Below are positions 1 through 48,634 of a stretch of 48,634 bases of DNA, one piece after another. The first letter of the stretch is position 1, and each line of letters starts with the position of its first letter. The DNA is from Terriglobales bacterium (GTDB lineage Bacteria > Acidobacteriota > Terriglobia > Terriglobales > Acidobacteriaceae), in contig DATIGQ010000188.1 of the NCBI GenBank assembly GCA_035454605.1, positions 1-48,634 of the forward strand, given 5' to 3'. The position numbers and the translations under genes are program-made. The notes under the pieces were generated by a model. The model was not told where the DNA came from and ran no database searches. It worked only from the letters and a program-made list of their open reading frames with translations.

Positions 1-126
1 CAAGGCAACATCACGCTGCCCTTCGGCGTGCGAGTGCGGCTGGAAGTGAAGCAGGAAGTGCGGCTCACGGTCATGGAAGCCGCCACCACACCTGCGCCGG
101 TGGCTGCACCCAGCGTCAAGTCATGA
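1..126 (+). CDS. C-terminal end of an unidentified protein (5' truncated)
   Basis: An open frame enters from the left edge and ends at TGA 124-126, giving 41 visible residues. The visible part has alternating charged and hydrophobic residues (the PFGVRVRLEVKQEVRLTV stretch), like beta strands, followed by an Ala/Pro/Thr-rich tail. The ATG of the next gene, mpl, overlaps this stop (ATGA), so the two are probably translated from one mRNA. Too little is visible to name a family. Confidence 0.7.
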   Translation, partial: QGNITLPFGVRVRLEVKQEVRLTVMEAATTPAPVAAPSVKS

Positions 127-1550
127 GCGAGCAGCAGCACATCCATCTGATCGGGATTTGCGGCACGGCCATGGCGTCGCTTGCCGGCTTGCTGAAACAG
201 CGCGGCCTGCGAGTGACCGGCTCCGACGCGGCGGTGTATCCGCCGATGTCCGAGATGCTGGCGGCGCTCTCCATCCCTGTCCAGCAACCGTACGCGGAAA
301 GCAATTTGCAGCCGCGGCCGGACCTGGTGGTAGTGGGCAACGCCATTTCCCGTGGCAACCCGGAACTGGAATACGTGCTCGACCAGCGCATCCCCCTGCG
401 CTCCATGCCGCAGGTACTCTACGAATTCTTCCTGCGGGGTCGGGAGTCGATCGTGGTGGCGGGCACGCACGGCAAGACCACCACCACGGCGATGCTGGCC
501 TGGATCTTCCAGGCGGCCGGGCACAATCCTTCCTTCCTGGTGGGCGGAGTAGCGGAAAACTTCGCCTCCAGTTTCGCGCTCAAGCCGGGGAAGCACTTCA
601 TCCTGGAGGGCGACGAGTACGATACCGCGTTCTTCGACAAGGGTCCCAAGTTCCTGCACTACTTTCCCGATGCTGCGGTGCTGACCTCGGTGGAATTCGA
701 CCACGCCGATATCTATAGCGACCTGGAAGCGGTCAAGACGGCCTTCCGACGGCTGGTGAACCTGGTGCCCCGGCGAGGGGAAATTGTCGCCTTCGATGCC
801 GATACCAACGTGAGCGATTGCGTAAGCCGGGCCCTGTGCAGGGTGGAACGCTACGGGTTCCGCGAAGGCTCACACTGGCGGGCGACGGACATCCGCTATG
901 AGCCGGCGTGCACGCGATGGTCGGTGATGCGCGAAGGGCAGCCCTGGGCTGAGTTCGAATTTCCCTTGGCCGGTGAGTACAACGTGCTGAACGCCACTGC
1001 TGCGGCCGCGGTGGCGGCGGAATATGACGTTCCACCGGCAACCATCGGCAAGGCGTTGCGCGAGTTCAAGGGTGTGAAACGCCGCCTGGAGGTGCGAGGC
1101 GAAGTGAACGGCGTGACCTTTGTGGAAGACTTCGCACATCACCCCACGGCCATTGCCGGCACGTTGCAGGCGCTGCGAATGCGCTATCCCGGTCGGCGGT
1201 TGTGGGTCCTGTTCGAGCCGCGTTCCAACACCCTGCGCCGCAACGTGTTCGCCGAGCGGCTGGTGGAAAGCCTGGCGCTGGCGGACCGGGTGGTGATTGC
1301 GGACATCTTCCGCCCGGAGGTTATCCCGGAAGCGGAGCGGCTCGACCTCGCCAAGGTGTTGACAGAGCTTGGACGCCGCGGAACCGGCGCGCAGAATCTG
1401 GCCGATGCCGATACCATCGCGACGGCGGTGGCGCCGGAACTGCGACCGGGAGATGTCGTAGCCATTCTTTCCAATGGCGGTTTCGGCGGCATCTACGAAA
1501 AGCTTCCCCAGCGGCTCAAGAACCTTTCCGCGGTTTCCTCCAGCGCCTGA
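123..1550 (+). CDS. mpl: UDP-N-acetylmuramate:L-alanyl-gamma-D-glutamyl-meso-diaminopimelate ligase
   Basis: This is a Mur-ligase-family enzyme of 475 residues. Mpl re-attaches the tripeptide recovered from turned-over murein to UDP-MurNAc in the cytoplasm, so the gene belongs to cell-wall recycling. The N-terminus has the family dinucleotide-fold motif (HLIGICGTAMASLAGLL). The ATP-binding P-loop GTHGKTTT begins at residue 114. The middle contains the EGDEYDTAFFDKGPKF block, typical of Mpl rather than MurC, and the C-terminal domain has the VEDFAHHPTAI and FEPRSNTLRRNVF motifs of Mpl. The length matches the family (about 450-460). The start overlaps the upstream stop and the stop overlaps the next start (TGATG), so it lies inside an operon. 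Confidence 0.95.
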   Translation: MSEQQHIHLIGICGTAMASLAGLLKQRGLRVTGSDAAVYPPMSEMLAALSIPVQQPYAESNLQPRPDLVVVGNAISRGNPELEYVLDQRIPLRSMPQVLYEFFLRGRESIVVAGTHGKTTTTAMLAWIFQAAGHNPSFLVGGVAENFASSFALKPGKHFILEGDEYDTAFFDKGPKFLHYFPDAAVLTSVEFDHADIYSDLEAVKTAFRRLVNLVPRRGEIVAFDADTNVSDCVSRALCRVERYGFREGSHWRATDIRYEPACTRWSVMREGQPWAEFEFPLAGEYNVLNATAAAAVAAEYDVPPATIGKALREFKGVKRRLEVRGEVNGVTFVEDFAHHPTAIAGTLQALRMRYPGRRLWVLFEPRSNTLRRNVFAERLVESLALADRVVIADIFRPEVIPEAERLDLAKVLTELGRRGTGAQNLADADTIATAVAPELRPGDVVAILSNGGFGGIYEKLPQRLKNLSAVSSSA

Positions 1551-3346
1551 TGCGACGCACCGGCTTCCTCATCCTGTGGGTCTGGGTCGCGGTGGCGACG
1601 GCCGCCGCCGCACCGCCCGTGGACTACACCATCTCGCTGGCGAATGCGCGCCAGCATCTGCTGAAGGTGCGACTCCACGTGGCCGGCACGTCGGCGGAGC
1701 GCGACGTTCAGTTGCCGGTCTGGAACGCCCTCTATCAGGTACGAGATTTCGCGCAGTACGTGCGGCGGGTGACGGCGAAGAACGCCGCAGGGCAGTCGCT
1801 GCCGGTGCGCAAGCTCGACAAGACCACCTGGCGAGTGAGCCGGGCGGAGAGCGGCGCCGACCTCGAGTACGAAATCCTGGCCGAGCTTCCCGGCCCGTTC
1901 GGCTTCCATGCCAACGGCACGCACGTCTTCCTGAACCTGGCCATGGTTCTGATGTACCCGCTGGACTCGCGTGACGCGCCCATGACCGTGACCTTTACCG
2001 ACGTGCCCGCGGGATGGCGCATCGCCACGGCGCTGCCCGTGCTTCGCTCCGGCGTCTACACTGCCCGGAACTATGACCGCCTGGTAGACGGGCCGGTTGA
2101 GATTGGAAATTTCCGTGAAGTTTCTTTTGAAGAGGGCGGCGCGACTTACCGGATCGTGGTGGACGCCAATCCGGCCGACTACGACCTGGACCAGATCAAG
2201 GGCTGGGTACGGCAAATCGTGACGGCCGGGGTGTGGTGGATGGACGACCGGCCCTTCACCTCGTACCTGTTTCTCTACCATTTTCCGCGGGGACACGGCG
2301 GAGGAGGAATGGAGCACGCCTACTCGACCGCGATCGACGTGAGCGCCGACTACCTGCGCGAGAACCCGCTGGAGTTTACGGCCGCGACCGCCCACGAATT
2401 CTTTCACCTGTGGAACGTCAAACGGCTCCGCCCGCAGTCCCTGGAACCCATCGACTACACCCGGGAGAACTTCACCGTGTCGCTGTGGTTTGCCGAGGGT
2501 GTGACCTCGACCGTGGCCGATCTCCTGCTGTTGCACGCCGGCCTGATGAGCGAGCGGCAGTACCTGGATGAGCTGACCAAGGAGATCCGCACGCTGGAGC
2601 TGCGGCCCGCGCACCGGGTGCAACCGGTGGAGGAGGCTAGCCTGGACACCTGGTTCGACAAGTACCCCCAATATCGCACGCCGGAACGCAGCGTGAATTA
2701 CTACAACAAGGGGCGAATCCTGGGAGTGTTGCTCGATCTGGCAGTGCGCGAGCGCTCGGGCGGCAGGAAGTCACTGCGCGATGTGCTGCAGTGGATGAAT
2801 CGCAACTACGCCAATGAGGCGCGCTACTATCCGGATTCGGCGGGCGTGCAGCGGGCGGCCGAGGCGGTGACGGGCTCAGACTTCTCGCAATTCTTCCGCG
2901 ACTACGTGGCCGCAGCCGAAGAACTGCCCTATAACGAATTGCTGGGCACCGTGGGCTTGAAGCTGGAGCGCAGCAAGACCACAGTGGTGAATCCGGGATT
3001 CCTGACGGTGCGTAACTTCGACCAGCCTTCGGTGGTGGTTTCGGTGGATCCGGGAAGCGAGGCGGAGCGAGCGGGCCTGACTCCGGGAGACACGATCCTG
3101 ACCGTCAACGGCAAGCCGTTGAGTAACGACTTCGAAAACCAGCTGGCGGGCATGAAGATCGGCGAAACCCTGCGCCTGCGCGTGACAGGCCGCAAGGGCT
3201 CGCGGGAAGTGAAGATCAAACTGGGAGGCCGCGAGCAGGAGTCGTTCGCGATCATCGATCTGCCCTCGGCCACTCCCCAACAACGCGCGCGACGTGCCGC
3301 CTGGCTGGCCAGCCAACCGGAAGAAGCCGTCGCTTCCACGCCTTAG
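1550..3346 (+). CDS. M61-family metallopeptidase with C-terminal PDZ domain, exported
   Basis: The protein has 598 residues. The first ~20 residues form a signal peptide (basic MRRTG, a hydrophobic run, then AAAAPP), so it should act in the periplasm. The zinc-peptidase motif HEFFHLWN starts at His282, with Glu283 as the catalytic base and His286 as the second ligand. It is followed by VKRLRPQ, a hallmark of the M61 glycyl-aminopeptidase family, and the upstream GGMEHAYST block is also typical. A PDZ domain lies at about residues 485-560 (VDPGSEAERAGLTPGDTIL). The ATG at 1550 was chosen because it overlaps the mpl stop and starts the signal peptide; the frame is open further upstream inside mpl but without export features. 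Family members cleave N-terminal Gly/Ala residues in vitro; the natural substrate is unknown. Confidence 0.9.
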   Translation: MRRTGFLILWVWVAVATAAAAPPVDYTISLANARQHLLKVRLHVAGTSAERDVQLPVWNALYQVRDFAQYVRRVTAKNAAGQSLPVRKLDKTTWRVSRAESGADLEYEILAELPGPFGFHANGTHVFLNLAMVLMYPLDSRDAPMTVTFTDVPAGWRIATALPVLRSGVYTARNYDRLVDGPVEIGNFREVSFEEGGATYRIVVDANPADYDLDQIKGWVRQIVTAGVWWMDDRPFTSYLFLYHFPRGHGGGGMEHAYSTAIDVSADYLRENPLEFTAATAHEFFHLWNVKRLRPQSLEPIDYTRENFTVSLWFAEGVTSTVADLLLLHAGLMSERQYLDELTKEIRTLELRPAHRVQPVEEASLDTWFDKYPQYRTPERSVNYYNKGRILGVLLDLAVRERSGGRKSLRDVLQWMNRNYANEARYYPDSAGVQRAAEAVTGSDFSQFFRDYVAAAEELPYNELLGTVGLKLERSKTTVVNPGFLTVRNFDQPSVVVSVDPGSEAERAGLTPGDTILTVNGKPLSNDFENQLAGMKIGETLRLRVTGRKGSREVKIKLGGREQESFAIIDLPSATPQQRARRAAWLASQPEEAVASTP

Positions 3347-3353
3347 CGCCACC

Positions 3354-4058
3354 ATGCTGCGCAGCCTGATCGCCTTCGGCTTCTATGCCCTGGTGGCTCC
3401 GCTGATCGCCGTGATCGGCTTCCCGTGGACGTTCCTCACCGGCAAGGTCGACTTTCTCTACTGGATGGGCACGCGGGCAGCGTTTCTGGGGATGAAGCTG
3501 GCGGGCATCCGGGTCGAGGTGATCGGGCTTGACCGGCTGGAGCCAAACCGGCCTTACATCTTCATGTGCAATCACGTGTCGAATGTAGACCCGCCGATCG
3601 TAGTACCGCTGATTCCGGGGAGGACGTCGGTGCTGGTGAAGAAAGAGCTGTTTCGCATCCCGCTGCTTTCCCGAGCCATGCGTATGGGCTCGCTGGTGCC
3701 GGTGGACCGCTCCAACCGCGAAGCCGCCATCGCCAGCCTGCAGGCCGCGGCCGAGGTGTTGCGCAAGGGCATCCACATGACCATCTTTCCCGAAGGCACA
3801 AGATCGCGGGATGGGAAGCTGCTGCCGTTGAAGAAAGGGCCGTTCTACCTGGCCGTGGAGACCGGGGTGGCGATCGTGCCCATGACCATTCTGGGGACCT
3901 TCGAAATCATGCCTAAAGGGAGTCTGGCCATCCGAGCCGGTACCGCCACGCTGATCTTCCATGAACCCATCGAGGCGAAGAACTTCGCGACGCGCGAGGC
4001 CCTGACGGAGGCGGTGCGCCAGAAGATGGCTGAGCCCCTGCCTCCGGAGCGGCGCTGA
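3354..4058 (+). CDS. 1-acyl-sn-glycerol-3-phosphate acyltransferase family protein (PlsC-like)
   Basis: The protein has 234 residues and an N-terminal hydrophobic segment (LRSLIAFGFYALVAPLIAVI). The acyltransferase signature H-x4-D is NHVSNVD, with His74 and Asp79, and the phosphate-binding FPEGTR motif is at 145-150. Both are diagnostic of the PlsC/LPLAT family, which makes phosphatidic acid at the inner face of the cytoplasmic membrane. The start at 3354 lies 7 nt after the M61 stop. An upstream in-frame ATG at 3294 would add 20 residues overlapping the M61 gene and lacking family similarity. The gene ends the forward operon and converges on lpxD 12 nt away. An ornithine-lipid or lyso-lipid acyltransferase is an alternative within the same family. 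Confidence 0.9.
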   Translation: MLRSLIAFGFYALVAPLIAVIGFPWTFLTGKVDFLYWMGTRAAFLGMKLAGIRVEVIGLDRLEPNRPYIFMCNHVSNVDPPIVVPLIPGRTSVLVKKELFRIPLLSRAMRMGSLVPVDRSNREAAIASLQAAAEVLRKGIHMTIFPEGTRSRDGKLLPLKKGPFYLAVETGVAIVPMTILGTFEIMPKGSLAIRAGTATLIFHEPIEAKNFATREALTEAVRQKMAEPLPPERR

Positions 4059-4070
4059 AGGCTTTCCGCC

Positions 4071-5090
4071 TCAGTCCTGCGCTGCGAGCCTCTGCTCCAG
4101 TTCTCGCAGCGTCTTGACCAGGTCCGGCAGGCGGTTGAACACAGCTACGGAACGCAACCACTGCTTGTTCTCGATGGCGGGATAGCCGCTGATTGTCTTG
4201 CCGTCGTCCACGTCGTTGGGGATGCCACTCTGTGCGGTGGCCACGACGCCGTCTCCGATGCGACAGTGACCGGCCACCCCGACCTGTCCGGCGAGGATGA
4301 CGTTCTTACCCACGTCGGTCGAACCGGCCAGGCCGACCTGCGCGCAGAGCAGCGTATCTTCGCCCACCCGGGAACCGTGACCGACCTGCACCAGGTTGTC
4401 GATCTTCGCGCCGCGAGCGACACGGCTCTCGCCGACGCTGGCGCGGTCGATGCAGGCGTTGGCCTGCACTTCGACATCATCTTCCAGCACGGCCGGGCCG
4501 GACTGCACGATTTTCTGCCAGTGCCCGGCATCGTCCTTGGCGAAGCCGAAACCATCCGCGCCCACCACGGCGCCGTTCTGCAGGATGACGTTGTCGCCCA
4601 GGCGGCAGTGCTCGCGCACCACCGCGTGCGCGTGGGCAAAAAAGTTCCGGCCGATCCGCGCGCCCTGATACACGACGACATGCGCCAGCAGGACGGCGTC
4701 GTCCCCGAGTTCTACATCCGAGTCGATCACGACGTAGGGTCCGATGGACGCGTTCTTGCCGATGCGCGCAGAAGGATGGACGACGGCGGTGGGGTGCGTG
4801 CCAGGAGCGTAGCGCGGCGGTTGATAGAAAAGTTCGAGGGCGTGCGCGAACGCCAGATACGGATTCTTGGTCCGCAGCGTCGGCTTGTCGAGGGCCGGGA
4901 AGTCTTCCGCCACAATGATCGCTGAAGCGCTGGTGGTTCTTGCGGCAGCGGCGTACTTGGGGTTGGCGACGAACGTGATTTGTCCGTGCCCGGCATCTTC
5001 GATGCCCGCGACCCCGGTGATTTCCATCTGGCCCGCTTCCGCATCCGTGAGGCTGATGCCCAGTTTGCTTGCAATCTCAGAGAGTCTCAT
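4071..5090 (-). CDS. lpxD: UDP-3-O-acylglucosamine N-acyltransferase
   Basis: The protein has 339 residues, the usual LpxD length. It adds the second (N-linked) acyl chain to UDP-3-O-acyl-glucosamine in lipid A synthesis. An N-terminal uridine-binding domain (about 1-95) is followed by a left-handed beta helix of hexapeptide repeats (about 100-295, such as IGKNAS, IGPYVV and LGDDAV). The conserved block VGADGFGFA is at 176-184. His238 in VQVGHGS matches the catalytic histidine (E. coli His239). A C-terminal helix with LRELEQRL closes the protein. It stands alone here, without lpxA, lpxB or fabZ. It shows that the organism makes lipid A and therefore has an outer membrane. Confidence 0.95.
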   Translation of the reverse strand: MRLSEIASKLGISLTDAEAGQMEITGVAGIEDAGHGQITFVANPKYAAAARTTSASAIIVAEDFPALDKPTLRTKNPYLAFAHALELFYQPPRYAPGTHPTAVVHPSARIGKNASIGPYVVIDSDVELGDDAVLLAHVVVYQGARIGRNFFAHAHAVVREHCRLGDNVILQNGAVVGADGFGFAKDDAGHWQKIVQSGPAVLEDDVEVQANACIDRASVGESRVARGAKIDNLVQVGHGSRVGEDTLLCAQVGLAGSTDVGKNVILAGQVGVAGHCRIGDGVVATAQSGIPNDVDDGKTISGYPAIENKQWLRSVAVFNRLPDLVKTLRELEQRLAAQD

Positions 5091-5134
5091 CGCACTTTGT
5101 CCGCGCGCCTGGCTGGCGCAGTAGCTCGGTCGTG

Positions 5135-5140
5135 ATTGTA
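5135..5140 (-). promoter_or_regulatory. Probable -10 element for lpxD
   Basis: On the minus strand TACAAT lies about 45 nt before the lpxD ATG. No good -35 hexamer is seen at 16-18 nt; TTGCCC lies 20 nt upstream. It is called only because of its position in the gap between two minus-strand genes. Confidence 0.35.
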
Positions 5141-5192
5141 CCGTTTGGCAGCAGACGGCAGGGCAAGGGTCAGAGGAACGGAAGGCTCAGCG

Positions 5193-5678
5193 CTACTCGG
5201 AGAACATGGAAACTTGGCGTGCGTCGGCGGCAGCGGCTCGCCGGCGCGCCGCCGTGCGCGCGCCAATCACCGCGAGCACAGACATTTCCAACAGGGCGGT
5301 GCGAGGCACGAAGATGCGCTGGGTATTGGAGCGCGTATCCGGAGGCGTTACCAGGTATCCCTCCGGGCTCGCCTGCATGAGGTCATTCGGCATCAAGCCT
5401 TCCATGACCTCATTGTCGCGGAAGCGCATGCGCACCCAGAGTCCTTCGGCGCGTGGGCGGGTGGCGAAAGTCTTGCGCGTGGCCACCGCAGTGGGATCGG
5501 CGAAATCGCGCACGAAATACACACCCTTGACGTCTGCCAGGTCGAGTGTCACCACCTGCCCGGCAGTATTCAGCATTTCCAGCTTCCCGCCGGAGACGAA
5601 ACCGGTAGGATTCACGAAGCCCTGGATGGAGTCGCGGTCCAGTTTGCAGACTACGACTTTCTTGTGCGTCGACGGCAT
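5193..5678 (-). CDS. Conserved hypothetical protein, beta-rich, possibly DUF6982-like
   Basis: The protein has 161 residues, no signal peptide and no membrane segment in its first 130 residues. It consists mostly of predicted beta strands (KVVVCKLDRDSIQGFVNP, KLEMLNTAGQVVTLDLADVKGVYFVRDF). A conserved-looking central block follows (RPRAEGLWVRMRF and GYLVTPPDTRSNTQRIFVP). The C-terminus is Ala/Arg-rich. The pattern resembles a small family common in Acidobacteria that I think is catalogued as DUF6982, but I cannot confirm the name. The function is unknown; the layout recalls small PilZ- or PRC-like barrels. It lies 102 nt upstream of lpxD on the same strand, with a promoter-like element between them, so it may not share the lpxD operon. 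Confidence 0.75.
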   Translation of the reverse strand: MPSTHKKVVVCKLDRDSIQGFVNPTGFVSGGKLEMLNTAGQVVTLDLADVKGVYFVRDFADPTAVATRKTFATRPRAEGLWVRMRFRDNEVMEGLMPNDLMQASPEGYLVTPPDTRSNTQRIFVPRTALLEMSVLAVIGARTAARRRAAAADARQVSMFSE

Positions 5679-5874
5679 GGCTCGAAGCGGGCGCCACGGA
5701 AGGGGTTTCCTTCGGCGGCGACCCTCCTAATTGTCGCACCTTCGGAGCGCCTCGCTGTTCGCTTCCTGAGCCTTCAGTAGCCAAACGGTTAACCTTGTGC
5801 TATGATTGGGTGCTTGCGCGGTCCGGCGAAACACAGCTAAGTCTTTTGCGCGAAGTCACTTACAGTCGATTCTG

Positions 5875-5906
5875 AAGGGCTCAGCCCGGCTTCCGGGGCG
5901 GCCCTT
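5875..5906 (+). terminator. Terminator-like hairpin upstream of the nucleotidyltransferase gene
   Basis: AAGGGC (5875-5880) pairs with GCCCTT (5901-5906), enclosing a second stem CCCGG-ctt-CCGGG (5885-5897). It is followed directly by a T tract (5905-5909). This is the form of a rho-independent terminator, yet it sits 37 nt before the start at 5943 and about 70 nt after a TATGAT hexamer (5801-5806). It could terminate a ~100-nt leader or small RNA, or act as an attenuator for the gene downstream. Confidence 0.5.
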
Positions 5907-5942
5907 TTTGCTGTTCAAAACAGGCGACCAGGGTCGAGCCCG

Positions 5943-7439
5943 ATGGCCGATTACATCTACACCATGGAGACCCGGCTGACGCCGGATCAGCAGCGCGGCG
6001 TGGCCTTGGTCCAGCAAGCCGCGCGCGCCCACGAGATGAATGTCTATCTCACCGGCGGCTCCATTCGCGACCTCATCAGCGGATTCACCATCCGTGACCT
6101 GGACTTCACCGTGCAGGGAAACGCCCTGCGTCTGCAGCGCGACCTGGAGAAGGCCGGGGCTGTGATCGAGCGCGTGGATGAGGAGCTCCGCGCCCTGCTG
6201 GTGCAATTGCCGGGCAACGTGCGTGCAGAGATTGCCATGGCGCGCGCGGAGAAGTACGACAAGCAGGGTAAGCCTCCGGAGGTCGCTGCGGCCTCTATCG
6301 TCGAAGATCTCCGGCGCCGCGACTTCACCGTGAACGCCATCGCCCTTTCGCTCAACGAAGGCTCGCGCGGGCTGCTGCTGGATCCTGCCAACGGCGTGGC
6401 CGATATCGAGGCCAAGCTGCTGCGCATCCTGCACAGCTATTCCTTTTTGGAGGAGCCTTCGCGACTCATTCGCGCGACGCGCTTTGCCGCTCGTTTCCAT
6501 TGGATGATCGAAGAGCGTACCCAGGCCCGCTACGACGCCGCCAAGGAGAACCGCTACATCGACAACATCCTGCCGCGCGCGGTAGGCCAGGAGATCGAGC
6601 AACTGGCCTACGAAGAAAACCCGCTGGTCATCCTGCGGGCGCTGGAGAAGGAAGGTTGGCTCAAAGTATTGAGTCCACATTGGACGGTGGGCAAGGCCGA
6701 TGCGGATTCGCTGGCGAAGATGCAGCGCACGCGCGAGCTGATGGTCCAACACGGCTTCGTGCCGGAGGCGTCGGCGGCCAGCATGTATTTCCTTACCCGC
6801 CGCCTGGCAGACCGGGACATCACCGCGCTGCAGAAGCTGATTCCGCGGCGAACGCTGGTGGAGAAATGGAACCGGCTGCACGACGAGGCGAAGGCGTTGG
6901 CGACGCGCCTGAGCGGCAAGGAGGCAGCGACCGCCTCCAAGACCTGGAGATTGCTGAGCGAGGCGGCGCCAGAGACGATCCTGTTCCTTGAGGTCACGGC
7001 ACGCGCCCAGTCCGTGCGGCAGAAGATTCGCAATTTCTTCGGCAAGTGGCGTCAGCTCAAGCAGCGGTTGCCGTTCCCGGAGATGGCGGAGATGCACATT
7101 ACGCCGGCGCTTGCTGAGTATCCCAAACTGACGGAGGAGGCGTTCCACCTCCTGCTGGATGGCCGCTTGCGTTCCCACGGAGAGATTGTGCGGTTCCTCA
7201 AGCCCTACGCGCCGCCCCCGCCGCCGCCTCCAGCCCCGCCGGCCAAGAAGCGCAAGAAGGGCGAACCGGAACCCGTCAAGCCTGTCCCAGCGGCCGCTCC
7301 TGCGGCGAAGAAGCCGCCCGAAAAGGTGAAGGGCAAGAAGCCGGCCGCACCCAAAGCGGCGGTCAAGAAGGCACGACCGCAGGAGCCGGCGCGCAAGTTC
7401 GCGAGGCCAAAGCCCGCAAAAAAGAAGAAGAAACACTAG
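5943..7439 (+). CDS. Class II tRNA nucleotidyltransferase / poly(A) polymerase with basic tail
   Basis: The protein has 498 residues. The N-terminal head has the class II nucleotidyltransferase signature: GGSIRD at 38-43 and RDLDF at 51-55, with Asp52 and Asp54 as the metal-binding pair. The RRRDFTVNAIAL motif lies near 120 and the RNA-binding helix block EPSRLIRATRFAARF near 160-175. Members add CCA to tRNA 3' ends or poly(A) to RNA; motifs alone do not separate the two activities, so no symbol is given. Residues from about 421 to the end form a low-complexity tail: seven prolines, then Lys/Ala/Pro repeats ending KKKKKH. The ATG at 5943 was chosen because it is the first start after the hairpin; a second Met (residue 8) is possible. 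Confidence 0.88.
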   Translation: MADYIYTMETRLTPDQQRGVALVQQAARAHEMNVYLTGGSIRDLISGFTIRDLDFTVQGNALRLQRDLEKAGAVIERVDEELRALLVQLPGNVRAEIAMARAEKYDKQGKPPEVAAASIVEDLRRRDFTVNAIALSLNEGSRGLLLDPANGVADIEAKLLRILHSYSFLEEPSRLIRATRFAARFHWMIEERTQARYDAAKENRYIDNILPRAVGQEIEQLAYEENPLVILRALEKEGWLKVLSPHWTVGKADADSLAKMQRTRELMVQHGFVPEASAASMYFLTRRLADRDITALQKLIPRRTLVEKWNRLHDEAKALATRLSGKEAATASKTWRLLSEAAPETILFLEVTARAQSVRQKIRNFFGKWRQLKQRLPFPEMAEMHITPALAEYPKLTEEAFHLLLDGRLRSHGEIVRFLKPYAPPPPPPPAPPAKKRKKGEPEPVKPVPAAAPAAKKPPEKVKGKKPAAPKAAVKKARPQEPARKFARPKPAKKKKKH

Positions 7440-7475
7440 CTAGGTCGTACTGCACCAATCTGCGGCATGTTCCAG

Positions 7476-7496
7476 GTAGCTGGTTCTAGCTACAAT
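7476..7496 (+). promoter_or_regulatory. Inverted repeat and -10-like element just before dnaE
   Basis: GTAGCT (7476-7481) and AGCTAC (7488-7493) form a perfect 6-bp inverted repeat with a 6-nt spacer. It overlaps TACAAT (7491-7496), which ends 15 nt before the dnaE ATG chosen here. TTCCAG lies 15 nt upstream of TACAAT as a weak -35. If used, the mRNA leader would be only about 8-9 nt long. Confidence 0.4.
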
Positions 7497-7511
7497 GGAC
7501 CGAAGCCCAGC

Positions 7512-10500
7512 ATGTCTCAGTTCGTCCATCTTCATCTGCACACCGATTACTCGCTGCTCGACGGCGCCTGTGAAGTGGAGAAGCTGGTTTCGGTGGTGAG
7601 AGGTCACGGCATGCCGGCCGTGGCCGTTACCGACCACGGCAACATGTTCGCGGCAGTGCATTTCTACAACGCCGCCCGCGCCCAGGGGATTCGGCCCATC
7701 CTGGGCTGTGAGCTGTACATTTCCAAGAAGGAAGACCACCGGGTGTCCGAGGGCGACAGCAGCTACAACCATCTGCTGGTGCTGGCGGAGAATGACGAGG
7801 GTTATCGCAACCTGGTCAAGATCACATCCGAAGCTTCGCTGCACGGCTTCTATTACAAGCCGCGCGTCAGCAAGAAGTTCCTGGCCGAGCATGCCCGGGG
7901 CCTCATCTGCCTCTCCGGCTGCCTGAAGGGAGAGATCCCGGAACTGCTGGTGGCGGGAAAGTATGAGGCGGCCCGGGAAGCCGTGGGTTTCTACCGCGAC
8001 GTGTTCGGCAAGGAAAACTTCTTCCTGGAAATCCAGGACCACCAGGGCCTACCGGCCGAACGCCAGATTCATCCCGAACTGTTCCGTCTGGAAAAAGACA
8101 CGGGCGTTCCGCTGGTCGCGACCAACGACAGCCACTATCTCTGCGAGGACGACGCCCACGCGCAGGATGTGCTCATCTGCATCCAAACCGGCAAGTCCAT
8201 CCAGGACCCCAACCGGCTGCGCTTCGCAACCAAGCAGTTCTACCTAAAGAGCTACGAGGAGATGCTGAGCCTCTTCCAGGAGGCGCCCCAAACGCTGGCG
8301 CGCACGCTGGCCATCGCCGAGCGTTGCCATGTGAAGCTGGAGAAGGTAGCCAACCCGTTCCCGCACTTTGAGGTGCCGGACGGGTTCACGCTCGACAGTT
8401 ATTTTGAGCACGTCACGCGCCAGGGGTTCGCGCGGCGGAGGGAGGTTGTGAGGGAACTGGAGCGGCAGGGGCGGCTGCGCAGTCCGCTGAGTGAGTACGA
8501 GCAGCGGCTGTCCCACGAGATCGACATCATTCGGCAGATGCGCTTTTCCGGTTACTTCCTCATCGTCTGGGACTTCGTGCGGTACGCCCGCGAGAATCAT
8601 ATCCCGGTGGGTCCGGGGCGCGGCTCGGCGGCGGGGTCGCTGGTCTCCTATTCGCTGGGAATCACCGACATCGATCCGCTGCAGAACGGGCTGCTGTTCG
8701 AGCGCTTCCTGAACCCAGAACGCGTGTCCATGCCGGATATCGACATCGACTTCTGCATGAACCGGCGCGGCGAGGTCATCGACTACGTGACGCAGCGTTA
8801 CGGGCGCGAGAACGTGGCCCAGATCATCACCTTCGGTACCTTGGCCGCCAAGGCCGCCATCAAAGACGTGGGGCGCGCCATGGACATGCCTTATCCCGAA
8901 GTGGACCGCATCGCCAAGTTGGTGCCGGCACAGATCAACATCACCCTGGAGCAGGCGTTGCGGGATTCCCCCCAGTTGCAAGCCGCCTACCAGGACGACC
9001 CGCGAGTACGCGAACTGATCGACACTGCGCGCAAGCTCGAAGGCATGGTGCGCAACGCGGGAGTGCACGCCGCGGGCGTGGTGATTTCGCCGCAGCCGCT
9101 CATCGATCTGGTGCCGCTGCACCGCACCAAGAACGAGGAGATCGTCACCGCGTTCGATATGAATGCGGTGGAAAAGATGGGCCTGCTGAAGATGGACTTC
9201 CTCGGGCTCACGACCCTCACCATCATCGACGACGCTCTGCGGCTGATTGCGCAGACCCGCGGCCGGCCGCTCGACCTCGACGCCGAGCCCCTCGATGACC
9301 GCGAGACCTATGAGAGGGTCTTCCATCGCGCCTTGACTTCGGGCGTGTTCCAATTCGAGTCGCACGGAATGCGCGACGTGCTGCGGCGCTACCGGCCCAC
9401 TTCCGTCGAAGACCTGACGGCGCTCAACGCGTTGTACCGCCCCGGCCCCATCCAGGGAGGCATGATCGATGACTTTATCGAACGCAAGCACGGTCGTCGC
9501 GCCATCCACTACGAATTGCCGGAGCTGGAAGAGATCTTGAAAGAGACCCTGGGGGTGATCGTCTACCAGGAACAGGTGATGCAGATCGCCAATCGGCTGG
9601 CGGGCTACTCGCTCGGCGAGGCCGACTTGCTGCGCCGCGCCATGGGCAAGAAGAAACCCGAAGAGATGGCCGCGCAGCGCGACAAGTTCATCACCGGAGC
9701 CGTGCAGCGCGGTTTTCCGGAGCGGAAGGTGGCGAAGATCTTCGACCTCATGGAGCAGTTCGCCGGATACGGCTTCAACAAGTCGCATTCCGCCGCCTAC
9801 GCCTTGCTCGCCTACCACACCGCCTATCTGAAGACGCACTACCCGGTGGAGTTCATGGCGGCGTTGCTGACCTCGGAGACCGGCAACACCGACAAGGTGG
9901 TGAAGTACATCAACGAGTGCCGCGAAATGGGCATTCCCGTGGAGCCGCCGGATATCAACGTGAGCGACGCCAACTTCACCCCGCACGGTGAGGCCATCCG
10001 CTTCGGCCTGGCCGCCGTGAAGAATGTGGGCCACAGCGCCATTGATTCCATCCTCGCGGCCCGCCAGAAGCTGGGGCGTTTCCGATCGCTGTTCGAGTTC
10101 TGCGAGAACGTGGACCTTCGGCTGATGAACAAGCGGGTGCTGGAGTCGCTGATCAAGAGCGGCGCCCTGGATTCACTCGGCCGTCGTGCCCAGCTCATGG
10201 AGGCGCTCGACCGCGCCATCGAGCGCGGGCAGAAGGCACAGCGAGACGCGGAAGCCGGCCAGCACGGCCTGTTCGGCGTGTTTGAAGAGCCGGGCGAGCC
10301 TGCCGCTGATCGCCTGCCCGACGTTCCCGATTGGGACGAGCATCAGCGCCTGGCCGGCGAGAAAGAAGTCGTCGGCTTCTTTCTCACCGGACACCCGCTC
10401 GAGAAGTACCGCGGCAAGCTGGCCGATTTCCGCGCGCTCGACACCGACGGCATCGCCGGCCTCAAACAAAGCACCGGGCGCGACGAGGTCCTGGCCGGCG

Positions 10501-10982
10501 GCATACTGGCGAATATCCGTGTGCAGCGGTCGCGCAAGGGCGAGCTGTATGCGCAGGGCACGCTGGAGGACATGGCGGGCTCGGTCGACATTCTGGTTTT
10601 CCCGGAAGCCTACCGCCGGCTGCATGAGCGTCTGAAGCTGGATGTCCCGGTGCTGGTGCGCGGCGGGGTGCGGGTGGAGGAAGGAGCATCGCCGCGCCTG
10701 CTGATCAGCGAGATCACGCCGCTCGAGGAAGCCCAGCCCAAGCTGCCCCGCTCCCTGCGCATTCGCATCCCGCTCGATGTGGCCACCGAGGACACCATCG
10801 ACGCCCTGCACAACATCTGCCGCGAACGGCGCGGCGAAGCCCGGGTCTTGTTCGACGTGGAACGGGAAGGGGATTTCATGGTGGTCATGGAGGCGGAAGG
10901 CTATAATGTTCTTCCCGACCGGACCTTCATCGCCCGCGTTGAGGAGCTCTGCGGCCGCGGCAGCGTCCGCGTAATTGACTGA
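7512..10982 (+). CDS. dnaE: DNA polymerase III subunit alpha
   Basis: The protein has 1156 residues, close to the E. coli replicative polymerase (1160). The PHP domain starts immediately (VHLHLHTDYSLLDG, His6/His8/His10, then VTDHGN). The polymerase palm has PGRGSAAGSLVSYSLG near 367 and PDIDIDF with Asp409, Asp411 and Asp413. The third catalytic Asp is in KMDFLGL (Asp562). GYGFNKSHSAAYALLAYHTAYL follows in the fingers region, then a helix-hairpin-helix region and an OB-fold near 1000-1060 (LAGGILANIRVQRSRKGELY). The ATG at 7512 gives the family N-terminus MSQFVHLHLH; an in-frame ATG at 7467 would add 15 unconserved residues. It has no clear Shine-Dalgarno sequence. No frameshift or missing catalytic residue is seen. 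Confidence 0.96.
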   Translation: MSQFVHLHLHTDYSLLDGACEVEKLVSVVRGHGMPAVAVTDHGNMFAAVHFYNAARAQGIRPILGCELYISKKEDHRVSEGDSSYNHLLVLAENDEGYRNLVKITSEASLHGFYYKPRVSKKFLAEHARGLICLSGCLKGEIPELLVAGKYEAAREAVGFYRDVFGKENFFLEIQDHQGLPAERQIHPELFRLEKDTGVPLVATNDSHYLCEDDAHAQDVLICIQTGKSIQDPNRLRFATKQFYLKSYEEMLSLFQEAPQTLARTLAIAERCHVKLEKVANPFPHFEVPDGFTLDSYFEHVTRQGFARRREVVRELERQGRLRSPLSEYEQRLSHEIDIIRQMRFSGYFLIVWDFVRYARENHIPVGPGRGSAAGSLVSYSLGITDIDPLQNGLLFERFLNPERVSMPDIDIDFCMNRRGEVIDYVTQRYGRENVAQIITFGTLAAKAAIKDVGRAMDMPYPEVDRIAKLVPAQINITLEQALRDSPQLQAAYQDDPRVRELIDTARKLEGMVRNAGVHAAGVVISPQPLIDLVPLHRTKNEEIVTAFDMNAVEKMGLLKMDFLGLTTLTIIDDALRLIAQTRGRPLDLDAEPLDDRETYERVFHRALTSGVFQFESHGMRDVLRRYRPTSVEDLTALNALYRPGPIQGGMIDDFIERKHGRRAIHYELPELEEILKETLGVIVYQEQVMQIANRLAGYSLGEADLLRRAMGKKKPEEMAAQRDKFITGAVQRGFPERKVAKIFDLMEQFAGYGFNKSHSAAYALLAYHTAYLKTHYPVEFMAALLTSETGNTDKVVKYINECREMGIPVEPPDINVSDANFTPHGEAIRFGLAAVKNVGHSAIDSILAARQKLGRFRSLFEFCENVDLRLMNKRVLESLIKSGALDSLGRRAQLMEALDRAIERGQKAQRDAEAGQHGLFGVFEEPGEPAADRLPDVPDWDEHQRLAGEKEVVGFFLTGHPLEKYRGKLADFRALDTDGIAGLKQSTGRDEVLAGGILANIRVQRSRKGELYAQGTLEDMAGSVDILVFPEAYRRLHERLKLDVPVLVRGGVRVEEGASPRLLISEITPLEEAQPKLPRSLRIRIPLDVATEDTIDALHNICRERRGEARVLFDVEREGDFMVVMEAEGYNVLPDRTFIARVEELCGRGSVRVID

Positions 10983-11000
10983 ATCGCAGAGAGTCTTTCG

Positions 11001-11022
11001 GCCCTGGCCGCTGACCAGGGGC
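11001..11022 (+). promoter_or_regulatory. Hairpin in the accA leader that covers its ribosome-binding site
   Basis: CCCTGG (11002-11007) can pair with CCAGGG (11015-11020) around a 7-nt loop in the 50-nt gap between dnaE and accA. The only purine-rich Shine-Dalgarno candidate, AGGGG (11017-11021), lies in the 3' arm, 11 nt before the accA ATG. The structure could limit accA translation. Confidence 0.4.
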
Positions 11023-11032
11023 TACCGTCCCT

Positions 11033-11986
11033 ATGGAACCCACCACCAAGGCGCAACGCGAGCTCGAGGATATCGAGAAGCAGATCGAGCGCTTGCGGTC
11101 CGTGGCCGGCTCGAACCAGGAGGCCCGGCGCCAGCTTGAAGACCTGCACGAGCAGGTGGCGGCGCTGCGGGAACAGTTCTATACCCACCTGGCATGGCAG
11201 AAGACCGAGCTGGCCCGGCATTCGCAACGTCCCTACACCCTCGATTACGTGGAGCGCGTCTTCACGGACTGGTGCGAGCTGCACGGGGACCGCGTCTTTG
11301 GCGACGATCCGGCGCTGGTCTGCGGCCTGGCTCGCTTTCATGGCAACGAAGTCATGGTCATCGGGCACCAGAAGGGTCGTGACACCAAGCAGCGCCTCTA
11401 TCGCAACTTCGGCCAGGCGAATCCCGAGGGCTATCGCAAAGCGTTGCGCTTGATGAAGCTGGCAGAAAAGTTCGGCCGGCCCATCATTACCCTGATCGAC
11501 ACACCCGGCGCCTATCCCGGCCTGGGGGCGGAAGAACGAGGCCAGGCCGAGGCCATCGCCCGCAACCTGCGCGAGATGGCGCGCATCGAGGTGCCGATAC
11601 TGGCTGTCATCACGGGGGAGGGCGGTTCGGGAGGCGCGCTGGCCATCGCCGTCGCCGACCGCGTGCTCATGCTGGAGAACGCCATCTATTCGGTGATCTC
11701 GCCCGAAGGTTGCGCTTCCATCATGTGGCGCGACGCCGCGAAGAAAGACCTGGCAGCCCAGGCCCTGCGCATCACCGCGCGCGACTTGATGGAATTGGAG
11801 TGCGTGGACGAGATTGTTCCCGAGCCCGAGGGCGGGGCGCACACCAACCACGAGGATGCGGCGGTGCTGCTGGATACCGCGCTGTGGCGCCACTTCAAGA
11901 CCGTGCTGGAGATGCCGCCTGCGGAGTTGCTGGAGAGTCGCTATCAGAAGTTCCGCCGAATGGCGCAATTCTTCACCGAATCCTAG
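11033..11986 (+). CDS. accA: Acetyl-CoA carboxylase carboxyltransferase subunit alpha
   Basis: The protein has 317 residues (E. coli AccA 319). It is half of the carboxyltransferase that moves CO2 from biotin-BCCP to acetyl-CoA, giving malonyl-CoA for fatty acid synthesis. The N-terminal ~55 residues form a helical, Glu/Arg-rich segment. The crotonase-like carboxyltransferase domain contains [50 protein letters not shown] and [16 protein letters not shown], with [15 protein letters not shown] as the oxyanion-hole region. AccD, AccB and AccC are not in the window. The gene follows dnaE by 50 nt; the pair is also neighbouring in E. coli, where accA lies downstream of dnaE. Confidence 0.95.
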
Positions 11987-12035
11987 CGTCGTCACAGGCT
12001 GTTGTGCGGCCGTGCGACAGCCCGGCGGGGTGCCG

Positions 12036-12070
12036 TATAATAAAAATTCAGCTTGTTGATTCTGAAAGGG
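12036..12070 (+). promoter_or_regulatory. Promoter -10 and ribosome-binding site of korA
   Basis: A consensus TATAAT (12036-12041) lies in the gap after accA, and AAAGGG (12065-12070) lies 10 nt before the korA ATG. No clear -35 is visible at 17 nt (TGCGAC). The leader would be about 33 nt. Confidence 0.5.
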
Positions 12071-12080
12071 ATAGTCACGC

Positions 12081-13919
12081 ATGGCCATTGGGGATGTAGC
12101 CGTCCAGGAAGCTCCCACCCGCTCCGGCGATAAGCGCATAGTCAACGACTTCAGCCTGCAGGTCGCGACGGTGAACGGCTCGGGCTCGCAGACCGCCAAC
12201 ATGGTTCTGTTGCGCTCCATCTTTCAGATGGGTGTGCCGGTCTCAGGCAAGAACCTGTTTCCCTCCAACATCGCCGGCCTGCCCACCTGGTTCACCATCC
12301 GCGCCAACAAGCACGGGTACATTGCGCGCAAGAAGGAAATCGACTTCCTTATTGCCATGAACCCGGAGACGGCGCAGGAAGACGTGATGTCGCTCTCACC
12401 GGGCGCGGCCGTGCTGTATGACGAGCACCTGAACCTGTCGCGCCTGCGCAGCGACCTCACCTTCTATGCGGCCCCGTTCGACAAGCTGGTGGTGCCCGTC
12501 TGCCCGGAAGCCAAGCTGCGCAAGCTGGTGAAGAACATGCTCTATGTAGGTGTAGGTGCCCAACTGTTGGACATCGACATGGGGCAGATCGAAAAGGCGC
12601 TGCGCAAGCAGTTCAAGAAGAAGGTCAAGGCCGCCGACCTGAACTGGGGAGCGGTCCAGGCCGGCTACGACTACGCTAAGGCCACGTTCCCCAAGGCCGA
12701 CCCGTACCACGTGGCGCCCATGAACAAGACCCAGGGCAAGATCATCATCGAGGGCAACGCCGCTTGCGCGCTGGGCGCGATGTTCGCCGGCGTCACCGTG
12801 GTCACCTGGTATCCCATCACGCCCTCGTCCTCGCTTTGCGAGCAGTTGATCGACTACATGAAGCGCTACCGCATCGGCCCTGACGGCAAGGCCACCTTCG
12901 CCATCGTGCAGGCGGAGGACGAGCTGGCCGCGGTGGGCATGGTGATCGGCGCGGGGTGGGCGGGCGCGCGCTCCATGACTTCGACCTCGGGCCCCGGCAT
13001 CTCCCTGATGGCGGAGTTCACCGGCCTGGGCTATTACGCCGAAGTTCCCGGCGTCATCGTGGACGTGCAGCGCGTCGGCCCCTCCACCGGCCTGCCCACG
13101 CGCACCATGCAGGGGGACATGAGCTTCTGCGCCATGCTCTCCCACGGAGACACGCGCCACATCATGGTCATCCCGTCTTCGGTCGAGGAGTGCTTCAGCA
13201 TGATGGGCGATGCCTTCGAACTGGCCGAGCACTTCCAGACCCCCATCTTCGTCATGACCGACCTCGACCTGGGCATGAACAACTGGATGGCCGATGCGTT
13301 CACCTACCCGGAGAAGCCCATCCAGCGCGGCAAGGTTCTCAGCCAGCAGGATCTCGAGCGCTTGGGTAGCTTCGCGCGTTACAAGGATGTGGATGGCGAC
13401 GCGGTCGGCTGGCGCACCCTTCCCGGTACCGACCACCCCAAGGCCAGTTACTTCACGCGCGGCAGCGGCCACAATGAGAAGGCCCAGTACAGCGAGCGTC
13501 CCGACGACTACCAGAACAACATGGACCGGTTGCGCAAGAAGCTGGAGGTCGCCAAGCGCCACGTGCCCCAACCGGAAATCGCGGGCGACGGCAAGGCTAA
13601 GGTGGGCATCATCGCGTTCGGGACCACGCACTGGGCCATCGTCGAGAGCCGTGACCAGCTGCGCGACGAGTACAAGCTGGAGACCGATTACCTGCGCCTG
13701 CGCGCGTATCCCTTCACCGCTCAGGTGGAAGACTTCGTCCGCCGGCACGAGCGCGTGTATGTAGTCGAGCAGAACCGTGACGCGCAGGTGCGCGACCTGC
13801 TGCGCATCGACCTCGACCCCACCCTGGCGCCGCGCCTTCGGAGCGTGCGCCACTACAACGGGCTGCCCATCGATGCCCGTTCCGTCACCGACGAGATTGT
13901 TTCCCAGGAGGGCAAGTAG
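12081..13919 (+). CDS. korA: 2-oxoglutarate (2-oxoacid):ferredoxin oxidoreductase, fused gamma-alpha subunit
   Basis: The protein has 612 residues. The N-terminal ~200 residues match the gamma domain of 2-oxoacid:ferredoxin oxidoreductases (GSQTANMVLLRSIFQMGVPV, then GKNLFPSNIAGLPTWF). The rest is the alpha, pyrimidine-binding domain (GNAACALGAMFAGVTVVTWYP, then PSSSLCEQL; TSTSGPGISLMAEFTGLGYY). A C-terminal transketolase-like domain ends in YVVEQNRDAQ. With KorB it would oxidatively decarboxylate 2-oxoglutarate to succinyl-CoA, reducing ferredoxin, or run in reverse. The GPSTGLPTRTMQGD segment is typical of the 2-oxoglutarate group, but substrate cannot be proved from sequence. korB follows after 2 nt. 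Confidence 0.88.
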   Translation: MAIGDVAVQEAPTRSGDKRIVNDFSLQVATVNGSGSQTANMVLLRSIFQMGVPVSGKNLFPSNIAGLPTWFTIRANKHGYIARKKEIDFLIAMNPETAQEDVMSLSPGAAVLYDEHLNLSRLRSDLTFYAAPFDKLVVPVCPEAKLRKLVKNMLYVGVGAQLLDIDMGQIEKALRKQFKKKVKAADLNWGAVQAGYDYAKATFPKADPYHVAPMNKTQGKIIIEGNAACALGAMFAGVTVVTWYPITPSSSLCEQLIDYMKRYRIGPDGKATFAIVQAEDELAAVGMVIGAGWAGARSMTSTSGPGISLMAEFTGLGYYAEVPGVIVDVQRVGPSTGLPTRTMQGDMSFCAMLSHGDTRHIMVIPSSVEECFSMMGDAFELAEHFQTPIFVMTDLDLGMNNWMADAFTYPEKPIQRGKVLSQQDLERLGSFARYKDVDGDAVGWRTLPGTDHPKASYFTRGSGHNEKAQYSERPDDYQNNMDRLRKKLEVAKRHVPQPEIAGDGKAKVGIIAFGTTHWAIVESRDQLRDEYKLETDYLRLRAYPFTAQVEDFVRRHERVYVVEQNRDAQVRDLLRIDLDPTLAPRLRSVRHYNGLPIDARSVTDEIVSQEGK

Positions 13920-13921
13920 AC

Positions 13922-14965
13922 ATGGGCACCGCACCCACACCGGTGGCCGAGAAGACCAACCGCATCGGCCTGACCGTGATCGAGTACAAGGGCGGCAAGA
14001 CCACGCTGTGCGCCGGCTGCGGCCACAACGCCATCTCCGAGCGCATCATCGACGCCCTCTATGAAATGGGCGTCAAGCCGGAAACCGTGGCCAAGTTCTC
14101 GGGCATCGGCTGCTCCTCCAAGAGCCCGGCCTACTTCTTGAGCCGCTCGCATTCTTTCAACGCCGTGCACGGGCGCATGCCGGCTGTGGCTACGGGCGCC
14201 CTGCTGGCCAACCGGACGCTTCGCGGCATCGGCGTCAGCGGCGACGGCGACACGGCCTCCATCGGTATGGGCCAGTTCGTCCACCTCATGCGCCGCAACA
14301 TGCCCATCATCTACATCATCGAGGACAATGGCGTGTACGGGCTCACCAAGGGCCAGTTTTCCGCCACCGCCGATTTGGGTTCCAAGCTCAAGACCGGTGT
14401 GGTCAACGACCTGCCCGCCATCGATACCTGCGCCATGGCCATCGAACTGGGAGCCACGTTCGTGGGCCGTTCTTTCTCCGGCGACAAGCGACAACTGCTC
14501 GCCATGCTCAAGGCCGCGATCGCCCACAACGGTACGGCCATGCTGGACGTGATCTCGCCCTGCGTTACCTTCAACGACCACGAAGGCTCTACCAAGTCGT
14601 ACAAGTACGTGAAAGAACACGACGAGCCGGTGCACGACGTCAGCTTCGTTCCGTTTTTCGAGGAGATCGACGTTCAGTACGATCCCGGCACGACCATTGA
14701 GGTGACCATGCACGACGGATCGCACCTGCGCCTGCGCAAGCTGCACGACGAGTACGATCCCACCAACAAGATCGAAGCCATCCGCACGCTGTTGGAGGCA
14801 CACGATAAGGGCGAGGTATTGACCGGTGTCTTCTACGTGGCTCCCGACAAGCCCAACTTCCTCGAATTGCTGCACATCACCGAAGCTCCTCTGGCGACCC
14901 TGCCGGAGTCAGTGGTCCGCCCACCGCGCCAGGCGCTCGATGAGGTGATGGAAGAGCTGCGTTGA
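13922..14965 (+). CDS. korB: 2-oxoglutarate (2-oxoacid):ferredoxin oxidoreductase, beta subunit
   Basis: The protein has 347 residues and carries the thiamine diphosphate site. GDGD at 107-110 begins the TPP/Mg motif, which ends at EDNGVYGLTKGQ. Cysteines for an iron-sulfur cluster are visible: CAGCGH (Cys30, Cys33), GIGCSSK (Cys64) and a later Cys in ISPCVTFNDHEGS. This is the standard KorB arrangement. It sits 2 nt after korA and must be co-translated. A ferredoxin gene lies about 600 nt downstream, but it has its own promoter and is of the 2Fe type, so it is not clearly the electron acceptor. Confidence 0.9.
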   Translation: MGTAPTPVAEKTNRIGLTVIEYKGGKTTLCAGCGHNAISERIIDALYEMGVKPETVAKFSGIGCSSKSPAYFLSRSHSFNAVHGRMPAVATGALLANRTLRGIGVSGDGDTASIGMGQFVHLMRRNMPIIYIIEDNGVYGLTKGQFSATADLGSKLKTGVVNDLPAIDTCAMAIELGATFVGRSFSGDKRQLLAMLKAAIAHNGTAMLDVISPCVTFNDHEGSTKSYKYVKEHDEPVHDVSFVPFFEEIDVQYDPGTTIEVTMHDGSHLRLRKLHDEYDPTNKIEAIRTLLEAHDKGEVLTGVFYVAPDKPNFLELLHITEAPLATLPESVVRPPRQALDEVMEELR

Positions 14966-15040
14966 GCCGGTCTTGCCGGTTGAGCTCCGGCGAGTCCCCA
15001 GGCTGAATCCTGAGCGAGTGAAGGGAAGTCCTGCCCAGCC

Positions 15041-15280
15041 TCAGGCTGTCCGCTTGTTGTTTTTGGGCGGAACCGCCTGACCGGAGTGTTCGGGGCTCTC
15101 GCCGGGCTCGGGGAAGTCCGTATCGTATTCCTTGGCCAACGGGTCAACGCCGCGGTGTCCGAGTTGGCCGGTGAGTGAAACCGGAAGCCGCTCTCCCGGG
15201 CGCTCGGCTTCCGTTGCTCCCTTCGCCAAATCGCTGTCCCTGCGTTTTCTTTGCTTTGCCTTGCGCCGGTTCTTCTGCAT
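15041..15280 (-). CDS. Probable small basic protein of unknown function
   Basis: A 79-residue minus-strand frame fills part of the korB-ferredoxin gap. It begins with a strongly basic segment (MQKNRRKAKQRKRRDSDLAK) and ends with an acidic, Pro-rich segment (EYDTDFPEPGESPEHSGQ) and a Lys/Asn tail. The ATG at 15280-15278 has a good Shine-Dalgarno GGGAG 6 nt upstream, which chose this start; the frame stays open upstream, so an earlier TTG cannot be excluded. The composition and RBS look more like a gene than the competing frames on either strand. I do not recognise the family. The charged, low-complexity character suggests a disordered nucleic-acid- or ribosome-associated protein, which is speculation. 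Confidence 0.5.
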   Translation of the reverse strand: MQKNRRKAKQRKRRDSDLAKGATEAERPGERLPVSLTGQLGHRGVDPLAKEYDTDFPEPGESPEHSGQAVPPKNNKRTA

Positions 15281-15577
15281 GAGTAGCTCCCGCCACGCGT
15301 CCTCGGAGCTAGTGTGCTCCCAGACGGGCAAGCGCCACAAGGCAAGCGCAACTTTCGGCCTCCGGCTGGGTTCAGATTCGATGAAGGCAGTGGGAAGTCT
15401 GATGCCGGGTGAGTTGGACCTCCGGTCACGTCGCTGAATCGTGCCCTGGCGCCGGTCCGTGAGGTTCTCGAGGGCAGCCGTTCCGCCTCCTTGGACCGTG
15501 GCCGGCTGCCCCTCGTCTTTCTCCCGGCCGGCTTTTGCGCGGTTGCCTCCCGCCGGGTAGAATCGCTGTCCACGCCT
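15281..15577. other. Intergenic stretch before the ferredoxin gene
   Basis: About 300 bases without a convincing gene. Frames are open on both strands, as usual at this GC content, but none has a ribosome-binding site or recognisable protein pattern. The right end holds the ferredoxin promoter; the left end holds the upstream region of the small minus-strand gene. Confidence 0.5.
15535..15563 (+). promoter_or_regulatory. Promoter of the [2Fe-2S] ferredoxin gene
   Basis: TTGCGC (15535-15540) and TAGAAT (15558-15563) are separated by exactly 17 nt, a good sigma-70-type spacing. The -10 ends only 14 nt before the ATG at 15578, so transcription would start about 7-8 nt before the start codon. 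Confidence 0.55.
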
Positions 15578-15901
15578 ATGAGCACGCCTGGTCCGCTGTT
15601 CCGCCCCTACGAGCGGATGGTCAAGATCCAGATCAAGGGCAAGGAGTTCACCGTGCCCGACGGCAACATGCTGCTGCGCGTGTTTCAGTTCCTGGCGCCC
15701 GAGACCATTCCCTACGGCCGCTTCTGCTGGAACGAGGACTGCCAGTACTGCCGCGTCACCTATGACCACGGCGAGGGCACCCCCAGCCACGTCGCCCTTT
15801 CCTGCAAGCTGATGGTCAAGGGCGGTATGCGGGTCACCGAATTCGCCCAGGAGATCAAGTACTGCCTGCGCACGCTCGACCTGGGCGACGAGAAGAAGTA
15901 G
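15578..15901 (+). CDS. [2Fe-2S] ferredoxin-like protein
   Basis: A protein of 107 residues. The cluster-binding cysteines are CWNEDCQYC (C-x4-C-x2-C) followed 17 residues later by the Cys of ALSCKL, the order expected for a plant/adrenodoxin-type ferredoxin fold. The N-terminal strands VKIQIKGKEFTVPDG also fit this beta-grasp fold. It is a small soluble electron carrier; the partner is unknown. KorAB upstream is a candidate by proximity only. The ATG at 15578 was preferred over ATG 15617 because the promoter places transcription just before it; neither has a strong Shine-Dalgarno sequence. Confidence 0.8.
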   Translation: MSTPGPLFRPYERMVKIQIKGKEFTVPDGNMLLRVFQFLAPETIPYGRFCWNEDCQYCRVTYDHGEGTPSHVALSCKLMVKGGMRVTEFAQEIKYCLRTLDLGDEKK

Positions 15902-15964
15902 CAGGATTTTCGCCCTGGTAGGCCCGCCTGCGGTATCATTCGTGCCTTCCCGCCGAGGTGCCCC

Positions 15965-17023
15965 ATGAAGCCTAGCTTCAGGTTCTGCCGAGTCGCAGGG
16001 CTCCTGCTTCTTGCCGCGTTGACCGCGATCCAACCCGCCCTGGCCCAGGACGAGCCCACCATCGTCAAAGATTCCATTCGGTTCATGCCTTTCACCAGCA
16101 CCTGCAGCAGTTGCCCGGACTATGTCCTTAGATGGTGGCCTCAGATTTCGTTCCGGGTCAACGGCCCCATCGCCGCGGGCAGCCAACTGTACGTGGAAGT
16201 CTCGGCCCCCGGCATCAGGAAACCCTGGAAAACGTTCGATTGCACGACCGGCACAACCCTGGCCGGCTATTGGTGGGAGGTGAAGGAGTGTGGCGGCGCC
16301 AATATTGCGCAGGATAAAGGCGTCTTCTACACCGGCTTGATCGAGTTCAAGATCCGGCTGCGCAACGAAGTGATGGGGACAGACACGACCCTATTCACCG
16401 GCAAGGCCAAGGTAGGCAAGGTCACTCCGCCGTTTTCAAGCGCTGCCGGAAGCTTCCTGTATTACACGGATTTCGATTGGCACATCCCCATCGGCTTGAT
16501 CTACCTCGCGCCCGGCCCGGGTGTCCCGGACTTCTTCCCGCCGCGTTTCTTCGCAAGAATCTGGCTTCGCGCCAGCGATCCCAATCCGAATGCGTTTCAC
16601 TTGTTTTATCAAGGCAAGGAGGTGGCGAAGGAAAAGGGTTGTACTGCTGATACCTACGGGGCCGACACGAGGACGAAGTATAACTGGGCACGCGTCACCT
16701 GCGATTTTCGCTATGTGTACGGTAAGAAGCCGGACCCGCAGCACATAAGCGAGGACGCGCCGTTGCATGAGCTGAGTTCTCACCCGGGCGAATACGAGAT
16801 CAAGATGGTCTACAAGGGAGAGCTGGCCCGATCCATCAAGTTCACCGTGGCGGCCGACGGCAGCTTTGACAATGGCATCGCCTCCGCCAACCAGCTGGGC
16901 GAAAACGCCACTATCGTGCCCGTCAAGGTGATCGGGAACCAGGACGGCGTATGGGACCGGCTGGCATGGAAGACCGGCGCCTTCTACGGCAATCCCTTAA
17001 CCGGCTTCACGGCCCCGCCATAG
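15965..17023 (+). CDS. Secreted protein of unknown function, tandem paralogue 1
   Basis: The protein has 352 residues with a clear signal peptide (basic start, hydrophobic LLLLAALTAI, likely cleavage after PALA near residue 27). The mature part is beta-rich and has several Cys (CSSC, FDC, KECGG, a later CTAD and VTCDF) that could form disulfides in the periplasm. It shares a framework with the next gene: a NGPI/HGPI block, FTGKAKV, YYTDFDWHIPIGLIYL, YQGKEV, a PGEYE...ELARSIKFTV block, NGIASANQLG and a C-terminal WKTGAFYGNPLTGFT. The Shine-Dalgarno GAGGTG ends 4 nt before the ATG. I do not recognise the family. Confidence 0.75.
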   Translation: MKPSFRFCRVAGLLLLAALTAIQPALAQDEPTIVKDSIRFMPFTSTCSSCPDYVLRWWPQISFRVNGPIAAGSQLYVEVSAPGIRKPWKTFDCTTGTTLAGYWWEVKECGGANIAQDKGVFYTGLIEFKIRLRNEVMGTDTTLFTGKAKVGKVTPPFSSAAGSFLYYTDFDWHIPIGLIYLAPGPGVPDFFPPRFFARIWLRASDPNPNAFHLFYQGKEVAKEKGCTADTYGADTRTKYNWARVTCDFRYVYGKKPDPQHISEDAPLHELSSHPGEYEIKMVYKGELARSIKFTVAADGSFDNGIASANQLGENATIVPVKVIGNQDGVWDRLAWKTGAFYGNPLTGFTAPP

Positions 17024-17091
17024 AGAGCAGGAAGCCGGAGGTAGAAACGGCCTGATTCAACAGATTCACTCCCAGAACCGGCGAGGTGCAC

Positions 17092-18246
17092 ATGAAAGAC
17101 AACATTAGATGTTGGAGGGTTCGTCTGCTCCTGCTGGCGTTACTCATGCTCCTGGCGGCAGCAGGTCAACCGGCGCTGGCCCAGGAAGGGCCGGCCATTC
17201 AAAAAGACTCGTTGCTCTTCACCGCCTACACGGTCGCCGAGTATCGCGGGAACTACGACGTGTGGAGCTGGCTCCCGAAAGCCGAGTTCCGGGTGCACGG
17301 GCCCATCGAGAGCGGCGATCAGCTTTTCGTGGAAGTTACGCTGCCCGGCCGTGGAGCGTGGGTGAAATTCGACTGCGAGACGCGAGAAACTCCGGAAGGG
17401 CGCTCGATGGAAACCGAGTGCGGCGGCCGGGACGATATTCCCGAGGCCAAGAGCGTCACCTACGTCGGACCGGTCAGCTTCGCTATCAAACTGCGCAACC
17501 CGCTGAGCGAAGCGGGAGTCAAAACCCTCTTCACGGGCAAGGCCAAGGTGACGAAGTCCCGTTCCAACGAACGCGGCCCCAAGGCGGTCAACAAGTTCGT
17601 CTATTACGTGGACCACGATTGGACCCTGCCTATCGGTTATGTCTACCTGTCCTCCGACGATCCGAAGCTGCCTCGATTGGAGGTGACTTTTTGGGCGCGT
17701 GGCGATTTTTCCAGCGGGCCCGGTGAACCACGCAAACCCTTTTCCTCGATCGGGCCCCATTTGCTCTATCAGGGGAAAGAGGTGGGCTTGATCTTCCTGG
17801 ACGGGGACCAGATGGGCAGTCCGAGCTGCGGCAGCCAGAAAACTCTCGAAACCGCACGGACCGTAGACGAAAGCGTGCCTCAGCAAGGCGAGTGGACGCG
17901 GGTAACCTGCACCTTCTACAGCGTGTTCGCCTGGGACAAGACAGGCCAGCAAAAGACGCCTCTGCCGGGTGAGACCGGGAAGCCGCACCTCCTCAGTGGA
18001 AACCCGGGCGAGTACGAGCTGAGAATCCTGGCCGGCGGCCGCTTGGCGCGTTCACTGAAGTTCACCGTCGATGAGGAGGGAAAGATCGTCGACAACGGCA
18101 TCGCCGCGGCCAACAAGCTCGGCAGCGACAAGGTGATTGTCCCGGTCAAGTTCACTGGAACGCCGGACGGGGTGTGGAACAAGCTGGCGTGGAAGACGGA
18201 TGCCTTCTATGGCAACCCTCTGACCGGCTTTACGTGGGTTCCCTAG
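17092..18246 (+). CDS. Secreted protein of unknown function, tandem paralogue 2
   Basis: The protein has 384 residues and is a diverged copy of the preceding gene, 68 nt downstream. The signal peptide is clear (VRLLLLALLMLLAAAGQ, cleavage near PALA). The shared blocks are HGPIESGDQLFVEVTLPG, FTGKAKV, YYVDHDWTLPIGYVYL, YQGKEV, GEYELRILAGGRLARSLKFTV and LAWKTDAFYGNPLTGFT. It carries about 30 more residues, mostly in the region after the central YQGKEV block. The start was set at ATG 17092, with GAGGTG (17083-17088) as ribosome-binding site; an in-frame GTG at 17086 would overlap that site. The two copies and their nearly identical ribosome-binding sites point to a tandem duplication. Function is unknown. 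Confidence 0.75.
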   Translation: MKDNIRCWRVRLLLLALLMLLAAAGQPALAQEGPAIQKDSLLFTAYTVAEYRGNYDVWSWLPKAEFRVHGPIESGDQLFVEVTLPGRGAWVKFDCETRETPEGRSMETECGGRDDIPEAKSVTYVGPVSFAIKLRNPLSEAGVKTLFTGKAKVTKSRSNERGPKAVNKFVYYVDHDWTLPIGYVYLSSDDPKLPRLEVTFWARGDFSSGPGEPRKPFSSIGPHLLYQGKEVGLIFLDGDQMGSPSCGSQKTLETARTVDESVPQQGEWTRVTCTFYSVFAWDKTGQQKTPLPGETGKPHLLSGNPGEYELRILAGGRLARSLKFTVDEEGKIVDNGIAAANKLGSDKVIVPVKFTGTPDGVWNKLAWKTDAFYGNPLTGFTWVP

Positions 18247-18258
18247 TCCGGCGGACAG

Positions 18259-19074
18259 CTACCGCGCCGCGACGCCCAGCTTGCGCAGTCGGTCGCGCGC
18301 CGAGGTGGCCTCGACCGAACGGGGATAGCGCTTGATGAGCTCGCGCAGTGCCGTGACGCCGGCGTCTTTCTGTCCCAGTTCCACCAAGGCGAATCCCTTC
18401 TTGAGCATCGCGGCGCGCGTCTTGTTGCCTCCGGGATACTTGTCGAGGACGAAGTCGTACCCTTCGATGGCGCGCTGGTAGTTGCCCTGCCGGTAGTCGA
18501 TGTCGGCCAGGTAGAACTGCGCGTTGCCGGCCAGTTCCGTGGTCGGATAGAAGCGCATGTAATCGGTGAACTGCTGCGAAGCCAGGTCCAGGCGCCCGGC
18601 GGTGTAATCGCGCAGCGCGTTGTTGTAAAGCACGTCGGGCGGCGGGGCATCGGCCGGGGGAGTGGCCGGCGCAACCCCGATGTTGGCGCGCGCCTGCTCC
18701 ATGGCGTCCAGTTGTTCCGCTACCTTGCCCACGCGCGCCTTCAGCTCGTCGAGGGAGTCATGCAAAGCCTGCACCTGCTGGGAAACCTGCTCGGTGCGCT
18801 CGCTCTGCTGCGTACTTTGCTCGGTCAGCGTCTTTTCCAGCCGGGTGACCGCCGCCGACATCTTGGTGATGTTGTCGGTGCTCTGCTCGGTCAGGGTGCG
18901 CATCACGCCCATGCGTTCGTCGAAGCGCTGCTGCATGGCCGTCATCTGCTGCTGCAGCGCTTCCACCTGGGTTTGCAGGCGAATCAGGCGATCCTTGGTG
19001 CTTTGGGCCTGTGCGGGCGCAGCCAGAGCCAGCGCCGCAAGGACCATGAGAATGCGGGGACTGCGTTCGGTCAT
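18259..19074 (-). CDS. cpoB: Cell division coordinator CpoB / YbgF-like TPR protein
   Basis: The protein has 271 residues and is the last gene of the tol-pal operon. A signal peptide (ILMVLAALALAAPAQA) exports it to the periplasm. Residues about 28-130 form a long coiled coil rich in Gln/Glu heptads (LQTQVEALQQQ...VTRLEKTLTEQSTQQSERTEQVSQ, split here). A C-terminal TPR domain follows (VLYNNALRDYTAGRLDLA..., AQFYLADIDYRQGNYQRAI..., MLKKGFALVELGQKDAG). In E. coli CpoB links PBP1B and Tol activity during constriction. The start at 19074 was chosen because GAGG lies 7 nt upstream; upstream in-frame Met codons at 19080 and 19098 are less well placed. Confidence 0.9.
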   Translation of the reverse strand: MTERSPRILMVLAALALAAPAQAQSTKDRLIRLQTQVEALQQQMTAMQQRFDERMGVMRTLTEQSTDNITKMSAAVTRLEKTLTEQSTQQSERTEQVSQQVQALHDSLDELKARVGKVAEQLDAMEQARANIGVAPATPPADAPPPDVLYNNALRDYTAGRLDLASQQFTDYMRFYPTTELAGNAQFYLADIDYRQGNYQRAIEGYDFVLDKYPGGNKTRAAMLKKGFALVELGQKDAGVTALRELIKRYPRSVEATSARDRLRKLGVAAR

Positions 19075-19171
19075 GGGCATGCCTCGAATGATTGCCACGA
19101 GCCGGTGCGACCAGCGCCCGGCCGGCTTATAAATGCAGCGGCCGGGAGGGTCGCTCCCGGCCGCTTAGAAA

Positions 19172-19900
19172 CTACCTCTGATACACGAAGTGACCGCGGC
19201 GGTTCTGCTGCCAGCAAACTTCGTTGGACTGGGTGCAGAACGGCTTTTCTTTGCCGAAGCTGATGGTGCGAATGCGGTCGGCGCTCACACCCAGCCGTAT
19301 CAGCGCCTCACGCACGGCGTTGGCGCGACGGTCGCCCAGGGCGAGGTTGTACTCGGTGGAGCCGCGCTCATCGCAGTGTCCTTCCACCACGAAGCGAATG
19401 CCGGGATGCTGCGCCAGAAAGCGCGCGCCGGCCTCGAGCGTGCGTTGGCCGTCCGGCCGGATGTCGGAGCGGTCATAGTCGAAGTAGACGTCCTGGACGT
19501 TGCGCGCGAAGAGTTCCACTTCGCTCTCCGAGGGCCCGGCCGCGGTGGGTTCCGCCACCGTGATCCGCACCGAGTCGCTGGCTTCACCGCCGGGACCCTT
19601 CGCCGTCAGGCTGTACGTGGTCGAGGTTTCCGGTGTCACGGCCTGCGAGCCGCTGGGCGCCACCGATCCAATGCCGGAGATGACCGCGCTATCGGCGTCG
19701 GTGGTCTGCCACGTGAGCGTGGCCGCCTGTCCGCGCTGGATGCTGGTCGGGCTGGCGGAAATGGAAGCCGTGGGCGCGGTCGGCGGCGGAGGAGTCGCGG
19801 CCGGCGGCGGTGGGGCTTCAGTTCGTTTCTTGCATCCGCCCAGCGCCAGCAGGACCGCCAGGGATGCGATGATCCACCACTGCCTCGTGTTCCGTCTCAA
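19172..19900 (-). CDS. pal: Peptidoglycan-associated lipoprotein with an extra Ig-like domain
   Basis: The protein has 242 residues, longer than E. coli Pal (173). The lipoprotein signal ends in the lipobox LGGC with Cys23. A Pro-rich linker is followed by an Ig-like segment at about 45-115 (SISASPTSIQRGQAATLTW, TYSLTAKGPGGEASDSVRITV) that canonical Pal lacks. The OmpA-like peptidoglycan-binding domain is at about 130-242: VYFDYDRSDIRPDG, VVEGHCDERGSTEYNLALGDRRA and ISFGKEKP. It anchors the outer membrane to murein and interacts with TolB. It lies between tolB and cpoB in the standard order. Confidence 0.93.
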   Translation of the reverse strand: MRRNTRQWWIIASLAVLLALGGCKKRTEAPPPPAATPPPPTAPTASISASPTSIQRGQAATLTWQTTDADSAVISGIGSVAPSGSQAVTPETSTTYSLTAKGPGGEASDSVRITVAEPTAAGPSESEVELFARNVQDVYFDYDRSDIRPDGQRTLEAGARFLAQHPGIRFVVEGHCDERGSTEYNLALGDRRANAVREALIRLGVSADRIRTISFGKEKPFCTQSNEVCWQQNRRGHFVYQR

Positions 19901-19945
19901 CGTAGCCTCCTTCGAAAAAGAATTGGCTGCATGCAGTTCGATGCA

Positions 19946-21277
19946 CTACTTGAAACTCCAGTTGGGTTGCGAGTTCTGGCCCGCAGAGGTCAACTGGCGG
20001 GCCTCGGTTCCATCCGCCAGCATGCTCCAGATCTGCGTCCGTCCCGAGCGTGTGGACTGAAACACGATATGCCGCCCGTCGGGCGACCAGGACGGAAAGT
20101 CGTTATTGCCGGCATTGTGCGTCAGTTGCACCCACTGCCGGCTGGCAATGTCCATTATATAGATGTCCTGTCCGCCGGGCGCGCCGGGTCCGTACTTGCG
20201 ATTCCAGGAGAACGCCAGCAGTTGCCCGTTGGGGGACCAGGAGGGCGAGACAGCATAACCCTGGTCGGTGATGCGCTGCAGATTGGTGCCGTCGGCGTCC
20301 ATGATGTAGATCTGCGGCAGTCCGGTGCGCCCGCTGACAAAGGCAAGCTGCGCGCCCGTCTTGGGGTTCCATGTCGGCGCAAGGTCGGGACCCTGGTACG
20401 CGGTGAGGCGCTTGGGGTTGGCGCCACTCGAATCGACGACGAAAATCTCGGGATCACCGCGCATGGAGGACGAGAACGCGATCTTGCTGCCGTCGGGTGA
20501 CCAGGCCGGAGAAATGTTGGTGCCCGCAAAGCGAGGAAAGCTGACCACGCGGCCGAGTTCCAGAGAGTACATGGCCAGGTCCACCGCACCGCGCGCGTAA
20601 GAGGTGAACACCACGCGCGAACCGTCGGGTGAGATTCTGGGCGAGAGCGCGATGGAACCCAGCTTGGTGAGCGGCTGCTGGCCGGCGCCGTCGTAGTCCA
20701 TCATCCACACCTCTTTGTTTCCGGTGCGATTGCTGATGAAGACGATGCGGCTCTCCGCGACCCCGGGCACGCCGCCGCCCAGCCGCAGGATGATCTCGTT
20801 GGCGAAGCGATGCGCCATGCGGCGCGCGTTCTCTTCCGTCGCCTTCTCGCTGTACTGCTTGCCCAGCACCAGGGGAGACGCGGGATTCTTGACGTCGTAG
20901 AGCCAGCCCTGCATCTGGGCATCTTCGCCCGAGGTTCCGAAGTTGCCGAATGCCACCATGCCGGCGCTGGGTGGGGGATTGCTCCAGGCTTCCGCCCGCA
21001 TCTGCGCCGGGGCCCCCGGCACGGCCAGCGGGTAGAAGCTGCGCGAGACGACGTCGAAGATTCCCGCGTTCGAAAGATCGTTCCACAACGTTTCATTGAA
21101 AACCTTGCGCAGGGCGTCACCGCTGGAGCCACCCGGGCCCGGCTGGAAGTCCGGGACGGCGAGCCGGACTCGTTCCACGCCCAGCCCGGTGCCGGTGCGA
21201 ATCCAGTCCTGGTAGGGTCGAGCCGGAGCGACGAACGCAGGAATCAGGCAAAGAATGAGAAGAGTACGTTTCATCAT
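19946..21277 (-). CDS. tolB: Tol-Pal system beta-propeller protein TolB
   Basis: The protein has 443 residues (E. coli 430). It has a signal peptide (MMKRTLLILCLIPAFVAPA), an N-terminal anticodon-binding-like domain and a C-terminal six-bladed propeller. The propeller shows TolB/WD40-like repeats of the form ISPDGSRVVF, WSPDGSKIAF, WNPKTGAQLAF, WSPNGQLLAF and WSPDGRHIVF. TolB is periplasmic and binds Pal. The start was set at the first of two adjacent ATG codons (21277 or 21274), because everything upstream in the open frame precedes the signal peptide. No strong Shine-Dalgarno sequence is present. The gap to pal is 45 nt. Confidence 0.92.
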   Translation of the reverse strand: MMKRTLLILCLIPAFVAPARPYQDWIRTGTGLGVERVRLAVPDFQPGPGGSSGDALRKVFNETLWNDLSNAGIFDVVSRSFYPLAVPGAPAQMRAEAWSNPPPSAGMVAFGNFGTSGEDAQMQGWLYDVKNPASPLVLGKQYSEKATEENARRMAHRFANEIILRLGGGVPGVAESRIVFISNRTGNKEVWMMDYDGAGQQPLTKLGSIALSPRISPDGSRVVFTSYARGAVDLAMYSLELGRVVSFPRFAGTNISPAWSPDGSKIAFSSSMRGDPEIFVVDSSGANPKRLTAYQGPDLAPTWNPKTGAQLAFVSGRTGLPQIYIMDADGTNLQRITDQGYAVSPSWSPNGQLLAFSWNRKYGPGAPGGQDIYIMDIASRQWVQLTHNAGNNDFPSWSPDGRHIVFQSTRSGRTQIWSMLADGTEARQLTSAGQNSQPNWSFK

Positions 21278-21332
21278 GGGTCGAAGTGTTCGGCCAGTTT
21301 TTCTTCGGCGTACGGCATTTGGTGCGAGACTG

Positions 21333-22094
21333 TTATCTCCTGTAGTCAAACCAGAACTCCACCGAAACCTTTGAGCCTGAGTAATCAGGCGGTAGCGGCC
21401 CGAAGGTGTCAATGCGCTTCAGTGCACGCAAGGCCGATTGATCGAGCGACGGCACGCCGCTGGACTGCTCGACCTCGATATTGGCGGGCTGGCCGCTGCG
21501 CAGGATGTCGAAAGTCACGTACACCCGGCGCGCCGAGCCGATGGACGGGTCCACTTCGTACTTCAGCCAGTTCTCGGACACCTTGCGGCGCACCACGTCC
21601 ACGTACCAGGCGTAGCGCGAGCCGAAATCACCGCCCGGACCGGTGAAGCCGAACCCGCCTTTGGCGCCGCGCGCCTCAAAGACGCCGTAAGGACCGCTCA
21701 CCGGCCCGCCCTTACCAAAGGGAATCACGTTGGACTGCGGCGGCGCGACCGGCTTCGGTTTCACCGGCTTTTCGCGCGCGTTGGGCTCGGGGATGGGCAC
21801 GGCCTCCGGTTCCTGTTCCTTCTCACGAGGCAGCGACTCCGAAAGGCCGGCGGATTCATTGGCCAGCACCTGCTCGGTTTCCGCCGGGGGCCGCGGGATG
21901 GGGACGTTGCTCACCAGAGTAGCGCTGAGCGCTCCACCACCACCGGCGCCGCCCCAGTTCTCTCCGTGGAATCCGCCGAAGAGGGCGGCATAGAGCAGCA
22001 TGCCGCCGAAAAAGAATCCGTGCAGGGCCACCGACAGGGCCACGGACCTCTCCCACGGATCGCGTTCCAGATAGATGTCGGCGCTCACGGCCAT
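21333..22094 (-). CDS. tolA: TolA/TonB-like energy transducer
   Basis: The protein has 253 residues. One N-terminal transmembrane helix (about 19-40, SVALSVALHGFFFGGMLLYA) is followed by a Pro/Glu/Lys-rich periplasmic stretch (EPEAVPIPEPNAREKPVKPKP). The C-terminal TonB-type domain (about 165-253) contains WYVDVVRRKVSENWLKY, RRVYVTFDILRSGQPANIEVEQSSG and ALKRIDTFGPLPPDYSG. It transmits proton-motive force from TolQR to TolB/Pal. The domain looks TonB-like rather than classical long-helix TolA, but position between tolR and tolB defines its role. It starts 2 nt after the tolR stop. Confidence 0.88.
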   Translation of the reverse strand: MAVSADIYLERDPWERSVALSVALHGFFFGGMLLYAALFGGFHGENWGGAGGGGALSATLVSNVPIPRPPAETEQVLANESAGLSESLPREKEQEPEAVPIPEPNAREKPVKPKPVAPPQSNVIPFGKGGPVSGPYGVFEARGAKGGFGFTGPGGDFGSRYAWYVDVVRRKVSENWLKYEVDPSIGSARRVYVTFDILRSGQPANIEVEQSSGVPSLDQSALRALKRIDTFGPLPPDYSGSKVSVEFWFDYRR

Positions 22095-22096
22095 GG

Positions 22097-22519
22097 TTAC
22101 TTGGCGGATTCCTTCAAGGGCTCGGTAACGATGCTGACATTGGTGATTCCGGCCTGCTTCACCGCATCCATCACGGTGGCAAACGCCCCGAACGGCACAT
22201 TCTCATCGGCACGCACGTAAATGGACTGGCGCTCCGGGTCGCGCACGCGCTCGCGCAGCCGCGCGCCGACCTGGTTGATGTTGATGGCATCGTTGCCAAA
22301 ATACACCCGCTGTTTGCGGTCGATGGAGATCACCAGGCGTTCTTCGGAGATCTCCTTCACGGTGCGCGTCTTGGGCACCGACACCTCCACGCCGGACTGC
22401 AGCACCGGCGCCGTGATCATGAAGATGATCAGCAGGACCAGCACCACATCCACGAACGGGGTGACGTTGATGTCGGAGAGCGAGCTCTGGGTGCGTCCCT
22501 GGGCGTTCGTGAATGCCAT
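22097..22519 (-). CDS. tolR: TolR/ExbD-family biopolymer transport protein
   Basis: The protein has 140 residues, the usual size for TolR/ExbD. The N-terminus has the family signature LSDINVTPFVDVVLVLLIIFMITAP (split: residues about 14-38) containing the essential Asp of the proton path in the single membrane helix. The periplasmic domain shows VEVSVPKTRT, VISIDRKQRVYFG and IYVRADENVPFGAF. It works with TolQ as the inner-membrane motor. It lies 3 nt after tolQ and 2 nt before tolA, so the motor genes are tightly coupled. Confidence 0.92.
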   Translation of the reverse strand: MAFTNAQGRTQSSLSDINVTPFVDVVLVLLIIFMITAPVLQSGVEVSVPKTRTVKEISEERLVISIDRKQRVYFGNDAININQVGARLRERVRDPERQSIYVRADENVPFGAFATVMDAVKQAGITNVSIVTEPLKESAK

Positions 22520-22522
22520 ACC

Positions 22523-23242
22523 TCAGCCTCGTGGTTCGGCCGGCGGGCGTTCGGCCGCGTTCAAGAACTCCAGCGCGAAGTCGTCCATGCGCGCTGCGAA
22601 CTCGCGAATGGAGTGCGTCAACTGGTTATAGCCAATCACCGCCGGGATGGCGGCAAACAGCCCGGCGGCGGTGGCGATCAGCGCCTCCGAGATTCCCGGC
22701 GCTACTGCCCGTAGCGTGGCCGCGCCCGAGGTGCCCAGCGAGTGGAAGGCATCAATGATGCCCCAGACCGTTCCGAACAGCCCGATGAACGGCGTCACCG
22801 CCCCGGTGGTCGCCAGCCACGGCAGGCGGCGCTCCAACCGCGTCAATTCCTCCGATGCGGCAATCTGCGTGGCGCGTTGGATGGCGACGATGTTTCGCGC
22901 CCCACCCGACGGATTTCCGACCTGCCGCTGGTACTCGTGGTAGCCGTACTCGAACACCGCCACCAGCGGGCTGGGACGAAACTGCTCGGCCAGGGCCGCC
23001 ATGTCGGAGAGACGCGCCACCCGGCGGAATGCCTTCACGAAGCGCGCGCTCTGCACCCGCGCCCGGCTGAACAGGCTCCACTTGGAGATCATGATCGCCC
23101 AGGAGAAGATGCTGAAGATGAGCAGGATGACCAGCACCGCCTTGGCCACCGGCCCGCTGGCGGCAATCAGGTTGACGATCTCACCGCCCACCACGACCGC
23201 CGGAAAAGATAAGAGAGATAAGGACGCCAAAACATTTCCCAC
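22523..23242 (-). CDS. tolQ: TolQ/ExbB-family proton channel protein
   Basis: The protein has about 239 residues in three membrane helices: VAKAVLVILLIFSIFSWAIM near the N-terminus, then WLATTGAVTPFIGLFGTVWGI and APGISEALIATAAGLFAAIPAV, the last two being the MotA/TolQ/ExbB signature. It forms the stator ring with TolR. The start is uncertain. The open frame reaches an ATG at 23329, but a promoter (23250-23278) lies inside that extension. I chose GTG 23242, which gives a normal TolQ length; TTG 23230 and GTG 23194 are alternatives. First gene of the Tol-Pal operon. Confidence 0.88.
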   Translation of the reverse strand: MGNVLASLSLLSFPAVVVGGEIVNLIAASGPVAKAVLVILLIFSIFSWAIMISKWSLFSRARVQSARFVKAFRRVARLSDMAALAEQFRPSPLVAVFEYGYHEYQRQVGNPSGGARNIVAIQRATQIAASEELTRLERRLPWLATTGAVTPFIGLFGTVWGIIDAFHSLGTSGAATLRAVAPGISEALIATAAGLFAAIPAVIGYNQLTHSIREFAARMDDFALEFLNAAERPPAEPRG

Positions 23243-23249
23243 GTTCCGC

Positions 23250-23278
23250 ACCGTAGCATAGGGCTTCGATAGGGTCAA
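23250..23278 (-). promoter_or_regulatory. Promoter of the tol-pal operon
   Basis: On the minus strand TTGACC (23278-23273) and TACGGT (23255-23250) are spaced by 17 nt. This is the best -35 near any minus-strand operon start in the window apart from the one before the anti-sigma gene. Transcription would begin near 23243, which argues against the ATG at 23329 as the tolQ start. Confidence 0.5.
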
Positions 23279-23421
23279 CGGAACTCGGACGCACAGAAGG
23301 ATCCACGCGTTAATGCAGGCCGTCGACACTGCCTTCGCCCGGGCTTTACACTTGGGTTACGCCCGCGCGGATTTTCTGCCCCGCGGCCGCATACTCGATG
23401 TATCGGAGCCGGCCCCTCTAA

Positions 23422-23931
23422 ATGAAGAAACTGCTGCCCCGCGCCTTGATGGTTCTGGGATTCCTGTTCGCCGCTGCGCAGATGATCCGGCCCGAGCGCA
23501 CCAATCCCGCGAGAGATCCTGCGCGCGCGGTCCATGCGCACCTCGCCGTGCCGGCGGAGGTCTCGGCGGTGTTCGAACGCGCCTGCCGCGACTGCCACTC
23601 CAACCAGACGCGCTGGCCGTGGTACAGCTACGTGGCGCCTGTCTCCTGGCTGGTGATTGACGACGTCAATCACGGCCGCAGTCATCTGAATCTCTCCGAG
23701 TGGGCCGCCTATGACCTCAAGAAGGCCGACAAGATCCTCGATGAGATCTGCGAGGAGATTTCCGAGGACGGCATGCCCCTGCGCTCCTATCGCTGGATGC
23801 ACCCTGAGGCTCGGCTCACTGACGCCGACGTGCGCCTGCTCTGCGATTGGAGCCGCGAACAGCGCCAGCGCCTCGCCGAATCCTTGGTGCAACCTCCCGC
23901 GAAGACGGAAACTTCTCTGACGGCCGACTAG
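23422..23931 (+). CDS. Haem-binding-domain protein, membrane-anchored or exported
   Basis: The protein has 169 residues. An N-terminal hydrophobic segment (RALMVLGFLFAAAQMI) anchors or exports it. It carries a CxxCH haem c attachment motif (CRDCH) followed by SNQTRWPWYSYVAPVSWLV, the signature of the haem-binding domain family (Pfam Haem_bd, recalled as PF14376). Downstream are NLSEWAAYDLKKADKIL and a MPLRSYRWMHPEARLT block, also typical. Such proteins are found with periplasmic cytochromes; the exact role is unknown. It is divergent from tolQ. No clear Shine-Dalgarno sequence was found. Confidence 0.85.
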   Translation: MKKLLPRALMVLGFLFAAAQMIRPERTNPARDPARAVHAHLAVPAEVSAVFERACRDCHSNQTRWPWYSYVAPVSWLVIDDVNHGRSHLNLSEWAAYDLKKADKILDEICEEISEDGMPLRSYRWMHPEARLTDADVRLLCDWSREQRQRLAESLVQPPAKTETSLTAD

Positions 23932-23993
23932 GGCTGTGGAATTTCGCCGCGGACTTCCGTGCTATCCTGCGCGCAGATCCAGGGTCCACCCCG

Positions 23994-25706
23994 GTGCTGG
24001 TCGAACTGCGCGTCGAAAATTACGCTCTCATCGAGCATGTCGAAGTCGAGTTCGGTCGCGGACTGAATCTGTTGACCGGCGAGACCGGCGCCGGCAAGTC
24101 CATCCTCATTGACGCTCTGGCGCTGCTCTTGGGGGAGAAGGCTTCGAGCGATCTCGTGCGCCATGGTTCCGAGCGTGCCACCGTGAGCGCCGTCTTCGAG
24201 GTGGAAGCCGCCGCGGTCGCCGGGGTGCTCGACGCCAACGGAATCGATGCCACAGCCGGCGAGATCATCGTTCGCCGGGAAATCGCAGCTTCCGGCAAGG
24301 GACGCGCCTTCGTCAACAACCAACCAGCCACGCTTGCCGTGCTCCGTCTGCTTGCCGCGCACCTCGCCACCGTACACGCCCAGAACGAATCCATCCTGGC
24401 GTTTGACGCCGGCGAGCGGCTCCGCCTGCTCGACAGCTTCGCGAGCATCGACTCCACGGCGGTTTCGGAAGCTTTCCGGCGCTGGAAGTCGCTGCACGAG
24501 CGTATCGCCGAGCTCGACCGCAACGAGCAGGACCGGCTGCGACTGGTGGATTTGTGGAGTTTTCAGAAGAAGGAGATTGAATCGGCAAAGCTGGAGCCGG
24601 GTGAAGACCGCCGTCTGGAGGCAGAGAAGCGTCTGCTGGCAGATGCGGAAAAGGTACGCGCGGCAGCTTGGCACGCCTACGAGCTCCTCTACGAGGGAGA
24701 GGGATCGGCAGCGGCATCGCTGCGCGCGGCGGCGCGCCGCGTCGAAGAGCTGGCGGGATACGACGAAGGCACCTTCCGTGAGGACTTGGCGGCGCTGGAA
24801 AGCGCGCGCATTGCCGCCGAGGACTCAGGCGTCAAGTTGCGCGACTTCGCCGAACGCATCCAGGCCTCTCCCGCGCGCCTGGCTGAGGTCGAAGACCGCC
24901 TGGCCTTGCTCGACCGTCTGAAACGCAAGTACGGAGACACGGTAGACGCGGTCATCGCCTTCGGCGCCGATGTCGCCCGCAAGCTCGACGAGGTCGAGAA
25001 TCGCGACGACCTCTTGCGGCGGCTGCGTCAGCAACTGGGCGAGGCCGCGCGGGCCTACCAGGGCGCGGCCGAGAAGATTTCGGGAATGCGCACAGAAGCG
25101 GCTCGCCGCCTGGAGAAGCAGGTGGAAGCTGAATTGAACGAGTTGGCCATGAAAGCGCGTTTTCAGGTTGCGCTCCAGCCCCATGCGGAGGAAGCCCATT
25201 GGACTGCCGGCGGCTTCGACCAGGTCGATTACCTGTTCGCCGCCAACCCGGGCGAGCCGCTGGGCCCGGTGGAGAGAATCGCCTCGGGGGGAGAACTTTC
25301 CCGTGTGATGCTGGCCCTCAAGGCTACGGTAGAAACCAGCAGAGAGCCTGGTTCGAAGAAAGCGACAACCAGGAACCGAGAGTTGGAGATCGCACACAGG
25401 ACCCTCATCTTCGACGAGATCGACACCGGCATCGGTGGCCGGGCGGCGGAGGCGGTTGGCCGCAAGCTGAAGGCGCTGGCCCGCGGCAACCAGGTGCTGT
25501 GCATCACCCACCTACCGCAGATCGCCGCCTTCGCCGACCATCACTATGTGGTGGAGAAGCTGGAGGCCGGCGGGCGCACCCGCACCCACATCCGGCGCCT
25601 CTCCGAGGCCGAGCGTACCGAGGAGCTGGCGCGCATGCTGAGCGGCGCCCGGCTGACCGAAACCTCCCGCCGCCACGCCCAGCAGTTGCTCAAGGCCAAC
25701 CCCTGA
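23994..25706 (+). CDS. recN: DNA repair protein RecN
   Basis: The protein has 570 residues (E. coli 553). RecN is an SMC-like ATPase that holds DNA ends during double-strand-break repair. Walker A is GETGAGKS at 29-36. The central region (about 150-370) is coiled coil. The C-terminal ABC half has the signature IASGGELSRVMLALK and Walker B LIFDEIDTGIGG, with Asp474 and Glu475, then QVLCITHLPQIAAFADHH. The start was set at GTG 23994: AGGG lies 9 nt upstream and a TATCCT hexamer (23963-23968) lies before it. The ATG at 23847 would overlap the previous gene and add 49 residues unlike RecN. Confidence 0.93.
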   Translation: MLVELRVENYALIEHVEVEFGRGLNLLTGETGAGKSILIDALALLLGEKASSDLVRHGSERATVSAVFEVEAAAVAGVLDANGIDATAGEIIVRREIAASGKGRAFVNNQPATLAVLRLLAAHLATVHAQNESILAFDAGERLRLLDSFASIDSTAVSEAFRRWKSLHERIAELDRNEQDRLRLVDLWSFQKKEIESAKLEPGEDRRLEAEKRLLADAEKVRAAAWHAYELLYEGEGSAAASLRAAARRVEELAGYDEGTFREDLAALESARIAAEDSGVKLRDFAERIQASPARLAEVEDRLALLDRLKRKYGDTVDAVIAFGADVARKLDEVENRDDLLRRLRQQLGEAARAYQGAAEKISGMRTEAARRLEKQVEAELNELAMKARFQVALQPHAEEAHWTAGGFDQVDYLFAANPGEPLGPVERIASGGELSRVMLALKATVETSREPGSKKATTRNRELEIAHRTLIFDEIDTGIGGRAAEAVGRKLKALARGNQVLCITHLPQIAAFADHHYVVEKLEAGGRTRTHIRRLSEAERTEELARMLSGARLTETSRRHAQQLLKANP

Positions 25707-25714
25707 ATCCATTC

Positions 25715-25740
25715 GCCCTTCGGGGCATCCCATCGGATGC
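25715..25740 (+). other. Two adjacent small hairpins between recN and ispH
   Basis: GCCC-TTCG-GGGC (25715-25726, a UUCG tetraloop) and GCATCC-catc-GGATGC (25725-25740) follow the recN stop. They share two bases, so only one can form fully. There is no T tract, so they are not a standard rho-independent terminator; they may protect the recN mRNA end. Confidence 0.35.
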
Positions 25741-25826
25741 TAATTCCTGCTGCTCGTGTGGTTTACAGTGGGGATACCGGTGCCCGCGGAGTTATCCTCA
25801 AACTTCCGGAATGCTCCCGGCCCGCT

Positions 25827-25832
25827 TATACT
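25827..25832 (+). promoter_or_regulatory. -10 element of the ispH-hopanoid operon
   Basis: TATACT lies 13 nt before the ispH ATG, with a poor -35 (TTCCGG, 25804-25809) at 17 nt. It is the only promoter-like sequence seen at the head of the hopanoid gene series. The resulting leader would be about 6-7 nt. Confidence 0.45.
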
Positions 25833-25845
25833 GGTTGAGAACTCG

Positions 25846-26826
25846 ATGACGGTCGCTCAGGCGGAAAAGACGCTGCTCCTGCTGAAGCCACGCGGTTTCT
25901 GCGCCGGTGTAGTCCGGGCCATCGACATCGTGCGTATTGCGCTCGATACCTTCGGCCCGCCCATCTACGTGCGCAAGGAGATTGTCCACAACCGCTACGT
26001 GGTGGAGGATTTGGCCGCCAAGGGCGCCATCTTCGTTGACAGCGTGGAGGAAGTCCCTGACGGCGAGCGCGTCATTTACAGCGCCCACGGTGTCTCGCCC
26101 GAGGTGCGGGAAGCCAGCGAGCGCCGCCGTCTGCGGGTGATCGACGCCACCTGCCCGCTGGTCACCAAGGTGCACGTCGAGGCGGTCAAGTATGCCACCG
26201 AAGGCTACTCGATTATCCTCATCGGCCACCGTGACCATGATGAAGTGATCGGGACGCTGGGCGAGGCTCCGCTGGTGACGGAAGTGGTGAGCACGCCGGA
26301 GGAAGTCGAGGCGCTCACGGTGCCAGACCCGAACCGCGTCGCCTACATCACCCAGACCACGCTCAGCCTGGATGAGACCCGCGGCATCATTGAAGCCTTG
26401 GAGCGCAAGTTCCCCAAGATCAAGGGCCCGGCGGCGCAGGACATCTGCTATGCCACGGAGAACCGGCAGCTCGCGGTGAAGCACGTCGCCGGCGATGCCG
26501 ACTTGCTGCTGGTGGTAGGGTCGGATAACAGCTCGAACTCGAACCGCCTGGTGGAGGTCGCCGGGCTGCTGGGCGCTCGTGCCCACCTTATCGAGAACTA
26601 TCGCGCCATCCAGCCAGAATGGCTGGACGGTGTGAAGAACCTGGCCCTGACGGCCGGCGCGTCGGCTCCGGAGTGCCTGGTGGAAGAAGTGGTCACCTTC
26701 CTGGCCAGCGCCGGGTTCACCAACGTGCAGGAAGTGGAAGTCATGCCGGAGAACGTGCGCTTTGGCCTGCCTCCGGAGATCGTGCAGGCGATCGCGGCCG
26801 CTCCCTCTGCCGCGGCCGCAAAATGA
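25846..26826 (+). CDS. ispH: 4-hydroxy-3-methylbut-2-enyl diphosphate reductase
   Basis: The protein has 326 residues (E. coli IspH 316). It is the last enzyme of the MEP pathway and makes isopentenyl and dimethylallyl diphosphate. The three cluster-binding cysteines are Cys19 (KPRGFCAGV), Cys103 (DATCPLVTKVH) and Cys201 (DICYATENRQ). Also visible are EIVHN, SAHGVSPEV, LIGHRDHDEVIGT and the substrate-binding GSDNSSNSNRLVEVA. The ATG at 25846 gives the family N-terminus; the frame opens upstream at 25756 without similarity. Its TGA overlaps the start of shc (ATGA), tying precursor supply to hopanoid synthesis. Confidence 0.95.
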   Translation: MTVAQAEKTLLLLKPRGFCAGVVRAIDIVRIALDTFGPPIYVRKEIVHNRYVVEDLAAKGAIFVDSVEEVPDGERVIYSAHGVSPEVREASERRRLRVIDATCPLVTKVHVEAVKYATEGYSIILIGHRDHDEVIGTLGEAPLVTEVVSTPEEVEALTVPDPNRVAYITQTTLSLDETRGIIEALERKFPKIKGPAAQDICYATENRQLAVKHVAGDADLLLVVGSDNSSNSNRLVEVAGLLGARAHLIENYRAIQPEWLDGVKNLALTAGASAPECLVEEVVTFLASAGFTNVQEVEVMPENVRFGLPPEIVQAIAAAPSAAAAK

Positions 26827-28808
26827 GCAGCATGGAAAACTCGCAGTCTGCCGGGCGCCCTCCGGCGCCCGGAGCCCCGACCCAAGCCAAGCTGGACGAC
26901 ATCCTCAGCCGGGTGGCTGCGGCCCGCGACGCGGCCCGAAAGTTCCTGTTCTCTATTCAGCACGAGGAGGGCTACTGGTGTGGCGAACTCGAGGCGGATA
27001 CCACCCTCGAGTCCGACTACATCCTGCTGCACGCCCTGCTGGGAACGGGCAATCCCGGGCGCATCGCCAAAGCGGCACGCTACATACTCGAACACCAAAA
27101 CGCGGATGGCGGCTGGAGTATCTACCACGGCGGCCCGTCCAACGTCAGCGCCTCGGTCAAAGCTTATTTCGGGCTGAAACTGGCCGGCTACCGCGCCGAC
27201 CACCCCGCGCTGGAGCGGGCCCGGAAGATCATCCTTGAGCTCGGCGGAGTTACCGAAGTCAACACCTTCACCAAGATCTACCTCTGCTTCTTCGGACAGT
27301 ACGACTACTTCGCCGTGCCCGCCATTCCGCCGGAGATCGTGCTGTTCCCGCGCTGGTTCTGGTTCAACCTCTACGAGATTTCCTCCTGGTCGCGGGCCAT
27401 CCTGGTACCGCTCTCCATCGCCTACGCCAAGAAGCCGTTCAAGAAGATCCCGCGCGAGATGGGCGTGGAGGAGTTGTTCGTCGGAGGGCGCGAGCACGCC
27501 AACCTGCATCTGCGCTGGGCATCGAAGATTCTGAGCTGGCGCAACTTCTTCCTGTTCCTGGATCGCATGACGCACTGGTTCGAACGCGTGCACGTTCGAC
27601 CGCTGCGCTCGCTCGCCATTCGGCGGGCGGAGAAGTGGATGCTGGAGCGGCTGGAGATGAGCGACGGATTGGGCGCCATCTTCCCGGGGATCATGAACTC
27701 GATCATCGCACTCCGCTGCCTGGGTTATTCCCTCGATGATCCGCAGCTGATCCGCGCCCTGGACGAATTCGAGGCCTTGCACATCGAAGAGGAAGACACG
27801 CTGCGCATGCAGCCTTGCAAATCGCCGGTCTGGGACACGGCCTATGCCGTCTTCGCGCTGGGAGAGAGCGGTGTCTCGCCCGGAGATCCGCGTTTGCAGG
27901 CCGCCGCCGACTGGATGCTCAAGAAACAGGTCACGCACCGGGGCGACTGGGCGGTGAAGTGTCCAAAGGCCCAGCCCGCAGGCTGGTACTTCGAGTTCAA
28001 CAACGAGTTCTACCCCGATGTGGACGATACCGCCATGGTGGCGCTGGCGCTGGGACGTGTGAACCATCCCAACGGCCGCTACCAGCATGAGTCGGTGGAG
28101 CGCGCCCTCGACTGGGTGCGGGCCATGCAGTGCCGCAACGGCGGCTGGGCGTCGTTCGACAAGGATAACGACCGCATGGTCTTCCAGTACGTGCCCTTTG
28201 CCGACCACAACGCCATGCTCGACCCGGCTACGGTGGACATCACCGGGCGCGTGCTGGAGGCACTGGCTGCCTACGGTGTCACCCACCAGGACCGTCAGGT
28301 TCAACGCGCCCTCGCGTTTATCCGGCGGGAACAGGAACCCGACGGTTCCTGGTTCGGCCGCTGGGGCGTGAACTATGTTTATGGCACCATGCAGGTGCTG
28401 CGCGGGCTGGAAGCTATTGGCGAGGACATGGCGCAGCCCTGGATCCAGAGCGCCGCTCAATGGCTGCGCAGTGTGCAGAATCCCGACGGCGGCTGGGGCG
28501 AAACCTGCGGATCTTATGACGACCCCACAGCCCGCGGGGTCGGGCCCAGCACGCCTTCGCAGACCGCCTGGGGCGTGCTTGGATTGATGGCCGCCGGGGA
28601 CCATTCCAGCGATTCTGTCCATCGCGGCATCGCGTGCCTGCTGCGCGGCCAGAGAAAGGACGGCTCCTGGGACGAGAAACATTACACCGGGACCGGATTC
28701 CCGCGCGTGTTCTATCTGGCGTATCACCTGTACCGGCAGTATTTCCCGTTGCTGGCACTGACCACGTATGCGCAGCAGATCGCGTCCCAGAGGAAGAGTG
28801 CCAGTTAG
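26823..28808 (+). CDS. shc: Squalene-hopene cyclase
   Basis: The protein has 661 residues, slightly longer than the ~630 typical size. It cyclises squalene to hopene at the membrane. The catalytic acid motif DVDDTA is at 399-404 (Asp401/Asp402). Several QW repeats are visible: QNADGGWSIYHGG near 90, RNGGWASFDKD, EPDGSWFGRWGVNYVYGT, NPDGGWGETCGSYDDP and KDGSWDEKHYTGTGFPRVFYL. The N-terminal ~25 residues are Pro/Ala-rich and poorly ordered. The start was set by the ATGA overlap with ispH. A hpnH gene follows after 51 nt. Confidence 0.96.
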   Translation: MSSMENSQSAGRPPAPGAPTQAKLDDILSRVAAARDAARKFLFSIQHEEGYWCGELEADTTLESDYILLHALLGTGNPGRIAKAARYILEHQNADGGWSIYHGGPSNVSASVKAYFGLKLAGYRADHPALERARKIILELGGVTEVNTFTKIYLCFFGQYDYFAVPAIPPEIVLFPRWFWFNLYEISSWSRAILVPLSIAYAKKPFKKIPREMGVEELFVGGREHANLHLRWASKILSWRNFFLFLDRMTHWFERVHVRPLRSLAIRRAEKWMLERLEMSDGLGAIFPGIMNSIIALRCLGYSLDDPQLIRALDEFEALHIEEEDTLRMQPCKSPVWDTAYAVFALGESGVSPGDPRLQAAADWMLKKQVTHRGDWAVKCPKAQPAGWYFEFNNEFYPDVDDTAMVALALGRVNHPNGRYQHESVERALDWVRAMQCRNGGWASFDKDNDRMVFQYVPFADHNAMLDPATVDITGRVLEALAAYGVTHQDRQVQRALAFIRREQEPDGSWFGRWGVNYVYGTMQVLRGLEAIGEDMAQPWIQSAAQWLRSVQNPDGGWGETCGSYDDPTARGVGPSTPSQTAWGVLGLMAAGDHSSDSVHRGIACLLRGQRKDGSWDEKHYTGTGFPRVFYLAYHLYRQYFPLLALTTYAQQIASQRKSAS

Positions 28809-28859
28809 AAGTTCGCGCAACCGAGGATCGAAAAAGTAACCAGGAGCGAGAGAGGCCGA

Positions 28860-29864
28860 ATGCGTTTTCCGTTGGCACTGCAGTACGACTTGTCGAAGTA
28901 CATCATCAGCAAGAAGCTGAAGGGTGAGGAACGCTTCCCCCTGGTGATGATGCTGGAGCCGCTCCATGCCTGCAACCTCACCTGTACGGGATGCGGCCGC
29001 ATCCGCGAGTACGAGAGCACGATCCGCGAGGTGGTGCCGGTGGAACAGTGCCTGGCTGCGGCGGATGAGTGCGGCGCGCCCATCGTTTCCATCTGTGGCG
29101 GCGAGCCCATGATCTACAAGGACCTTGCCAAGCTGGTCGAGGAGCTGTTGGCGCGCAAGAAGCACATTTACCTATGCACGAACGGTATGTTCATCCGCAA
29201 GCGCATCCACGAGTTCAAGCCCTCGAAGCGCTTCTTCTTCAACGTGCACCTGGATGGCATGCGGCGCTCGCACGACATTGCCGTGGAGCGCGAAGGCGTC
29301 TTTGACGCCGCCGTCGACGGTATCCGCTGCGCCAAGGAGCACGGTTTCCAGGTCTGTACCAACACCACCGTCTACATGGAAACCGATATGAACGAGATCG
29401 AGGCCCTGTTCGAGTACCTGGAAGCGCTGGGCGTGGACGGCCACATGATCTCGCCGGGATACTCGTACAGCGCCGTCCAGACCAAGGAGATTTTCCTGGA
29501 CCGTGCCCGCATCCGCGACAAGTTCCGGGAGATCAAGCGCCTGGCCAAACGGTTCCCGCTGAACACTTCGCCGGTCTACGCCGAGTTCCTGGCTGGCGAC
29601 CGCGACCTCATGTGCACCGCCTGGGGCAATCCCACCTACAACACCAAGGGGTGGAAGGGGCCCTGTTACCTGATGACGGACGCGCACCATGCCAACTTCA
29701 GCGACCTGATCCAAGAGACGCCGTGGGAGAAATATGGCTATGGTCGTGATCCCCGCTGCGAGAACTGCCTGGTGCACTGCGGCTACGAGGCCAGTGCGGC
29801 CACCGGTAAGGATGCCCGCTTCGGCGATACCTGGAAGATGTTCGCCTGGTCATTCTTCGGTTGA
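28860..29864 (+). CDS. hpnH: Adenosyl-hopene transferase HpnH (radical SAM)
   Basis: The protein has 334 residues. The radical SAM cluster motif C-x3-C-x2-C is Cys38-Cys42-Cys45 in HACNLTCTGCGR. Downstream are ICGGEPMIYKD, the SAM-binding GGEP motif, and YLCTNGMFIRKR. The C-terminal cysteines (CTAWGNPTYNTKGWKGPCYL and CENCLVHCGYE) are typical of HpnH. The enzyme adds the 5'-deoxyadenosyl group to hopene, the first committed step to extended (C35) hopanoids. The ribosome-binding site GAGAGG is 4 nt upstream. Confidence 0.95.
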   Translation: MRFPLALQYDLSKYIISKKLKGEERFPLVMMLEPLHACNLTCTGCGRIREYESTIREVVPVEQCLAAADECGAPIVSICGGEPMIYKDLAKLVEELLARKKHIYLCTNGMFIRKRIHEFKPSKRFFFNVHLDGMRRSHDIAVEREGVFDAAVDGIRCAKEHGFQVCTNTTVYMETDMNEIEALFEYLEALGVDGHMISPGYSYSAVQTKEIFLDRARIRDKFREIKRLAKRFPLNTSPVYAEFLAGDRDLMCTAWGNPTYNTKGWKGPCYLMTDAHHANFSDLIQETPWEKYGYGRDPRCENCLVHCGYEASAATGKDARFGDTWKMFAWSFFG

Positions 29865-29900
29865 TGGGCATGACTGGCTTTCTCGCCCACCAGATTCACA

Positions 29901-30893
29901 GTGAAGGTCTTCGTAACAGGCGCGACCGGGTTCGTCGGCAGCCATCTCGCCCGCATGCTGGCCGGTTCGGGCGCAGAATTGCGGCTGCTGCTGCGGTCGG
30001 CCAGCCGGACGGACAACATTGAGGGTCTGCCGGCGGAGCGGATTGTCGGCGATCTGCGTGACCCGGAGTCCTTGCGCCGTGGGCTCCAGGGGTGCGAACT
30101 GGCGTTTCATGTCGCCGCGGATTACCGGTTGTGGGTGCGGCGCCCGGAAGAGCTGTACGAGGCCAACGTCGAGGGCACGCGGTCGCTCCTGGCGGCTGCA
30201 GGGCGGGCGGGCGTTCGGCGCGTCGTGTACACCTCCAGCGTTGCGACCATGGGCTTTCCCCCTGACGGTACTTCGGGCGACGAAGAGTCACCCGTTCGAA
30301 TCGCGGATATGATCGGCCACTACAAGCGTTCGAAGTTCCTGGCCGAAGAGGTGGCGCTGGAAGCCGCGCGCGCGGGACAGGACGTGGTGATTGTGAATCC
30401 CACCACGCCTGTCGGCGAGGGCGACATCAAACCCACGCCCACCGGCAAGATCGTGGTGGATTTTCTGAATCGCCGGTTTCCGGCGTACCTGGATACGGGT
30501 TTGAACCTGGTCGATGTGGCGGAGGTAGCGCGGGGGCACGTGATGGCGGCGGAAAAAGCGCGGCCCGGCCGGCGCTACATCCTGGGCGGTGAGAACCTGA
30601 CGCTAAAGCAGGTACTGGACAAGCTGGCGGCGCTCACCGGCCTCGCGGCTCCGAGCGTGCGCTTGCCCTACGCCGTAGCGTTCGCATTCGGCGCGATGGA
30701 TACGCTGTTCTCCGGCGTATTGCTGGGCCGCGAGCCGCGGGCGCCGCTGGAGGCCGTCCGCATGGGCCGCAAGAAAATGTTCGTCACTTCGGCGAGAGCA
30801 GAACGCGAGCTGGGCTGGAAGGTGACGCCACCCGACGACGCTCTGCGCCGCGCCGTGGAGTGGTTTCAGGCGCACGGGTACGTTCGTGCCTAG
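29901..30893 (+). CDS. hpnA: Hopanoid-associated sugar epimerase HpnA-like (SDR family)
   Basis: The protein has 330 residues of the extended short-chain dehydrogenase fold. The NAD(P)-binding motif GATGFVG is at residues 7-13. The active-site pair YxxxK is Tyr141/Lys145 in HYKRSKFLAEE, and VVIVNPTTPVGEGDIKPTPTG is the block that marks the HpnA subgroup. Its biochemical role in hopanoid synthesis is not established; the name rests on consistent linkage. The start is GTG (no in-frame ATG nearby) and there is no clear Shine-Dalgarno sequence. The stop overlaps hpnG. Confidence 0.9.
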   Translation: MKVFVTGATGFVGSHLARMLAGSGAELRLLLRSASRTDNIEGLPAERIVGDLRDPESLRRGLQGCELAFHVAADYRLWVRRPEELYEANVEGTRSLLAAAGRAGVRRVVYTSSVATMGFPPDGTSGDEESPVRIADMIGHYKRSKFLAEEVALEAARAGQDVVIVNPTTPVGEGDIKPTPTGKIVVDFLNRRFPAYLDTGLNLVDVAEVARGHVMAAEKARPGRRYILGGENLTLKQVLDKLAALTGLAAPSVRLPYAVAFAFGAMDTLFSGVLLGREPRAPLEAVRMGRKKMFVTSARAERELGWKVTPPDDALRRAVEWFQAHGYVRA

Positions 30894-31611
30894 GATTGTT
30901 ATCGTTGCAGCGCTGGAGCGAGAGGTCCGGCCCTTGATCGATGGCTGGTCGCGGAAATCTGTCCCTTTGGTTCGGGACGGCTGGAAAAGTAAGGCCTCGT
31001 TCTTTGAAAGGGAGAGCGCCCTGGTGGTTTGCAGTGGCATCGGACAGGATGCCGCCCTCATGGCTGCCGACGCCGCGCTCGCGAAGAGCGGCGCCCAGGT
31101 GCTGGTTTCCGCAGGATTCGCGGGGGCGCTGCAGCCGGAAGGAAGAGTCGCGGATGTGCTTTGTCCCGCGCTGGTGGTAGGAGCCGAATCCGGCGAACGA
31201 TTCAACACGCTCGGCGGCCGCGGCACGTTGGTAAGCAGTCGCCAAGTCGTGCAGTCGCGGGAGAAGCGCCAGTTCGGCGCCCGCTTCGGGGCAGAAGCCG
31301 TAGACATGGAGGCGGTGGCCGTGGCGGCGCTGGCTCAGCAACGCGCCGTCGGTTTCCTCGCGGTGAAAGCTATTTCGGATGAATTGGATTCGGATTTGCC
31401 GCCGGTGGGCCGCTTTGTGGATCGCGCAGGACGTTTCCAGGCGACTCGATTTGTCGCCCACCTGGCCATACGCCCGCACCTCTGGCCCATGGTGCGACGA
31501 CTGGCACGAGACTCGGAACGGGCCGCACGCGCGCTTTGCCGGCAACTGGAACTCTTGCTCACCGACGAAGGTTTTGAAAGCTTTGTTCGGGGAAGAGCGC
31601 GGTCGGCATAA
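30886..31611 (+). CDS. hpnG: Adenosylhopane nucleosidase/phosphorylase HpnG
   Basis: The protein has 241 residues of the nucleoside phosphorylase / MTA-SAH nucleosidase superfamily. The glycine-rich motif VVCSGIGQDAA is near 48-57. The ribose-binding VDMEAVAV (Met141, Glu142) and the catalytic-Asp region AVKAISDELD follow. In other bacteria HpnG releases adenine from adenosylhopane to give ribosylhopane. It starts with GTG 30886, overlapping the last 8 nt of hpnA. The last ~30 residues are basic and may help membrane contact. Confidence 0.9.
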   Translation: MPRIVIVAALEREVRPLIDGWSRKSVPLVRDGWKSKASFFERESALVVCSGIGQDAALMAADAALAKSGAQVLVSAGFAGALQPEGRVADVLCPALVVGAESGERFNTLGGRGTLVSSRQVVQSREKRQFGARFGAEAVDMEAVAVAALAQQRAVGFLAVKAISDELDSDLPPVGRFVDRAGRFQATRFVAHLAIRPHLWPMVRRLARDSERAARALCRQLELLLTDEGFESFVRGRARSA

Positions 31612-31646
31612 CCTTTTTGGAGAGAGAATAGGTAGGGAAGGAGACG

Positions 31647-32771
31647 ATGACGGTCGCAACGCAGACCGAGACGCAGCCTCAGATCGCCGCCATTCCCGCC
31701 ACCATGCAGGCGGCGGTGTACCGCGGGGTCAACGACGTCCGCGTGGAGACCGTGCCGGTGCCTGAGATCGGCCCCGGGGAACTGCTTCTTCGGGTGCACA
31801 CTTGCGGCATTTGCGGCACCGACCTGAAGAAAATCTCCACCGGCTCTCATTCCGCGCCCCGCATCTTCGGCCACGAGACTTCGGGAGTCGTAGCGGCGGT
31901 GGGTGCAGGCGTCACCGCCTTCAAGGTCGGCGACCGGGCGATGGCCTTCCACCACATCCCTTGCCGTGAGTGCTATTACTGCCGTCTCAAGGTGTTCGCG
32001 CAATGCCCGGTGTACAAAAAGGTGGGCACGACGGCCGGATTCGAGCCGGCCGGCGGCGGCTTTGCCGAGTATGTCCGGGTGATGGACTGGATCGTGCGCA
32101 AGGGCGTGGTGCGCATCCCGGACGGCACTTCTTTCGAGCAGGCCTCCTTTGTCGAGCCGGTGAACACCTGCATGAAGGGAATCGAGACCCTGGGACTGGT
32201 CCCCGGCGAGACGGTGCTGGTTCTGGGGCAGGGGCCCATCGGCATCATTCTGGCTGTTCTGGCCGGCCGGGCGGGGGCTCAGGTTATAACTTCCGATTTG
32301 TACCGCCAAAGGCTTACAATAGCCTCAGGCTTCGGGATACAACTGGCGCTCGACGCATCGCAGGCCGACCTGGCCGCGGAAGTTCGTCGTCGCACCGAGG
32401 GCCGTGGCGCCGATGCGGTGATTGTGGCCGCGGCCGGTAACGGGCTGATTCAGCCCGCCTTGGACGCCACGAGGCCGGGTGGACGGGTGCTCTTGTTCGC
32501 GCAGACCGTGCGCGGCGAGGCCGCGCTCGATCCTTCATCGGTGTGTGTAGACGAAAAGTCGTTGTTGGGCTCCTACAGCGCCTCGATCGACCTGCAGGAG
32601 AAATCGGTGCGTTTTGTATTCAGTCGGGAGATGGATCTGGAGCGGCTCATCACGCACCGCTTCCCGCTCCCGCAAGCGGTCGCGGCGCTTGAATTGGCTG
32701 CCCATCCCGGACCCGATTCCATGAAAGTGGTCATTCAACCAGGGCAGCTTTGGGAAGGAAGAAAGCCTTGA
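31647..32771 (+). CDS. Zinc-dependent MDR alcohol/polyol dehydrogenase 1 in the hopanoid cluster
   Basis: The protein has 374 residues. Catalytic zinc ligands are Cys56 (CGICGTD) and the GHE motif (His76/Glu77). The structural zinc site is complete: Cys106, Cys109, Cys112 and Cys120. The Rossmann motif is VLVLGQGPIGI, near 193-203. This is the sorbitol/threonine dehydrogenase-like branch of the medium-chain family. It has its own Shine-Dalgarno (AAGGAG, 31638-31643) 35 nt after hpnG. The stop overlaps the second dehydrogenase. Position suggests reduction or oxidation of the hopanoid side chain, perhaps ribosylhopane to bacteriohopanetetrol; that is inference. A short AT-rich patch (32282-32340) inside the Rossmann domain keeps the frame. 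Confidence 0.88.
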   Translation: MTVATQTETQPQIAAIPATMQAAVYRGVNDVRVETVPVPEIGPGELLLRVHTCGICGTDLKKISTGSHSAPRIFGHETSGVVAAVGAGVTAFKVGDRAMAFHHIPCRECYYCRLKVFAQCPVYKKVGTTAGFEPAGGGFAEYVRVMDWIVRKGVVRIPDGTSFEQASFVEPVNTCMKGIETLGLVPGETVLVLGQGPIGIILAVLAGRAGAQVITSDLYRQRLTIASGFGIQLALDASQADLAAEVRRRTEGRGADAVIVAAAGNGLIQPALDATRPGGRVLLFAQTVRGEAALDPSSVCVDEKSLLGSYSASIDLQEKSVRFVFSREMDLERLITHRFPLPQAVAALELAAHPGPDSMKVVIQPGQLWEGRKP

Positions 32772-33817
32772 GCGGAAAGATGACAGCAGCCGTCCTCTAC
32801 GGCAAAGAGGACGTGAAGATCGAACGTGTGCCCATCCCCCATGTCGAGGAGGGCGAGCTTCTCATCAAGGTGCAGGTCGCTCTTACCTGCGGCACCGACC
32901 TGAAGGTGTATCAACGCGGCTATCATGCGCGCATGATCGTGCCTCCGGCATTGTTCGGGCATGAGCTGGCGGGCGTGGTGGAAGAGGTCGGTGGGGGCGT
33001 GAAGCACTTCTGCAAGGGCATGCGGGTGGTCGCGCTCAACTCCGCCCCCTGCCAGATGTGCTTCTATTGCTCCAAGCACCAGGAGAACCTCTGCGAGAAC
33101 CTGCTGTTCAACAACGGCGCGTACGCGGAGTACATCAAGATTCCTCGCCGCATTGTGGAGTCCAACACGCTCACCATCCCGCCCAATGTCAGTTTCGTGG
33201 AAGCGGCGATGGTCGAGCCTCTGGCCTGTGTGTTGCGCGGGTTGCATGAGACCGGGGTCGAAATCGGCGACACCGTGGCCGTCATCGGGGGCGGTCCTAT
33301 TGGCCTGATGTTCGTGCAGGTGGCCAAGCTCACCGGTTGCAACGTCATCGCCGTCGTGAAGCGCGATTCCCAGGTGCAGGCAGCCAAACGTTTTGGCGCC
33401 GATGAGACCATTCAGGTCACTTCCGTGGCCGATCCGGTGGAAGCGGTGCGCGCCCTCAGCCCGGATCGCCGTGGCGCGGACGTGGTCATCGAGGCCGTGG
33501 GACGTCCGCAGGCGTGGGAGTGGGCTGTGGACATGGTACGGAAGGGCGGCACCGTGAATTTCTTCGGTGGCTGCGCTTCCGGCACCAAGGTGCAGCTCGA
33601 CACCAACCGGCTGCACTATGCCGAAGTCACGCTCAAGGCCACGTTCCATCACACGCCCGAGGCCGTGCGCCGCGCTTTCGCTCTCATCACCGAGAAGAAG
33701 ATCAAGAGCAGCGACTACGTCACCAGCGAAGCGCCGCTCTCGCGTCTGCATCAGGTGTTGCGGCACATGCTCAACCGCAACGGTGATATCAAGACCGCGA
33801 TCATCCCCGGACACTAG
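32768..33817 (+). CDS. Zinc-dependent MDR alcohol/polyol dehydrogenase 2 in the hopanoid cluster
   Basis: The protein has 349 residues and is a diverged paralogue of the preceding gene. Catalytic zinc ligands are Cys41 (CGTD) and His65/Glu66 (FGHELAG). The structural site is Cys95, Cys98, Cys101 and Cys109. The nucleotide motif is VAVIGGGPIGL. The TTG at 32768 was chosen because AAGGAA (32755-32760) lies 7 nt upstream and the start overlaps the previous stop (TTGA); ATG 32780 is the alternative. The two genes must be translated together, which suggests a heteromeric enzyme or consecutive reactions. The substrate is unknown. Confidence 0.87.
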   Translation: MSGKMTAAVLYGKEDVKIERVPIPHVEEGELLIKVQVALTCGTDLKVYQRGYHARMIVPPALFGHELAGVVEEVGGGVKHFCKGMRVVALNSAPCQMCFYCSKHQENLCENLLFNNGAYAEYIKIPRRIVESNTLTIPPNVSFVEAAMVEPLACVLRGLHETGVEIGDTVAVIGGGPIGLMFVQVAKLTGCNVIAVVKRDSQVQAAKRFGADETIQVTSVADPVEAVRALSPDRRGADVVIEAVGRPQAWEWAVDMVRKGGTVNFFGGCASGTKVQLDTNRLHYAEVTLKATFHHTPEAVRRAFALITEKKIKSSDYVTSEAPLSRLHQVLRHMLNRNGDIKTAIIPGH

Positions 33818-33849
33818 CGGGCCGCCGGCTGCTTGCGGAGACTAAATCG

Positions 33850-34806
33850 ATGTCCTCCACCGCCAGTTCCAGTCCCGGCCGGGTGGCGGGGGTCCTTCCC
33901 GCCTCCGCACGCGGCTGGGCTGCGTTGCCGGCAGAGTACGCGATCCCGCAGCATACCCCCTCGCTCGACGAAGCCCGTGCCTACTGTCGGCGTCTGGCCC
34001 GCTCCCACTACGAGAACTTTCACGTCGCTACCTGGTTCCTGCCGGAGCGCCTGCGGCCACATTTCTATAGCGTCTACGCCTACTGCCGCATCTCCGACGA
34101 CTTGGGTGATGAGGTCGGTGACCCCGAGGCCGCGCTCCAGCTACTCGACGAGTGGGAGGCCGAGCTCGACGCCTGCTACGCCGGCGCGCCCCGCCATCCT
34201 GTGTTCGTGGCCCTGGCGGAAACGGTGCGGGCCTGCGACATTCCTCGCCAGCCCTTCGCCGACCTGCTCAAGGCTTTTCGTCAGGACCAGACGGTGGCGC
34301 GCTATGCCACCTTCGAGGAACTGCTGGGTTATTGCCGCTATTCGGCGAATCCCGTAGGCCGCCTGGTGTTGTTCGTCTGCGGCTACCGCGACCCGGAGCG
34401 CCAGCAGCTTTCCGATTTCACCTGCACCGCCCTGCAGCTTGCCAACTTCTGGCAGGACGTAACCGTGGACTACGCCAAGGGGCGCATCTACCTGCCCGGC
34501 GAGGACATGGTTCGCTTCGGCGTGAGCGAGGGGGACCTCTGCCTTCATCGCCCCACGCCTGCCTTCCTGGACCTGATGCGCTTCCAAGTGGAGCGGGCCC
34601 GCCAGTGGTTCGCGCGGGGCCTGCCTTTGGCCGGGACGGTGGACCGCGATCTCGCGCTCGACGTCGAGCTCTTTACCCGCGGCGGCCAGGAGATCCTGGA
34701 TGCCATCAAGCGCCGGGGTTACGACGTGCTGAGCGCCCGCCCCGTGATCTCCCGTCCACGCAAGCTCAAGCTCCTGATGCAGGCGGCGGTGAGGAAGCTG
34801 CGATGA
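33850..34806 (+). CDS. hpnC: Hydroxysqualene synthase HpnC
   Basis: The protein has 318 residues of the squalene/phytoene synthase family. The first Asp-rich motif is SDDLGDE (YCRISDDLGDEV) and the second is NFWQDVTVDYAKGRIYLP. The substitution pattern NFWQDV distinguishes HpnC from HpnD. HpnC converts presqualene diphosphate to hydroxysqualene. The ATG at 33850 has GGAG 9 nt upstream. The first ~35 residues are Ser/Ala/Pro-rich. The stop overlaps the hpnD start (ATGA). Confidence 0.93.
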   Translation: MSSTASSSPGRVAGVLPASARGWAALPAEYAIPQHTPSLDEARAYCRRLARSHYENFHVATWFLPERLRPHFYSVYAYCRISDDLGDEVGDPEAALQLLDEWEAELDACYAGAPRHPVFVALAETVRACDIPRQPFADLLKAFRQDQTVARYATFEELLGYCRYSANPVGRLVLFVCGYRDPERQQLSDFTCTALQLANFWQDVTVDYAKGRIYLPGEDMVRFGVSEGDLCLHRPTPAFLDLMRFQVERARQWFARGLPLAGTVDRDLALDVELFTRGGQEILDAIKRRGYDVLSARPVISRPRKLKLLMQAAVRKLR

Positions 34807-35705
34807 GCGGCCAACTCGTGCACGCCTACGCCGTGTGCCGCGGCATCACCCGTTCGGCCGCGCGCAATTTCTATTTCGCGTTCCTGGTACTGCCACGCGA
34901 GAAGCGGGACGCGCTCGCCGCCGTCTACGCTTTCATGCGTCGCGCCGACGATATCGCCGACCACCCGGCACTTTCTCCGGCAGAGAAGCGCGCCCGCCTG
35001 GAGGAATGGCGTGAGCACATGCACCACGTGGCCGAGGGCCACTCCACCGACGACCCCGTGCTGTTCGCCCTGGGCGACGCTCAGCTGCGCTTTCAGATCC
35101 CGGTGGAGCTGCTCGACCAGCTCATCACCGGCACCGAGATGGATATTGGGGAAGCGACCCCGGCTGCCGGAGCACCCACTATCCGCTATCAGTCCTTCGA
35201 CGATCTCTCCCGCTACTGCTACCACGTCGCTTCGGTCGTGGGCCTGGTCACCATCCGCATTTTCGGGTACCGCGATCCGGCTGCCGAACCGCTCGCGGTG
35301 CGCACCGGCATGGCCTTCCAGCTCACCAACATCCTGCGCGACGTGCGCGAGGACGCCGCCCTGGGCCGCATCTACCTGCCGGTGGAGGACCTGGCCCGCT
35401 TCGGCTGTTCGCCCGAAGAGCTGGCCGCAGGGGTCAACAACGGCTTCGATCCGGCGCGCCTCAAACCTGTGCTCGAATTCGAGGCCGGCCGCGCTCGCGA
35501 GCTTTATGCCGCCGCCGACGAACTGCTTCCGCTGATCGACGAGGACAGTCAGCCCGCGCTCTGGGTCTTGGTCAGCATCTATCGCCGCCTGCTGGAGAAG
35601 ATGGCGCAGCGTAACTTCGATGTCTTCCGCCAGCGGGTGGGGCTCTCGTTTGCCGAAAAATTGGGTGTGCTCACGCGGGGATTCCTGCGTCGCCTCACCG
35701 GATGA
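34803..35705 (+). CDS. hpnD: Presqualene diphosphate synthase HpnD
   Basis: The protein has 300 residues of the squalene/phytoene synthase family. Asp-rich motifs are RRADDIADH and TNILRDVREDAALGRIYLP. HpnD condenses two farnesyl diphosphates to presqualene diphosphate. The start at 34803 overlaps the hpnC stop. The long open frame upstream (from 34152) is only the alternative frame of hpnC. The stop overlaps the hpnE start. Confidence 0.94.
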   Translation: MSGQLVHAYAVCRGITRSAARNFYFAFLVLPREKRDALAAVYAFMRRADDIADHPALSPAEKRARLEEWREHMHHVAEGHSTDDPVLFALGDAQLRFQIPVELLDQLITGTEMDIGEATPAAGAPTIRYQSFDDLSRYCYHVASVVGLVTIRIFGYRDPAAEPLAVRTGMAFQLTNILRDVREDAALGRIYLPVEDLARFGCSPEELAAGVNNGFDPARLKPVLEFEAGRARELYAAADELLPLIDEDSQPALWVLVSIYRRLLEKMAQRNFDVFRQRVGLSFAEKLGVLTRGFLRRLTG

Positions 35706-37096
35706 CCACTTCCGCCAGGACTGTGGCCGTAGTCGGGGGCGGCCTCGCGGGCCTCTCCGCCGCCTGTGCCCTGGCTGACGTCGGGTTCCGCGTCAGCCTC
35801 CTCGAGCGCCGTCCGTATCTCGGCGGCCGCGCCTCTTCCTACGAGCATCCGGGCACCGGCGAAGTAGTGGATAACTGCCAGCACGTGGTGCTCGCCTGCT
35901 GTACCAACCTCCTCGATTTCTACCGACGCACCGGCGTCGAGCAGAAGATTCGCTGGTACGACCGGCTCACTTTCCTGGAGCCCGGCGGACGCCAAACCGT
36001 GCTCGGGCCTTCGTGGCTGCCGGCTCCCTTGCACGCGGTGCCGTCGTTTCTGAGCGCCGCCTCGCTCGGCCTGGCAGACAAGCTGGCCATCGGCCGCGCC
36101 ATGTTGCACTTCCTGTCCTCGGTTCCCCCTGATTCCGGCGAGCCCTTTCTCGGCTGGCTGCGGCGCCATGGACAGACACAGCGCGCCATCGACCGCTTCT
36201 GGAAGGTCGTCCTGGTCAGCGCGCTCAACGAAGACCTGGACCGCATGTGCGTCCCTTACGCGGCGCAGGTGTTTCGCGAGTCGTTCCTCAAGTCGGCGGC
36301 GGCGGGACAGATGGGTGTGCCCACCGCGCCACTGACCGAACTCTACGCGGCCGGAATCGCGTATCTGGAGGCGCGAGGCGGGCAGGTGCGCCTGCGCTCG
36401 ACCGCGGAGTCATTCGAGCCGCAGGCCGATAGCGTTTTGCTGCGGTCTTCGGTGGGCGACTTGCGCACCGATTTCGCCGTGCTGGCAGTGCCCTTCGACG
36501 TGGCGGCGCGCCTGCTGCCGGCGCAGCCTGAGGCCGAGCCCCTGCGCGCGCAGCTCGGGCGCTTTGAGACCTCGCCCATCACCGGCATCCACCTTTGGTT
36601 CGACCGCGAGGTCACCGACCTCGACCACGCCGTGCTGCTCGATCGCACCATCCAGTGGATGTTCCACAAGTCGCGCATCCTCGAGCGCCGCGCCGGGGAA
36701 GGGAACGGTAGCTACCTGGAACTGGTCGTCAGCTCATCGAAGTCGCTGGTGGAAAAGCCGCGCAACGAGATCCTGGAACTGGCCCTCGCTGAGCTGAAGG
36801 AGTTTTTTCCCAAAGCCGCGGAGGCGCGCCTCGTGAAGTCCACGGTCATCAAGGAAGTGCATGCGACGTACTCCGCGCTGCCCGGTTCGGACGACTATCG
36901 CCCTGGAGCGGCGACCGTGTGGCCGCGCGTCTTCCTGGCCGGCGACTGGACCGCCACCGGCTGGCCCGCCACCATGGAAGGCGCAGTGCGCAGCGGCTAC
37001 CGCGCCGCGGAAGAAGTCGCGCGCGCAGCCGGGCAGCCAGCGCGCCTCTTGGTGCCCGACCTTCCGCCGACGGGCTTCATGCGACTGTTCGGCTAG
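35702..37096 (+). CDS. hpnE: Squalene-associated FAD-dependent desaturase HpnE
   Basis: The protein has 464 residues. The FAD-binding motif AVVGGGLAGLSAACALA is at the N-terminus, followed by LLERRPYLGGRASSYEHPGTG. The C-terminal FAD motif is FLAGDWTATGWPATMEGAVRSG. HpnE reduces hydroxysqualene to squalene, completing the route from farnesyl diphosphate. It starts inside the hpnD stop (ATGA) and is the last gene of the series. It converges on the tolC-like gene with only 2 nt between the stops; no terminator is visible. Confidence 0.94.
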   Translation: MTTSARTVAVVGGGLAGLSAACALADVGFRVSLLERRPYLGGRASSYEHPGTGEVVDNCQHVVLACCTNLLDFYRRTGVEQKIRWYDRLTFLEPGGRQTVLGPSWLPAPLHAVPSFLSAASLGLADKLAIGRAMLHFLSSVPPDSGEPFLGWLRRHGQTQRAIDRFWKVVLVSALNEDLDRMCVPYAAQVFRESFLKSAAAGQMGVPTAPLTELYAAGIAYLEARGGQVRLRSTAESFEPQADSVLLRSSVGDLRTDFAVLAVPFDVAARLLPAQPEAEPLRAQLGRFETSPITGIHLWFDREVTDLDHAVLLDRTIQWMFHKSRILERRAGEGNGSYLELVVSSSKSLVEKPRNEILELALAELKEFFPKAAEARLVKSTVIKEVHATYSALPGSDDYRPGAATVWPRVFLAGDWTATGWPATMEGAVRSGYRAAEEVARAAGQPARLLVPDLPPTGFMRLFG

Positions 37097-37098
37097 AC

Positions 37099-38385
37099 CT
37101 ACTTGGTCGCCCAGGCCTCCAACTGGCCCGTGGTCTTGAGCAACTCAAGCTGTGCCTTCTCCAGCGCGAAGCTGGCGTCGAGGAAGGCGCGGTAGCGTTC
37201 AGCCTCGCTGAGCCGGGCATTCTGCTCGTCGCGCAGGGAAGCGGTGCCGGCCTCGATGCGTCCCTGTACGGCGTCCACTTCGGAGCGCGCCAACTGGTAC
37301 TCCAGCCGCGCCACTTCCTGGGCCGCAGCCGCTTCGCGGACCGCGCGCTGCAGGCGCAGAGCCTCGCTCGACACCTGCTGGCGCACGCCCTCGGCCCGCT
37401 TTTGCGCCATCACCGATTCTGAATCCGCCGCCTCGGCCCTCGCCCGCTGCGTGAAATCGAGGAAAGGGAAGCGGATGGAGACGCCGAAGGTGCCGTTGTG
37501 CCGCTGAAATCGGTTGAAGAAGTCGTCGTAATTGTTGAAGCGTGCCAGCATGGCGTACTGGGCCACCAGGTTGAAGCTGGGATACAGCGCCCGGCGTTCC
37601 CCCCTGGCGCGGAATTGCTGGGCCGCGGCCTGTTCGTCCGCGATCTTCACCAGCGGATTGTTTTCCAGTGCTCGCCCGGTCAGGTTTTCTTCCTGGTGCA
37701 CTTCCGGAAGATTGGGGACGGATTCGGCGTCGGTCTCCAGAGCATCCGGGGGCAGCCCGGTGAGTTGGCTCAAGCGCAAACGGAGCACATCGATGGCTCC
37801 CTGCGCTTCAGCCAGGCGCATGCGCACGCGCGCGGTGGCCAGCTTCGCCCGCGTGCGTTCCACTTCGCTATCCACGCCCACGGCGACACGTTCCCCGGTG
37901 ATCTGCTCGATGCGCTCGGCCGCTTTTTCCTGCTGCCGCAGCGTAGCCAGTTCGCTGCTCAGCTTGTCCAGTTCCAGGTAGACCAGGGCTGTCTCCAACA
38001 GCACCTCGTTCTTGCGGTCCTCGTTCTTGCGGCTGGCCGCGGACCACTCGCTCTTGGCGGCGCGCACGAATTCTCTTTGGGCGGCGTTGTAGAGAAACTG
38101 GGAGGAAACCACCCGGAGAATGGAAGGCGCGGACCCTTCGACGCTCAGGGGAAAGCCGGAGGTCGCTGCCAGCCCCGAGCCCACCACCAGCTGGGGCAGG
38201 TAGACGTTGCGCGTGGCCAGGTACTCGTGTTCGGCGCGGACCTGATCGGCGTTGGCGATGGCCATGGTGCCGCTGTTGCGCACCGCCAACTCCAGCGCTC
38301 GCCGAAAGGGAACCGGCTCGGCCAAAGCAGGATTCGCGAAGAACGCCAGCCAGAGGATCAGGCCAAATCGTTTCAGCTCTCGCAT
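37099..38385 (-). CDS. TolC-like outer-membrane efflux channel
   Basis: The protein has 428 residues, the usual size for the outer membrane efflux protein family. A signal peptide (LILWLAFFANPALA) is followed by two repeats of long coiled-coil hairpins. Heptad-rich segments include LVYLELDKLSSELATLRQQEKAAERI, split over about 135-160, and LRLQRAVREAAAAQEVARLEYQLARSEV near 325. It would form the exit duct of a tripartite pump. The partner adaptor gene is 1.1 kb upstream (39513-40733); no pump gene is in the window. The AGGTGA ribosome-binding site is close to the ATG. Confidence 0.88.
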   Translation of the reverse strand: MRELKRFGLILWLAFFANPALAEPVPFRRALELAVRNSGTMAIANADQVRAEHEYLATRNVYLPQLVVGSGLAATSGFPLSVEGSAPSILRVVSSQFLYNAAQREFVRAAKSEWSAASRKNEDRKNEVLLETALVYLELDKLSSELATLRQQEKAAERIEQITGERVAVGVDSEVERTRAKLATARVRMRLAEAQGAIDVLRLRLSQLTGLPPDALETDAESVPNLPEVHQEENLTGRALENNPLVKIADEQAAAQQFRARGERRALYPSFNLVAQYAMLARFNNYDDFFNRFQRHNGTFGVSIRFPFLDFTQRARAEAADSESVMAQKRAEGVRQQVSSEALRLQRAVREAAAAQEVARLEYQLARSEVDAVQGRIEAGTASLRDEQNARLSEAERYRAFLDASFALEKAQLELLKTTGQLEAWATK

Positions 38386-38426
38386 AGATCACCTTGGAAT
38401 CTGCAGGATTTCGTGGACAGGGATGG

Positions 38427-38432
38427 ATTGTA
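38427..38432 (-). promoter_or_regulatory. -10 element of the tolC-like gene
   Basis: TACAAT on the minus strand, about 41 nt before the start codon. The -35 is poor at 16-18 nt. The placement leaves room for a normal leader with the AGGTGA ribosome-binding site. Confidence 0.45.
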
Positions 38433-38520
38433 AACGACACCCGCGGACACCGGAGGAAACCGTGACGACGAGGCCTGCCTTTGAGCGGTTGACGCGTTGC
38501 GCAGCAGCAGGCGCCAGGCC

Positions 38521-38892
38521 CTAGTCCAGCGGCGCCAGCAGACTAGGCATGCCATATGCGCGCGCGACTTTCTCGCAGAGGTCACCGGCCTCGTCACCGG
38601 GCTCCACGTCGACCCCGGCATTCAGGAGCCGGGTCAAAATCTCGGCCGGAACGGCATGACCGCGGCCCGGATGAGGGAGGATCTCAACACCTGGAACTTC
38701 TTCGATCTGCAGCCGAAGATTGTCCTCGACCAGGTCCGCAACGCAGAACCAGGAGCCGTCTCTCAGGAGTACGGCTTGGTAGCGTACCCGCCGTGAGAGC
38801 AGTTCGACCGCATCGGACGGTCCCAGGAGAATCACGATATGCACTCTCGATGGTTTCGTGCAGGTCGCCCGGTCTCGTGCAATGCTCGACAC
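38521..38892 (-). CDS. Hypothetical protein, divergent from an XRE regulator
   Basis: The frame has 123 residues from a GTG at 38892; a GTG at 38844 is an equally possible start. It has no signal peptide or membrane helix. The core reads as a mixed alpha/beta domain: HIVILLGPSDAVELLSRRVR, YQAVLLRDGSWFCVADLVEDN and LRLQIEEVPGVEILPH. A helical end follows (AEILTRLLNAGVDVEPGDEAGDLCEKVARAYG, split). I do not recognise the family. It is transcribed away from the HTH gene across a ~100-bp gap with AT-rich sequence, the usual arrangement of a regulator and its target. Confidence 0.55.
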   Translation of the reverse strand: MSSIARDRATCTKPSRVHIVILLGPSDAVELLSRRVRYQAVLLRDGSWFCVADLVEDNLRLQIEEVPGVEILPHPGRGHAVPAEILTRLLNAGVDVEPGDEAGDLCEKVARAYGMPSLLAPLD

Positions 38893-38971
38893 GAAACAAC
38901 AGATTGCGCGGGGCGCGTATCGGTCGAGCGCCGTGTTATGGTGGCGCGACAGCGAGCGGACTGCATAACGT

Positions 38972-38997
38972 TAGAGTTTAGTCTCTATAGTTATAAT
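38972..38997 (+). promoter_or_regulatory. AT-rich promoter/operator in front of the XRE gene
   Basis: TAGAG (38972-38976) and CTCTA (38983-38987) form a 5-bp inverted repeat with a 6-nt spacer. It lies just upstream of a consensus TATAAT (38992-38997). TTAGAG 15 nt upstream is a possible -35. The stretch is clearly lower in GC than its surroundings and could be the regulator's own operator. Confidence 0.4.
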
Positions 38998-39505
38998 GTC
39001 AAGAGCATCGGCGGGAATCACGCGATTGTCTGAAACCGGGTGGGGGCAAAGGATCCGGAGCCTGCGGGAGCACGTCGGGTGGAGCGGCACCCGCTTCGGC
39101 CGCTATCTGGGCGTTTCCCAGATGGCGATCTCGCGCTGGGAGCGCGGGCGCCATCCTCCACCGGCTGAGGCGTGGATAGCCTTGGGGATACTCGCCGCGG
39201 AACACGGCCGAGTGGAGGATTGCTGGTATTTCCTGGAGCAGGCCGGGTTGAGCCAGGAGGTGCTGAAGAGTCTCTTCGAAAGCGTGCCAGTGGGGGCCGG
39301 TGTGGGCAGGCGGCAGGGTGCCGCTTCGTGGTACGCCGGACCGGTGCGGAAGTCATCCCGCGTCGGCGGTCGGACTACGGATGAGGCGGCGGAGCAACTT
39401 CATGCCGCCTTGGATATCATCCTCGATCGGGCGCCCAGTACGGTCGCGGAGGCCGTAGCCGCGCAGCTTACACGTCTCGCTGGCAAGTACGGTCAGGAGA
39501 AGTGA
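38996..39505 (+). CDS. XRE-family helix-turn-helix transcriptional regulator
   Basis: The protein has about 169 residues. The HTH is near residues 18-66: RIRSLREHVGWSGTRFGRYL, then VSQMAISRWERGRHPP, which is the recognition-helix pattern of the XRE/Cro family. The C-terminal part (about 90-169) is Arg/Gly-rich then helical and unrecognised. The ATG at 38996 overlaps the TATAAT, so if that promoter is real the true start is later, possibly TTG 39026 with GGGA upstream. It sits between a tolC-like and an hlyD-like gene and may control one of them or the divergent hypothetical gene. Confidence 0.75.
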   Translation: MSRASAGITRLSETGWGQRIRSLREHVGWSGTRFGRYLGVSQMAISRWERGRHPPPAEAWIALGILAAEHGRVEDCWYFLEQAGLSQEVLKSLFESVPVGAGVGRRQGAASWYAGPVRKSSRVGGRTTDEAAEQLHAALDIILDRAPSTVAEAVAAQLTRLAGKYGQEK

Positions 39506-39512
39506 TTCAGGG

Positions 39513-40733
39513 CTAGGGCTCGACGCGCACCGGCTGGCCATCGCGCAGCACGGCGGAATCGGCGGCGCCCAGCGCTACCATCGTTTTCTCGTCGAGGCCG
39601 CGTATGATTTCAGCGTCGGTGAGGCTGGAGATGCCCACCTCGACTTCGCGCCGTTTCAGTTGTCCGCCTGCCACCTCGAACACAAAACGCTTGCCATCTT
39701 CCACGTGAACGGCCTCACGGGGCACGGTGAGTACGCCCCCGTGCTGCGCCGTGATTACCGTGACGTTGACGTTCACATTGGGTAAGAGCGTGAGGTCCTG
39801 ATTGTCCACTTCGCACACCACCTCACCCACCGTGCGCGTGCCCCGCACCACGACCGTGGAAGGCACACGGGTCACCGTCCCCTGCCAGTTGCGGCCGGGT
39901 AACGCGTCCCAGGTCAGCATCACCTTGTGGCCACGGGCCAGCCGCCCGATCTCGGGCTCGTCTACGAAGGCCCGCACCTGCACCCGGCGCAGGTCGCCCA
40001 CCTGCACCAGCAGGTCGCCGGAGTTCACATATTGGCCGGGCCGGACCGGCAGGTAGTAGACGGTGCCGTCACGCGGCGCCACCACGTTGACCTGGCGCAG
40101 GACATTCAGCGCCGCCTGGTACGCGGCCCGCGCTTCGTTCGCGCGGGCCTGGGTGCGGGCGACTTCCGGTTGCGAGAAGCGGCTACCCAGCTTCTGTTCG
40201 ACCAGCGTCACTTGGGCCTGGGCGCGCTTGGCGCGGTTCTCCGCCGCTTCCACCTCTGCCGGCGACGCGGCCTGGCGCTCCAGCAGCTTGCGCATCGCTT
40301 CCAGGTTCCGTTGCGCGTCATCGAGTTCGGCGCGCGCTTTGACCAGTTCGGATTCGTTGGTCAGCACTTCCTCGCGCGTGCCGCCCTTGCGGATGGCCGC
40401 CAGGTCGGCTTCGGCGCTGCGCAGTTGCGCCAGGGTGCGGGCCACTTCCGCGCGGGTCTCGGCGTCGTCGAGCTCGAGCAGCAAGCGTCCGCGCCGGACC
40501 GCGTCCCCCTCGTGCACCAGCACCCGCTTGACCGTAGTGGAGGCGGGAGCGTGCGCCTCGAAGTGCTCCACCGGCTCGATCTTGCCGTTGGTGGAGATGG
40601 TGCTGGTGATGTCCTTGCGGACGGGAGTCTGGGCGCGGATCGGCACCCGCGTCTGCCGCAAGGAGATGAAGGCCGCGAGCAGGACCACGGCCACGCCTGC
40701 GCCCACCATCACCTGAATTCGTTTACCGTGCAA
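39513..40733 (-). CDS. HlyD/RND-type membrane fusion (adaptor) protein
   Basis: The protein has 406 residues. An N-terminal membrane anchor (VMVGAGVAVVLLAAFISL) is followed by a biotinyl-lipoyl half (APASTTVKRVLVHEGDAVRRGRLLL). A coiled-coil hairpin covers about 95-200 (VARTLAQLRSAEADLAAI, LVKARAELDDAQRNLEAMRKLLERQ). The second lipoyl half is ARDGTVYYLPVRPGQYVNSGDL-like near 220 (APRDGTVYY), followed by beta-barrel strands. It would bridge an inner-membrane pump and a TolC channel. No pump gene is adjacent, so substrate cannot be inferred. Confidence 0.88.
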   Translation of the reverse strand: MHGKRIQVMVGAGVAVVLLAAFISLRQTRVPIRAQTPVRKDITSTISTNGKIEPVEHFEAHAPASTTVKRVLVHEGDAVRRGRLLLELDDAETRAEVARTLAQLRSAEADLAAIRKGGTREEVLTNESELVKARAELDDAQRNLEAMRKLLERQAASPAEVEAAENRAKRAQAQVTLVEQKLGSRFSQPEVARTQARANEARAAYQAALNVLRQVNVVAPRDGTVYYLPVRPGQYVNSGDLLVQVGDLRRVQVRAFVDEPEIGRLARGHKVMLTWDALPGRNWQGTVTRVPSTVVVRGTRTVGEVVCEVDNQDLTLLPNVNVNVTVITAQHGGVLTVPREAVHVEDGKRFVFEVAGGQLKRREVEVGISSLTDAEIIRGLDEKTMVALGAADSAVLRDGQPVRVEP

Positions 40734-40776
40734 TCAAAACGCTCCCGAGCGCTATGCCCAGCGGAAAGTTGTCTTA

Positions 40777-40797
40777 CCAATCAGTATAGCCAATCAG
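40777..40797. promoter_or_regulatory. Direct repeat CCAATCAG x2 overlapping a -10 of the adaptor gene
   Basis: CCAATCAG occurs at 40777-40784 and again at 40790-40797, a 13-bp period. On the minus strand TATACT (40787-40782) lies between and partly inside the repeats, about 48 nt upstream of the adaptor ATG. The arrangement looks like an operator placed on a promoter. Confidence 0.45.
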
Positions 40798-40935
40798 GGC
40801 AGTGCCGTCTGTGACCGTCCCTCGGCGCTTTGGATGCCCTCCGCAGTCGCGCGTGCCCGCCAGATTCTCACCGGCGTGCCGCCTGGAACCGAAAGCTGGT
40901 AGGCTGTGTGCTTTCCACTCGCAAGGAGCCGACCG

Positions 40936-41937
40936 ATGACATTACGCAAGATGGCAGCGGCGCTGGCCAGCCTGCTGCTCCTGGTGCCTCCCGCCGCGGC
41001 GGAGAGCGTCCTCATCGTGCTGAACAAGAGCGACCACGAGGCCGCGCTGGTGAATCCCTCGAGCTACGTCGTGCTTGCCAAGCTGCCCACCGGCCGCGGG
41101 CCCCACGAAGCCGCCGCCTCGCCCGACGGCCGCTACCTCTATGTATCCAACTACGGGAGCTTCGGCGTATTCCGCCAGGGCGAGCCACCGCGCAACGAGC
41201 CCGGCAACAGCATCACGGTGCTCGATCTCACCGAGCGCAAGGTCAAGGCCACCTACGATCTGGGCGAAAACCGCCAACCGCACGGCATCTGGGTGAGCCG
41301 CGACGGATCCCGCCTGTGGGTGACTTGTGAAGGCGCCCAGGCTGTGCTCGAACTGGAGGCCTCGACCGGGAAGATCCTCAAGTCATGGAAGACCAACCAA
41401 CAGGTCAGCCATATGGTGGTGCCCACGCCCGACGAACGGAAGCTGTACGTAGCCAACATTGGCTCGGGCAGCGTCACCGTGATCGATCGCGCTTCCGACA
41501 AGGTCGCCACCGTACCCACTGCCGCGGGCGCTGAAGGCATCGACGTGTCTCCCGATGGCCGCGAGGTCTGGGTGGCCAATCGTGGCGCCGGGAACATCGC
41601 CATCATCGACGTGGCCACCGACCGTGTGGTCGCCACCTTCTCCAGCGGCGGCGACTTGCCCATCCGTGTGAAGTTCACCCCCGATGGCCGCGAAGTCTGG
41701 GTGTCGAATGCGCGCTCGAACCGCATTGCCGTCTTCGACGCCAAAGCGCGGGAGCGCGTCGGTGAGGTCCTGGTAGGCGCCGTGCCGGTCGGGATTCTTA
41801 TCACGCCCGACGGCCGCCGCGCCTTCGTGGCCAACACCAACGCCAACCTGGTTTCGGTGATTGACGTCGCCGGGCGCAAAGTGCTCCAGACCTTCAGTAC
41901 CGGCAACGAACCCGACGGCATGGCGTGGGGGAAATAG
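40936..41937 (+). CDS. YVTN beta-propeller repeat protein, exported
   Basis: The protein has 333 residues with a signal peptide (MAAALASLLLLVPPAAAES). It is built from about seven ~40-residue YVTN/lactonase-like blades, each with a pattern such as SPDGREVWVANRGAGNIAIID, TPDGREVWVSNARSNRIAVFD and TPDGRRAFVANTNANLVSVID. Such propellers occur as periplasmic or surface proteins; many are annotated only by fold. A function cannot be deduced. The start at 40936 was chosen for the AAGGAG at 40923-40928, 7 nt upstream. It ends just before queF. Confidence 0.85.
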   Translation: MTLRKMAAALASLLLLVPPAAAESVLIVLNKSDHEAALVNPSSYVVLAKLPTGRGPHEAAASPDGRYLYVSNYGSFGVFRQGEPPRNEPGNSITVLDLTERKVKATYDLGENRQPHGIWVSRDGSRLWVTCEGAQAVLELEASTGKILKSWKTNQQVSHMVVPTPDERKLYVANIGSGSVTVIDRASDKVATVPTAAGAEGIDVSPDGREVWVANRGAGNIAIIDVATDRVVATFSSGGDLPIRVKFTPDGREVWVSNARSNRIAVFDAKARERVGEVLVGAVPVGILITPDGRRAFVANTNANLVSVIDVAGRKVLQTFSTGNEPDGMAWGK

Positions 41938-41939
41938 CC

Positions 41940-42344
41940 ATGCCGAAGACACCCCGCTACACTGCCGAGCACGCCAAGGCCGGCCTCGATGTCCGCATGC
42001 CGGAGATCGAGACCTGGCCCAACCAGTTCCCGTCCTACGAGATTGTGGTCGACATTCCGGAGTTCACCTCCGTCTGTCCCAAGACCGGCTTGCCGGACTT
42101 CGGCGTGCTCACCATCCGGTACGTTCCCGACCGCCGCTGCCTGGAGCTGAAATCGCTCAAGGAGTACCTGCTCTCCTACCGCAACCTGGGCATCTTCCAG
42201 GAGAACATCGTGAACCGCGTGCTGGAGGATGTAGTCCGAGCGGCGCGGCCCAAGTGGGCCGTGGTGCGCGGCGAATTCCGGCCGCGTGGCGGCATCGGCA
42301 CGGTGGTGGAAGCACGCTGGCCGCGCGGCCGCCACCGGGGCTGA
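41940..42344 (+). CDS. queF: NADPH-dependent 7-cyano-7-deazaguanine reductase (short type)
   Basis: The protein has 134 residues, the single-domain (unimodular) form. It reduces preQ0 to preQ1 in queuosine biosynthesis for tRNA. The nucleophile is Cys46 in EFTSVCPKTGLPDFG and the general acid is Asp53. The NADPH/substrate block LELKSLKEYLLSYRN (split from NLGIFQENIVNRVLEDV) is also present. The start ATG at 41940 lies 2 nt after the propeller stop and gives the usual N-terminus; GTG 41925 would overlap that gene. The other que genes are not here. Confidence 0.94.
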   Translation: MPKTPRYTAEHAKAGLDVRMPEIETWPNQFPSYEIVVDIPEFTSVCPKTGLPDFGVLTIRYVPDRRCLELKSLKEYLLSYRNLGIFQENIVNRVLEDVVRAARPKWAVVRGEFRPRGGIGTVVEARWPRGRHRG

Positions 42345-42358
42345 CTCTCGAACGCGCG

Positions 42359-42367
42359 TGTTATAGT
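42359..42367 (+). promoter_or_regulatory. Extended -10 promoter of the UMF1-type transporter gene
   Basis: TG-T-TATAGT (42359-42367) is an extended -10, which needs no strong -35. It ends 12 nt before the ATG at 42380, so the leader would be about 6 nt and there is no Shine-Dalgarno sequence. Confidence 0.5.
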
Positions 42368-42379
42368 CACTGACTTCGC

Positions 42380-43723
42380 ATGGCTTCGGAAGCTGCGACT
42401 CCCGCGCCGCGCAAGGATGACCCCCGCACCATCTTTGGATGGTGCATGTACGACTGGGCCAACAGCGCCTACATCACGACCGCCATCGGCCTGCTCCCCA
42501 TCTACTTCGCCAGTGTCGTGGTGGGACCGGACGGCCTCACCTTTCGCGGCACGCGCTATGAGGCGGATGCGCTTTGGGGCCTGCTGGTGGGAGCGACCGA
42601 CTTCGTCGCCTTCCTGTGCGCGCCGGTGCTGGGCTCGATTGCCGATTTCTCCGCCGCCAAGAAGCGCTTCCTGCTGTTCTTTGCCTATCTGGGCGCGCTG
42701 TTCACCGTGCTGCTGTACTTCACGCACACCGGCGATGTCTATCGCACCATGTTCTTCTTCTTTGTCGCCCAGATCGGATTCGTCAACGCCAACGTGGTCT
42801 ATGACGCATTCCTGCCGCAGATCGCGAGTGACGCGAAGCAGGACTGGGTCTCGGGCAAAGGTTATGCCTTTGGCTATGTGGGCGGCGGTTTGCAGTTCGG
42901 GATCGCACTGGCGCTGGTCGCCGGGCACGAGAAACTCGGCCTCTCGCAGGAGACTGCGGTGCGCATCGGGTTTGTGACCGCGGGATTGTGGTGGGCAGGA
43001 TTCACGGCGTTCACCGCCCGGCTGCTGCGCGAAGCCCCCGCCACCGCTCGGTTGCCGGAGCGATTCCGGAACTGGCCCGCAGTCGTCGCCTATCCTGCTC
43101 TGGGCATTTCGCGCACCTGGAAAACCACCATGAAGGTGCGCCGCTTCAAGCACCTGGTTCTCTTCCTGGTCGCGTTCATGCTTTACAACGACGGCATTCA
43201 GACCGTGATCAACCTGGCGACGACGTACGGCACCGTGGAGCTGAAACTTCCGGCGTGGAAGTTGATGCTCACGCTGCTGATCATCCAGGGGGTGGCCACG
43301 GTGGGCGCGCTGGTATTCAGCCGCCTGGCCGGACGCATCGGCACGCGCCACACCATCATGACCACACTCGTGCTCTGGACCGGGGTCGTGGTCTACGCCT
43401 ACTTCATCACCACCGCCACCGAGTTCTTCATCCTGGGAATGATCGTGGGTATCGTGCTCGGAGGTTCGCAGGCGCTCAGCCGGTCGTTCTACGCCTCGAT
43501 GGTTCCGGAATCGGCAAGCGCCGAATTCTTCGGGTTTTACACCGTTTTCTCCAAGTTTTCCTCGATCTGGGGACCGCTGGCCTTCGCGGTGGTGAAGCAG
43601 TGGCTGGGATCTTCGCGCCTGGCCATCCTGTCGCTCATTTTCTTCTTCCTGGTGGGCCTGGTACTGCTGCATTTTGTGAACGAGACGGAAGCCCGGCGGG
43701 CGCGGCTGGAGGGAGCTTTCTGA
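42380..43723 (+). CDS. MFS transporter, UMF1/Atg22-like family
   Basis: The protein has 447 residues and about 12 membrane helices. The N-terminus has the UMF1 signature WCMYDWANSAYITTAIGLLP, followed by PIYFASVVVG and LVGATDFVAFLCAPVLGSIADF, which is the loop 2-3 motif. FFVAQIGFVNANVVYDAFLPQI and KGYAFGYVGGGLQFGIAL are also characteristic. Bacterial members are annotated as MFS permeases of unknown substrate; the yeast relative exports amino acids from the vacuole. It overlaps the following glycosyltransferase gene (TGATG), hinting at a joint role. Confidence 0.88.
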   Translation: MASEAATPAPRKDDPRTIFGWCMYDWANSAYITTAIGLLPIYFASVVVGPDGLTFRGTRYEADALWGLLVGATDFVAFLCAPVLGSIADFSAAKKRFLLFFAYLGALFTVLLYFTHTGDVYRTMFFFFVAQIGFVNANVVYDAFLPQIASDAKQDWVSGKGYAFGYVGGGLQFGIALALVAGHEKLGLSQETAVRIGFVTAGLWWAGFTAFTARLLREAPATARLPERFRNWPAVVAYPALGISRTWKTTMKVRRFKHLVLFLVAFMLYNDGIQTVINLATTYGTVELKLPAWKLMLTLLIIQGVATVGALVFSRLAGRIGTRHTIMTTLVLWTGVVVYAYFITTATEFFILGMIVGIVLGGSQALSRSFYASMVPESASAEFFGFYTVFSKFSSIWGPLAFAVVKQWLGSSRLAILSLIFFFLVGLVLLHFVNETEARRARLEGAF

Positions 43724-44883
43724 TGGCGACCTTCCACTTGGTCCTGGGCTGGCTGCTGGGGCTGGTGTGGCTGCACCGGCTGCTCGACATCGGTCTGGGC
43801 ATGCGCCAGGTGGCCGACATCGCCCGGCCGGAGTGGGACCGACGGCCGGAGCCGGCGCCGCGCGTGACCATCATCGTGCCCGCGCGCAACGAGGAAGAGC
43901 ACGTGGAGACGGCTCTGGGATCTCTACTCGAGCTGGAGTACGAGAACTACGAGGTGATCGCCGTCAATGACCGCTCGACCGACGCCACCGGCGTAATCCT
44001 GGATCGTCTCGCGACTGCGTCCGCGGGCAGGCTGCGCACGCTGCACATCACCGCGCTGCCCCCCGGATGGCTGGGTAAGAACCATGCCATGTGGAAGGCC
44101 GCCGCCATGGCCACGGGTGACTGGCTCCTGTTCACCGACGCCGACGTGGTCTTTCGCCCGGATGCCCTCCGTCGCGCCATGGCCTACTCCCTCGCGGAGA
44201 AGGCGGATCACCTGGTCGTCTTCCCGGAGGTGCACCTGCACACAGTGGGGGAACGCATGATGACGGCATTCTTCATGTCGCTGTTCATCTTCGGACACCG
44301 GCCGTGGAAGGTGGCCGATCCCAGGACGCGTGACCACATGGGCGTGGGCGCCTTCAACCTGGTGCGCCGGAGCACGTATGACGCCATCGGGACGCACGAA
44401 GCGCTGCGCCTGGAAGTGATCGACGACATGAAGCTGGGCAAGCTCATCAAACAGGGTGGATTCGCGCAGCGGAATGTCATCGGCCCCGGCCTGATCTCGC
44501 TTCGCTGGGCGCATGGGGCCATGGGCGTGGTGCGTAACCTGACCAAGAACATGTTCGCCTTGATGCTGTTCCGATGGCCGCGGACGCTGGGCGCCGCTTT
44601 CCTGCTGCTGCTGCTGAACATCGGTCCTTTCGCGGGAGTGCCCTTGGCCACGGGCTGGAGCCGCCTGGGTTACGTGGTGGCGGTGGCTGCCATTGCCGCG
44701 CTCTACGCCCGTATGGCGCCGCCGCTGGGCGTCAACCCGCTCTACTTCCTGCTGCATCCCGTTGCCGGGCTGCTGTTTGCTTACACCCTGCTGCGCTCTG
44801 CCTTTCACGCCTGGCGGCACGGCGGCGTCATCTGGCGCGACACGAAGTATTCGCTGGACGAGTTGCGCCGCGGGTTGGTGTAG
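43723..44883 (+). CDS. Family 2 glycosyltransferase, membrane-anchored, HpnB-like
   Basis: The protein has 386 residues. The GT-A domain has VTIIVPARNEEEHVE near 48-62, VNDRSTDATG (Asp83 region), GWLGKNHAMWKAAAMA and the metal-binding FTDADVVFRPDA. An acceptor-side motif LEVIDDMKLGKLIKQGG follows. At least three C-terminal helices (LGAAFLLLLLNIGPFAGV, LGYVVAVAAIAALYA, LLHPVAGLLFAYTLL) anchor it. The GWLGK/FTDAD pattern resembles the hopene-associated HpnB and carotenoid CrtQ-type enzymes, so lipid-linked glycosylation is plausible; the substrate is unknown. The SD GGAGG is just upstream and the start overlaps the transporter stop. Confidence 0.85.
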   Translation: MATFHLVLGWLLGLVWLHRLLDIGLGMRQVADIARPEWDRRPEPAPRVTIIVPARNEEEHVETALGSLLELEYENYEVIAVNDRSTDATGVILDRLATASAGRLRTLHITALPPGWLGKNHAMWKAAAMATGDWLLFTDADVVFRPDALRRAMAYSLAEKADHLVVFPEVHLHTVGERMMTAFFMSLFIFGHRPWKVADPRTRDHMGVGAFNLVRRSTYDAIGTHEALRLEVIDDMKLGKLIKQGGFAQRNVIGPGLISLRWAHGAMGVVRNLTKNMFALMLFRWPRTLGAAFLLLLLNIGPFAGVPLATGWSRLGYVVAVAAIAALYARMAPPLGVNPLYFLLHPVAGLLFAYTLLRSAFHAWRHGGVIWRDTKYSLDELRRGLV

Positions 44884-44891
44884 CGGCTTCT

Positions 44892-45425
44892 CTATTGCGG
44901 GCGGTCGCTGGCTTGCGCATCGCCCTCGCCCGCGGGCGGCTTGTCAGGGGTGAGTTCCGTGCTGGTCCGCTGAGACTTGCTTTTGGTCTGCCGGGGCTGG
45001 GTGCTGCGGAACTGTCCGGCGCGGTAGCGCCCGTGGCGCGAGGCGTCGTAGGTGGAGGGCGGCGGAGGAAGTTTGGCGGCCTCGCCGCGAAGCTGCCGCG
45101 AGTCCTTCAGGATGATCTCCGCCCGGCCCTTGTAGCTCTTGATCCTCCCGAAGACCTCTACCTTCTTGCCCTGGAGTTGGCGCACGTCTCCCACCTTGCG
45201 CAGGTCGCGGGGAAACACCACCACCGTGAACGGACACTTGCTGTAGTCCTCACAAAAGTTGAGGAACCAGGTGCCGCTCTTGCCCTGGTTCACCTGGACT
45301 ACGGTGCCCTGCACGCAAGTTTCGTTGCCGATCTTGTCCGGCGCTTGCTCGATGGGAACGCACGCGCCAAGGGCCGGAGCCGCCAGGAAGGTGACGGCGA
45401 GAACCAATTGGAGGGCGAAGCGCAC
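44892..45425 (-). CDS. Exported protein with OB-fold-like domain, function unknown
   Basis: The protein has 177 residues. The signal peptide is LQLVLAVTFLAAPALG. Residues about 30-115 have an OB-fold pattern of five strands: CVQGTVVQVNQGKSGTWFLNF, FTVVVFP, LQGKKVEVFGRIKSYKG and AEIILKD, similar to the tRNA_anti/nucleic-acid-binding OB domain. Four Cys (ACVP, TCVQ, FCED, KCPF) may form disulfides. The last ~60 residues are basic, Ser/Gln/Pro-rich and disordered. It converges on the glycosyltransferase, 8 nt away. No partner is evident. Confidence 0.75.
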   Translation of the reverse strand: MRFALQLVLAVTFLAAPALGACVPIEQAPDKIGNETCVQGTVVQVNQGKSGTWFLNFCEDYSKCPFTVVVFPRDLRKVGDVRQLQGKKVEVFGRIKSYKGRAEIILKDSRQLRGEAAKLPPPPSTYDASRHGRYRAGQFRSTQPRQTKSKSQRTSTELTPDKPPAGEGDAQASDRPQ

Positions 45426-45593
45426 GGCGGCTCCTGGTCAAGACGAGGGGACCCAGGAAGAGTGTAGCCGAGTTTGCCGGCTCCGGCGTGCAGAAAACGC
45501 GGAGGAACGGAGGGAACCTGCGGAAGACGAGCAGAGCGTGGGAGTGCGCCGCGCGCAGCTGGCGGCATCCGCCGGCCGGCTGCGCGCAAGCGA

Positions 45594-45941
45594 TTACTTG
45601 GTGAAGGAGGCGATCGCCGTCGCTTCGTCGTCCTTGATATCAAAGACGGTGTACAGCTTGGTGATCTGCAGCAGATCGTGGACCTTCTTGGTGAGGTTGA
45701 GCAGCTTGAGCTCGCCCCCTCCATTGCGCACCGTGGTGTAGGCGCTGACCAGCTCGCCGATACCCGAGCTGTCGATATAAGTGACGTCGCCTAGGTTCAG
45801 CAGGATCTTCTTGCTGCCCTTGCTGAGCAGGTCGCGGATGGTATCGCGCAACACCACGCTGCCTTCGCCCAGCGTGATGCGACCGCTGAAGTCCACCACC
45901 GTGATGCCGTCCAACTGCCGCGTGCTGGCTTTCATGCTCAC
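45594..45941 (-). CDS. STAS-domain anti-sigma factor antagonist
   Basis: The protein has 115 residues, the size of SpoIIAA/RsbV. The phosphorylation motif is [11 protein letters not shown], with the usual target Ser at 58 or 59. The strands [13 protein letters not shown] and [10 protein letters not shown] and the C-terminal helix [14 protein letters not shown] complete the fold. It should bind the anti-sigma kinase encoded just upstream when unphosphorylated and free a sigma factor. The ATG overlaps the end of that gene by 4 nt. Confidence 0.92.
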
Positions 45942-46417
45942 TTGGATTCCTCCTTGCCTTCCCCCGGGCTAACCTGTTTGACCAGCGTGATCTCGGTCCC
46001 GGGGCTCAAGTCCCGGAAATTCACTTCATCCATGAATGCGCGCATCAAAAAAATCCCCCGGCCCGACGTCTTCAGCAGGTTCTCCGGCTTTAGGGGGTCG
46101 GGGATGTTGCTGGCATCCAATCCTTTGCCCTGGTCGGCCACCCGGATGGTCAGGCGGCCGCGGGTATTCTCATAAGACACCGTGACCTTCTTCTTGGGGT
46201 CGTACGCGTTGCCGTGCAACACCGCGTTGACCGTGGCTTCCCGCACCGCCATGGCGATGCGGTCGCAACTCTCGCCGTCGAACCCGGCCTTGGCGGCTAT
46301 CCTGGCCGCCGCCAACTCCGCCGTGTTCACGCTGTCGAGGGTCGAGTCTAGCGTGTAGGTGACGCGCTCGTCGGTCTTCTCCAGAATTGCCGCACCTGCC
46401 TTGTCTGGCGCCCGCAA
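45938..46417 (-). CDS. Anti-sigma regulatory factor, RsbW-type serine kinase
   Basis: The protein has 159 residues of the GHKL ATPase fold. The N box is [18 protein letters not shown] (Glu/Asn for Mg-ATP), G1 is [16 protein letters not shown] and G2 is [16 protein letters not shown]. It probably phosphorylates the STAS partner and sequesters a sigma factor. The start is TTG 46417, since no ATG is in frame before the conserved domain. It overlaps the STAS gene by 4 nt. The cognate sigma factor and PP2C phosphatase are not in the window. Confidence 0.9.
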
Positions 46418-46478
46418 CCGCCCATAGGCGCTCCAGCCTACCGCTCACCCGTACCCAGGGCTTGCACAGGAATCCGCT

Positions 46479-46508
46479 AGTTTGCCCTTCGGAACGGGAA
46501 GTTGTCAA
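46479..46508 (-). promoter_or_regulatory. Promoter of the anti-sigma/STAS pair
   Basis: A perfect TTGACA (46508-46503) lies 18 nt from a weak CAAACT (46484-46479) on the minus strand. The transcript would begin about 55 nt before the TTG start codon. Confidence 0.4.
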
Positions 46509-46585
46509 CGAATGGATGAGCCGCCGTTGCGGGAATCGGGCCCGTGCCTTTTTCGGCTCCTCCCGTTCCGGAGGCTCTGCGGCCC

Positions 46586-46602
46586 GTTACATTTCATGTA
46601 AC
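46586..46602. promoter_or_regulatory. Perfect inverted repeat GTTACAT-ttc-ATGTAAC
   Basis: A 7-bp perfect dyad with a 3-bp spacer lies 10 nt before the ATG at 46613. It overlaps a possible -10 (TACATT, 46588-46593). It fits a dimeric regulator's operator better than a terminator, because it lies upstream of a gene and lacks a T tract. Confidence 0.5.
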
Positions 46603-46612
46603 ATCGTGCCCG

Positions 46613-47854
46613 ATGGCACCTCTGGCGCTTTCGGAGATTCTCGGCGTGCCGGTGGAAGAACCCGCCGGCACCCTGCACGGACGTGTGCGCGAAGTGACCA
46701 TCTGCCCGCAGGAGGACCGGGCGCGCATCCACGGCCTGGTGGTGCGCACCTCCGAAGGCGACCGTTTGTTGCCGCGTGAAGGCATCGCGGCGGTCACGCC
46801 CCGACGCGTGCGCGCGGCCCTTCCTTCCGCCCAGTGGCCGGCGTTCGCTGAGAGCGAAGGCATGCTGCTGCTCGACCGCGACCTGCTCGACCAGCAGATC
46901 ATCGACGTGCATGGACGCAAGGTGGTGCGCGTGAATGACGTGGACCTGGAACAGAAGCCCTCGAACGGCGGGCTCGTACTGCGCATCTCGGAAGTGGACG
47001 TGGGCGCCCGTGGGGCGGTGCGCCGTCTGCTGCGAGGCGTGGTGCCGTCGCTTCTGGTGGAGCGACTGGTGGCGCGCATCCCGCCCCGCATCATCCCCTG
47101 GGACTTTGTGGATCTGATCGAGACCGATCCCGCCCGGCGCGTGAAGCTGAAGATCTCCCACGACCGCCTGGGCCGGCTCCACCCCGCCGACATCGCCGAT
47201 ATCGTCGAAGAGCTCTCTCCCGCCGAGCGCGAAGCCGTCTTCGAGACCCTGGACGAGGAAGTCGCCGCCGAGGCGCTCGAGGAGGTGCACCCCAAACTCC
47301 AGGTTTCCATCGTCGAGTCGCTGGACTCCGACCGGGCCGCCGACATCGTGGAGGAGATGGATCCGGACGCCGCCGCCAACCTGCTGAAAGACCTGCCCGA
47401 AGAGACCAGCGAAGTGATCCTCGAGGAGATGGCGCCCTATGAGCGCCAGGACGTCTCCGAGCTCCTGCAGTTCGAGGAAGACACGGCGGCCGGCCACATG
47501 ACCACCGAATTCGTGGCCATGCCGCGCACCGCCCGCGTCTATGACGCCATCGAGCTCCTGCGCCACTATGAGGGCGGCATCGAGACGCTGAGCGGCATCT
47601 ACGTGGTGGGACAGGCGAGGAAGCTGCTGGGCGTCGTCCCCCTGGCGCGCATGGTGCTGGCCCCACCCAACGCCCAGCTCGGCCAGTTGATGGTGGAACC
47701 GGTCGCGTGCCCGGCGGGCGCCAAGGAAAAGGAGATCTTCGAGCTGTTCGACAAGTACAACCTGCTCAGCCTGCCGGTCGTGGATAAGAGCGGCAGCCTT
47801 ACCGGCGTCATCACCGCCGACGACGTCATCACTCTCATGCGCGCCAAACTTTAG
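46613..47854 (+). CDS. Soluble PRC-barrel / MgtE_N / CBS-domain protein
   Basis: The protein has 413 residues and no membrane segment. Two PRC-barrel-like regions cover about 1-65 and 75-150 (LLLDRDLLDQQIIDVHGRKV). An MgtE intracellular N domain lies at about 186-276, with repeats such as LHPADIADIVEELSPAER, AAEALEEVHPKLQ and RAADIVEEMDPDAAANLL. A CBS pair follows at about 293-413 (DTAAGHMTTEFVAMP, LMVEPVACPAGA, LPVVDKSGSLTGVITADDVI). In MgtE these domains sense cytosolic Mg2+; here the MgtE channel domain is absent. An Nramp-family transporter gene starts 70 nt downstream. The ATG at 46613 was chosen because the dyad lies just before it. Confidence 0.88.
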   Translation: MAPLALSEILGVPVEEPAGTLHGRVREVTICPQEDRARIHGLVVRTSEGDRLLPREGIAAVTPRRVRAALPSAQWPAFAESEGMLLLDRDLLDQQIIDVHGRKVVRVNDVDLEQKPSNGGLVLRISEVDVGARGAVRRLLRGVVPSLLVERLVARIPPRIIPWDFVDLIETDPARRVKLKISHDRLGRLHPADIADIVEELSPAEREAVFETLDEEVAAEALEEVHPKLQVSIVESLDSDRAADIVEEMDPDAAANLLKDLPEETSEVILEEMAPYERQDVSELLQFEEDTAAGHMTTEFVAMPRTARVYDAIELLRHYEGGIETLSGIYVVGQARKLLGVVPLARMVLAPPNAQLGQLMVEPVACPAGAKEKEIFELFDKYNLLSLPVVDKSGSLTGVITADDVITLMRAKL

Positions 47855-47924
47855 CGCGCTTTCTTGTGGCCTCTTCTCCCCGCCGCGTTTATTCTGTGAC
47901 TTCTCTTGAGTAACGGAAGCTCCA

Positions 47925-48634
47925 ATGCGATGGCTCAGACTCTGGAAGATCCGGATCCTGCTCTTCTTCGCCGTGGTGGGGCCGGGTTTCATCACCGCCA
48001 ACGTGGACAACGATGCCGGCGGCATCTACACCTACTCGTTCGCCGGCGCGCGCTACGGCTACCTGCTGCTGTGGACCATCGTCCCCATGATCATCGCGCT
48101 GGTGGTGGTGCAGGAGATGGCCGCCCGCATGGGCGCGGTCACCGGCAAGGGTTTGAGCGACCTCATTCGCGAGGAGTTCGGGCTGCGCATCACCTTCCTG
48201 ATGATGTTGGCCCTGGTGGTTACGAATTTCGGCAACATCGTGGCCGAGTTCGCCGGCGTCGCTTCCAGTCTTGAGCTGTTTAACATCCCCAAGTTCGTCT
48301 CCGTCCCCATCGCCGCCGTGCTGGTGTGGTTGCTGGTCGTCAAGGGCACGTACAAGAGCGTGGAGAAGATTTTCCTGATTGCGTCCTTTTTCTATATTGC
48401 TTACATCGGAGCCGCGGTGCTCTCGCGTCCGCATTGGCTGGAGGCGCTGTTCAGCACCGTGCCCCGCCCCACGCGCATGCCCTTCATGGATGCCGGATAC
48501 CTCTACATGGTCACCGCCATGATCGGGGCCACCATCGCTCCCTGGATGCAGTTCTACCTGCAGGCCTCGGTGGTGGAGAAAGGTGTAACCACGCGCACTT
48601 ACAAGCTGGCCAAGATCGACGTGATCGTGGGCGC
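47925..48634 (+). CDS. Nramp (SLC11)-family divalent metal transporter, 3' truncated by the window
   Basis: 236 residues are visible with at least five membrane helices; the frame is open to the edge. Helix 1 is VVGPGFITANVDNDAGGIYT, aligned to the Nramp motif DPGN as DAGG (30-33). The family block ARMGAVTGKGLSDLIREEFG follows. Helix 6 has MIGATIAPWMQFYLQASVV, where the usual VMPH is IAPW (204-207). Both metal-coordinating positions that can be checked, the Asn and the Met, are therefore changed. The start ATG 47925 has GGAA 7 nt upstream. It follows a soluble MgtE_N/CBS protein, which together with the altered site suggests Mg2+ rather than Mn/Fe, as an inference. Confidence 0.85.
   Translation, partial: MRWLRLWKIRILLFFAVVGPGFITANVDNDAGGIYTYSFAGARYGYLLLWTIVPMIIALVVVQEMAARMGAVTGKGLSDLIREEFGLRITFLMMLALVVTNFGNIVAEFAGVASSLELFNIPKFVSVPIAAVLVWLLVVKGTYKSVEKIFLIASFFYIAYIGAAVLSRPHWLEALFSTVPRPTRMPFMDAGYLYMVTAMIGATIAPWMQFYLQASVVEKGVTTRTYKLAKIDVIVG

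Follow-up and report, generated by a model that had tools for sequence, protein, structure and literature searches.

Results

Two zinc dehydrogenase genes adjoin one another in a hopanoid gene cluster

The window (the whole 48,634-nucleotide stretch of acidobacterial DNA that was analysed) carries on its + strand a hopanoid gene cluster in the order ispH, shc, hpnH, hpnA, hpnG, ADH1, ADH2, hpnC, hpnD, hpnE (Table 1). An earlier reading of the letters alone (the sequence-only reading) had placed two co-oriented zinc MDR dehydrogenase genes between hpnG and hpnC, the start of the second overlapping the stop of the first, and the open frames, the domains and the gene order bear this out. In particular, the frames of ADH1 and ADH2 share 4 bases, with the TTG start of ADH2 at position 32768 overlapping the TGA stop of ADH1 (32769–32771). 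We favour this TTG over an ATG at 32780 because three close orthologs of ADH2 have MNGKM or MNGHM as their N-terminus. The HpnG of this cluster scores 99.6 bits against an NCBIfam cut-off of 187.1, and its name therefore rests on synteny and remote similarity.

Table 1. Coordinates of the hopanoid cluster genes in the window
Gene	Product	Position	Strand	Remarks
ispH		25756..26826	+	frame as listed
shc	squalene-hopene cyclase	26619..28808	+	above cut-off; frame as listed, true start maybe further in
hpnH	radical SAM adenosylhopane synthase	28860..29864	+	above cut-off
hpnA	hopanoid-associated SDR 'sugar epimerase'	29901..30893	+	above cut-off
hpnG, divergent	adenosylhopane nucleosidase/phosphorylase	30886..31611	+	TIGR03468 below cut-off; custom profile A3 4.8e-71
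ADH1	zinc MDR dehydrogenase, predicted NAD(H)-type	31647..32771	+	open frame, 374 aa
ADH2	zinc MDR dehydrogenase, predicted NADP(H)-type	32768..33817	+	open frame, 349 aa
hpnC		33850..34806	+	above cut-off
hpnD		34803..35705	+	263.6 bits vs cut-off 278.6; scanned as longer frame 34152–35705
hpnE		35702..37096	+	above cut-off

Zinc sites, cofactor motifs and fold

Judged by their domains, both proteins are zinc-dependent MDR dehydrogenases, with ADH_N (PF08240; 86.8 bits in ADH1, 81.1 bits in ADH2) and ADH_zinc_N (PF00107; 63.2 and 94.2 bits, respectively) above the Pfam cut-offs in each. We aligned orthologs of ADH1 (109 rows) and ADH2 (116 rows), 80 and 76 of which, respectively, come from named loci and are close relatives. 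The ADH1 zinc ligands C56, H76, E77, E170, C109, C112 and C120 are kept in 109 of 109 rows and C106 in 108; H65, E66, E150 and the four structural cysteines of ADH2 are kept in all 116 rows and C41 in 114, so that deviations at zinc ligands total three cells, one at C106 and two at C41. This conservation upholds the statement of the sequence-only reading that the catalytic and structural zinc motifs are complete in both genes.

ADH1 is predicted to be of the NAD(H) type and ADH2 of the NADP(H) type. The end of strand 2 of the Rossmann fold is acidic (D217) in 109 of 109 ADH1 rows and aligns with the Asp of human sorbitol dehydrogenase. The corresponding motif of ADH2 is V197-K198-R199, with a non-acidic strand-2 end in 115 of 116 rows and K or R at position 198 in 113 of 116; it aligns with 4ej6/4ejm, solved with NADP, and with 1e3j, by name an NADP(H)-dependent ketose reductase. 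None of the NCBIfam equivalogs Tdh, IolM, L-idonate 5-DH, galactitol-1-P DH and AdhP reached its cut-off, the top scores being 163.1 against 450 for ADH1 (IolM) and 161.7 against 458.35 for ADH2 (Tdh). Structure searches ranked 4ej6/4ejm first for both ADH2 (Z 44.8, rmsd 1.8, 335 aligned) and ADH1 (Z 39.7, rmsd 2.5, 336 aligned), and for both proteins 1e3j and the sorbitol and L-arabinitol dehydrogenases stand within the next dozen or so rows. (Note that the structure at rank 1 is that of a putative enzyme, and that many other MDR chains score just below the polyol and ketose dehydrogenases.) As for the label "sorbitol-dehydrogenase-like" given to the pair earlier, polyol and ketose dehydrogenases are among the nearest sequences and folds, but other MDR enzymes are found there too.

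Gene order is conserved among relatives, and the two genes are separable

Among the loci of 80 named relatives, which were fetched with ADH1, ADH2 follows ADH1 in 78; hpnC comes after ADH2 in 70 of these 78 (6 meet a contig end and 2 do not have it there), and in 64 of the 80 hpnG is found upstream of ADH1, at most 1.5 kb away, a contig end intervening in 4 more. Because this order recurs across the 80 relatives, we take the placement of ADH1 and ADH2 not to be due to chance. In the remaining 12 relatives hpnG is not found at this distance; two of them begin close to the end of a contig, five carry hpnG elsewhere in the same locus, and nine still have hpnC after ADH2.

The two genes are separated in genus g4, where, in the genomes read, ADH1 lies with hpnA-hpnG and ADH2 lies at a second locus with hpnC-hpnD-hpnE. 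Five genomes of family f69 (G154, G169, G182, G188 and G194) have ADH2 and no ADH1 match at 1e-95, the order in the two f69 loci L184 and L185 being hpnH-hpnA-hpnG-ADH2-hpnC. An obligate heteromer of the two proteins, which had been entertained earlier, is therefore unlikely.

A survey by Sinninghe Damsté et al. from 2017 (PMC5462960) marked, in Acidobacteria, 'ug1' after hpnA-hpnG and 'ug2' before hpnC as 'unknown' members of the cluster, ug2 being a zinc alcohol dehydrogenase of ~350 aa. The positions of ug1 and ug2 fit ADH1 and ADH2, an identity that goes by position and not by locus tags. For these genes, the available portion of the survey (PMC5462960) holds no description of ug1, no hpnG test, no cofactor assignment and no proposal concerning ribosylhopane.

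The pair co-occurs with hpnH and hpnG

Across a class sample of 250 genomes, hpnH and ADH2 occur together in 185, ADH2 only in 4, hpnH only in 18 and neither in 43, with presence of ADH2 cut at 1e-90, inside an empty E-value gap from 2.3e-94 to 1.3e-74. The corresponding counts for hpnH and ADH1 are 178, 4, 25 and 43, at a cut of 1e-95 for which such a gap was not demonstrated. In a phylum sample of 149 genomes, ADH1 orthologs (at least 52% identity) were found in 20, comprising 20 of the 36 genomes with shc and 0 of the 113 without it. Members of the ADH2 clade were found there in 28 of 35 genomes with hpnH versus 3 of 114 without hpnH, the clade being set by tree, with G117, G126 and G135 assigned by identity and adjacency and some weaker matches left unplaced.

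A match to HpnG was present in 99 of 99 tested class genomes with both ADH2 and hpnH (19 chosen and 80 further; 86 other such genomes stood outside the test), and in 7 of 18 with hpnH and no ADH2, the other 11 having none or a paralog only. The Fisher tests on co-occurrence take no account of relatedness, and we picked by hand the 37 genomes in which hpnG was compared, so that the p-values are not to be read as probabilities. The sequence-only reading had predicted co-occurrence with hpnH and hpnG, and what we found is a strong trend in the class, with exceptions, and not the lack of association that would have spoken against the idea.

Five genomes of family f66, from three genera, carry hpnA beside hpnH with neither HpnG nor the pair (G159, G166, G220, G242 and G298; loci L195–L199). 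Since the weaker HpnG-like matches of G159, G220, G242, G282 and G298 resemble each other as well as two extra copies in G185 and one in G234, which has no hpnH, and since no hopanoid gene stood beside them, we counted them as paralogs. G166 gave no HpnG match at 1e-6 and no shc match. Score alone fails to separate HpnG from its paralog, HpnG adjacent to ADH1 reaching down to 9.5e-31 (G152) and the paralog up to 5.4e-38. Weaker cases of hpnH with neither HpnG nor ADH2 are G176, G274 and G318, whose contigs break off within hpnA or hpnH, G007, whose contig stops 2.4 kb past hpnH, and G162, with hpnH alone. The six informative genomes without HpnG, all of f66, may reflect one or two events.

The five HpnG-less genomes that keep hpnA, all of one family, are possibly the product of a single event, which slightly lowers our confidence in a side-chain role of the pair and in ADH2 as a ribosylhopane reductase.

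Exceptions and other lineages

The pair is absent, with hpnH and hpnG present, from f70 (G195 and G215), from genus g157 of f66, and from G029, G059 and G119 outside the class, and so is not found in every C35-hopanoid lineage. Of the g157 genomes, G326 had no ADH in the 4.6 kb past hpnG (its next frame is convergent), and G302 had none within ~7 kb. G201, G286 and G310, in which HpnG lies at a contig end, are ambiguous as cases of this kind. In the four genomes of f27, outside the class, the pair lies beside hpnA and the HpnG matches are only at the level of the paralog (1.9e-26 to 1.3e-30). Together, the pair-less acidobacteria and f27, which lacks a clear HpnG, argue against a universal use of the pair for the missing step in hopanoid synthesis.

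There is no clear common substitute reductase among the lineages whose gene 3′ of hpnG was considered. In f31 this gene encodes an outer-membrane barrel (common to four loci, one of them scanned); in G059, G099 and G119 it belongs to the type 2 IPP isomerase family (two of three scanned); and in f46 it encodes an F420-type luciferase-like oxidoreductase, followed by a PLP decarboxylase (two genomes read).

The best 80 of 538 confirmed matches in a scan of genome contigs were all titled Acidobacteriota or subgroups thereof. Three plasmid hopanoid clusters of other phyla had no listed zinc dehydrogenase (3 of 31 records, with incomplete gene tables), and the best plasmid match to ADH2 (45%, Rhodococcus opacus) adjoins genes for a DeoR-type regulator, a class II aldolase and an FGGY carbohydrate kinase.

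Discussion

Among hopanoids, which are membrane lipids of bacteria, the bacteriohopanepolyols find wide use as biomarkers. In the available part of PMC12583986, dating from 2025, the enzyme for the conversion of ribosylhopane to bacteriohopanetetrol was still called not established, in agreement with the sequence-only reading, which had regarded the reductase as not firmly identified. Our literature search, within the accessible portions of the sources, found no paper that assigns a ribosylhopane reductase or gives a function to these genes.

The gene order, zinc sites, cofactor motifs, co-occurrence, joint absence with hpnG and separability of the two genes were observed. We think it probable that the pair acts in the C35 hopanoid side chain in this Acidobacteriota group, where ADH1 and ADH2 would act after HpnG. 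ADH2 may be a zinc reductase of the polyol/ketose-dehydrogenase type that depends on NADPH, most likely acting on the ring-opened ribosyl tail of ribosylhopane, the carbonyl of which it would reduce to give bacteriohopanetetrol. ADH1 would be its accessory sister of the NAD(H) type, also working on the open-chain tail, either oxidising it or epimerising it back and forth, and would be dispensable in some lineages. That these organisms reduce ribosylhopane mainly by means of ADH2 is a tentative proposal, to which we give a little less than an even chance. We infer the substrate, the direction and the reacting carbon. Counting against such a role, polyol dehydrogenases usually use a secondary alcohol or ketone, and ribosylhopane needs the reduction of a C-35 aldehyde. 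A more elaborate scheme, in which ADH2 is a ribosylhopane reductase independent of the proteobacterial enzyme, ADH1 leads to an undescribed oxidised or epimeric bacteriohopanepolyol, and the pair was recruited for this purpose, is decidedly unlikely. The earlier suggestion that the pair serves either ribosylhopane reduction or a later change to the tail gains from the co-occurrence with hpnH and hpnG, but does not hold in general.

The two enzymes might instead work on the finished tail, ADH1 oxidising a secondary hydroxyl of bacteriohopanetetrol with NAD and ADH2 re-reducing it with NADPH to yield a stereoisomer or a keto or lactone hopanoid, with another enzyme reducing ribosylhopane. That the two partners carry opposite cofactor motifs suits oxidation and reduction, several secondary-alcohol polyol dehydrogenases are among the nearest structures, and the pair-less acidobacteria with hpnH and hpnG must complete the tail by other means. 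However, ADH1 is missing from the five f69 genomes that keep ADH2 (which in two of them was seen directly 3′ of hpnG), and therefore no obligatory oxidation/reduction couple is needed there; we regard this explanation as somewhat unlikely.

A role in the squalene/C30 part of the pathway, on the hpnCDE side, or in prenyl alcohol redox, is distinctly improbable. It would agree with the company of hpnC-hpnD-hpnE that ADH2 keeps in g4, with the pair staying by hpnC in most relatives that lack an adjacent hpnG, and with the association of ug2 with hpnC-E in the available text of PMC5462960; however, ADH1 remains with hpnA-hpnG in g4 and the pair tracks hpnG. Moreover, of seven genomes with shc and no hpnH, five lack ADH1 and ADH2 (G200, G202, G205, G306 and G322) and two have both (G190 and G371), which leans to hpnH, although these are few and incomplete drafts.

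We give very little credence to the reading that assigns ribosylhopane reduction to HpnA and regards the MDR pair as incidental. The gene hpnA adjoins hpnG in nearly all clusters read, and PMC5462960, in its available portion, suggests hpnA for the ribosylhopane step. However, hpnA persists in the five f66 genomes without HpnG, and therefore seems useful without ribosylhopane; the same portion of the survey cites hpnA as non-essential for bacteriohopanetetrol in B. cenocepacia and some producers of this compound as lacking hpnA. Equally slight is the chance that these are ordinary sugar/polyol metabolism genes stranded in the cluster and inherited by descent only, as related pairs in other parts of the phylum that are not linked to hopanoid genes, relatives near aldolase and sugar kinase genes, and relatives in two genomes with neither an hpnH nor an shc match (G132, with ADH2 at 56% and a more distant pair, and G078, with a distant dehydrogenase pair) would allow, given that order and spacing are conserved in the 80 relatives and that families f65 and f66 each mix genomes having hpnH and the pair with genomes having neither (no tree-based correction was applied).

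ADH1 and ADH2, as putative side-chain enzymes, are thus good candidates for the missing step that finishes the hopanoid sugar tail. ADH2 with NADPH is a ranked and testable candidate, the ranking being based on genomics, and the data give reason to doubt HpnA as the ribosylhopane reductase. Acidobacterial lineages with hpnH and hpnA, and without hpnG and the pair, are predicted to stop at adenosylhopane.

Two known hopanoid enzymes and one family of structures offer comparisons. HpnO acts on ribosylhopane, the substrate proposed here too (PMC12583986, in its available part), but it is an aminotransferase that yields aminobacteriohopanetriol and, unlike ADH1 and ADH2, is not an MDR protein. HpnA is likewise a member of a hopanoid-associated NAD(P) oxidoreductase family adjoining hpnG, but it is an SDR and also occurs in genomes without HpnG. 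With sorbitol dehydrogenase and ketose reductase (1pl6 and 1e3j) and with 4ejm, the pair has in common the MDR fold, a catalytic zinc site of Cys-His-Glu plus Glu and the Rossmann motif; ADH2 resembles 1e3j and 4ej6/4ejm in its non-acidic cofactor pocket, and ADH1 has the Asp of human sorbitol dehydrogenase. Identity to 1pl6, 1e3j and 4ejm is 26–31% in structural alignments, and ADH1 and ADH2 differ from these enzymes in being embedded in a hopanoid operon, with a hopanoid tail as their putative substrate.

Two zinc dehydrogenases between hpnG and hpnC

The sequence-only reading had placed two co-oriented genes for zinc MDR dehydrogenases between hpnG and hpnC, the second starting within the stop codon of the first; the gene order in contig C188 (from a 3.29-Mb draft assembly, completeness 98%) and the overlap of the TTG start of ADH2 with the ADH1 stop both agree with this. 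The two products, of 374 (ADH1) and 349 (ADH2) amino acids, share just 32–33% identity. Below, G, L, f and g denote genomes sampled, loci read, families and genera.

Positions of features in the window and in loci read from other genomes
Feature	Sequence	Positions
ispH, shc, hpnH, hpnA, hpnG, ADH1, ADH2, hpnC, hpnD, hpnE (this order, co-oriented)	window	25756-37096
HpnH	window	28860-29864
HpnG	window	30886-31611
ADH1 (+)	window	31647-32771
ADH2 (+)	window	32768-33817
HpnH, compared with that of the window	L052	12654-13649
HpnH, also compared with that of the window	L032	6380-7330
Genes after hpnG, f46	L076	7745-9434
Genes after hpnG, f46	L077	9711-12643
HpnK-type deacetylase, G051	L080	11885-12772
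ADH2 ortholog and salvage genes, G132	L053	9239-12411
ADH2 relative, plasmid pLPS8	L228	5060-10709

Among the best 80 of 538 ADH1 matches in named relatives, all from Acidobacteriota or its subgroups, ADH2 follows ADH1 in 78 of the 80 loci, with 0–241 bases between the matched stretches (at most 30 in 61 of the 78). In the same set, hpnC follows ADH2 in 70 of 78 loci, and 64 of 80 have hpnG no more than 1.5 kb upstream of ADH1, the others being 4 contig ends and 12 loci without it there. The pair is split in all five genomes of genus g4, of the window's family, that were read at both places (L035/L036, L038/L039, L041/L040, L042/L043 and L064/L063), ADH1 staying with hpnA-hpnG and ADH2 with hpnC-hpnD-hpnE. 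Family f27 has the order ispH-hpnA-ADH1-ADH2-hpnD (4/4 genomes). In f69, five of the seven hpnH-positive genomes carry ADH2 and none of the seven gave an ADH1 match at 1e-95; at L184 and L185 of this family, ADH2 lies directly between hpnG and hpnC.

HpnH itself is of two types in the class. That of the window is 70–72% identical to those of G095 and five f69 loci, and only 42–48% identical to those of other loci read from its own family; these identities suggest replacement of the HpnH gene within an otherwise conserved cluster.

Co-occurrence with hpnH and shc

In a phylum-wide sample of 149 genomes, ADH1 orthologs (identity of at least 52%) occur in 20, all among the 36 with shc, and 19 among the 35 with hpnH; in the exception, G113, which has shc, hpnH was looked for and not found. 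Members of the ADH2 clade were found in 28 of 35 hpnH-positive vs 3 of 114 hpnH-negative genomes, a count that includes 45–47% identical relatives in G096 and G123 not linked to the hopanoid cluster. In a sample of 250 genomes from the class, counted raw with kinship ignored, ADH1 occurs in 182 and hpnH in 203 (both, 178; ADH1 only, 4; hpnH only, 25; neither, 43), and ADH2 in 189 (185 with hpnH, 4 without; hpnH without ADH2, 18; neither, 43). The same four genomes (G190, G206, G360 and G371) have ADH1 and ADH2 without hpnH; three are 79–85% complete and G371 97%. Seven class genomes have shc without hpnH; the pair is absent from five and present in G190 and G371. Because f65 and f66 each mix genera that have hpnH and the pair with genera that have neither, the link does not reflect deep inheritance only.

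Two genomes, G162 (L191) and G166 (L196), have hpnH and no shc match at 1e-40, which may reflect draft gaps or a hopane skeleton from another source.

Link to hpnG and its exceptions

Not one of the 149 phylum-sample genomes reached the curated cut-off of the NCBIfam HpnG model, so annotation with this model will miss acidobacterial HpnG, that of the window included. A profile, A3, was built from 26 HpnG sequences and run on 54 chosen genomes and on 80 more with ADH2 and hpnH (about every second of the 166 remaining). HpnG was matched in all 19 + 80 class genomes searched that have ADH2 and hpnH, G178 and G194 having only fragments, on cluster contigs. The 18 class genomes with hpnH and without ADH2 divide into seven with HpnG (G195, G201, G215, G286, G302, G310 and G326) and 11 without. 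The informative ones among the 11 all belong to f66: G159, G166, G220, G242, G282 and G298. In the five whose hpnH locus was read (L195–L199; G282 was covered by search only), hpnA still adjoins hpnH. The HpnG-like matches of five of these six genomes are a paralog distant from hopanoid genes, and the sixth, G166, has no A3 match; the same paralog, in G234, was the sole match among ten hpnH-negative genomes searched. Thus, in these f66 genomes, hpnG, ADH1 and ADH2 are absent together while hpnH and hpnA stay, which may reflect one or two events. In these genomes the pathway is predicted to stop at adenosylhopane, a soil-marker hopanoid.

The proposed co-occurrence of the pair with hpnH and hpnG, strong in the class sample, has exceptions. 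Family f70 and genus g157 keep hpnH-hpnA-hpnG without the pair; in g157, the frame after hpnG in G326 is convergent and unrelated, and G302 has no ADH within about 7 kb after hpnG. In G286 a partial second hpnG is followed by another frame. Outside the class, G029, G059 and G119 have hpnH and hpnG without ADH1 or ADH2 orthologs, and in f27 the pair is present but profile A3 gave no convincing HpnG. The pair is therefore not required by all acidobacteria with hpnH and hpnG, nor strictly tied to HpnG outside the class.

Other genes adjoin the cluster in some families. Two f46 genomes (L076 and L077) have their MDR pair at another place; after hpnG they carry genes for an F420-type luciferase-like oxidoreductase and a PLP decarboxylase. 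At the f31 loci L079, L082, L085 and L087, the gene after hpnG encodes a protein of approximately 850 residues, which at the single locus scanned is an outer-membrane barrel; at L082 this gene lies between hpnG and hpnCDE. An HpnK-type deacetylase gene adjoins hpnJ and hpnH in G051, also of f31, consistent with cyclitol ether synthesis in this family.

Ancestry of the pair

In a midpoint-rooted tree of 85 sequences, a supported split parts ADH1 from ADH2, and both have sister sequences in f31, f46, G078 and G132. Neighbouring MDR pairs lie away from hopanoid genes in G051, G063, G078, G089, G108 and G132. Because both clades have such sister pairs, the pair is probably older than its position in this cluster. 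In G132, which gave no hpnH or shc match, the ADH2 ortholog (56%) is transcribed divergently from two methionine salvage genes that resemble mtnB and the acireductone synthase gene, both over cut-off. A 45% identical relative on Rhodococcus opacus plasmid pLPS8 is flanked by a DeoR-type regulator gene on one side and a class II aldolase gene on the other; FGGY kinase and MFS transporter genes are nearby, and the whole is probably an operon for polyol or sugar catabolism. Judged by gene content, both contexts would involve small sugars and sugar phosphates, as would suit an enzyme that acts on a sugar tail in open-chain form.

Proposed role and comparison with known enzymes

The acidobacterial neighbourhood was partly described in 2017 with unknown genes ug1 and ug2, which by position we take to be ADH1 and ADH2; ug2 is given as absent from C. 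thermophilum (PMC5462960, in part). The ribosylhopane-reducing enzyme is called not established in the consulted part of a 2025 paper (PMC12583986). Within the portions of the literature on these genes that we consulted, we found no quantitative link of the pair to hpnH/hpnG, no report of its joint absence with hpnG, no description of split cofactor motifs or of the ADH1-only absence in f69, and no argument from f66 against HpnA, the rival SDR candidate.

Because ADH2 is retained next to hpnG even when ADH1 is missing, we propose it as the first candidate for ribosylhopane reduction, in which it would act on the open-chain sugar tail of the hopanoid. Zinc ligands are kept across the orthologs of ADH1 (109 rows) and ADH2 (116 rows). 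Predicted models of the two proteins (pLDDT 91.8 and 85.9) best match 4ej6/4ejm, followed by ketose reductase and polyol dehydrogenases, with many other MDR chains close behind. In cells, NADPH tends to favour reduction and NAD+ oxidation. The end of Rossmann strand 2 is acidic in 109/109 ADH1 rows, a feature common to ADH1 and human sorbitol dehydrogenase; in ADH2 it reads V/G/A then K/R in nearly all 116 rows, and 4ej6/4ejm and 1e3j, NADP-type enzymes included in the alignment, likewise have no acidic residue there.
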